33,453 nucleotides of DNA from Anaerolineales bacterium (GTDB lineage: Bacteria > Chloroflexota > Anaerolineae > Anaerolineales > Villigracilaceae): the NCBI GenBank assembly GCA_022865905.1, contig JALHUM010000328.1, forward strand, positions 1 through 33,453, read 5' to 3'. Below, one piece after another: positions 1-33,453 of the stretch. The position numbers and the translations under genes were made by a program. Each line of letters starts with the position of its first letter. Positions within the stretch are counted from its first letter, which is position 1. The notes beneath the pieces are model-generated. The model did not search any database. It saw nothing but the letters and a program-made list of their open reading frames with translations, and was not told where the DNA came from.

Positions 1-206
1 ATCCTTCACTCCCAAATGAACAGAAAAGTCAAATCTTGAGGATGGTTTTGCTTTTCACTAGAGGGGTGGTGCCCGCATGGTTGATAACACGATGGGGTAA
101 AATACGACACAATACCCGCGCGGGTGGATTGTGCGCGCATTTTTCAATAATGAGCTGGAACCTCTGTCATAAATACCTCCTGAATACCCCCGAAAGAAGC
201 TACTCC

Positions 207-3200
207 ATGAACGCAACTAAAAAAACGATTTTCATCGGCGACACACCGCTCAAGCAGACGGAAAAAGCTGTGAAGGGTGGGTATGTACCTCTGCTTGGCG
301 AGCCGTTCTATAAAATCGAGAACTTCAATGCGATGGAGCCATTTTTTATGACCATCGTTAGCAGTTCCGACCACTGGCTCTTCATCTCGTCCAATGGAGG
401 ATTATCGGCCGGGCGGGGCAGCACAGATCAGGCATTATTCCCGTACTATACTGAGGATAAAATCACGGATAATATTGAGTATACAGGCAGTAAAGCGGTC
501 CTGCTGGCCAGGCGTTTCCAGCGTACGAGCATTTGGGAGCCACTTTCAGATCGTCAGCGGGGCCATTATTCCACCATCCGGAATCTCTACAAAAACATCA
601 GCGGAACTGCGCTGGTATTTGAGGAACACAATCTCGACCTCGGGCTGACCTACCGCTATGCCTGGCTGACGAGTGAACGATTCGGTTTCGTCAAAACGAC
701 CTGGTTGGTCAACACGGTGGAGTCACCCTGCCAGGTGGAATTCTTGGATGGCCTCCAGAATATATTACCCGCCAATGTCACCGAGTTGACTCAAAACACA
801 TTTAGTTGTCTCCTGGATGCTTACAAGCGCAGCGAGGTGAATCCCCAAAGCGGGTTGGCTATCTTTGCCTTGAACTCAAGACTGACGGACAAAGCCGAAC
901 CCAGTGAATCGCTCCTGGCCACCACCGTGGCGCAGCTTGGCCTGGCTCAGGCAGATTATCTGCTTTCATCGGCGCAACTCGACCGTTTCCGCGCCGGGAA
1001 CGGCATTGCTCCAGAAACAGACATCCGCGGCCGGCGCGGGGCGTATTTCGTGCACACAACACTTGACCTGGCCCCTCAAGAAGATCGCACCTGGCATCTG
1101 ATCGCTGACATCCAGCAAGACAGTGCGGCGATTGCCCGTCGAAGCCAATGGCTGCGAGGTGACCAGGCGACTCTGATCCAAGAGTTGGAAAGCGACATCG
1201 TCTCCGGCCAGTCAAGCTTGTGGAAGATGGTTGCCAGCGCCGATGGTGTGCAGCTTTCCAATGACCGGTTATGTTCCGAGCATCATTTTGCGAATGTGAT
1301 GTTCAATGTGATGCGCGGCGGCGTCTTTGCAGACCAATACTGGATCAACTCCCTTGAGTTTATTGAGTTTGTGTCTGGGCGTAACTGTCCAGTCCTTAAA
1401 GAGTATCCCGGCTTCTTCGCGGCGTTGCCAGCCAGGATTCATGTGTCCGAGCTGCAAGCCAGAGCTGAGGCGACTGGTTCAGCGGACCTGATTCGTATGA
1501 GCTACGCTTATTTGCCCTTGACCTTCAGCCGCCGGCATGGCGATCCCAGCCGACCCTGGAATCGTTTTGCAATCAACATCAAGAAGCCTGACGGGACAAT
1601 GAAACTCGATTACGAAGGCAATTGGCGAGATATTTTCCAGAACTGGGAGGCGCTCGCCTATTCGTATCCCGAGTTCGCTGAAAGTATGATCAGCATTTTC
1701 CTGAATGCCACCACGGCGGATGGTTACAACCCCTACAGGATCACCCATCATGGCATTGAATGGGAAATACCGGAGCCGGGCAACCCCTGGGCAAATATCG
1801 GTTACTGGAGCGATCACCAAATTATTTATCTCCAAAAACTGATGGAAATCAGTGCCCGCGTGCACCCCGGGAAACTGCAACAGTCCCTGGCATGGCCTGT
1901 TTTCAGCTATGCCAACGTGCCTTATCGTCTCAAGCCTTATGAGGCCTTGCTGCAAAACCCGTATAACACCATCGAGTTCGATTGGGAATTGCAGCACGCC
2001 ATCGATGAGCAGGTGCTCCAGCGCGGAACGGATGCCAAACTGGTTAGCGGGGCAGATGGGCGAGTGCTGCATGCCAGCCTGGCGGAGAAATTGCTGACGC
2101 TATTACTCGCCAAATTGGTCAACTTCGTCCCCGAAGGCGGCATTTGGATGAATACCCAGCGCCCTGAATGGAATGATGCCAACAATGCCCTGGTTGGCAA
2201 AGGGCTGTCAATGGTGACGCTGTGCTATCTCCGGCGAACCCTCGCTTTTTGCCGGGAACTGTTCAGCCAAAGTGCAATCGGTGCTATCCCGATCCACACA
2301 GAGATTCATTCATTCTACACTCAGGCATTGGAAATCCTGGGCCGGTTCCAGCCTGTCATGCATGGCTCTTTCAATGACGGGCAACGCCGCGACATGATGG
2401 ATACGCTTGGGCAGGCAGGGAGTGACTATCGCTGGAGTTTTTACAAAAATGGTTTCTCCGGTGAGATTGCTGATCTTCCGGTGAAGGAAGTCGTCGCTTT
2501 TCTTGATCTGGCGCAGCTGTATGTCGAGCATTCCTTGCGAGCAAACCAGCGCCGCGACAACATGTACCACGCCTACAATATCCTGCACCTTGACGATAAC
2601 CGCGCCTCCATCAGCCATTTATGTGAAATGCTCGAAGGGCAAGTTGCCATACTTTCCTCGGGTATGCTATCAGCGGATGAATCATTGGCGCTGCTCTTGG
2701 CGCTGCGAAGTAGTGCACTCTTCCAGGCGGACCAGTACAGCTACATCCTTTACCCAGATCGCAGCTTGCCCGGTTTCATGCAAAAGAATAGCCTGACGCA
2801 GGAACAGGTGCAGCACCTGGCGCTTTTTGCAGCCTTGGCTGAGGCGCAGGATCAAACCCTCATCACTAGAGATGTCCATGGGATGGTTCACTTTAGCGGT
2901 CAAATCCGCAACTTTCACGATGTCAATTGCGCTTTGGAAGCGTTGAAGAGCCAACCCCGCTATGAAGAATTGGTGGAAGCGGAATTCGAAAAGATCAAAG
3001 CATTGTTCGAAGAGACTTTTCACCACGATGAATTCACCGGCCGTTCGGGAACATTCTTCGCATATGAGGGCTTGGGCAGCATTTATTGGCACATGGTTTC
3101 AAAGCTTCTTCTAGCCGCACAGGAAACCGCCCTGCGGTATAAGAATGAGGCTTCGGGCCGGTCGCTGGTTGATAGATATGTAGATATCCGGGGAGGCTTG

Positions 3201-3665
3201 GGTTTCAAAAAAACGCCGGATGCTTACGGAGCATTCCCTACCGATCCCTATTCGCACACGCCCAAAGGACAGGGAGCAAAACAACCGGGTATGACGGGCA
3301 TGGTCAAAGAGGCCATTCTTGCCCGGCAGGCTGAACTGGGATCTACCGTGGAGGACGGTAAATTGGTATTCGATAAGTTCCTACTCGACCCACAAGAGCT
3401 TCTCTCCACCCCCTCGGTGTTTTCCTATCTGGATGTTCATGGACGGCAGCAACAAATCGAACTGGAGGCCGGTAGCCTGGCTTACACCGTCTGCCAGACG
3501 CCGGTTGTGCTTGAAATCGCCAATGAAATGGGCATTATGGTGTACTTTTCAAATGCAACTCGCCAACACATCAAGGGGAACACGTTGGATGATGAAAACA
3601 GCAGGCATGTTTTCCTGCGGGATGGCTGTGTGCATCACCTAATCGTAACCTTTCCCAGCTCGTGA
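207..3665 (+). CDS. Large GH94-like (six-hairpin) glycoside phosphorylase/hydrolase-like protein
   Basis: The protein is 1152 aa from the ATG at 207. That start is chosen because a GAAAGAAG ribosome site lies 7 nt before it, whereas the longer in-frame extension to 36 reads as low-quality leader. Residues 64-84 (GGLSAGRGSTDQALFPYYTE) resemble the N-terminal beta-sandwich motif of GH94-type phosphorylases. Around residues 522-545 a YWSDHQIIYL motif resembles the WSDDHLWL catalytic-region motif of that clan, with its Asp in the place expected for the acid. Near residue 1008 lies a conserved-looking FPTDPYSHTPKGQG stretch. No signal peptide is visible, so it is probably cytosolic. It is longer than typical GH94 enzymes (about 800 aa). 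The resemblance is by motif only; the substrate and the choice between phosphorolysis and hydrolysis cannot be told. It stands alone, outside the tRNA-bounded arabinose segment. Confidence 0.55.
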   Translation: MNATKKTIFIGDTPLKQTEKAVKGGYVPLLGEPFYKIENFNAMEPFFMTIVSSSDHWLFISSNGGLSAGRGSTDQALFPYYTEDKITDNIEYTGSKAVLLARRFQRTSIWEPLSDRQRGHYSTIRNLYKNISGTALVFEEHNLDLGLTYRYAWLTSERFGFVKTTWLVNTVESPCQVEFLDGLQNILPANVTELTQNTFSCLLDAYKRSEVNPQSGLAIFALNSRLTDKAEPSESLLATTVAQLGLAQADYLLSSAQLDRFRAGNGIAPETDIRGRRGAYFVHTTLDLAPQEDRTWHLIADIQQDSAAIARRSQWLRGDQATLIQELESDIVSGQSSLWKMVASADGVQLSNDRLCSEHHFANVMFNVMRGGVFADQYWINSLEFIEFVSGRNCPVLKEYPGFFAALPARIHVSELQARAEATGSADLIRMSYAYLPLTFSRRHGDPSRPWNRFAINIKKPDGTMKLDYEGNWRDIFQNWEALAYSYPEFAESMISIFLNATTADGYNPYRITHHGIEWEIPEPGNPWANIGYWSDHQIIYLQKLMEISARVHPGKLQQSLAWPVFSYANVPYRLKPYEALLQNPYNTIEFDWELQHAIDEQVLQRGTDAKLVSGADGRVLHASLAEKLLTLLLAKLVNFVPEGGIWMNTQRPEWNDANNALVGKGLSMVTLCYLRRTLAFCRELFSQSAIGAIPIHTEIHSFYTQALEILGRFQPVMHGSFNDGQRRDMMDTLGQAGSDYRWSFYKNGFSGEIADLPVKEVVAFLDLAQLYVEHSLRANQRRDNMYHAYNILHLDDNRASISHLCEMLEGQVAILSSGMLSADESLALLLALRSSALFQADQYSYILYPDRSLPGFMQKNSLTQEQVQHLALFAALAEAQDQTLITRDVHGMVHFSGQIRNFHDVNCALEALKSQPRYEELVEAEFEKIKALFEETFHHDEFTGRSGTFFAYEGLGSIYWHMVSKLLLAAQETALRYKNEASGRSLVDRYVDIRGGLGFKKTPDAYGAFPTDPYSHTPKGQGAKQPGMTGMVKEAILARQAELGSTVEDGKLVFDKFLLDPQELLSTPSVFSYLDVHGRQQQIELEAGSLAYTVCQTPVVLEIANEMGIMVYFSNATRQHIKGNTLDDENSRHVFLRDGCVHHLIVTFPSS

Positions 3666-3967
3666 CGCGGCGGGGAGTCCGCACATCCATTCGAACCGCA
3701 ACGCCATCCTGCAGGCGCAGGACAGGACGCAGGCCGGCTGCCAGGGACAGTACAACGTCGGTCAGGACGACCAGGGGAAGACTATCAGCAGGATCAGGGC
3801 GAGTATGGTCATAGGGACCCTTTTGATTTGATATTTTGTCACACAATATGCCAGCATAAAATAAAAGGCTGTCAAGCCTCGGCTAAGTAATATTAGAGAA
3901 AAAGATTACTGCGGTGACTTGGATGAATTTCAATTTTCTTCGTGCTGATGAAATAAGAATAATGTGA
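3666..3967. other. Intergenic stretch with no convincing gene
   Basis: This 302 bp gap separates the plus-strand GH94-like gene from the minus-strand HicA-like gene. Its left half is GC-rich, and its minus strand reads as short overlapping open frames starting with a hydrophobic MTILALILLIVFPW peptide near 3811 that stops after 16 codons. This may be the remains of a small membrane-protein gene, but I recognise nothing. The composition turns sharply AT-rich from about 3830, which marks the edge of the AT-rich cassette. Confidence 0.4.
3858..3879 (-). terminator. Weak intrinsic terminator after the TIGR04255 cassette
   Basis: On the minus strand a short stem AGGCT-TGAC-AGCCT (3866-3879) is followed by the T-rich run TTTTATTTTA. 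It lies about 90 nt past the last stop of the minus-strand cassette. The stem is only 5 bp, so this is a modest call. Confidence 0.4.
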
Positions 3968-4273
3968 CTATCGGAGTCGAGATTTAATCTGTTCTCTGAC
4001 AATTCGTTCATAGGCTTCTCCACTCATTGGGCATCTTACTAAATTTGCATACTCACTTGTCTTAAGACGCACACTGTTCCTGCATACCTTTAACCATCCT
4101 GGCGATATAGATCCACTTCCTCCATGAATGTTAGGCATAGTGACGGTAAATTGCAACTTTCCATCCAAAAAGAAGTCTCCATGCTGCTCCCTTGTTCCGC
4201 GAATATTAGTGATAGCCAACTTCTTAGTCACGCTTGATACAATTTGCTTGGCTGTGAGATTTAGTGAACTCAT
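3968..4273 (-). CDS. Small HicA-like protein, possible toxin
   Basis: This is a 101 aa basic protein. The central part has the pattern of a HicA/dsRBD-like fold: a strand-rich segment (GDFFLDGKLQFTVTMP, about residues 32-47), then HGGSGSISPGWL, where HicA toxins carry a His-containing turn followed by a helix. It ends with a LVRCPMSGEAY motif. HicA toxins are small mRNA interferases of about 60-90 aa. The ATG overlaps the stop of the preceding HicB-like gene by 4 nt (ATGA), so the two are translationally coupled, but the order (HicB-like first) is reversed from the usual hicA-hicB. The gene is AT-rich and is the last of a three-gene unit. Toxin function is inferred from fold pattern and context; it may instead be an RNA-binding partner. 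Confidence 0.5.
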   Translation of the reverse strand: MSSLNLTAKQIVSSVTKKLAITNIRGTREQHGDFFLDGKLQFTVTMPNIHGGSGSISPGWLKVCRNSVRLKTSEYANLVRCPMSGEAYERIVREQIKSRLR

Positions 4274-4806
4274 TTCTTAACCCTAATATGTATTTCAAGA
4301 ACCCTTAATGTTTCTAATGCAAGCTCACCTAATATAGCTTTATTGCGAGAAGTAATATCAAAGTATAACTCGCAGATATTTTTCTTCAAATTGCTAATCG
4401 CTTCAGAGATTGTAGAGCCGATACCAAAACAATTTACTTCAGGCCATCGTGCCAAGCATTCTTCATCCATCTCTTCAAGAATAATCGGAATGGGTTTTAC
4501 TGGTTCAATGTTATCGTTTTTTAGGTCGTTAAGAGTGAGAGATGATACAAGAGGACGATTCAATAGTTGTTCTTTTATGAGCCGGATTTCTTCTGAGAGT
4601 TGTTTTATATCCGATGATAGTTGAAAAATAATCGAATAAATGTTTGTTTCGACGCCAAATGGTGAAAGAGGCCAACCTGTAGGTTGATCGAGAATCCTGT
4701 CATCGTATACTGATGCAGTTCCCGTGCTACCTGGAATAGATTGATTCTTATCAGCAACACTAGGATAGAAGCCCTCAAAGATAGATCTATTATTTTTGGT
4801 CAACAT
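4270..4806 (-). CDS. HicB-like protein with N-terminal extension
   Basis: This 178 aa protein has a C-terminal half (about residues 104-150) that follows the partial RNase H-fold pattern of HicB antitoxins: PIPIILEEMDEECLARWPEV, then a Gly-rich turn, then ISEAISNLKKNICELY. The first 55 residues are polar and probably disordered, and residues about 58-80 (LSSDIKQLSEEIRLIKEQL) look like a short coiled coil. No DNA-binding domain is obvious, unlike many HicB proteins. The start lies 13 bp after the TIGR04255 gene and is preceded by GAGAG. The role is inferred: an antitoxin or adaptor for the coupled downstream HicA-like protein, tethered to the upstream TIGR04255 protein. The HicB resemblance is moderate. 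Confidence 0.5.
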   Translation of the reverse strand: MLTKNNRSIFEGFYPSVADKNQSIPGSTGTASVYDDRILDQPTGWPLSPFGVETNIYSIIFQLSSDIKQLSEEIRLIKEQLLNRPLVSSLTLNDLKNDNIEPVKPIPIILEEMDEECLARWPEVNCFGIGSTISEAISNLKKNICELYFDITSRNKAILGELALETLRVLEIHIRVKK

Positions 4807-4819
4807 TATTTACTCTCAA

Positions 4820-5563
4820 TCATTGTATTGGCTGCAACAAGCCAATTTTCTCATCTCTTATCGACCATCGAAACACATCATAGCAATTTGTGTGGAATTT
4901 AACCAATATGTCAATTATGCTATTTACATCCATATCCAATGGTGTTTCTAAAACCGTAAAGTAATCAAAATCAAGGATTATTTTTGTATCAGGATCCCTA
5001 TTAAAATTCAACCTTATTGTTAGTTCATCTTTTTCTTCTTCTAACGACAATTGATAGTATGCTTTTTGGGGCAACGACCAAGCACTATTTAGAAGTAAGC
5101 AACTCAAATCATCATTCAAAATACTAAGTAGTTCATCCGGTCCTTTTAGTTTAGTGTTGTCATATGAAAATTGATTGATATATCTTAACCCTATTCTTGT
5201 CATTAGTATTTTTCCGTACACATTAGAAAAGATTTCTAAAAGATTCTCGGATTGTTCACGGAAAATATCCCAATGAGAATATTCTCTTGTTGATAAAGCA
5301 ATAAAATTAAACGCCAGTGATACGGACGATTTATCGCTAGCGGACTTAAATTCATATTCACTTGGTAGAGGTTGACTAGTATCCAACCCAACGGTTTGTC
5401 TAACAGCAAACATGGGGAAGCGATTTCGAATTTTGCTTTGGAAATCCGTAGGCAATTTTTGAACGATTTCCAGGAGCGGTGCAAAACTTATTTGGCAGAT
5501 AACCTCGCGGAGAGGAGAGTTCTTTAAAGGTAAATCTTTATAATGAAGAAAGTTAAGAGTCAT
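4820..5563 (-). CDS. TIGR04255 family protein
   Basis: This 247 aa protein opens with LKNSPLREVICQISFAPLLE, characteristic of the sporadically distributed TIGR04255 family, and closes with the typical region ending FRWSIRDEKIGLLQP. The biochemical role of the family is unknown, but its patchy distribution suggests mobile or accessory genes. No signal peptide or membrane segment is visible. The ATG at 5563 follows AGGTGG at a good distance. A possible -10 TATACT lies at 5595-5600 with a poor -35. It is the first gene of a three-gene unit (gaps of 13 bp and then a 4 bp overlap). The high AT content differs from the flanking genes and suggests horizontal arrival. Confidence 0.75.
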   Translation of the reverse strand: MTLNFLHYKDLPLKNSPLREVICQISFAPLLEIVQKLPTDFQSKIRNRFPMFAVRQTVGLDTSQPLPSEYEFKSASDKSSVSLAFNFIALSTREYSHWDIFREQSENLLEIFSNVYGKILMTRIGLRYINQFSYDNTKLKGPDELLSILNDDLSCLLLNSAWSLPQKAYYQLSLEEEKDELTIRLNFNRDPDTKIILDFDYFTVLETPLDMDVNSIIDILVKFHTNCYDVFRWSIRDEKIGLLQPIQ

Positions 5564-5610
5564 AAGACCACCTATTCTGAACCATTTAAGCTATAGTATA
5601 GCATCAATTA

Positions 5611-5866
5611 TTATTCACAAAATAAAGAAAAAAGCCCCGAATGGGGCATCCTGCCACTTATTCCGGCGGGGTTCATTCTTGGCCATCTTGATGGTGGCTT
5701 CATGTAGCTATCCAGCGCCTCGCGCCATAAAAAGCAGGTCCGGCCGATCTTTAAGCCTTCATTGCTCCCTTCTCGCATCATGCGGCGCACGTGTTAAATA
5801 TGGTACTTAAGCTTTCCGGCAGCCTCTTCTATTGATATGAAATCATTCAGATCTGGAATGGCTCAT
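5611..5866 (-). pseudogene. Broken excisionase-type (HTH_17) DNA-binding gene
   Basis: The minus strand encodes NDFISIEEAAGKLKYHI, then an in-frame TAA, then HVRRMMREGSNEGLKIGRT and LWREALDSYMK. This is the complete layout of a MerR-like/excisionase HTH_17 domain (ISxxEAAxxL, xVRRMxREG, KIGRTxLxxREALxxY) interrupted by a stop exactly between the two helices. The likely original ATG at 5866 (MSHS) is one frame off, so there is also a frameshift near the start. The frame would then run on to a TAA at 5611, through the terminator stem. The fragment lies between tRNA-Glu copy 1 and the TIGR04255 cassette, where an excisionase of an integrated element would be expected. Confidence 0.7.
5628..5647 (-). 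terminator. Intrinsic terminator between the HTH pseudogene and the TIGR04255 gene
   Basis: On the minus strand GCCCC-ATTC-GGGGC is followed directly by six T. It would stop transcription coming from tRNA-Glu copy 1 or the broken HTH gene before the TIGR04255 promoter, insulating the cassette. Confidence 0.75.
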
Positions 5867-5932
5867 TTCCACACTTTGAGATGCGGAGAAGGTGTTAATT
5901 ACCCTTCAATTTGATAACCTACTATTGTCCTG

Positions 5933-6005
5933 TGCCCCTATGGAGATTCGAACTCCAGCTTTAGCCTTGAAAGGGCTGCGTCCTGGTCCACTAGACGATG
6001 GGGGC
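5933..6005 (-). tRNA. tRNA-Glu (TTC), copy 1, probably defective
   Basis: The minus strand folds as tRNA-Glu: acceptor GCCCCCA, anticodon loop CTTTCAA (anticodon TTC), T-arm TGGAG-TTCGAAT-CTCCA, no encoded CCA. It is identical to copy 2 (18517-18589) except for one acceptor base: the 3' strand reads TAGGGGC instead of TGGGGGC, giving a C6-A67 mismatch. The upstream (minus-strand) flank carries two hairpins rather than a promoter, while copy 2 has a clear promoter. It may be transcribed poorly or not at all. Confidence 0.85.
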
Positions 6006-6010
6006 TTGTG

Positions 6011-6068
6011 ACACCGCTGGACTCATGCCAGCGGTGTGGCGTATGGCAGCTGGAAGCTGCCTACGCCG
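6011..6068. repeat. Twin hairpin insertion beside tRNA-Glu copy 1
   Basis: Two adjacent inverted repeats are visible. The first is CACCGCTGG/CCAGCGGTG (6012-6036, perfect 9 bp arms). The second is GGCGTATGGCAGCT/AGCTGCCTACGCC (6039-6068, one bulged base). Copy 2 of the tRNA has only AT between its 5' end and the shared flank CGAGCGGGGGGATTT, so about 60 bp appears to be inserted here. Confidence 0.7.
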
Positions 6069-6395
6069 AGCGGGGGGATTTCGGCCTGCTATTTCGAGGG
6101 GTTGCTATATCTGGAAAAGGAAACGGAGGCCGTCGCTCACGTGGAACATGCCTGGGCAGACGTGTACATGCCTGGCGTCGGTTGGTTGTCAATGGATCCC
6201 ACCTTGGGGCGCTCATCAATCTTCCGGGAGGCTTATTTTGCCCACCATACGCCAGAGCATATCGTCGTCACCATGGGACGGAACCCCTCTACACTGCGAG
6301 GCAGCAACTATTGGACCCATCTCTATTGGCCGGGCAATAGCACAAAGATACGTGTTGAAGCTGGGAAGTGGGAGATCAGGTTGGTTGAAAAGTAG
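6012..6395 (+). pseudogene. 3' remnant of a transglutaminase-like protease/transferase gene
   Basis: From the GTG at 6036 the frame encodes 119 aa. It includes EHAWADVYMPGVGWLSMDPT, the signature of bacterial transglutaminase-like domains: catalytic His (residue 38) and Asp (residue 54) with the GW between them. The catalytic Cys half, which should lie some 40 residues upstream of the His, is missing. Homology seems to begin only at GISACYFEGLLYLEKE (from about 6078), where intact proteins read GIPARYVEGLLYL. Upstream of that the frame runs through the twin hairpins and a stop at 6009. The gene was apparently cut at the tRNA-proximal junction, so it is presumably non-functional. Confidence 0.7.
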
Positions 6396-6513
6396 GGGGC
6401 TTTAAACCAGTCTCCCCTCATCCCTGGCCATGTCTTGTCAAAACAGGAGCAGGAATAAGGGGAGACGAGAACGGGAGAAAAAGGAGTGGTAATCCTTTCA
6501 GGTCCCGGTCAGA

Positions 6514-7566
6514 TTATTCCGTGCGTTTGCGCAGGTAGGTGTGCATAATCACCGAAAGGACGATAATCAATCCGTAGATTAGCTGCGTCCAGAAGCCGGT
6601 CAGGCCAACAGCAACGGTAGCGGCTTCGATGGCGCCAATGATGAAAGCCCCGATGAATGTACCCAAGATGGTGCCGGTACCGCCGAAGACGGATGTGCCA
6701 CCCAGGAAGACGGAGGCCAGAGTACGCAGCAGGTAACCTTCGCCCAGGCTGGGCCAGAAATAAGCCACGTGAAAACTGGCAACCACCCCAGCAAAGGCCG
6801 AGACCAAGCCTACCAGCATGAAGGCTTGGATGCGGGTGCGCCCGGTGTTGACGCCCATCAGTTCGGCGCTGTTGACGTTATCACCAATCAAATAAATGTG
6901 TGCGCCGAATTTGTGGCGGTTAAGTAGCACCCATCCAAGAACCACTATGATGACCAGCCAGATCATCTGCATGGGGAAGTAACCGCCGATTTTGCCGACC
7001 AGAGCCGGGTATAAAAAAGTTTCTTTGATATAACTCAGAGTGTAATTCGCGCCTTGCGTGAGAACCAACACAGCCCCACGCCAGAAGAACTGAGTACCGA
7101 TAGTGGCGACTAGCGAGGGAATCCCAAACCTGACGATGATCAAACCGTTAAGCCAACCGATGATGGTTCCAGCGAGCAAGGCAAAGACAAAAGCCAAAAT
7201 TACCCTCATCGATACGCTCTCAATACTGGTCTCTGTGGCATTATACACAAAAGAGAATGCCACCATACCCATGGCCATGATGGAAGGAAAAGAGAGATCC
7301 ATTTCGCCAGCGATGACGACTATTGTGAGTGGAATAGCCATGATCGCAAAGAAAGGAATGGTGGACATGAAAGCAAAGTAAATTCGAGACGACAGAAAAG
7401 TATTGGGGGCTGAAACGATAAAGACGATCCATAAGCCAAAGAAGACTCCCAGAATACCGAGCTGGGCGCCATTGGTGCGAATAAATTTTCCGAGGCTGAA
7501 AGTCTCTTTATAGGGCTGGCTGGCCTCGGAAGTGATCCCGCTGGTTTTAGAACTCATCGTATCCAT
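6514..7566 (-). CDS. Sugar ABC transporter permease (RbsC/AraH type)
   Basis: This 350 aa integral membrane protein of the BPD_transp_2 family (ribose/xylose/arabinose permeases) has about 8-10 hydrophobic segments. Family hallmarks are GEMDLSFPSIMAMGMV in the first third, NGLIIVRFGIPSLVATIGT, and GDNVNSAELMGVNT followed by LASVFLGGTSVFGGTGT, the cytoplasmic loop that contacts the ATPase. It lies 9 bp after the ATPase gene in the same unit. Two in-frame starts are possible: ATG 7566 is only one base from the AAGG, while ATG 7557 (MSSKTS) has better spacing, so the protein may be 347 aa. Pentose, probably L-arabinose, is inferred from the adjacent operon and shared operator-like sites. Confidence 0.9.
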   Translation of the reverse strand: MDTMSSKTSGITSEASQPYKETFSLGKFIRTNGAQLGILGVFFGLWIVFIVSAPNTFLSSRIYFAFMSTIPFFAIMAIPLTIVVIAGEMDLSFPSIMAMGMVAFSFVYNATETSIESVSMRVILAFVFALLAGTIIGWLNGLIIVRFGIPSLVATIGTQFFWRGAVLVLTQGANYTLSYIKETFLYPALVGKIGGYFPMQMIWLVIIVVLGWVLLNRHKFGAHIYLIGDNVNSAELMGVNTGRTRIQAFMLVGLVSAFAGVVASFHVAYFWPSLGEGYLLRTLASVFLGGTSVFGGTGTILGTFIGAFIIGAIEAATVAVGLTGFWTQLIYGLIIVLSVIMHTYLRKRTE

Positions 7567-7575
7567 CCTTGTTGG

Positions 7576-8331
7576 TTAGTCGAGGCTGCCAGTTTCTGCA
7601 ACGCGAATCATTTTTTCCATCAATGTGTCGAGAGTAATGTCTTTAGTTGAGAACTGACCGGCGATTCGGCCACGGTCGATGACCACCACCCTGTCGGCGA
7701 TATTGTATACGTGCAAGACATTGTGATCGATAAAAATGGCTGATTTACCTGCTTTTTTGATGTCGCGCACGAAATTTACAAGTTTGGCGGTTTCTTTGAG
7801 TGAGAGGCCCATGGTAGGCTCATCGAGGATGATGATTTCGGCATCAAAAAAGAGAGCGCGCACGATGGCAACGCCCTGTCTTTCGCCGCCCGAGAAGGTG
7901 CCAACACGCGATTCCGGATTTACAGCTGAGGAGGTGAAACCCATGGATTGAGTCATCAACCGGTGGGTTTCCTGTCTCATCTTTGTGATATCGAGGAGGC
8001 CCCACTTATTACTGAGTTCACGTCCCAGGAAGATGTTGCGCCACAAGGTTTGTAATTCGGCCAGGGCGCGTTCCTGGTAAACCGCTTCCACCCCCAATTG
8101 TCGGGCTTTTGAGACGGAAAGGTGATCTACTTTTCGACCATTGAATAGAATCACACCGGAGGTAGGCCGGTAATAGCCGGTGATGATCTTGATCAGGGTG
8201 GATTTTCCAGCTCCGTTATCACCTAGAAGGCCGACGATCTCGTTACGGCCTAGCTGAAAGTTGATGTCCTCAAGCGCCTGGACTTCTCCAAAGGATTTGG
8301 ATACGTTCCTAAGTTCTAGGCAATACTCCAT
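7576..8331 (-). CDS. Sugar ABC transporter ATP-binding protein, single domain
   Basis: This 251 aa ABC ATPase has all key motifs: Walker A GDNGAGKST (37-45), signature FSGGERQ (146-152), Walker B IIILDEP (166-172) and H-loop His203. Most importers of this class (RbsA, AraG, XylG) use a tandem ATPase of about 500 aa. Here there is one domain, as in the FrcA fructose type, so the transporter presumably works with an ATPase homodimer. The gene lies between the binding-protein gene and the permease. The start follows GGAG at a long distance. A palindrome and a long stem-loop lie between it and the binding-protein gene, and these may adjust expression relative to the binding protein. Confidence 0.92.
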   Translation of the reverse strand: MEYCLELRNVSKSFGEVQALEDINFQLGRNEIVGLLGDNGAGKSTLIKIITGYYRPTSGVILFNGRKVDHLSVSKARQLGVEAVYQERALAELQTLWRNIFLGRELSNKWGLLDITKMRQETHRLMTQSMGFTSSAVNPESRVGTFSGGERQGVAIVRALFFDAEIIILDEPTMGLSLKETAKLVNFVRDIKKAGKSAIFIDHNVLHVYNIADRVVVIDRGRIAGQFSTKDITLDTLMEKMIRVAETGSLD

Positions 8332-8465
8332 AATATTTATTATCTCCGTTCGAGCGTTTGATAAAACTTACATTATAGGAGTTTACGTGAAAAAGCAAAG
8401 TTCATCTTTGTCAGATTGCCTAGCAACTTTCCCCTGTAGGACAAGTACATTCTTGGGTGAAGAGA

Positions 8466-8480
8466 ATGTTATGATAACAT
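8466..8480. promoter_or_regulatory. Palindrome ATGTTAT-G-ATAACAT upstream of the ATPase gene
   Basis: This is a perfect 7 bp inverted repeat around one central base. Its TGTTAT/ATAACA arms match the outer part of the main lacI operator (TGTTATCG...CGATAACA at 10281-10312). It could be a secondary repressor site or chance in an AT-rich gap. Confidence 0.3.
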
Positions 8481-8494
8481 ATAATTGAATTACA

Positions 8495-8566
8495 AGGGCT
8501 AAATGGCTGTGCAACTATGCTGTAGATCGCCTTGTGCGAAGAAAGATGCCGCAACCACTTAGCCCT
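8495..8566 (-). ncRNA. Possible structured RNA between binding-protein and ATPase genes
   Basis: On the minus strand, AGGGCTAAGTGG (8566-8555) pairs with CCATTTAGCCCT (8506-8495): 12 bp with one G-U. It closes a loop of about 48 nt that can form smaller stems (TTGCG/CGCA and CTA/TAG). No T-run follows, so it is not a simple terminator. It could be a processing or stability element that keeps binding-protein mRNA more abundant, or a regulatory RNA. I recognise no known riboswitch. Confidence 0.35.
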
Positions 8567-8618
8567 CGCGACTTTTTTTCTACACGCTGATCCCGTCAGG
8601 GGAAACAAGCGCTAGAAA

Positions 8619-8635
8619 GCAGAATCAGATTCTGC
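8619..8635 (-). terminator. Hairpin directly after the binding-protein stop
   Basis: GCAGAATC and GATTCTGC form a perfect inverted repeat around one base, starting 1 nt after the stop codon. On the minus strand it is followed by TTTC. It may be a partial terminator or an mRNA-stabilising 3' hairpin, typical of binding-protein genes that are expressed above their transporter partners. Confidence 0.4.
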
Positions 8636-8636
8636 C

Positions 8637-9686
8637 TCAGCGAATCTGTTTCTCGACTAATGGAGCCAGGAGTTCGACGTTGTCTTTGTCACCAAAGCCC
8701 GCGCCAGTGTCGATATGCAGACCGGAGAAAGCGTAGTTGTGGGTCAGGCAGATCTGCAGAACCGCCATGTACCCTTGCAGCCACTGCTGCTGGTCGATCA
8801 CTAGGTCGAGGTATCCAGAGCGGATGGCTTCCACAGCGTTACCGGACATATCGAAGCCAGCTCCATAGACATCATCCGGGCCGAGGCCAGCGGCTTCAAA
8901 GAAGGTCTGCATGGTGCCGGTCAGGTTGCCGTGATCGGTGATCACCAACTTGATATCCGGGTTGGCGGACATGATGCCGGTAAAGACCGGCACACCGGCG
9001 GATGCATCTTTGTTGGTAGCATCGTCGATTTCCAGGTAGACAACGGTAACGCCAGCATCATCGAGGGCATCGTGAACGCCTTTGGTGCGCTCACCACGAC
9101 CAGGTTGAGATTCCAAACCCCACAGTAAGGCTTTATCGCCAGCCTTCAAGCCCGCGCGAGCAACGGCTTCTTTGCCCAAGGCGTAACCAGCATCGTGGAG
9201 GATGGCGCCAACATAGCCATAACCTTTGGTGGCATACTGGGCCTGAAGTTTAGGCGTTTGGGTGTTCATGCTGGTGATAATGATACCTTCAGCCTCAGCC
9301 CCATCCACGATATCTTGATAGGCTTCGTCGCCGGGGTGCCCCATGATGGCGATGCCGTCGGGCTTGATGGCGATGGCTTCTTGTAACTGGCTAGGCATCT
9401 GCGCTACATTCCAGTCGGACCAGACGTATTCCACGTTTGCACCCGTATCGGTGGCAGCTTGTACAGCCCCGTTGTAGACTACAGTCTCGAAACCGCCGCC
9501 CGGCGAGCCGCCGGGGAAGAAGATGATATTGGTGCCAGAGCACCACTTGCCTTCAGCGGCTGGGGCAGCCGTCGCTGGGGCAGCCGTCGCCGGAGCAACG
9601 GTCGTAGCGGGAGTTCCTCCGCAACCTACTGCGGAAACAACAAACACCGCTGCTACTACAATACTTAGAATCTTTGCGATTTTCAT
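8637..9686 (-). CDS. Sugar ABC transporter substrate-binding lipoprotein
   Basis: This is a 349 aa type I periplasmic-binding-fold protein (Peripla_BP_4, ribose/galactose-binding type). Residues 1-21 form a lipoprotein signal peptide with lipobox SAVGC, so it is lipidated at Cys22 and anchored outside the membrane. A low-complexity linker made of ATAAPATAAP repeats follows. The mature domain begins with IIFFPGGSPGGGFETVV and includes AIAIKPDGIAIMGHP, LLWGLESQPGRGERTKG and LVITDHGN, typical of this fold. The ATG has a strong AAGGAGAG site. It is first in the transporter unit, driven by the promoter at 10065-10093 with an untranslated leader of about 370 nt. The ligand is inferred as L-arabinose or another pentose from the neighbouring operon. 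Confidence 0.9.
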   Translation of the reverse strand: MKIAKILSIVVAAVFVVSAVGCGGTPATTVAPATAAPATAAPAAEGKWCSGTNIIFFPGGSPGGGFETVVYNGAVQAATDTGANVEYVWSDWNVAQMPSQLQEAIAIKPDGIAIMGHPGDEAYQDIVDGAEAEGIIITSMNTQTPKLQAQYATKGYGYVGAILHDAGYALGKEAVARAGLKAGDKALLWGLESQPGRGERTKGVHDALDDAGVTVVYLEIDDATNKDASAGVPVFTGIMSANPDIKLVITDHGNLTGTMQTFFEAAGLGPDDVYGAGFDMSGNAVEAIRSGYLDLVIDQQQWLQGYMAVLQICLTHNYAFSGLHIDTGAGFGDKDNVELLAPLVEKQIR

Positions 9687-10013
9687 CTAACACTCTCCTT
9701 CTGATTTGGTTTTATGAGGTTTGGACGAAGCATCTTCCCGTGAAGAATAGTTTCGTAAGTGATACGTGCGCTAAGATAATGCAGACAAACTTTCTCCTAT
9801 GCTTGCGCACAGAACCGTCTTGGATAACTGGTTATTTTTGATTCTGTATTTACTGATATGGCATCCGGTACACCTCCTAATGATAGGCCAGATCCTTGGT
9901 GCAAAGCCTCAGAAATAGAACGGGCCTCCAACAGTGCTTGCGCCAGGTTGGCTTTATTCCCAAGAAAAGAAAGAGGCGAGGTATTCAAACGAGCTTTCAC
10001 TTTTAGCAATCTT
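9687..10013 (-). other. Long 5' leader of the transporter unit
   Basis: About 370 nt separate the predicted transcription start (near 10058) from the binding-protein ATG; this part lies past the operator array. It contains a near-consensus AGGAGG followed after 8 nt by an ATG with only a four-codon frame (MPYQ, around 9855-9865). An 88-codon minus-strand frame that crosses the operator array is probably not a gene. The length leaves room for leader regulation, but I see no known riboswitch. Confidence 0.35.
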
Positions 10014-10050
10014 CCGCTAACGTTCCCGCTAACGTTCCCGTTATCGTTCA
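10014..10050. promoter_or_regulatory. Operator-like tandem half-sites downstream of the transporter promoter
   Basis: On the minus strand three related 12 bp units follow one another: GTGAACGATAAC, GGGAACGTTAGC, GGGAACGTTAGC. The first shares GAACGATAAC with the perfect palindrome at 10281-10312. They start about 8 nt downstream of the predicted transcription start, a position suited to road-block repression by the LacI-type regulator encoded next door. Confidence 0.6.
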
Positions 10051-10064
10051 CATCTAGTATCAAT

Positions 10065-10093
10065 ATATTAGCAAAAAAAGGTCAGCATGTCAA
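10065..10093 (-). promoter_or_regulatory. Sigma-70-type promoter of the transporter unit
   Basis: On the minus strand TTGACA (10093-10088), a 17 nt spacer, and TAATAT (10070-10065) form a near-consensus promoter pointing at the binding-protein gene. Confidence 0.8.
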
Positions 10094-10249
10094 GAGGCAA
10101 GCTACCCTTAAAATCAAAATTGATCGCCCAAAACATCGAATCTAGTCTGAATCGCGCTTAAAATTGGCCTATCAAATATATTTTCTGCTTCTCATGTTAG
10201 ATTCAGCATCAGTTTTCCTGGTTCTATTGTTGGAATTGTTGGAAATCAC

Positions 10250-10281
10250 TTGACAAATCTTCTCGGATTTGTTACTATGTT
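10250..10281 (+). promoter_or_regulatory. Promoter of lacI and the arabinose operon
   Basis: TTGACA at 10250-10255 is a perfect -35. The best -10 is an extended type, TGTTACTAT (10273-10281), with a 20 nt spacer, longer than ideal. The -10 abuts the palindromic operator, so repressor binding would cover the transcription start. Confidence 0.6.
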
Positions 10282-10312
10282 ATCGTTATCGGGAACGATA
10301 ACGATAACAGAA
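10281..10312. promoter_or_regulatory. LacI-family operator, perfect 14 bp inverted repeat
   Basis: TGTTATCGTTATCG and CGATAACGATAACA form a perfect inverted repeat around GGAA. Each arm contains two TTATCG units, so it could hold more than one dimer. It sits 26 bp upstream of the lacI ATG, consistent with autoregulation. Confidence 0.85.
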
Positions 10313-10337
10313 ATATTATATCTATAGAGGCATCCCT

Positions 10338-11372
10338 ATGAATCATAACAAACGTGCAACCATAAAACAAGTCGCTAGGCTCGCTGGCGTTTCCACTCAG
10401 ACCGTCTCAAGAGTCATAAATGACCGCCCGGATGTTGCCCCTGAGACCCGCGAGCGGGTTCAGCAGGTGATCGAGAAATTAAAATATCAGCCCAGCGCCC
10501 TGGCTCGCAGTCTCATACAACAGCGCAGTTTTACGTTGGGAGTGGTTACTGCTGGATTGAAGTTTACCGGCCCATCGCGCACACTGAATGGAATCACCAA
10601 CAAGGCCGAGGAACTTGGTTACGCTCTTCTGCTTGAGGAACTGCTTCAATTCGACACGGATAACATTAAACCTCTTCTAGAGAATTTGCTTGCCCGCCAT
10701 GTAGATGGCATCGTCTGGGCTGTGCCTGAAGTGGGCAATAACCACAGATGGGTCGACGAAATATTGAACGATGTACCCGTCCCGGTTGTTTTTTTGACCA
10801 TGCAGCCCCGCCCGGGAGTGTCAACTATATCGGTAAATAATTACGACGGCGGAGTCCTGGCAACCCAGCATTTACTGGACCAGGGGTGTCATCAGATTGG
10901 TCATATCTCCGGTCCGCAGGACTGGTGGGAAGCCCGCCAGCGCAAACAAGCTTGGCAAGACACTTTGAAGAAAGCGGGCGTTATTGTTGCAGAGGCTCAC
11001 TGCGCAGAAGGGAACTGGTCATCTTCCAGCGGAGAAGTCGCATTCGAGCAATTGTTGCTATCCTATCCCAAAATAGATGCAGTGTTTGTCGGGAACGACC
11101 AGATGGCACTTGCTGTACTACAAATCGCCAACCGCCGAGGCCTACGCATTCCCCAAAATCTCGCCGTGGTGGGGTTCGATAACTTCGCTGAATCGGCTTA
11201 CTTCTGGCCTGCCTTAACAACCATCAGCCAAAATCATCATGAAGTGGGCTGTCGGGCCGTACAAGAATTGGTCAGCCAGATTGAAGTAAGCCGCCGGGAT
11301 GAAAAGGTTGAACCACAACATGTTTTGCTTACCTGTGAACTGGTTGTTCGTGACAGTTCAGTTGTTCCATAG
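10338..11372 (+). CDS. LacI-family transcriptional regulator of arabinose genes
   Basis: This 344 aa protein has the classic layout. An N-terminal HTH with hinge helix (residues about 7-57: TIKQVARLAGVSTQTVSRVI, then YQPSALARSL) is followed by a periplasmic-binding-like sensor domain ending at VVRDSS. Typical sensor motifs include VDGIVWAVPE, DAVFVGNDQMALAVL and LAVVGFDNFAES. The ATG follows AGAGG. It lies divergent to the transporter unit, heads the arabinose operon, and has an operator overlapping its own promoter. It probably represses both arms and is released by arabinose or an intermediate; the effector is inferred from context. It is not the GntR-fused AraR of Bacillus or the AraC type of enterobacteria. 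Confidence 0.9.
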   Translation: MNHNKRATIKQVARLAGVSTQTVSRVINDRPDVAPETRERVQQVIEKLKYQPSALARSLIQQRSFTLGVVTAGLKFTGPSRTLNGITNKAEELGYALLLEELLQFDTDNIKPLLENLLARHVDGIVWAVPEVGNNHRWVDEILNDVPVPVVFLTMQPRPGVSTISVNNYDGGVLATQHLLDQGCHQIGHISGPQDWWEARQRKQAWQDTLKKAGVIVAEAHCAEGNWSSSSGEVAFEQLLLSYPKIDAVFVGNDQMALAVLQIANRRGLRIPQNLAVVGFDNFAESAYFWPALTTISQNHHEVGCRAVQELVSQIEVSRRDEKVEPQHVLLTCELVVRDSSVVP

Positions 11373-11415
11373 CCAGAAAATGCAATCAAATTTTATATAT
11401 CAGGAGGTCATTGTG

Positions 11416-11757
11416 ATGGATTTAACAGGATTTGATGTATGATTTGTAACCAGAAGCCAGCATTTATATGGCGAAGCAACACTTAAAAAACTGATGTTAC
11501 GCACCGACCCGCAGGTTCAAGCAGAAAGCGAGCCTGATTTACGAGAACCTGCGGGACGTTTTGCAAAAGGTGAGTCAAGAAAGTGGTGGAGCATTCGCAA
11601 GAGATGGCACAAGGGATGACGAGGTCGGGCAAATTGCCGGTGAAGGATATTTTCAAACCGCTGGTGACAACATCGGATGCGATCACCGAACTCTGCCGGG
11701 AAGCGAATAATGCTCAAAACTGCATCGGCCTGATTACCTGGATGCACACCTTATCTC
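11416..11757 (+). pseudogene. araA: Decayed first copy of L-arabinose isomerase
   Basis: A good ribosome site (AGGAGG, 11402-11407) precedes an ATG at 11416 whose frame reads MDLTGFDV, a TGA at 11440 where AraA has Trp, then FVTRSQHLYGEATLKKL, the AraA N-terminus (compare [18 protein letters not shown] in the intact copy at 15460). After about 90 bp of inserted sequence, homology resumes in another frame: VEHSQEMAQG, then KLPVKDIFKPLVTT and [11 protein letters not shown]. There it stops, about 110 residues into a protein of about 500. By eye the fragment is only about 55-60% identical to the intact araA, so it is an older, divergent copy and not a recent duplicate. Confidence 0.85.
11508..11555. 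repeat. Hairpin insertion inside the dead araA
   Basis: CCCGCAGGTTC (11508-11518) and GAACCTGCGGG (11545-11555) are perfect 11 bp inverted arms. They lie within the roughly 90 bp that interrupts the AraA homology between TLKKL and VEHSQ, so a small palindromic element appears to have inserted here. Confidence 0.65.
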
Positions 11758-12065
11758 AAGTGGTTGATGACCAGCACACAGCCACGGTCACATTACACAC
11801 CCGCGGCCCGGTGGAGGTAGATATGCCCGCCTACACCTTGCGCGGGTATGCAATACACTGGGCAGTGACTTCACCGGACGGCGGCACGAAATTCTCCGAA
11901 GGGGATGTTTCCCTGCCGACGCTGACCCCTGCATCGCGATGGTCGGGAGATTTTCTATTGACCGCACCTGCCGCGGATTACATCGTGACAGTGAGCATTA
12001 TCCGCCCAACAGGTTTCAATGTGACTGAGCGTTCATATGATGACCAAGGTGAGCAAATTCCATGA
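11583..12065 (+). CDS. Chimeric ORF: AraA fragment fused to a glycoside-hydrolase-like C-terminal domain
   Basis: This open frame of 160 codons begins GTG with AAGGTGAG 8 nt upstream. Residues 1-57 match the AraA N-terminal domain ([25 protein letters not shown]). From about residue 60 it changes abruptly to a beta-rich segment (VTLHTRGPVEVDMPAY, GYAIHWAVTSPDGG, LPTLTPASRWSGDF, YIVTVSIIRPTGF). This resembles the small Ig-like domain near the end of GH2-type beta-galactosidases, though the family call is weak. The stop overlaps the next ATG by 4 nt (ATGA), as in intact operons. A deletion therefore probably joined the start of an old araA to the end of a glycosidase gene that once preceded the dehydrogenase. 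A useful product is unlikely. Confidence 0.6.
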   Translation: MVEHSQEMAQGMTRSGKLPVKDIFKPLVTTSDAITELCREANNAQNCIGLITWMHTLSQVVDDQHTATVTLHTRGPVEVDMPAYTLRGYAIHWAVTSPDGGTKFSEGDVSLPTLTPASRWSGDFLLTAPAADYIVTVSIIRPTGFNVTERSYDDQGEQIP

Positions 12066-13057
12066 AGGTAATTCGTCTGCATGCTCGCGCTGACCTCCGC
12101 CTGCACAATGAGTCTGATCCGATTCCCGGCGCAGGCGAGAAAATGTTGCAGGTGAAGGCCGTGGGTATCTGCGGATCGGATCTGCACTGGTTTGCAGAAG
12201 GTGGGATCGGCGATGCACAGCTCGAACACCCCCTGGTGCTGGGCCACGAGTTTGCTGGGATCACCAAAGGCGGCCAGCGCGTGGCGATTGACCCGGCCAT
12301 CCCGTGCAGGCAATGTGAGCTTTGCCAGCAAGGACATCCCAATCTGTGCGAACGGGTGGTCTTTGCCGGGCACGGAGCCCAAGACGGTGCACTGCGCGAA
12401 TGGATGGCCTGGGATGAAAAAAATATGATCCCCATCCCTGATTTACTGACCTATGCCGATGGAGCCATGCTCGAACCGCTTGGAGTAGCCATCCATGCTG
12501 TGGACCTGGCTCATCTCAAGGCTGGGATGACGGTCGGAGTATTCGGCTGCGGAGCGATCGGCTTGCTGATCGTCCAGCTGGCCAGACTCTCCGGTGCGGT
12601 AACCATCATTGCAACAGACAGACTCGTCCACCGGTTGGAAGCGGCAGGCAGCATGGGAGCGACGAAAGCCATTTTGGCGGAAGGCGGGGCTGAGATCCAG
12701 GAAGTGATGGCGGCAACTGGTGGCCGCGGTGTGGACATTGCCTTCGAAGTTGCCGGAGAGCAGGAGGCGGTCGACACTTCGATCGCTGCGGTTATCCCTG
12801 GTGGAAAAGTCATTCTCGCAGGGATCCCTGTTGATGATAGTACATCATTTTCCGCGTCCACTGCAAGAAGAAAAGGGCTGACCATTAAACTCGTGCGCCG
12901 GATGAAGCACACTTATCCGCGGGCGATCGAGCTGGTCTCCAGAGGGCTGGTGAATGTGCAATCCCTGGTAACACATCGTTTTCCGCTGGTGAAAGCCGCC
13001 GAGGCGTTTGCGGTCGCGCAACGGCGTGAAGGTATCAAGGTCATTATCGAAATGTAG
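12062..13057 (+). CDS. Zinc-dependent medium-chain alcohol/polyol dehydrogenase
   Basis: This 331 aa MDR-superfamily protein is of the sorbitol/threonine dehydrogenase type. Catalytic zinc ligands are visible at Cys37 (GICGSD), His62 and Glu63 (GHEFAG). Four structural-zinc cysteines lie at 82, 85, 88 and 96. The Rossmann fingerprint GCGAIG is at 162-167. Such enzymes oxidise a secondary alcohol of a sugar or polyol with NAD(P)+. The ATG overlaps the stop of the chimeric ORF, and araB follows after 9 bp, so it belongs to the arabinose operon. Candidate substrates are L-arabinose (C1), L-arabinitol or a related polyol; the sequence does not decide. It may feed a second entry route into the AraB-AraD pathway. 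Confidence 0.88.
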   Translation: MKVIRLHARADLRLHNESDPIPGAGEKMLQVKAVGICGSDLHWFAEGGIGDAQLEHPLVLGHEFAGITKGGQRVAIDPAIPCRQCELCQQGHPNLCERVVFAGHGAQDGALREWMAWDEKNMIPIPDLLTYADGAMLEPLGVAIHAVDLAHLKAGMTVGVFGCGAIGLLIVQLARLSGAVTIIATDRLVHRLEAAGSMGATKAILAEGGAEIQEVMAATGGRGVDIAFEVAGEQEAVDTSIAAVIPGGKVILAGIPVDDSTSFSASTARRKGLTIKLVRRMKHTYPRAIELVSRGLVNVQSLVTHRFPLVKAAEAFAVAQRREGIKVIIEM

Positions 13058-13066
13058 GAGGTAGTT

Positions 13067-14737
13067 ATGAAATGTGCTGTTGGCGTCGATTTTGGCACTC
13101 TCTCAGGGCGTGCCGTGATCGTGGATGTTTCCAACGGGAAAGAATTAGCCACCGCCGTGCATGAATATCGCAATGGGGTGATCGACGAGTACCTGCCGGG
13201 TACCAATATCCGCCTTGAACCGGATTGGGCTCTGCAAGACCCCAACGACTACATCGAGGTCTTCAAGAACACCATCCCCGCTGTGCTGAAAGAGAGCGCT
13301 ATTGACCCGGCAGATGTTATCGGTGTTGGGATCGATTTCACCGCCTGCACCATGCTGCCCACCCGGGCTGATGGCACCCCGCTTTGCTTCCTGTCAGAAT
13401 GGCGGGATAACCCCCATAGCTGGGTCAAACTGTGGAAGCACCACGCCGCCCAACCCGAGGCCAATCAACTCAACACCATTGCCCGCGAAGCTGGATTTGG
13501 TAAGATTCTGGATCGCTATGGCGGCAAGATCAGCTCTGAATGGTTCTTCCCCAAGGTCTGGCAAATTCTCAATGAAGCTCCCGAAGTCTTCTCAGCCGCG
13601 GACCGTATGCTCGAAGTTGCCGATTGGGTCGTCTGGCAATTGACCGGCGTGGAGACGCGCAACTCCTGCACGGCGGGATACAAAGCCATGTGGTCCAGGA
13701 CCGAAGGCTTCCCGCTCGCAGCATTCTTCAAAGCGCTCGACCCGCGTCTGGAGAATATTGTGGATGAGAAGATGAAACGAGACATCCTGCCTTTGGGAGC
13801 CAAGGCAGGCGGCATTACCGAACAAGCCGCGCAATGGACGGGTTTGAAAGCGGGCACCGCTGTGGCGGTTGCAAATGTGGATGCCCATGTGGCTGTGCCT
13901 GCGGCGACCGTCACAGAAAGTCGACGGATGGTCATGATCATGGGCACCTCCATCTGCCACATGGTGGTTGGTGAAAGCGAAGAAATCGTACCAGGCATGT
14001 GCGGCGTGGTCATGGACGGCATATTACCTGATAAACCCGGCTTTGAAGCCGGACAATCCTGCGTGGGTGACCATTTCCGATGGTTCACCGAAACCTGCGT
14101 ACCCGAAATATATGAAAAGGAAGCTCGCCAGCGTGGTATCAGCATCCATCAACTGCTGGAAGAGAAAGCAGCTGCCCAAAAGCCAGGTGCGAGCGGTCTT
14201 TTGGCTCTTGATTGGTGGAATGGAAACCGTTCGGTATTGGTGGACGTGGACCTGACCGGTATGATGTTGGGGATGACCCTGCTGACCAAACCCGAGGAAA
14301 TCTACCGTGCCCTGATCGAATCCACGGCTTACGGCACGCGATTGATTGTGGAAACCTTCCAGAAGAACAAGGTGCCCATCCGGGAATTGGTGGCCACGGG
14401 TGGGTTACCCGACCGCAACAAACTTCTGATGCAAATTTATGCGGATGTGACGGGGTTGCCGATTTACATCCCCGAGGCTACCCAAATTGGTGCCGTCGGC
14501 TCGGCCATGCATGGAGCAGTCGCGGCCGGCGCTGCCGCGGGTGGGTATGACTCCATTATGGACGCCAGTCTCAAAATGGCTCGCCTGCGTGAAGAGAGCT
14601 TCCAACCCAACGCAGAGAACAAAGCCATTTACGATGTGCTGTTTGCAGAGTATGTGACATTGCACGATTATTTCGGCCGCGGTGAAAATAATGTCATGAA
14701 GCGGCTCAAGGCGCTCAAAATGCGTCAGTCGCAATAA
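13067..14737 (+). CDS. araB: Ribulokinase
   Basis: This 556 aa FGGY-family kinase has the usual length for AraB. It carries the N-terminal phosphate-binding motif [16 protein letters not shown] (residues 5-20), substrate-region [11 protein letters not shown], the second ATPase-fold motif [14 protein letters not shown], and [19 protein letters not shown] in the C-terminal domain. It phosphorylates L-ribulose to L-ribulose 5-phosphate with ATP in the cytosol. The ATG follows AGGAGG closely. It sits between the zinc dehydrogenase and araD. The SGRA after DFGT and the linked araD and araA support AraB over other FGGY kinases. Confidence 0.95.
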
Positions 14738-14783
14738 AAGCGTTTTTATGGTGCATGGATCAAGGTGAACCTCGAGGTGGAAT

Positions 14784-15428
14784 ATGCTACTTGATAAATT
14801 ATGCAGGGAAGTCTGCGAACTGCATCAGGAATTGCCACGCAACAATCTGGTCGCCTGGACCAGTGGCAATATCAGCAGCCGCGACCCGGAGAGCGGGTTG
14901 GTGGTGATCAAGCCGAGTGGAGTGATGTACCCTGACCTGACTCCGGACAAGATGGTCGTGCTCGATCTGGACGGAAAGATCATGAAGGGCAAACTGAAAC
15001 CGTCGTCTGACACGGCCACCCATCTCTATATTTACCGTCAACGACCGGACGTTAATGGCATCGTCCACACCCATTCGCCATTCGCCACGGCCTTCGCAGC
15101 AGTAGGCAAGCCCATCCCACCGGTGCTGACCGCCATCTGTGATGAGTTTGGCGGCAAGATCCCGCTCGGCCGGTTTGCCCCAATTGGCGACGAAGCCATT
15201 GGCATAGAAGTCGTACGCTCGATTGGCACCAGTCCCGCCATTTTAATGCAAAACCATGGCGTGTTTACGGTTGGCAAGTCGGCCAAGGCTGCCGTCAAGA
15301 CCGCTGTGATGGTCGAGGATGCGGCTCGCACAGTCTATTACGCGATGCAGTTGGGTGAACTGATCCCCATCCCGGAGGAAATGGTAGCTCGCCTGCACAA
15401 ACGCTACACTGATAAATACGGACAGTAG
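14784..15428 (+). CDS. araD: L-ribulose-5-phosphate 4-epimerase
   Basis: This 214 aa class II aldolase/epimerase family protein is slightly shorter than the 231 aa E. coli AraD. Phosphate-binding TSGNISSRD (26-34) and KPSG (43-46) are present. The zinc ligands are His95, His97 ([11 protein letters not shown]) and His158 (QNHGVFTVG), and Asp76 lies in SSDTATHLY. It interconverts L-ribulose 5-phosphate and D-xylulose 5-phosphate, feeding the pentose phosphate pathway. It lies 46 bp after araB and 31 bp before araA, which supports AraD over fuculose- or rhamnulose-phosphate aldolases of the same family. Confidence 0.93.
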
Positions 15429-15459
15429 TTTCCCATTATTGCATCATAAGGAGAATATC

Positions 15460-16965
15460 ATGTTGGATCTTAAGCAACTCGAAGTCTGGTTTGTAATTGG
15501 CAGTCAGCACCTTTATGGCCCAGAGACACTGGAAAAGGTTGCCGAACATTCAAAACAAATGGCGGAAGCATTCAACCTGTCACCGCATATCCCCGTCAAG
15601 GTGGTTTTCAAGCCAGTGCTGACGACCCCCGAATCCATCCGCGAATTGTGCCTGGAAGCCAATTCGGCCAGGAATTGCATCGGGTTGATTACATGGATGC
15701 ATACCTTCTCTCCGGCCAAAATGTGGATCGCGGGTCTGAGTTTATTAAAGAAACCGTTTGTTCATTTACATACCCAGTTCAATCGTGAGATTCCCTGGTC
15801 TGAGATCGATATGGACTTCATGAATCTCAACCAATCTGCCCATGGCGACAGGGAGTTTGGGTTCATTGGAACCCGTATGCGCCTGGATCGCAAAGTTGTC
15901 GTCGGTTTCTGGCAGGACAATGATGTTCAGGCCAGCCTGGGTGTTTGGACGCGCGCCGCCAGCGCCTGGCTGGATTCTCAGACCGGAAAAGTCGCCCGCT
16001 TCGGCGATAACATGCGCGATGTGGCCGTTACTGAGGGCGATAAGGTCGAAGCCCAAATCCAGTTGGGATACAGCGTTTACGGTTATGGCGTCGGCGACCT
16101 GGTCAAGGCCGTCAACCAGGTAAGGGACACGGATATTGACCAACTGGTCACGGAATACCTGGACCTCTACGATGTCGTTCCCGACCTTTTGCCGAACGGC
16201 GAGAAGCACCAATCTCTGCGTGAAGGGGCTCGCATTGAGCTCGGGCTGCGGCATTTCCTGGAAACCGGTAACTTTAAGGCGTTCACGACCACCTTCGAAG
16301 ATTTGCACGGGCTGGCGCAACTGCCCGGCATGGCCGTTCAGCGCTTGATGGCGGACGGCTACGGCTTTGGCGCGGAAGGCGACTGGAAAACCTCGGCTCT
16401 GGTACGGGCAATGAAAGTCATGAGCATGGGCCTAAAAAAAGGCACCAGCTTCATGGAAGATTACATCTATCACTTCAGCCCTTCGGGTGATAAAGTACTG
16501 GGCGCGCACATGCTGGAAATTTGCTCTTCGATTGCTGCCACCAAGCCCAAACTTGAAATCCTGCCGCTCACGATCGGCGGGAAAGCAGACCCAGTACGCC
16601 TAATCTTTGACTCACAAATTGGAATAGCGGTTGCCGCCTCCCTGGTCGACTTGGGACAACGCTTCCGGCTAATCGTCAGCGAAGTAGATGTTGTCCCGAC
16701 CGAAGCGTCTCTGCCAAAACTACCAATGGCACGCGCTCTGTGGCAACCCAGGCCGAATCTCAAGACTGCTGCCGCGGCTTGGATCCTCGCCGGGGGCGCG
16801 CATCACACCAGTTTTAGTTATGATGTCACCTCAGAACACATGCAAGACTTTGCCGAGATGGCGGGAATTGAAATGCTGCTGATTGATGAGCATACCCGCT
16901 TGTCTGAGTTCAAGAAAGAACTGCGCTGGAATGATTTGTATTTCTCTTTTTTCCGAAATCGCTGA
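15460..16965 (+). CDS. araA: L-arabinose isomerase
   Basis: This 501 aa protein starts at ATG 15460, placed by the AAGGAGAAT site; an upstream in-frame ATG at 15439 has none. It shows AraA features along its length: [16 protein letters not shown] at the N-terminus, [19 protein letters not shown], the active-site region [10 protein letters not shown] (catalytic Glu), [11 protein letters not shown], and [13 protein letters not shown] near the end (metal-binding His). It converts L-arabinose to L-ribulose with a divalent metal such as Mn2+. It is the functional copy: a second, decayed and divergent araA lies upstream after lacI, so the operon seems to have exchanged one isomerase for another. 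Confidence 0.97.
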
Positions 16966-17059
16966 TTTGGCTTCTAAGAGAAGTAATCACATTTCCACAA
17001 GTTTTTTAAGGACATGACATTCCAGTCAGATTATCAATAGATATGTTTGATGATGAAAC

Positions 17060-18004
17060 ATGAGTGATTTTCAAGGTCTCCCTACCCGTATTATGAATAA
17101 CGGATTGATCAGCCTGGAATATCTCGCCGATGCGGGGCCACGCATTGTCCGGCTCTCAGCGTTCGGGAAAGAAAATCTATTCGCCGATATTCCAACCACG
17201 GTGAGTACGCCTTATGGCAATTTCTTCTTTCGCGGTGGACATCGCCTTTGGCATGCCCCCGAGACATTGCCACGCACTTATATCCCCGATAATGATGGCG
17301 TTTCCATTGAAGAGCTGACTGATGGCGTACGTCTGAATGGGTCGACCGAGATAGGGACTGGAATTACCAAGGTCATCGAGATTCATCTTTCGGTCGACCA
17401 GGCCGCCGTTACGTTGAAGCACAAATTGCGGAATGACAGCCTGTGGCAGGTGGAACTCGCTCCATGGGCACTGACTATGTTCCGGCTTGGCGGAACAGTC
17501 CTCCTACCGCAACCGGTTGGTAATGCTGATCAGAATGGTCTATTGAATAATCGCATCCTGGCGCTCTGGCCTTATACTCATATCAACGATCCGCGACTGG
17601 TTCTACGGGACGATTTCATCCTTATCCGCGCTGCCCCGAACCCATCTCCCTTTAAGATCGGCTATTACAACACCCACGGTTGGATGGCATATTGGCTAAA
17701 TGGTATTCTATTCCGCAAGACGTTTGACATATCTTCCGGGGCAGCATATCCAGACGGAGGCTGCAATTCCGAATCATTTTGCAATGACCGGTTCGTGGAG
17801 TTGGAGAGTTTGGGATCACTGGTCAGGCTTGAACCCGGTGGAGTAGTGAACCTGACTGAAACCTGGGAACTCTACCCGGGATTGAATGTGCCGTTTCTTT
17901 CAGGTGAGATTTGCGAGGTATTGAGTTTGGGGAATAATGGTGAAAATATTATCCCTGGTTCTGTGGTAAGTTTGAAAAGACGAAAATTCCCGGAAAGCCT
18001 GTAG
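17060..18004 (+). CDS. DUF4380-like, galactose-mutarotase-fold protein
   Basis: This 314 aa protein has the pattern of the galactose-mutarotase-like/DUF4380 superfamily: NNGLISLEYLADAGPRIVRL at the start, FRGGHRLWHAPET where mutarotases carry an R/H pair, an internal strand-rich segment, and LVRLEPGGVVNLTETWELYPG near the end. No signal peptide is seen, so it should act in the cytosol. It follows araA by 94 bp in the same orientation, so a role in converting arabinose anomers for the isomerase is a fair inference, not shown. No strong ribosome site precedes the ATG. It is the last gene before the tRNA-flanking repeat zone. Confidence 0.75.
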   Translation: MSDFQGLPTRIMNNGLISLEYLADAGPRIVRLSAFGKENLFADIPTTVSTPYGNFFFRGGHRLWHAPETLPRTYIPDNDGVSIEELTDGVRLNGSTEIGTGITKVIEIHLSVDQAAVTLKHKLRNDSLWQVELAPWALTMFRLGGTVLLPQPVGNADQNGLLNNRILALWPYTHINDPRLVLRDDFILIRAAPNPSPFKIGYYNTHGWMAYWLNGILFRKTFDISSGAAYPDGGCNSESFCNDRFVELESLGSLVRLEPGGVVNLTETWELYPGLNVPFLSGEICEVLSLGNNGENIIPGSVVSLKRRKFPESL

Positions 18005-18211
18005 AACCGAATGGGTGCACATGGATGTGATAGGCAGTTTTTGCTTACTACAGATCACATATCACTATTCATCGTTGAAACCTGACACACGAACACATGT
18101 CAGCAGTTGTACTTATGCTTGATAAACGTATTCCAAAAACTGTATCCAATGGAAATTAAAAAATCCCCGAGAAGGGATATAGAAAAGTGGGCTAGGCAGG
18201 ATTCATGCATA
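18005..18211. other. Intergenic stretch after the arabinose operon
   Basis: I see no gene here. A weak stem around ATCCCCGAGAAGGGAT (18166-18181) may end operon transcription but lacks a T-run. Confidence 0.4.
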
Positions 18212-18214
18212 AAT

Positions 18215-18306
18215 CGGAGCAAGCCGCACAGTGAAAACGGAGTAAGTCGCACGGATTAAACGGAGCATGTCGCACACCTTAAACAGGGCATGTCGAACAC
18301 TTTTAT
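18215..18306. repeat. Four tandem 23 bp repeats
   Basis: The 15 bp core CGGAGCATGTCGCAC (variants with AAGCC, TAAGT and CAGGGC...GAAC) starts at 18215, 18238, 18261 and 18284, exactly 23 bp apart, each followed by 8 variable bases usually ending in AAA. Divergence increases to the right. The layout resembles the multiple terminal repeats at IS21-family ends or an iteron-like array. No transposase is nearby, so it may be a left-over end of an insertion sequence. Confidence 0.7.
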
Positions 18307-18333
18307 AGGGGGGAGGAAAGCGCTGGAAATCAA

Positions 18334-18390
18334 AAGTGCCCCCATGGAGATTCGAATAGCATCCCCGTACGGGGGCTCCAGCTTTAGCCT
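18334..18390 (-). repeat. Partial tRNA-Glu copy A with hairpin inserted in the T-loop
   Basis: The sequence matches the 3' half of tRNA-Glu (acceptor 3' strand, T-arm, then CTCCAGCTTTAGCCT) and includes AAGTG as in copy 2's 3' flank. In the middle of the T-loop, right after TTCGAA on the plus strand, it carries about 19 bp with a CCCCGTACGGGG palindrome. Confidence 0.75.
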
Positions 18391-18426
18391 CGGGTACTCG
18401 GAGAGTATGAAAAGGCTGGCAATTAT

Positions 18427-18480
18427 AAGTGCCCCCATGGAGATTCGGATAACATCCCCTCAATGGGGGCTCCAGTTTTA
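18427..18480 (-). repeat. Partial tRNA-Glu copy B with hairpin inserted in the T-loop
   Basis: Same architecture as copy A: AAGTGCCCCCATGGAGATTC, then about 22 bp containing ATCCCC...GGGGG, then CTCCAGTTTTA. Homology ends earlier and it is more diverged than copy A. It lies 93 bp from A and 90 bp from the intact tRNA. Confidence 0.72.
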
Positions 18481-18516
18481 TCGCAAAAGACCACCCGGTG
18501 GGATGGCCTTGTGAAG

Positions 18517-18589
18517 TGCCCCCATGGAGATTCGAACTCCAGCTTTAGCCTTGAAAGGGCTGCGTCCTGGTCCACTAGACGATGGGGGC
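18517..18589 (-). tRNA. tRNA-Glu (TTC), copy 2, likely functional
   Basis: The minus strand folds as a complete tRNA-Glu: acceptor GCCCCCA/TGGGGGC fully paired, anticodon loop CTTTCAA (TTC), T-arm TGGAG-TTCGAAT-CTCCA, no encoded CCA, discriminator A. The anticodon stem has one C-A at its outer pair. A strong promoter lies directly upstream (18605-18633). It differs from copy 1 by a single acceptor base. Confidence 0.93.
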
Positions 18590-18604
18590 TTATCGAGCGG
18601 GGGG

Positions 18605-18633
18605 ATTTTACCATTCCCCTAACCTCAGGTCAA
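18605..18633 (-). promoter_or_regulatory. Promoter of tRNA-Glu copy 2
   Basis: On the minus strand TTGACC (18633-18628), a 17 nt spacer and TAAAAT (18610-18605) place a start a few bases before the tRNA 5' end. Copy 1 lacks this element. Confidence 0.75.
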
Positions 18634-18788
18634 GCGATTTTTCTATATCTTCTTCCGATTGGAGAAGAGCCAGGTTGTACACCTGTTTGCGGTTGAAGCG
18701 CTCCCCAAGTTTTTAATGCATAGGCTGGGGATCAAGATGGCAATAGGGGAGGTGGTCTCAGGTTTCAGTCAGTCTCGAGGGATGAGGT

Positions 18789-19076
18789 TCACTCCACGGT
18801 TGGGCGGGGCGAATCGCGCTGCTCCAGTGGCGGGCGCGAGCGGCGCGGCCGCGTAGTTGCCTTGCCTGCATCCGGGTTGAGCAGCATGGACAGCCAGGAG
18901 ATGGCGCGCTCGTCGTACTCACGCCGCCCGCAGACGTCGCAAATCCAGGCCGGGAAGTTGGGCACGGTGATCAACTCGTCGCTCAACCAGGTGAAGTAGG
19001 TGATAAATTGCAGGCGCATTACGCCAGCCTGACAATCGTCGCAAGGGTAGGACTGCTTGGTGGCTATCTCGCTCAT
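18789..19076 (-). CDS. YgiT-type zinc finger protein
   Basis: This is a 95 aa protein with two CxxC pairs (CDDC near the start, CDVC in the middle) and the sequence VPNFPAWICDVCGRREYDERAI, the hallmark of the YgiT/MqsA-N zinc finger. The C-terminal 30 residues are basic and probably disordered. In MqsRA systems this domain is the zinc half of an antitoxin; stand-alone copies are common and of unknown role. No MqsR-like toxin or HTH domain is present. The ATG at 19076 has GAGGAG at 7 nt; an ATG two codons upstream (19082) overlaps the deoC stop by ATGA. Either start implies coupling to deoC. Confidence 0.75.
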   Translation of the reverse strand: MSEIATKQSYPCDDCQAGVMRLQFITYFTWLSDELITVPNFPAWICDVCGRREYDERAISWLSMLLNPDAGKATTRPRRSRPPLEQRDSPRPTVE

Positions 19077-19078
19077 TG

Positions 19079-19837
19079 TCATGCTCCTCGAGCCACAGCT
19101 TCGTGCAGGATGTTGATGCCCGCGCTGGCGCCGATGCGGTTCGCACCTGCGGTGATCATCGCCAGCGCATTGTTCAGTGTGCGGATGCCTCCGGCTGCTT
19201 TGACCCCCATCTGCGCGCCGACCACGCGGCGCATCAATTCTACATCCTCGACCGTCGCGCCGCCCGGCCCGAAATCGGTGGAGGTTTTGACGAAGTCCGC
19301 GCCAGCGGCTTTGCTCAACAGGCAGGCCAGGATCTTCTCGCGACGGCTCAACAGGGCCGCTTCGATAATGACTTTGACGAGCGCTTTGAGCGCGTGCGCT
19401 TCGTCCACGACAGCCTGTATGTCTTTCGATACCATGACGTAAGCGGCGCTCTTCAACGCGCCGATGTTCAGTACCATGTCAATTTCGGTGGCGCCGGCTT
19501 CGATGGCACCGCGCGCTTCGGTGGCCTTGTACGCTGGCAGGTTGGCGCCCAATGGAAAGGCCACCACCGCGCAAATACCAACGAAGGAACCTCTCAACAG
19601 GCCAGCTGCCAGCGGTACGTACGCCGGGTTCACGCATACGGTGGCAAAGTGGTGTTCGCGGGCCTCCTCGCACAGCTTCTTGATCTGGCCGGTCGTGGTA
19701 TCCGCTTTGAGCATGGTATGGTCAATCCAGGCCGCGATCCCCGCGCCGACCGGCGCTCTCAACGGCGGGGGTGGAGCGGGAAGTTCCCGTTCGTATTCTT
19801 TTGCAAGTGCCAGGACCTCTTCGATGTTTTCAGACAT
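19079..19837 (-). CDS. deoC: Deoxyribose-phosphate aldolase
   Basis: This 252 aa class I aldolase (TIM barrel) cleaves 2-deoxy-D-ribose 5-phosphate to glyceraldehyde 3-phosphate and acetaldehyde. Lys184 in FVKTSTDF is the Schiff-base lysine; Asp120 (EIDMVLNIG) and Lys213 (VKAAGGIRT) complete the catalytic set. IDHTMLK near residue 38 is the usual N-terminal motif. The first 30 residues, rich in Pro ([10 protein letters not shown]), form an extension before the barrel. It lies 6 bp after lepB and overlaps the YgiT gene, so the three are probably one transcript. It links nucleoside salvage with central carbon metabolism. Confidence 0.95.
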
Positions 19838-19843
19838 GGCTTC

Positions 19844-20443
19844 CTATGGCGCGGCCAGAACTGGCTGCTCGTGCTTGAGGATCATCCAATCGGTTATCGG
19901 CCAATATACCAGCACAGCCTTGCCGACCACGTCATCGAGTGGCAGCAAGCCCCAAGAGTGGGAATCAGAGGAATCATTGCGATTATCGCCAAGCACGAAG
20001 AGATAGCCCTCCGGCACACTCCATTGGGCGGTGTATGCGGGCGAGGAAGCGATATACGGCTCTTCGAGCGCTGTTCCGTTGATGTATACTCTCCCATCTT
20101 TGACAACCACCTCTTCACCGGGCAGGCCGATGACGCGCTTGATCAAATCTTCCTTCGGGTTGACCGGGAAATGAAACACGATGATATCGCCGCGTTCCGG
20201 CTTGCCGAAGCGATAGGCCAGCCGGTTTACCAGGGCAAGCTCATTGTTTTTTAGCGTGGGGAGCATGCTGAATCCATCCACCCGAACGCGCGCCGTGAGG
20301 ATGTTGATTACCACGAATAACAGAGCCGATAAGAGCAGCGTTTCCAGGATATCGAAGATGAAACTTTTCCATGATGTGGTCGCTGCGCCAGCCGCGGGCT
20401 GGGCTGTAATCTCAGGGGAAATCTCAGGGGAAATCTCAGACAA
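19844..20443 (-). CDS. lepB: Signal peptidase I
   Basis: This 199 aa membrane serine protease (S26) removes signal peptides from exported proteins. One N-terminal membrane segment lies at about 30-50. The catalytic Ser59 is in DGFSMLPTL and Lys102 in LIKRVIGLPGE; GDNRNDSSDSHSWG is the conserved box near the C-terminus. The start is a TTG at 20443 with GGAGG 9 nt upstream, an unusual start that may hold translation low. The N-terminus contains an exact 12 bp duplication (20411-20422 and 20423-20434) giving ISPEISPEI ahead of the membrane helix, probably neutral. Confidence 0.93.
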   Translation of the reverse strand: MSEISPEISPEITAQPAAGAATTSWKSFIFDILETLLLSALLFVVINILTARVRVDGFSMLPTLKNNELALVNRLAYRFGKPERGDIIVFHFPVNPKEDLIKRVIGLPGEEVVVKDGRVYINGTALEEPYIASSPAYTAQWSVPEGYLFVLGDNRNDSSDSHSWGLLPLDDVVGKAVLVYWPITDWMILKHEQPVLAAP

Positions 20444-20467
20444 GAATTATTACCTCCGGCACCCATT

Positions 20468-20509
20468 ATGGTAGCCTTTTCGGCTACCATTATAAGACCC
20501 CTTAGGGGT
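20468..20509. repeat. Two hairpins between the methyltransferase and lepB
   Basis: ATGGTAGCC/GGCTACCAT (20468-20490) and ACCCC-TTA-GGGGT (20497-20509). The GGTAGCC/GGCTACC stem recurs at 22277-22296. Neither hairpin is followed by a long T-run, so these look like dispersed palindromes more than terminators. Confidence 0.55.
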
Positions 20510-20525
20510 TGCGGCAAGGGAAGAA

Positions 20526-21257
20526 TCAAACGCGGCCCCAGGCGTAATAGGTGGGCACGTAGAGCACACGCTCGCCGCGCCGCCAGGCCTCTTCATCCAG
20601 TTTTTTCATTCTCTGCAATTTCTTGGCCGGGACGAATCCCGCCAAATCGGTCTCCAGCACCGCCCATTCCAGTTCCCATTCCCCGGGCCTCAGCGGATGC
20701 ATTCCACGCCCGCGTAAGCTGCCTGTTTCGAGCACCGTTATCCCGGCCCCGGCGAATAGACTGGCCAGCCGTCGCCCCAGATCGGGATCAGCCCCTTGAC
20801 GCCGCAGGGACTCAGCCTGCCAGCGGCCCAGCGGCCTCAGTTCCTTGGGTCGATCCACGCGCCCGGCGTAATCCGGCTCGGCCAGCGCCAGCACGAATCC
20901 TTCGGGTCGCGTCACGCGTCGCATCTCGCGCAAGGCTTGCAGGGGATCATGCACCCACAACAGGAGGAAATGACAGAAGGTGATATCGAAAGAACCGGCG
21001 GGATACGAAAGCGATAAGGCGTTTCCGCAGACGAGCGCCGCGCCTGGAGCATGGAGGCGCGCCTCGACCAGGCGAGCAGGCTCCAGGTCCAGCCCGTGGA
21101 CGGTGGCCTGGGCCGGTAGCTCGGCCAGCAACGCGCCCGTCCCGCAGCCGATTTCGAGAATGCGTCCGGCGCGCTTCAGTCCTACCTTATCGAAGGCATA
21201 CGCACGCAGTTCGCGCGTCCAATCCGCCTGTTGGGAAAAGCGCGCGTGCCAATCCAT
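20526..21257 (-). CDS. Class I SAM-dependent methyltransferase
   Basis: The protein is 243 aa from ATG 21257, chosen because GAGGAAA lies just upstream; the open frame runs further upstream only by reading the GC-rich palindrome and the antisense of the phosphatase gene. Motif I ILEIGCGTGALL (33-44) binds S-adenosylmethionine, with GLDLEPA as motif II and CHFLLLWVHDP as the Methyltransf_11-type post-I region. The substrate is unknown; the fold is that of UbiE/small-molecule methyltransferases. The start lies a few bases past the phosphatase stop, so the two are probably co-transcribed. Confidence 0.85.
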   Translation of the reverse strand: MDWHARFSQQADWTRELRAYAFDKVGLKRAGRILEIGCGTGALLAELPAQATVHGLDLEPARLVEARLHAPGAALVCGNALSLSYPAGSFDITFCHFLLLWVHDPLQALREMRRVTRPEGFVLALAEPDYAGRVDRPKELRPLGRWQAESLRRQGADPDLGRRLASLFAGAGITVLETGSLRGRGMHPLRPGEWELEWAVLETDLAGFVPAKKLQRMKKLDEEAWRRGERVLYVPTYYAWGRV

Positions 21258-21260
21258 TTT

Positions 21261-21307
21261 CCTCACCCCTCTCCCCCCTCTCCTAGGGAGAGGGGCAGGG
21301 GTGAGGG
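21261..21307. repeat. GC-rich palindromic repeat at the phosphatase/methyltransferase boundary
   Basis: CTCACCCCTCTCCC and GGGAGAGGGGCAGGGGTGAG form an imperfect palindrome around CCTAG. It supplies the last 15 or so codons of the phosphatase (SPLPLSLGEGGEG) and the ribosome-site region of the methyltransferase. The type is common as dispersed copies in some Chloroflexota and cyanobacteria. Confidence 0.7.
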
Positions 21308-21829
21308 CGTTCCCCAATGTAACACGAATGCCACCTGCTCGTCGGTTTCTGGTACATATGGGAAAAAATCGAACTGCTCGGAGGAACGGTAGAGCTCTTT
21401 CAGGCGTTGTAAAGCGGTCTTGCCGTCCAGCCCTAGATGCACCAGGTAACAGCCGACGACCGTACCGGTTCGACCAACGCCTCCATGGCAATGGATGTAA
21501 ACCTTGCGCCCCTGTGCGATGGCTGTGTCAATGGCTTCGAGGATGGCAGCCATCGTTTCCGAAGACGGCAGGCCTTTATCCTGGATCGGGAAGCGCTGGT
21601 AGTGGATGCGACGATCACGATTATTCGCTTCTTCCATCAAAATGGGTGGGTAAGGAGGAAGTTCGCCCTCGGTCGTCAGGTCGAGGAACGTGTCGAAACT
21701 GGCGTCGAGGAAGGCGGCCAGGCGTTGCCGGGTCTGCTCTTTGTCCCGGCTGCCGGCGTACTCTCCGGCCAGGAGCTTGCCCGGCACGACCCAGTAGGAT
21801 GCGGGGGTGGGACGGTAGAGGTCGGTCAT
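21263..21829 (-). CDS. Tyrosine/dual-specificity protein phosphatase
   Basis: This 188 aa cysteine phosphatase has P-loop HCHGGVGRTG (113-122) with nucleophile Cys114 and Arg120, and Asp84 in the PIQDKGLP loop is the likely general acid. It would remove phosphate from tyrosine or serine/threonine residues of proteins, or possibly from small phosphorylated molecules, in the cytosol. Residues about 173-188 (TPSPLPLSLGEGGEG) come from a palindromic repeat that overwrote the natural end. The ATG follows the stop of the preceding remnant without a gap (TAAATG) and has no clear ribosome site, suggesting coupling to a once larger upstream gene. Confidence 0.88.
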   Translation of the reverse strand: MTDLYRPTPASYWVVPGKLLAGEYAGSRDKEQTRQRLAAFLDASFDTFLDLTTEGELPPYPPILMEEANNRDRRIHYQRFPIQDKGLPSSETMAAILEAIDTAIAQGRKVYIHCHGGVGRTGTVVGCYLVHLGLDGKTALQRLKELYRSSEQFDFFPYVPETDEQVAFVLHWGTPSPLPLSLGEGGEG

Positions 21830-22198
21830 TTATGGCTGGTTGAAATAGGTGCACACCCGGCCGATGATCACGTCCCGCAATCGGGCGAGTTCAGGCCAAT
21901 CGTAGAAGAATAGGATTTTCTGCTCCGCAATGGGTTCGCCGGCCGGTTTGGGGTCAAGGATGAAGAACATCCACGACTCAGCGATATCTTTCTCCGGGCT
22001 GGTCACCGCGTAGTCGGTCACGAATTGAACCCGATGGGCTTTGTAGAAATTGTAGAGGTGATTGTCGCGCGTCTCATCGTTTTCTATCGCGTTGATCTGT
22101 TCCCATTGGGCATAGATGTCTGGCCAGAAGCGCTGGTAGAAGTTTTTGATGCGGTGACAACGAAAAAAGCAACCGCCAGGATTAAGGCCGAGAATCTT
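21830..22198 (-). pseudogene. 5'-truncated gene, C-terminal part of an Anaerolineae-type extracellular protein
   Basis: An open frame of 122 codons between an in-frame TAG (22201-22199) and the stop at 21830 lacks a plausible start; a GTG at 22021 would give only 63 aa. It reads NFYQRFWPDIYAQWEQI, then FVTDYAVTSPEKDIAESWMFFIL and ILFFYDWPELARLRDVII. From memory this pattern is the C-terminus of larger (about 300 aa) putative zinc-metallopeptidase-like proteins of this phylum; the FVTDYA...DIAE segment may belong to their active site. The missing N-terminus and the repeat-rich DNA just upstream (22200-22320) point to a deletion. Confidence 0.5.
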
Positions 22199-22276
22199 CT
22201 ATTCGGCATCAGGATAACTGTATTCACTCACTTGCTACCGAATATTCTTGTACTTATTCGCGTCATTCGCCAATTC

Positions 22277-22296
22277 TGGTAGCCCAATGGCTACCA
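22277..22296. repeat. Hairpin TGGTAGCC-CAAT-GGCTACCA
   Basis: Perfect 8 bp arms with the same stem as the hairpin at 20468-20490, followed in both by ATT. The two copies bracket the methyltransferase, phosphatase and truncated gene. Nearby ATTCGCG repeats (22255-22312) add to the repetitive character of this gap. Confidence 0.55.
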
Positions 22297-22333
22297 TTCG
22301 CGGCATTCGCGTTGAAAAGGTCTGGGAATGAGT

Positions 22334-22765
22334 TTATCTAATCAGCAACTTGACGATATCGGCCGCGTCCTTGACCAGGCCGGGGCAATTCTTTTCGAAG
22401 ACCTTTTTTTCGCGCGCCTTTTGGAATTCTTCGGATATGCTGATGTCATAGCCAACCAGCTTACGGCAAATGATCGAGCCGTGTTTTTCCTCGAAGCGAT
22501 GGATGAATTCCTGTGAAATCTTGTAGATCTCTTCCTTCTTTTCAGGAGTGGTCGTGCCGTGCTTCAGGGCGATGACCATCAGCGCGCCGGTTACCGCGCC
22601 GCACACCTCGCCCTGGCGGGCAACGCCGCTGCCGAACGGCGAGGCAATTTTGAGCGCCAAATCCTCTGCGATGCCGAACTGGGCTGCAAAAGCCGAGAAG
22701 ACGGATTGCGAACAGGAAAAGCCCTGGCTAAAGCGGGTAAGGGCAATTAGGGTTTGATCGTTCAT
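22334..22765 (-). CDS. C_GCAxxG_C_C family redox-type protein
   Basis: This 143 aa protein starts at ATG 22765, overlapping the prs stop (ATGA). It has the four conserved cysteines of the C_GCAxxG_C_C family: Cys18 (FSCSQSV), Cys55 (EVCGAVTGAL), Cys100 (IICRKLVGYD) and Cys127 (KNCPGLV). The family's function is not established; the paired cysteines suggest a redox or metal site. It is mostly helical, without signal peptide. Coupling to prs is tight, which is unexpected for this family and may only reflect a long shared transcript. Confidence 0.85.
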   Translation of the reverse strand: MNDQTLIALTRFSQGFSCSQSVFSAFAAQFGIAEDLALKIASPFGSGVARQGEVCGAVTGALMVIALKHGTTTPEKKEEIYKISQEFIHRFEEKHGSIICRKLVGYDISISEEFQKAREKKVFEKNCPGLVKDAADIVKLLIR

Positions 22766-23757
22766 GTTTCTGCAAGCTCCTCCCCATAGACGAATAAATC
22801 GTTGATGGATTGCCGCTTGTAATTGCGGAGAATCGCTTCGCCGAAGACCGCTCCGATCGAAAGAACGTGTAGTTTCGGGTGGCGCTTTTCGGGTGGGATG
22901 TATACCGTATCCGTGGTCACGATTTCGGTGATCTGCGGGACGGCGGCCAGTCGCTCCAGACCTCCGTGCACAAAGACGCCGTGCGTGCAGGCCACCCAAA
23001 TTTCCTGGATGCCTTGCTCGATCATAATCCGGCTGAGTTCGAGGATGGAACCGCCCGTAGCGATCTCGTCGTCGTAGATCAGGGCGCAGCGGTAACCCTG
23101 GATCGGGTGGCCGACCAGGCCGCTGATAACCACTTCTATATCTGACACGCGTTCCTTGTTCCCCGCCGCGACGGGAATGCCCAGGCTCTTGGCAAAACGA
23201 GCCGCCGACTTGGCATGTCCCATGTCCGGCGCGACCACGATTGTGCCGGTCAGGTCATGTCCCTCGAAATGTTGATGAAAGACCGGGCGGCTGGTCAGGG
23301 GGTCAGCAGGGATGTTGAAGAAGCCGTGCACCTGCGGCGAATGCAGCATCATGGTCATCACGTGGGTCGCGCCGGCCGTCTCCAGCAGATCGGCGACCAG
23401 CCGGGCAGTGATCGAGATGCGCGGCGCGTCTTTCTTATCCGAGCGGGCGAAGGAGAAATAGGGGATGATGGCGTGTACTTCCTTCGCCGAGGCTGAACGG
23501 GCGATGTCCAGCATCATCAGCAGTTCCACAAGATTGTCGTTCACGGGCGGGGTGAGCGACTGGACGATGAAAACGATGCGCGAGCGTACGCTGGTGCCGA
23601 GCTGGATGTACAGGTTGTCGTTGCTGAAGCGCGTGATGAGGGTCTTGTCGAGCGGCAATCCCAAGTAGTCGGCGATGTCGCCAGCCAGCTTAGGATGAGA
23701 ACTGCCGCTGAAAAAGCGGACTTCTTCCGGGTCGAGACCTTTTACTGGCATAATCAT
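22762..23757 (-). CDS. prs: Ribose-phosphate pyrophosphokinase
   Basis: The protein is 331 aa from ATG 23757, which overlaps the upstream stop by one base (TGATG) and has AGGAA at 8 nt; ATG 23763 and 23751 are alternatives. It makes PRPP from ribose 5-phosphate and ATP. Visible motifs: PYFSFARSDKK (99-109), ITARLVADLLETAGA (116-130), HSPQVHGFFNIP (139-150), the catalytic-loop basic pair in NKERVSD (200-206), and the PRPP-binding loop IYDDEIATGGSI (227-238). It is somewhat divergent from E. coli Prs (SGSSHPKLA start, KER in place of KRR). It feeds nucleotide, histidine and tryptophan synthesis. It sits between the ICMT-like gene and the C_GCAxxG_C_C gene, overlapping both. Confidence 0.9.
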   Translation of the reverse strand: MIMPVKGLDPEEVRFFSGSSHPKLAGDIADYLGLPLDKTLITRFSNDNLYIQLGTSVRSRIVFIVQSLTPPVNDNLVELLMMLDIARSASAKEVHAIIPYFSFARSDKKDAPRISITARLVADLLETAGATHVMTMMLHSPQVHGFFNIPADPLTSRPVFHQHFEGHDLTGTIVVAPDMGHAKSAARFAKSLGIPVAAGNKERVSDIEVVISGLVGHPIQGYRCALIYDDEIATGGSILELSRIMIEQGIQEIWVACTHGVFVHGGLERLAAVPQITEIVTTDTVYIPPEKRHPKLHVLSIGAVFGEAILRNYKRQSINDLFVYGEELAET

Positions 23758-24452
23758 CACCATATTCCTGGCAGGAGCCGGTAACGGACGCGGGCGGCGT
23801 AATCCTTGTAACCTTCCAGTTCGTTTTGCAGCGTGCGATCCTCCAATGCCGTGCGGACAAACAGGTTGACCACCAGTAGTGCCATCGGGATGCAGGCCCA
23901 CAGCGAACCGAGGGCGATTGGGATGGTGATGTACGAAACCAGCAGGCTGGCATATCCGGGATGGCGGACGAAGCGGTACGGTCCACCGGTCTGGACGGTA
24001 TGGCCGCGCTCCTTTTGAATGCGGACGATAGTGGAGAAAAACTTGTTCGAAGCCATTGCCCAGGTGAAGAGAGGGTAACTCAACCCCAGCAGGACAAAAG
24101 CGGTAATCTGAACCTCGATCCTGATCCCGCCCGGCCAGCCGAAACGTTCATCCAGCCCGGCCAGGATGAGGATGAAAAGCCCGCCGAAGGCGCCGATACC
24201 GCCGATGACTTTGTCCCAGCCTTTGGCCCCCTCACCGATCTGCGAGCGTTCTTCCACTAGCTCTTTATGATGCGGCAGGAGGACGAAAACATTGAAGATC
24301 AGGAATGCCAAGTACTCACCCAGATACGCCCAGGCATTCCACCAGTCCCATTTCCAGACGGAGGCGAACAGGGCTATGGCCTGGAGCAGGACGAGGAACC
24401 CGATTTGAACAAGACGTTTGCGGATGGCAGGAGTTATTTCAGAATTCTCCAT
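23757..24452 (-). CDS. ICMT-like membrane methyltransferase
   Basis: This 231 aa protein with four to five hydrophobic helices ends in the signature of isoprenylcysteine carboxyl methyltransferase/PEMT proteins: GPYRFVRHPGYASLL (binds SAM), then a helix and EDRTLQNELEGYKDYAARVRYRLLPGIW. Bacterial members methylate small lipophilic or protein-bound carboxylates; the substrate is unknown here. The first 25 residues (TPAIRKRLVQIGFLVLLQAI) almost repeat the N-terminus of the neighbouring esterase. The stop overlaps the prs start. Its placement next to radical SAM genes is of note but may be chance. Confidence 0.85.
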   Translation of the reverse strand: MENSEITPAIRKRLVQIGFLVLLQAIALFASVWKWDWWNAWAYLGEYLAFLIFNVFVLLPHHKELVEERSQIGEGAKGWDKVIGGIGAFGGLFILILAGLDERFGWPGGIRIEVQITAFVLLGLSYPLFTWAMASNKFFSTIVRIQKERGHTVQTGGPYRFVRHPGYASLLVSYITIPIALGSLWACIPMALLVVNLFVRTALEDRTLQNELEGYKDYAARVRYRLLPGIW

Positions 24453-24473
24453 TCAGGAAATCAGGAGGCAAGG

Positions 24474-25385
24474 TCACTTCTGCAGGCCAGCATAGAATTC
24501 AATCATTCTCTCGAAAACGTAATCGCCTACCGCCAGATCACGATTCACCGTCATGTGGTTTTTATCAGGGGCATGGAATAATTCCGCAGTTGCGCCCGCG
24601 TCTCCCAGCGCGGCGGCGAGGGCTTCTGCCTGCGTCTGCGCTTCCTCACGCGCCCCGGCGTAGATCAACAGGAAAGGTGGGATGTTCTTACCCGCGGCGA
24701 CATGATACAGCGGCGAAGCATCTATCCAAACAGCCGGGTCGGTGCCGAAGGCCGTCTCGTATAGTTCCTCCACGCCGCGAGTGGGAGAGTTGATGCGGGT
24801 GGGAATGTCATACCCGGCACCATCCAGGGGCACCACGCCCTTGATTACGCTCAAGTCGAGGCCGTGAGCCTGGAGGCGGCGTTCATCGGTTGCGACCAGG
24901 GCAACGATTTGCGCTCCGGCGGAATGGCCGAGCAGGAAGATCTGCTGCGGGTCGCCACCATAAGAGGCGATGTTGTTATACACCCAGGCAATCGCCGCGG
25001 CCACGTCTTGCACGTGGATGGGGTGCATCACTGCTGGCGACAGCCGGTAGTTGACGCTGACGAACACATAACCGGCGGCGTTGAATGCCTCCGGCTTGGA
25101 ATCCACGCCGGATTTATCACCTTGTGTCCAGCCGCCGCCATGCACGAAGACCAGCACTGGCGCACTCGATGCCCCTGCCGGTACGTAAGTATCCAGCGCG
25201 TTCAGGTTGGGATCAGCATCGGGTGCATCCAGGTAGACGATATCATGGTAAACCGCCTCTTCCTGTAGCGCGGGCGTCGGGCTGGCAGGTTGCTGAGCGC
25301 TGAACCGGCAGGCGATGAGGACGTTGGCCGGGAGCAGGGCGAGGAAACCAATCTGGATGAGGCGTTTACGGATGGCAGGGGTCAT
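24474..25385 (-). CDS. Alpha/beta-hydrolase esterase, lipoprotein
   Basis: This 303 aa hydrolase is of the carboxylesterase/BD-FAE type. Oxyanion motif HGGGW (82-86), nucleophile Ser155 in GHSAG (153-157) and His277 in DKNHMTV are seen; the acid residue is less clear (GAREEAQ where GxxD is usual). Residues 1-25 form a signal peptide with lipobox LIAC, so it is probably anchored at Cys26 outside the membrane, followed by a Pro/Thr/Ala linker. That leader nearly duplicates the first helix of the ICMT-like protein downstream. The ATG has AAGGAAG. The substrate is unknown. Confidence 0.88.
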   Translation of the reverse strand: MTPAIRKRLIQIGFLALLPANVLIACRFSAQQPASPTPALQEEAVYHDIVYLDAPDADPNLNALDTYVPAGASSAPVLVFVHGGGWTQGDKSGVDSKPEAFNAAGYVFVSVNYRLSPAVMHPIHVQDVAAAIAWVYNNIASYGGDPQQIFLLGHSAGAQIVALVATDERRLQAHGLDLSVIKGVVPLDGAGYDIPTRINSPTRGVEELYETAFGTDPAVWIDASPLYHVAAGKNIPPFLLIYAGAREEAQTQAEALAAALGDAGATAELFHAPDKNHMTVNRDLAVGDYVFERMIEFYAGLQK

Positions 25386-25454
25386 GTTTCTTCCTTATGC
25401 TTTCTGCGGGGTTTCGCGAAGCATCCCCGAAGGGGGCAATCCCACCGATGAGTG

Positions 25455-26603
25455 TTATTGCTTATAAATCATCTCCCACGGGTCTTTTAGGAAATTTCCT
25501 AGGATCTTATCCGCCTTGCCTTGCGCCGGGAGCACGTCACCATCCGGCTCGACGTAGAGCCAGGCCTTGCCCGCGCCATCTATAACGCTGTCCTCGGCGG
25601 TCTCGTGCGCCACCGGGTTATCGGCAGAGTAAGGAACCGGCAGATCGAATTTGACCGAGAGGCCCAATTCGGCGGCGCGCTGGCGCAGCCTGGCGAGATC
25701 ATCTTTGAGGGAAGCATCGGAGGCGCTCAAGGAGAGGCTCTTGACTTCCAGTTTTGCCAGTCTTTCGAGGATACTCCTCCCCTTCTTGACGTTCTGCGGC
25801 GTGACGGTCAAATGCACGGTGGTGAACAGGTCTTTGGGTATGATCGTCTCCAGCGCCTTCCAGGAGGCCTCGTTCTCGGGCTGGAGGATGAAGAGCAGGT
25901 GGTCAAGCCCGGTTTGGAGCAGTAATTGGAGGTATTTCTTATCGGTCAGTTTAAGCCCGTCCGAAAGCAGGCCACAGACCTGACCGTTCTTCTCAGCGTG
26001 GGCTATCAGCGCGGGCAGATCCTCGCGCAGGGTCGGCTCGCCGCCGGTAAAGATGACGTGTGGAATGCCGGCTGTCCATGCTTTGTCCATGATGGTCTGC
26101 CATTCCTCGGTGGTCAACTCGCGGTCGACGCGCTTGGTGGGGGCGTATTCGGCCTGGGTCGCGGCGGGCAGGCGATAGGTCAGGGCGCAGTCGAGGCGCA
26201 GGGGGGCAGTCAGGGCTTGCGAATGCGGCGCGACCCGCTCGAAGTCGAGGTACGTGACCGGGTCGAGGTCCGGGGTGTGGATCATGGTGCGAATGCGTTC
26301 CGTAAAATCCAAGAAATCCTGTTTGGCCGTCGCCCGGCTGACGCGATAACGCCTGGCGAGCTGATTGACAGCCTCGTCGGGGGCCGTGCCCTTGATCATG
26401 TGATAGGCGTACTCGGCTGCGGTCGGATTGAGGTGCAAGACAGTCGCCGCGTTGACGATCAAAATGCCGGAGCCATCCGGCTGCATACGCAGATGCAGCC
26501 GGTAGGCGGGTTCGTCAGGTTGGGATTGGTAATGGTGCGTGCCGGCCGGCAGCGGTTGGGTGCGGGTGAATTGTTCGCGCAGGAAATTGATAATGGAAGA
26601 CAT
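25455..26603 (-). CDS. Radical-SAM-like protein lacking all Fe-S cysteines (pseudoenzyme)
   Basis: This 382 aa paralogue of the enzyme at 27502-28887 has a PqqD-like domain at about 35-108 (VLHLNPTAAEYAYHMIKG, then YRVSRATAKQDF) and a radical SAM barrel from 135 onward with TGGEPTLREDLP (186-197). At the position of CxxxCxxC it has Leu145, Thr149 and Glu152 (YRLPAATQAEYA), and the SPASM cysteines are absent; only Cys139 and Cys210 remain in the whole protein. The C-terminal VEPDGDVLPAQGKADKILGN is kept in form. It cannot hold the [4Fe-4S] cluster, so it is probably a substrate-recognition or scaffold subunit. The frame is intact, arguing against simple decay. Confidence 0.88.
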   Translation of the reverse strand: MSSIINFLREQFTRTQPLPAGTHHYQSQPDEPAYRLHLRMQPDGSGILIVNAATVLHLNPTAAEYAYHMIKGTAPDEAVNQLARRYRVSRATAKQDFLDFTERIRTMIHTPDLDPVTYLDFERVAPHSQALTAPLRLDCALTYRLPAATQAEYAPTKRVDRELTTEEWQTIMDKAWTAGIPHVIFTGGEPTLREDLPALIAHAEKNGQVCGLLSDGLKLTDKKYLQLLLQTGLDHLLFILQPENEASWKALETIIPKDLFTTVHLTVTPQNVKKGRSILERLAKLEVKSLSLSASDASLKDDLARLRQRAAELGLSVKFDLPVPYSADNPVAHETAEDSVIDGAGKAWLYVEPDGDVLPAQGKADKILGNFLKDPWEMIYKQ

Positions 26604-26648
26604 AGGTGCTCCTTTTCCGATTTACGATTTCGGATTTACGAGTGATGA

Positions 26649-26996
26649 TTATTCGCGGATAAAGTTCGGCATTTCAAAGGGGATTTCAATGGATAGCTCG
26701 ACAAAACCGGTATAGACGCCATCCTTATACCAGGGCGTCTGGTAGATTAGTTTCTTCTTGCCTTTCTTTTCGATGGTGTACACGTTTTTCTGCTGCCTGT
26801 CCAACATGCGTTCCAGTTGACTGCGGGCGGGTTCGGGATGGCAGTCGAGCACGTTCTTGCCGATGAGACCGCGCCCGCCATCCTCGGCGAATGTCCCGGC
26901 CGCCTTGTCGTTCATCTCTAGGATGATGCCATTTAGATCGCAGACGGTGATGGCAGCGGGGAATTCCTTGACCCAGGAGCTATCGTTAGCATTCAT
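26649..26996 (-). CDS. Small PAS-fold protein, DCHPEP type (copy 2)
   Basis: This 115 aa protein starts at ATG 26996, with AGGAAAAGG upstream; a GTG at 27002 is less likely. It is a single PAS-like domain: ITVCDLNGIILEMNDKA opens the fold, GKNVLDCHPEPAR (47-59) is a characteristic loop and helix, and YKDGVYTGFVELSIEIP closes it. Its Cys52/His53 in DCHPEP could bind a metal, haem or cluster, or be redox active. It shares about half its residues with the neighbour at 27089. There is no output domain, so it should act through a partner, presumably one of the radical SAM proteins on either side. Confidence 0.8.
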   Translation of the reverse strand: MNANDSSWVKEFPAAITVCDLNGIILEMNDKAAGTFAEDGGRGLIGKNVLDCHPEPARSQLERMLDRQQKNVYTIEKKGKKKLIYQTPWYKDGVYTGFVELSIEIPFEMPNFIRE

Positions 26997-27017
26997 AATC
27001 ACCTTTTCCTGATAAAT

Positions 27018-27068
27018 GTAGTGGCGACTTTAGTCGCTTCTTAGCCGAACGACTGAAGTCGTTACTAC
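27018..27068. repeat. Palindromic repeat between the two PAS genes
   Basis: GTAGTGGCGACTTTAGTCGC (27018-27037) and CGACTGAAGTCGTTACTAC (27050-27068) form a long imperfect stem; most mismatches are G-U compatible. Each arm also contains its own smaller palindrome (CGACTTTAGTCG, CGACTGAAGTCG). It looks like a dispersed REP-like element and could terminate or stabilise the transcript. Confidence 0.65.
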
Positions 27069-27088
27069 GTTTTAGTGATTTACTGAGG

Positions 27089-27436
27089 CTACTTGCGCAT
27101 GTAATGTGGCATTTCTTCCGGTACTTCAAAGGAGATTTCGACGAACCCGGCGTATTGTCCTTCCTTATACCAGGGAGCCTGATAGAAGAAGCGTTTCGCG
27201 CCATTTTCGGTGTTGTAGTAGGCATTCGAGAGATGTTTAGCCATCATGCCTTCAAGTTTGGCGCGTGAGGGTTCGGGGTGGCAGTCGAGCACATTCGAGC
27301 CAAGCAGGCCGCGCCCGCCGTCCACCGCGAAGAGCGACTCGGCCTCAGCATTCATTTCGAGGATGACGCAGTCCGCGCCACAGACCATGATCTCAGCGGG
27401 AAGTTCTTTGGCCCAGGAGTGGTGTGGATCGGTCAT
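27089..27436 (-). CDS. Small PAS-fold protein, DCHPEP type (copy 1)
   Basis: This 115 aa protein starts at ATG 27436 (GGAGAG just upstream; the longer frame to 27469 lacks support). The layout matches copy 2: IMVCGADCVILEMNAEAESL, then LGSNVLDCHPEPSRAKLEGMM (46-66), FYQAPWYKEGQYAGFVEISF and a C-terminal PHYMRK. An extra Cys23 is present. PAS proteins with CHPxP loops occur next to haem or redox sensors, but no function is known for this type. It lies 65 bp after the radical SAM gene, suggesting a shared transcript and a sensing or electron-transfer role for that enzyme. Confidence 0.8.
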   Translation of the reverse strand: MTDPHHSWAKELPAEIMVCGADCVILEMNAEAESLFAVDGGRGLLGSNVLDCHPEPSRAKLEGMMAKHLSNAYYNTENGAKRFFYQAPWYKEGQYAGFVEISFEVPEEMPHYMRK

Positions 27437-27501
27437 GGACTCTCCAAAACGGAAATGGGTAACGAGCAATAAGTGCCGAGTGACGGGAAATGAATGTCAG
27501 G

Positions 27502-28887
27502 TCAACTCGGTACTTGTTTTTTATTACTCGGAAACTGCAGCGGGCAGCCACCGCCGCACTCGGCCAGCAGGAGACAGCCGCTGCATTTTTCGGGTAATCC
27601 TTTCCGCTCGCGAAGCTTGATTGCCAGTTCATGATTCCAGATGGTATCCCACTCATCCGTGAGCAGGTTGCCCAGTTGGTGATAATACGACTGACAGGGA
27701 AGCACGCCGCCATCCGGCTCGACGCACATGTTGTAAAGAGCAGCGGTGCAGCCCTTCACGCCCAAATCCAGCGATATCGGATCGAAGCCGCAGTATTGCG
27801 TCGGCGTGTACCAAATCAGGTGCTGGTTGTGCGCTTCGGTCTTGGCGCGGGCGATTTTCAACAGCGGCGTCAGTTCGCGCTCCGGCAGGCCAGTACCAAC
27901 TTTGGCGCCGCGGCCGGAGTAGATCAACGCATTCAGGCCGACTGTCGGGACGCCAAGCTCGCCCAGGAAATCGAGGGTAGCTGGCAGCGTGGAGAAGTTG
28001 TCCCGCAGCATGGTCGTGTTGGTCATCACGTACAACGGACTGGCGAGAACGTTGCGAATGCCTTTGACCGTCTGCTGGAAAGCGCCTTTGGCGCGCACCA
28101 TCCGGTCGTGGATTACGGGGTCGTGCGATTCGAGCGTGATCTGCACGTGGTCAAGTCCGGCCTCAATCAATTTCTCCACGTAGCGCGAGTCCGAGAGGCG
28201 GCGGGCGTTGGTGTTCAGGCCGGTGATCTGCCCGTTGCGCTCGGCGCGGGCAATGAGTTCGGGCAGATCGTCGCGCAGGGTCGGCTCGCCGCCGGTGAAG
28301 ATGATGTGCGGGATGCCAAGCTCCCAGGCTTTGTCGAGGACGCACTTCCAATCGTTGGTAGGGAGTTCGCCCGGACCTAACCCCCCGTTCCCCCCTTCCC
28401 TTGATGGGAAGGGGGGCGCAGGGGGGATAGGTCGCACATTATAGCAATGCGCGCAATCGTTGTTGCAGCGGTAGGTCAGCGCTAGGTCGAGGCGGTACGG
28501 CGCCGAGGGCCGCGCCGAGAACGGGGCGGTGACCTCTAATTCCAGGTCGTGGATCGGGCAGGCACCGTCGGGGCGAAGCAATTCAGAAATCTGCAGGCGG
28601 AAGGATAAAATATCTTCGTTTACTTGTTTCCTTGCTACTCGATATTTTTTTACTGTCGTTATGCCAATTTCATCATCCTGCTTGCCTTCTAGTATCATCC
28701 AAGCCATCAACGCCGCGGTCGGGTTCAAGTGCATGATGCGGTTGGCGTTGACGATCAGCGTGCCGTGCCCATCCGCGTCGAGGCGCAGATGGACGCGGCT
28801 CTTCTCGTCACCGTCCTCGCGGCGGTAATGATACAAGCCAGGTTCGGGGTGCGGCGTGCGAGGAGCGGGCTTGAACAAGTTCATCAT
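27502..28887 (-). CDS. Radical SAM/SPASM protein with N-terminal PqqD-like domain
   Basis: This 461 aa protein has a PqqD-like peptide-recognition domain at about 33-103 (LIVNANRIMHLNPTAALMAWMILEGK). The radical SAM cluster cysteines are Cys141, Cys145 and Cys148 (YRCNNDCAHCYN), GGEP is at 199-202, and a SPASM-type C-terminal region has Cys380, 388, 398, 435, 438, 444 and 448 for auxiliary clusters. Enzymes of this build modify peptides or proteins (thioether or C-C crosslinks, as in PqqE, AlbA and CteB). Residues about 153-172 (IPPAPPFPSREGGNGGLGPG) are encoded by an inserted palindromic repeat, in frame, just after the cluster motif. The gene starts 39 bp after the stop of the Cys-tail membrane protein, its likely substrate. 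Confidence 0.9.
   Translation of the reverse strand: MMNLFKPAPRTPHPEPGLYHYRREDGDEKSRVHLRLDADGHGTLIVNANRIMHLNPTAALMAWMILEGKQDDEIGITTVKKYRVARKQVNEDILSFRLQISELLRPDGACPIHDLELEVTAPFSARPSAPYRLDLALTYRCNNDCAHCYNVRPIPPAPPFPSREGGNGGLGPGELPTNDWKCVLDKAWELGIPHIIFTGGEPTLRDDLPELIARAERNGQITGLNTNARRLSDSRYVEKLIEAGLDHVQITLESHDPVIHDRMVRAKGAFQQTVKGIRNVLASPLYVMTNTTMLRDNFSTLPATLDFLGELGVPTVGLNALIYSGRGAKVGTGLPERELTPLLKIARAKTEAHNQHLIWYTPTQYCGFDPISLDLGVKGCTAALYNMCVEPDGGVLPCQSYYHQLGNLLTDEWDTIWNHELAIKLRERKGLPEKCSGCLLLAECGGGCPLQFPSNKKQVPS
28376..28431. repeat. Palindromic repeat inside the radical SAM gene
   Basis: CCTAACCCCCCGTTCCCCCC and GGGGGGCGCAGGGGGGATAGG, with TTCCC/GGGAA next to the centre, form a 56 bp imperfect palindrome. 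It lies in the coding region between the cluster motif and the barrel and keeps the frame open; the paralogue at 25455 has no equivalent residues. Confidence 0.8.
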
Positions 28888-28926
28888 ATTACCTATAACT
28901 GGTCGCTGAATACTGATTACTGGCTA

Positions 28927-30588
28927 TTATCTTCCTCCCCCCGCACAGGCGCAGGCGCAACCGGCGCAGGCGCAGGCGCAGGCGCAGGCGCGGCCACCGC
29001 CACCGCCGCCACCCTTCCAACTGCTGCTGGAGGAGGTCTTTGGAACTGGGTTGGTGCGGTTGGTTACACCGGAGGTGAAGGCGCTCACGTCGCCGATGAT
29101 CTTGCTGGAGAAGTTTTGCACGCCGCCGACCACGGAGGCGGCGAATGTGGCGCCGGGCAGGGAGGATCGCCCGCCGGTTGCTGCTGGGGTAATCGAGCCT
29201 ACCTTGGGAGCGCCGGTCGTCACAGGCCGGAAGGTCGGGTCGTAGCGTCCCCACCACATCGGAATGAAGATCGGCCCGGTGAAGGCGCGCCGTGTGCGCT
29301 CGTCATAATCCTTGTCGAGCATGGTCCATTCCAGCGCCTCCTCGTACATCTGGCTCTTGACCTCGGGTGTGCCGGCCGCTTCGATCTGCTGCCAGGCGCG
29401 TTCCATGATGCTCTTGTAGTATGAAATCGATTCCTTTCGGCTGAATCCTTTCATCTTGTCGCCAACGGATTTGACCAGGTTGACGGTCATCTCTTGCAGG
29501 CCTTTCTTGGGTATATTGTTCGGGTCGCTGAAGGCCTTCAGGAAATCTTTTTCGTACTCGTGCAATCCTTCCGGCAGGGGTTGAACGACCTGCAACTTGA
29601 GCGGGTCGCGGGTGATGACCGAGGCGGCGTTCTTCTTGACCACGCTGAACAGGATCATGGTCATCACCTTGTCGAGCGGCTGTTCCATCAGGATGGCAGC
29701 TTCGACCGAGGTAAGGCCGCGTTTGACCCCGTGCCCTTCGATGGAGATTTTGGGCGGCAGGTATTGCATCTTGCGCCGCCGCCCATTGATCGCGCTCAAG
29801 AGCGGTACGCCGACGAAGAACAGGCCGCAGCAGGCGAAGAAGGCGAAAGAGGTGAGTGTATCCGCGCTGATGCCCAATTGCTCCCAAATCGAAGGTTGGA
29901 CAATCGCCGAAGCAGGCACATACTGCTTGGGAAAGGACATGCCGAACGTGTATTGGGTGTAGCCGTTGGCGTCCGCGCTGTGCCAGGTATAGGTAACGCG
30001 ATTCTGGTTGTCGTATGCCGCCTGGGGCGCATCGTTCCCCGGCCAGCCGCCGCTCGGATTGTGGTAACGCGGCTCACCTGGTTGCATGTCCGGCGGCAAA
30101 TGGAAGACAACTGTCAGGTCGGTTGCGCCGTGCGCCGTAGTCCAGTATGCTGGCGCGAATTCGCCGCTGGCGTATGTTTTTGGCTCGTTCGTGTCGTTGT
30201 AGAGCATGTTGGTGATTCGCCCTACAGCAACGTGGACGTGGCCCGTGTCTCCAGGGCGGATGGCATACGCGCCCATATCCACCGAAAACCCGTAAGGCCC
30301 ATCTCCCTGGAAGTCCGACGAAATGGACAGCGAATTACCGTCCACGTCAGCCGTGATGCTGCTGAAATCGTAATTGCTATTCGGCATACCCACGTCCACG
30401 AAGTCAATCACGTGTGCGCCAGGGTCATTGGTAAATACGAAGTAATAATCCAATGAAAGCGTGCCGTCGCTATTCCAGAATACGTGGACAATTTCCTGGT
30501 TGAGGTTGAAGGAATATTCCTGGGCGGCCGCGCTGGTTGTCGTTACCAGCAAGAGGACGGTGACGAGAAGAAAAATAATTCGTTTCAT
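28927..30588 (-). CDS. DUF2207-like membrane protein with C-terminal Ala-Cys repeat
   Basis: This 553 aa protein has a signal peptide at 1-22 (LLLVTTTSAAAQ). A beta-rich extracellular domain (23-240) resembles DUF2207 N-domains. One membrane helix lies at about 248-270 (FAFFACCGLFFVGVPLL), then a helical cytosolic part (about 290-450) and a Ser/Gly-rich linker. The last 21 residues begin RACACACAC and end ACAGGGR: seven cysteines (535, 537, 539, 541, 544, 546, 548) alternate with Ala after seven glycines. With one helix after a signal peptide the tail is cytosolic, within reach of the radical SAM enzyme encoded 39 bp downstream. At DNA level the tail is a run of six-base GCAGGC-type repeats (28936-28998). 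The ATG has AGGAGG. The tail could alternatively bind metals. Confidence 0.8.
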   Translation of the reverse strand: MKRIIFLLVTVLLLVTTTSAAAQEYSFNLNQEIVHVFWNSDGTLSLDYYFVFTNDPGAHVIDFVDVGMPNSNYDFSSITADVDGNSLSISSDFQGDGPYGFSVDMGAYAIRPGDTGHVHVAVGRITNMLYNDTNEPKTYASGEFAPAYWTTAHGATDLTVVFHLPPDMQPGEPRYHNPSGGWPGNDAPQAAYDNQNRVTYTWHSADANGYTQYTFGMSFPKQYVPASAIVQPSIWEQLGISADTLTSFAFFACCGLFFVGVPLLSAINGRRRKMQYLPPKISIEGHGVKRGLTSVEAAILMEQPLDKVMTMILFSVVKKNAASVITRDPLKLQVVQPLPEGLHEYEKDFLKAFSDPNNIPKKGLQEMTVNLVKSVGDKMKGFSRKESISYYKSIMERAWQQIEAAGTPEVKSQMYEEALEWTMLDKDYDERTRRAFTGPIFIPMWWGRYDPTFRPVTTGAPKVGSITPAATGGRSSLPGATFAASVVGGVQNFSSKIIGDVSAFTSGVTNRTNPVPKTSSSSSWKGGGGGGGRACACACACAGCACACAGGGR

Positions 30589-30607
30589 TGCTACCTCCTG
30601 AAATTCA

Positions 30608-30660
30608 TGTCACGTGTCACCCTTCAGGCTTCGCCCTCGAGGCAGGCGTGACACATGACA
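30608..30660. repeat. Hairpin between zinc-ribbon and DUF2207-like genes
   Basis: TGTCACGTGTCAC (30608-30620) and GTGACACATGACA (30648-30660) pair with one mismatch around a 27 nt loop. There is no T-run. It is probably a dispersed palindrome, possibly damping read-through to the next gene. Confidence 0.55.
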
Positions 30661-30680
30661 CCTGAACACTTGACGCTCTT

Positions 30681-31076
30681 TTACCACTTCGGCTCTTCTG
30701 TCAGTTGATAGATCGTATTGCAATACGGGCAGGTGACCATCGGCGCGCCATTGACCAGTTTGATGTTGTCGGCGGTCAGCTCACCGCCGCAGGAACGGCA
30801 TTTCATGGCTTCGATCTTGGTCTCGCCGGGCAGATCAATTTTCAGGGTGACGTTCTGCGCGGTTTCCTGTTTTGTTTTGCGCGCGGCAAGAATGATCAAT
30901 GCGATCCCGCCTACGAGCGCGATAGCGCCAACGCACATTCCGGCACTTCCAACCTCTGTTACACCTTGTGCTCCGCCAGAAGCGCCAAGGAGAATAAAGC
31001 CTCCCACGCAAATGCCAGCAGCGGCCAGGAGAAGAAGAATTACTGCGCCGACATACATCCAGGTTGTAGGTTTCAT
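30681..31076 (-). CDS. Two-helix membrane protein with C-terminal zinc ribbon
   Basis: This 131 aa protein has two hydrophobic helices at about 7-31 and 44-65, then a basic turn (AARKTKQE), a short strand segment and a zinc ribbon: CRSCGGELTADNIKLV, then VTCPYCNTIYQL. Both termini are probably cytosolic. The ATG has GGAGG. The specific family is not recognised; the CxxC...CPYC module is common in proteins that bind nucleic acid or protein partners at the membrane. It precedes the DUF2207-like gene by 92 bp in the same orientation and may belong to the same membrane assembly. Confidence 0.75.
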   Translation of the reverse strand: MKPTTWMYVGAVILLLLAAAGICVGGFILLGASGGAQGVTEVGSAGMCVGAIALVGGIALIILAARKTKQETAQNVTLKIDLPGETKIEAMKCRSCGGELTADNIKLVNGAPMVTCPYCNTIYQLTEEPKW

Positions 31077-31151
31077 GCTTGCCTCCGTATAATCTAAGGT
31101 GATATACGTTCCAAGATATGCAACGGTTTAAATCAGAAAGTATCCAAGAAT

Positions 31152-31463
31152 CTAGAATACGGGAACGCCTGCCAGGAGATCCTTCTCGGCGGTCAGATCG
31201 CTGGTGGTGATCACGCCTCTTTCACCACGCGCCAGATATTGCACAGCCTCGCCGACCTCGAAAGTGCTGGCCCAAAATACCTTCCGCTGACCGGTAACGA
31301 ATTGCTTGCCTCGTTTCAACCGCGCCACCAGGTCCCGCCGGTCGAGCAGGATGAGGTCCGACCAGGTTGCGCCGCGTCGTTCGTAGATGCGCGCCAGGGC
31401 GATCTTCCCATCCGGTGCATAATGCACGGCCTCGATCACTGCATCGAATTTCGGACGTTTCAT
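31152..31463 (-). CDS. Conserved-looking hypothetical protein, 103 aa
   Basis: This is a soluble, strand-rich protein without signal or membrane segments: FDAVIEAVHYAPDGKIALAR, RGATWSDLILLDRRDLVARL, GKQFVTGQRKVFWASTFEVG. The start is supported by GGAGG 8-10 nt upstream. I do not recognise the family; the pattern suggests a small beta-barrel or OB-like fold. It lies upstream of the zinc-ribbon gene in the same direction with a 75 bp gap, and downstream of tRNA-Pro. Confidence 0.7.
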   Translation of the reverse strand: MKRPKFDAVIEAVHYAPDGKIALARIYERRGATWSDLILLDRRDLVARLKRGKQFVTGQRKVFWASTFEVGEAVQYLARGERGVITTSDLTAEKDLLAGVPVF

Positions 31464-31546
31464 GTCGCTGATTCCTCCGTTACAATTTTACTGCGCTTTG
31501 GCTGATTTAACATAACCGCCGAGAGCCTGAATGGTCTCGGCGGTCT

Positions 31547-31567
31547 CAGTCGGGGTGGGCGGACTCG
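31547..31567 (-). repeat. Duplicated tRNA-Pro 3' end
   Basis: The 21 bp CAGTCGGGGTGGGCGGACTC+G is an exact copy of 31631-31651, the 3' flank, acceptor strand and T-arm of tRNA-Pro, 84 bp downstream of the original (minus strand sense). Identity stops inside the T-loop. Between the copies lie small hairpins (AATCCCCGAAGGGGAAA near 31582). Confidence 0.85.
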
Positions 31568-31633
31568 TTGAGCCCGTAGGGCGAAATCCCCGAAGGGGAA
31601 ACCGCAGACCACCTCCTTCGGCGGCGAAAGCAG

Positions 31634-31706
31634 TCGGGGTGGGCGGACTCGAACCGCCGACCACCGCGTCCCAAACGCGGTGCGCTGCCAACTGCGCTAC
31701 ACCCCG
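31634..31706 (-). tRNA. tRNA-Pro (TGG)
   Basis: The minus strand folds completely: acceptor CGGGGTG/CACCCCG, D-arm GCGC/GCGC, anticodon stem CCGCG/CGCGG with loop TTTGGGA (anticodon TGG), T-arm GGCGG-TTCGAGT-CCGCC, discriminator A, no encoded CCA. A promoter TTGACT (31745-31740), 18 nt, TATACT (31721-31716) lies directly upstream and overlaps the 5' end of the divergent esterase gene. Confidence 0.95.
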
Positions 31707-31730
31707 GCGGATGTGAGTATAATGCGAACT

Positions 31731-32612
31731 ATGCGTGGAAGTCAAGCGGCTCTTGTACTTGTTTCAGCGGTTCTTGCCGGACTTTCAGCCTGCGCGCCGG
31801 TTGTGACGCCGACTCTCCCCGTTACTTTTTCACCCTCCCCCCTTGTCTCGCCGGTTTCTCCAACCTCCGCGCCCTTGCCCCTTTTCACCCCCTCTCCTAT
31901 GACCGATTGTCTCGCCATCCCTGCTCAGGTCGAGACCGATAGCCTGCCCAGCCAGAGCCTGGCAGAGACGTTGGAATTCATCATCTACTTGCCGCCTTGT
32001 TACGATGAGCATGTCAGCCAGCATTATCCCGTGCTTTATCTTTTACACGGCCAGACCTATACCAACGACCAGTGGGTGCGCCTCGGCGCGCCTGCCACCG
32101 CTGACCGGTTGATCGCGGCAGGTGATGCGCCGCCGTTCATCATCGTCATGCCCCACGACCCCTCATGGAAGCAGCCGACCGAGTACGGCTTTGCCGAGGC
32201 CTTGACCGAGGAACTGATCCCCTACGTGGATGCCCATTATCGCACCATCGCCTCCCGCGAGCAGCGCGCCATCGGCGGGCTTTCGCGCGGCGCGGGCTGG
32301 GCCATCCATTTTGGCCTGACCCGACCAGACCTGTTCGGCGCGTTCGGCGCGCACTCGCCGGTCGTCTTCTGGACCGACGGGCCGCATCTCGGCGAATGGC
32401 TGAAAGCCATCCCGCCCGAATCCCTGCCGCGTATCTACCTCGACATCGGCGACAACGACCGCGAGTTGGAAACCGCGCTCGAGCTGGAAGATATCCTCGA
32501 TCAGCAGAACATCCCCCACGAATGGCATCTGTATCCCGGTTTCCACGAGGAGTCCTACTGGCAGGCGCACGTGGAGGAATACCTGCGCTGGTATGCGGCA
32601 GAGTGGCATTGA
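31731..32612 (+). CDS. Putative esterase (PF00756 type), lipoprotein
   Basis: The protein is 293 aa from ATG 31731. TATAAT at 31718-31723 would start transcription at about 31730-31731, so the message may be leaderless at this ATG; an ATG at 31722 overlaps the -10. Residues 1-20 are a signal peptide with lipobox LSAC (Cys21), then a long Pro/Ser/Thr linker. The hydrolase domain has YPVLYLLHGQTY, the nucleophile in GGLSRGAG, Asp in DIGDNDRE and His in GFHEESYW, typical of the esterase D/antigen 85-like family. It probably acts on ester-linked substrates outside the cell, for example siderophores or plant polysaccharide esters; the substrate is unknown. Confidence 0.85.
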   Translation: MRGSQAALVLVSAVLAGLSACAPVVTPTLPVTFSPSPLVSPVSPTSAPLPLFTPSPMTDCLAIPAQVETDSLPSQSLAETLEFIIYLPPCYDEHVSQHYPVLYLLHGQTYTNDQWVRLGAPATADRLIAAGDAPPFIIVMPHDPSWKQPTEYGFAEALTEELIPYVDAHYRTIASREQRAIGGLSRGAGWAIHFGLTRPDLFGAFGAHSPVVFWTDGPHLGEWLKAIPPESLPRIYLDIGDNDRELETALELEDILDQQNIPHEWHLYPGFHEESYWQAHVEEYLRWYAAEWH

Positions 32613-32629
32613 AAAGTTGATTGACGGAG

Positions 32630-32651
32630 TCCAACGTCTCCCGACGTTGGA
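32630..32651 (+). terminator. Hairpin after the esterase gene
   Basis: TCCAACGTC and GACGTTGGA form a perfect 9 bp stem around TCCC, 18 bp past the esterase stop. Only a weak T-rich stretch (ATAGTTT) follows, so it may be a terminator or a 3' stabilising hairpin. Confidence 0.5.
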
Positions 32652-32710
32652 ATAGTTTGGCGGAGATTCAAGAGCATATACACCAGGAACATCGTCCGTG
32701 ATGTCATATA

Positions 32711-32719
32711 TGATATAAT
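32711..32719 (+). promoter_or_regulatory. Extended -10 promoter of the DUF433 gene
   Basis: TGATATAAT matches the extended -10 pattern TGnTATAAT; no good -35 is present. It lies 25 bp before the ATG, just ahead of the AAGGA ribosome site. An overlapping ATATATGATATAAT stretch could serve autoregulation by the RHH domain. Confidence 0.5.
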
Positions 32720-32744
32720 TACCATGAGACAAGGAACCTAAAAT

Positions 32745-33143
32745 ATGACACGCTATGCCCTGAACTTACCATTCAACCTGAAACGCGAAGCGGAAGATTG
32801 GGCCTCGCGCCAGGGGGTTTCTCTAAACCAGTTCATCATGTGGTCGGTCTCGGAAAAAGTCGCTTCCCTGCGCCAGCAATTGGATGATCCCAATTTTCCG
32901 GGCATCACCTACCGGCGCGGGGCGTCGGGCTGGGTGACGCCTGTGATACGCGGAACCGGGATCCGCGTGCAAACCATTGCTGTCGCTGTGGAACAGTTGA
33001 AAGCCACGCCCGAGGAGGTCGCCGCGCAATATCCGCTGGAATTTTCACAGGTGAAGGAAGCCCTGGCCTTTTACCAGGCTCACCGCGCCGAAATTGACGC
33101 CAACATCCGTTACGAAAACGAACTGGAAAACCAGCGTGACTAA
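32745..33143 (+). CDS. Antitoxin-like protein: RHH domain fused to DUF433
   Basis: This 132 aa protein has an N-terminal ribbon-helix-helix type segment (residues about 4-45: YALNLPFNLKREAEDWASRQ, GVSLNQFIMWSVSEKV), as in DNA-binding antitoxins. A DUF433 domain (about 50-115) follows: FPGITYRRGA, PVIRGTGIRVQTIAVAVEQL and PEEVAAQYPLEFSQVKEALAFY. DUF433 proteins regularly pair with DUF5615 PIN-like toxins, and one follows here with an 8 nt overlap. Most DUF433 antitoxins are about 75 aa; the added RHH would let it bind its own promoter. AAGGA precedes the ATG. Confidence 0.88.
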   Translation: MTRYALNLPFNLKREAEDWASRQGVSLNQFIMWSVSEKVASLRQQLDDPNFPGITYRRGASGWVTPVIRGTGIRVQTIAVAVEQLKATPEEVAAQYPLEFSQVKEALAFYQAHRAEIDANIRYENELENQRD

Positions 33144-33453
33144 ACCGCGCCTGCACCTGGATGCGGACACATCCGATGCTGTGCTGGCCGATGCTCTTCG
33201 GAAACGCGGCCATGATGTAACCCTTACCCCCAACGAGTGGATGCCGCTGGATGCGCATGATGATGTGCAATTGCTGGGCGCAACAGCGCAGGGACGCTGT
33301 ATTTTCACCTTTAATGCGCGTGATTACGTTTCGCTGGCGAAGCGCTACCCCCACCACGGTGGGATCATTATCTCTTCCCAACAACCTATGCCCGAACTGC
33401 TCAAAGCGCTTGACACGCTCTTGTCCGAGACTGAAGCGGACGGCTGGCCGGGA
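33136..33453 (+). CDS. DUF5615 PIN-like toxin, cut by the window end
   Basis: At least 106 codons from GTG 33136, which overlaps the stop of the DUF433 gene; the frame is still open at the window end. It has the acid residues of DUF5615 PIN-like proteins: Asp in LHLDADTSDAV, LRKRGHDVTLTPNEW, then GRCIFTFNARDYVSLA with the C-terminal Asp, and HHGGIIISSQQ. Such proteins are predicted RNases neutralised by the DUF433 partner. The first motif reads LDAD where many members have LDED or LDEN; the other positions look intact. Confidence 0.85.
   Translation, partial: MTKPRLHLDADTSDAVLADALRKRGHDVTLTPNEWMPLDAHDDVQLLGATAQGRCIFTFNARDYVSLAKRYPHHGGIIISSQQPMPELLKALDTLLSETEADGWPG

Follow-up and report, generated by a model that had tools for sequence, protein, structure and literature searches.

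Organization of the locus

The window, i.e., the whole 33,453-nucleotide stretch of DNA analyzed here, carries a group of genes on its minus strand. The first of these codes for a type-I membrane protein of 553 aa whose C terminus is a (Cys-Ala)n tail (positions 28927..30588). The next gene, 39 bp downstream, encodes a 461-aa enzyme composed of a PqqD-like RRE, a radical SAM (rSAM) domain and a SPASM domain, the proposed tail maturase (27502..28887). It is followed by two genes for PAS-like proteins (27089..27469 for the copy nearer the rSAM gene and 26649..27002 for the second), both of which hold a DCHPEP loop, and then by the gene of a cluster-less rSAM twin, the proposed non-catalytic partner (25455..26603). 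The original prediction had given this arrangement, and the ORFs of the window agree with it in every part: the gap, the order, the identity and position of the genes, and their common direction.

Upstream of the tail-protein gene, on the same strand, a gene absent from the list of that prediction encodes a small membrane protein with a C-terminal zinc ribbon (30681..31076). It is a conserved neighbor, present in 44 of 54 sequence pieces with a type-A tail and also found with type C, in some archaea and with type H. For the esterase and ICMT-like genes in the flanks, related tail loci gave no matches, and these genes were thus not counted as parts of the system. In comparisons of the neighboring genes that used mostly the proteins of the window as reference, no protease or exporter was seen among the conserved ones.

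The PAS-like genes occur in 27 of 61 genomes of the family, all of them rSAM-positive, and none was seen outside the lineage of the window. This distribution does not support a general role such as the redox sensing or electron transfer first proposed for them, and we regard them as optional accessories. PAS1 had no PDB sequence match.

The tail-bearing membrane protein

The tail protein, which ends in RACACACACAGCACACAGGGR, is predicted to have a type-I topology with a single transmembrane (TM) helix and its N terminus outside. A signal peptide (residues 1-22) and an extracytoplasmic beta domain (residues 23-222) precede the TM segment (residues about 242-274); beyond it lie a cytosolic helical domain (residues about 290-450), a conserved helix (residues 476-514), a Gly linker and the Cys-Ala tail (residues 534-553). 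The tail, ACACACACAGCACACAGGGR, is encoded at positions 28930..28989 of the minus strand, directly before the stop codon (28927-28929). Its seven cysteines, at positions 535, 537, 539, 541, 544, 546 and 548, alternate with Ala as had been reported, except for one Gly. The signal peptide, the single TM helix and the positive charges directly after it predict that the tail faces the cytosol, supporting its earlier placement on the inner end of a surface protein.

Affiliation to a curated family was considered and rejected, as no Pfam or NCBIfam model reached its cut-off. The window protein had no Pfam match, and it scored 13.7 bits with TIGR04222, against a cut-off of 43. Among 39 relatives, weak TIGR04222 matches were obtained for 9 (best E value 4e-6) and a DUF2207_C match for 1 (0.0028). 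The label "DUF2207-like" holds only in the sense of a distant relation: the proteins share a signal peptide, an outer domain, a TM segment, a cytosolic part and a Gly-rich end, with a weak profile relation, but the window protein did not reach the DUF2207 cut-off (PF09972/PF20990), and PF20990 had no match in the window genome. In contrast to the tail proteins, canonical members of DUF2207 within the same class have Gly tails devoid of Cys and no adjoining rSAM gene: in 26 complete controls, the last 40 residues contained no Cys, and the surrounding sequence piece no rSAM gene. The tail protein had no PDB sequence match. The fold of its outer domain resembles Ost1/ribophorin I and the M1-aminopeptidase beta domain (Z 17.5, rmsd 2.6, 183 residues), a common fold from which we rejected any deduction of function. 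The relatives range from about 320 to 700 aa, and the kind of predicted target is the same throughout the homologues.

The tail is the best-conserved part of the protein. In 54 type-A/B tails, collected by a pattern that itself fixes part of the tail, the amino acids are kept while wobble positions vary freely. At the tail positions outside the pattern (534-543), identity was 0.76 in 39 proteins, compared with 0.33 in the N-terminal domain, and homologues retrieved without the tail as a criterion likewise terminate in it. We rejected a chance or low-complexity artifact on the grounds of synonymous drift, of the conservation at tail positions that the pattern leaves free and of the frame context; the chance matches that we followed came from genomes without the enzyme (rSAM in 0 of 4). 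The short tail peptides that seemed to stand alone in two genomes (G271 and G296) proved to be genes truncated at the ends of contigs.

The radical SAM enzyme and its cluster-less twin

The enzyme of the window matches the Pfam models Radical_SAM (E = 3e-24) and SPASM (7.6e-10). Its cluster motif, C141xxxC145xxC148, is invariant in 39 orthologues; the window enzyme has an in-frame loop insert after it. The SPASM auxiliary-cluster cysteines are present as CX2CX5CX3C; the last canonical SPASM Cys is missing in the clade of the window and present in many relatives. Type-D enzymes keep only part of the SPASM motif, a loss suggesting that the chemistry may differ among lineages. The PqqD/RRE region (residues 17-103) scored 0.019 in the window enzyme, under the Pfam cut-off, and is matched in 28 of the 39 orthologues (best 8e-8). 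Residues 19-457 of the predicted structure align with the RRE-rSAM-SPASM maturase SuiB (Z 27.8, rmsd 3.4, 370 residues). SuiB and SkfB are the nearest structures by fold, with CteB close behind, and viperins, BlsE and MoaA also rank high. PqqE was the top PDB sequence match, with SkfB also among the nearest; in NCBIfam, the rSAM models listed were all far under their cut-offs. Taken at the level of motifs and model, the enzyme thus appears to be an RRE-containing rSAM/SPASM peptide maturase, as it combines an RRE, CxxxCxxC and SPASM. A function in anti-phage defense was rejected, since the PADLOC matches were to generic viperin-type rSAM only.

The twin retains the barrel and the recognition domain (PqqD, 4.5e-6; Radical_SAM, 4e-10), but it has only two cysteines and has lost both CxxxCxxC and the SPASM cysteines. 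Such losses, its absence from most lineages and its presence in one genome devoid of rSAM and tail (G192) would fit a gene that has decayed into a pseudogene, or an enzyme of different activity that has no part in tail modification. We judge this unlikely, because the twin has an unbroken frame in 51 of the family's 61 genomes, at 56-84% identity, and is retained or lost along with the system in nearly all of them. Moreover, type C has a second cluster-less twin that keeps the SPASM cysteines and therefore probably arose separately. This lends weak support to the original idea that the twin is a binding helper; as a second RRE-bearing barrel, it would probably present or hold the tail.

Association of tail and enzyme, and the putative modification

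That the tail is the substrate of the adjoining rSAM enzyme had been proposed from a single locus, a view at odds with any general lack of rSAM neighbors around tail proteins. The surveys showed the reverse and support the proposal. Across the class (249 genomes), a strong rSAM orthologue, i.e., of at least 334 bits, was found in 30 of 30 genomes with the tail, versus 4 of 219 without it (Fisher test, 1e-34, a value that overstates independence as the genomes are related). Within the family (61 genomes), all 51 genomes with the enzyme have the tail protein, 8 have neither, and in two genomes, at 65-66% completeness, only the tail protein was found. When GTDB species were scanned blind, the same tail turned up in Clostridia, Krumholzibacteria, Asgard archaea, Bathyarchaeota and other groups. 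Where a tail had at least 2 kb of sequence on either side (32 cases), an rSAM gene lay in the same piece in 30, and for 9 of 10 tail loci re-examined genome-wide, such a gene was present in the genome. The two genes can be apart: they are on different contigs in one family (f7), and elsewhere (L145) the enzyme is encoded away from the tail. No rSAM was detected in one Clostridia MAG with the tail (L147), and in one genome with the enzyme (G005) no tail gene was found, either next to it or elsewhere.

Linkage of this kind is evidence of a shared pathway and stops short of a substrate relation. Tail types also follow the enzyme: the codes differ by enzyme clade (CACACAGGGR, CACACVSCACACAGGG, CACACAGGGRAGCS and (CHSA)n), the last being the tail of homologous membrane proteins next to a sister rSAM clade. 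On the enzyme tree, tail types require 8 changes, with a minimum of 7 and a mean of 39.9 after shuffling, an agreement that owes partly to host phylogeny. From linkage, tail conservation, the tracking of tail types with enzymes and the predicted topology, we consider it quite probable that the (Cys-Ala)n tail is the substrate of the rSAM enzyme.

An unmodified, metallothionein-like cluster of metal- or redox-active thiols, with the enzyme acting on another product of the locus or another branch of the pathway, strikes us as improbable. A (Cys-Ala)n tail could bind soft metals, the zinc-ribbon neighbor is conserved and might itself be an alternative target of the enzyme, and a zinc-ribbon motif occurs within 25 of 46 type-D tail proteins. 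However, the RRE resembles that of peptide maturases, the sister clade pairs with a different tail, and tail and enzyme are kept in type E and many other loci where the zinc-ribbon protein was not detected. Metal binding alone would also leave the near-invariant spacing and the GGGR end unaccounted for.

In the mechanism that we infer, from the substrate relation to the recognition segment, the chemistry and the roles of the partners, the membrane protein would insert so that the N-terminal domain lies outside and the C-terminal half reaches into the cytosol. The docking site for the enzyme's RRE would be a recognition segment that is probably the conserved helix ahead of the Gly linker, and the enzyme would then work along the tail, with the zinc-ribbon membrane protein as a probable partner. 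The likeliest product would be a row of thioethers from Cys sulfur to carbon, the simplest acceptor being the Ala C-alpha; we give this chemistry about an even chance. A Cys5-Ala12 thioether is known from RumC, and the rSAM/SPASM enzyme QhpD acts on a large protein (PMC8172795).

A modified tail carrying another product, e.g., C-C crosslinks, epimerization or desulfurization, is a rather less likely outcome. rSAM/SPASM enzymes catalyze many types of reactions, the top sequence match PqqE makes a C-C bond, and viperins, BlsE and MoaA are among the high-ranking folds; yet when RRE-rSAM-SPASM enzymes act on Cys-dense targets, thioether crosslinks are the usual outcome. The two full-length folds that match best differ on this point: SuiB makes a C-C bond. 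The other, SkfB, makes Cys thioethers (PMC6231123), so that fold does not settle the product.

rSAM maturases are known mostly from small secreted peptides, whereas the target predicted here is a fixed tail at the inner end of a membrane protein that also has an outer domain. The near-universal pairing of tail and enzyme points to a kind of modification at this inner end that has not been described before. We lean slightly toward an old system, widespread in both bacteria and archaea, whose RRE-rSAM/SPASM enzymes would rewrite the cytosolic Cys-repeat tails of type-I membrane proteins according to clade-specific codes, with separately derived twins as helpers in at least two lineages; the modified tail would never be released and would function within the membrane protein. 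The tail reaches from gut Clostridia (including the cultured Gemmiger formicilis) and Anaerolineae (the cultured Ornatilinea apprima) to Asgard archaea, a conservation that suggests a housekeeping role, perhaps in metal or redox handling. Recurrent cluster-less twins would offer a handle on the function of pseudo-rSAM proteins.

Searches of openly licensed PMC papers found no description of such a system, and only one paper came close. It describes TIGR04222 membrane proteins, which likewise have a C-terminal Cys-rich low-complexity tail and an adjoining peptide-modifying enzyme (PMC12452194), and with which the cytosolic domain of the tail protein shares a distant relationship. Their enzyme is an MNIO (DUF692) with other chemistry, whereas ours is an rSAM/SPASM enzyme with an RRE; their tails are predicted to be periplasmic, whereas the fixed (CA)n tail with its GGGR end is predicted to be cytosolic. 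As a third of the TIGR04222 genomes in that study have no MNIO (PMC12452194), the association reported here is far tighter. QhpD also resembles our enzyme in acting on Cys of a ribosomal protein other than a small natural product (PMC8172795), but its target QhpC is a quinohemoprotein amine dehydrogenase subunit with Cys-to-Asp/Glu links, whereas the membrane protein here bears a disordered tail of repeats. The sactipeptide and other RRE-rSAM-SPASM maturases SkfB, SuiB and CteB share architecture, fold and a target gene beside the enzyme; their targets are short secreted peptides, unlike the membrane protein tail considered here, and for the same reason the system lacks the short precursor peptide of a RiPP natural product. 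The ACGX system of TIGR04340 ties an rSAM/SPASM enzyme to Ala-Cys repeats, but on separate peptides instead of a part of a membrane protein. The TIGR04340 model matched the window enzyme weakly (1.8e-13; 50 bits, with the cut-off at 400).

Organization of the tail-enzyme operon

The original prediction proposed that a radical SAM (rSAM) enzyme, its cluster-less twin and two PAS-like proteins with a DCHPEP loop form a system that modifies the Cys-Ala tail of an adjoining membrane protein. All these genes were found in the window, on the minus strand. In transcription order, a gene for a zinc-ribbon membrane protein (30681-31076) precedes that of the tail protein (28927-30588; C-terminus GGRACACACACAGCACACAGGGR), which is followed after a 39-bp gap by the rSAM gene (27502-28887; Radical_SAM and SPASM domains), the two PAS-like genes (27089-27469, directly after the rSAM gene, and 26649-27002) and the twin (25455-26603), in which the PqqD domain and the barrel are kept, with two cysteines only. 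An ICMT/isoprenylcysteine methyltransferase-like membrane protein is encoded close to the operon (23757-24452); a search of related tail loci turned up no counterpart. A 34-nt repeat occurs in three copies, spaced by ~90 bases, at 18316-18534 (core AAGTGCCCCCATGGAGATTCG).

Tail proteins of all types share a signal peptide, an outer domain, one transmembrane segment and positive charges on the inner side. Some with type-C tails have additional hydrophobic stretches, making their topology less sure. The model of the window protein (mean pLDDT 82) comprises an outer beta domain, a transmembrane helix (residues 242-274) and a cytosolic helical domain, with helices at 479-498 and 501-512 followed by the disordered tail. 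The outer domain matches the fold of Ost1/ribophorin I and of the M1-aminopeptidase N-domain, a match that carries no functional meaning. We regard the helix preceding the Gly linker as the best candidate recognition segment; the identity of this helix within Chloroflexota, 0.54, is close to the 0.58 of the cytosolic domain. In one locus (L053, 990-4409), adjoining an rSAM gene in a single contaminated metagenome-assembled genome (MAG), a Ser/Thr kinase-ATPase-like protein ends in frame with the end of the cytosolic domain, the helix, the Gly linker and a Cys-Ala tail; this may be a misassembly or a real, portable helix-and-tail cassette.

The PqqD-like recognition domain (RRE) of the window enzyme gave a sequence match below the cut-off and is clear in orthologues (28/39), and the predicted structure of the enzyme aligns with SuiB across residues 19-457. 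Immediately after its CxxxCxxC loop, at residues about 153-168 (near 28385-28432), lies an in-frame insert of ~17 residues, PPAPPFPSREGGNGGLG, which reads like a translated interspersed repeat; it is absent from most relatives, with a shorter version in one other locus (L148).

Tail conservation and linkage to the rSAM enzyme

A scan of 249 genomes of the class Anaerolineae with a DNA pattern for CACACAGG, allowing at most one mismatch, identified 30 genomes in which long frames end in a true tail. Nearly all of these tails have a second copy of the motif, not part of the scan pattern, immediately before the first. Among 54 type-A/B tails, third codon positions vary freely and the residues are constant. 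Across 39 diverse homologues, identity was 0.87 for the tail and 0.76 for its portion outside the scan pattern, versus 0.33 for the outer and 0.40 for the cytosolic domain. As a protein-based search without the tail as query recovered the same genomes, the tail is not a selection artefact.

The expected co-occurrence of tail and enzyme was borne out, with counts that come from related, non-independent genomes: an rSAM orthologue scoring 334 bits or more is present in 30/30 tail genomes and in 4 of the 219 tail-less genomes of the class (G005, G006, G128 and G157, the last three with a contig break near or inside the rSAM gene). In the window's family, the enzyme is present in 51 of the 61 genomes, always together with the tail protein; two further genomes, both very incomplete, encode the tail protein alone. 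A blind scan with CACACAGGG, using one genome per species, yielded at least 118 pieces; among the matches listed, 32 tails are flanked by 2 kb or more on each side, and for 30 of these an rSAM gene lies in the same piece. When ten tail loci were checked genome-wide, the enzyme was found in nine of the genomes, and it was absent from all four genomes holding mere chance matches to the pattern. The linkage is seen again in distant phyla.

Tail types and candidate partner proteins

Type A/B tails read ...CACACAGCACACAGGGR and type C tails ...CAGCACACACAGGGR; archaeal forms carry CVS or a GGGVG end, type D (Clostridia) is CACACAGGGRAGCSxKDFY, and type E (Krumholzibacteria and others) is CACACVSCACACACAGGGGAGCSRK. 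On the rSAM tree, a quick tree with some long branches in which host phylogeny adds to the agreement, tail types require 8 changes, versus a minimum of 7 and 39.9 after shuffling. A more distant rSAM group within Anaerolineae, which came up only through deep enzyme search, adjoins homologous membrane proteins with the repeat CHSACHSACVHDACHSAC...VSRF in 7/9 loci examined. Type-D enzymes keep the SPASM motif only partly. The type-D loci (L075, L087, L216 and others, from Clostridia including the cultured Gemmiger formicilis) share a conserved post-tail extension, AGCSxKDFYxTxL. One Clostridia MAG (L147) encodes a clear type-D tail protein; searching its genome at E values up to 1e-20 detected no rSAM relative.

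Of the proposed partners, the twin is intact and conserved in 51/61 family genomes. The PAS-like genes occur in 27/61, mostly between rSAM and twin by their coordinates, and are accessories of a single lineage. The zinc-ribbon gene neighbours the tail in 44/54 type-A pieces, several misses falling at piece ends, and 25/46 type-D tail proteins contain a zinc ribbon themselves, which points to the zinc-ribbon protein as the better candidate partner. CxxxCxxC is missing from every type-A twin and from the second enzyme of type C. The SPASM cysteines are gone from the former as well and retained in the latter; cluster-less twins thus probably had at least two separate origins. A 97% complete genome has a conserved twin (L206, G192:C35) without a strong rSAM orthologue or tail gene, adjoining leucine-type biosynthesis genes.

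Putative tail modification and relation to known systems

The tail would lie exposed in the cytosol, where the RRE would dock it onto the rSAM enzyme for modification, most likely to thioethers. We consider it likely that the tail is the substrate of the adjoining enzyme; a thioether product has roughly even chances. SuiB and PqqE form carbon-carbon bonds. SkfB, in contrast, forms Cys thioethers (PMC6231123), and the fold therefore leaves the chemistry undecided. Precedents are ruminococcin C1, with a Cys-Ala thioether, and QhpD, which acts on a large protein (PMC8172795). The cysteines and zinc ribbons prompt our guess that the modified tail serves metal or redox handling.

The nearest proposal in the literature is that MNIO enzymes act on TIGR04222 membrane proteins whose ends are rich in Cys (PMC12452194); the scaffold of these proteins is distantly related to that of the tail proteins, but enzyme and predicted topology differ. 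Since the tail proteins match no NCBIfam or Pfam family at its cut-off and their pairing with the rSAM enzyme is not described in the literature searched, the putative tail system would be a wide-reaching variant of that idea. Unlike window-type proteins, with their Cys-Ala tail and adjoining rSAM gene, canonical DUF2207 proteins of Anaerolineae have Gly tails: 26 of 27 complete frames had clear DUF2207 ends without Cys (the other was a wrong frame), and none was accompanied by an rSAM gene within the 2-4 kb of sequence retrieved. Loci L198-L204, also from Anaerolineae, represent a sister system, in which the partner of the rSAM enzyme is a membrane protein whose C-terminus is a (CHSA)n repeat; a small zinc-ribbon membrane protein is often present, and in several of these genomes a canonical DUF2207 gene lies ~5 kb off.
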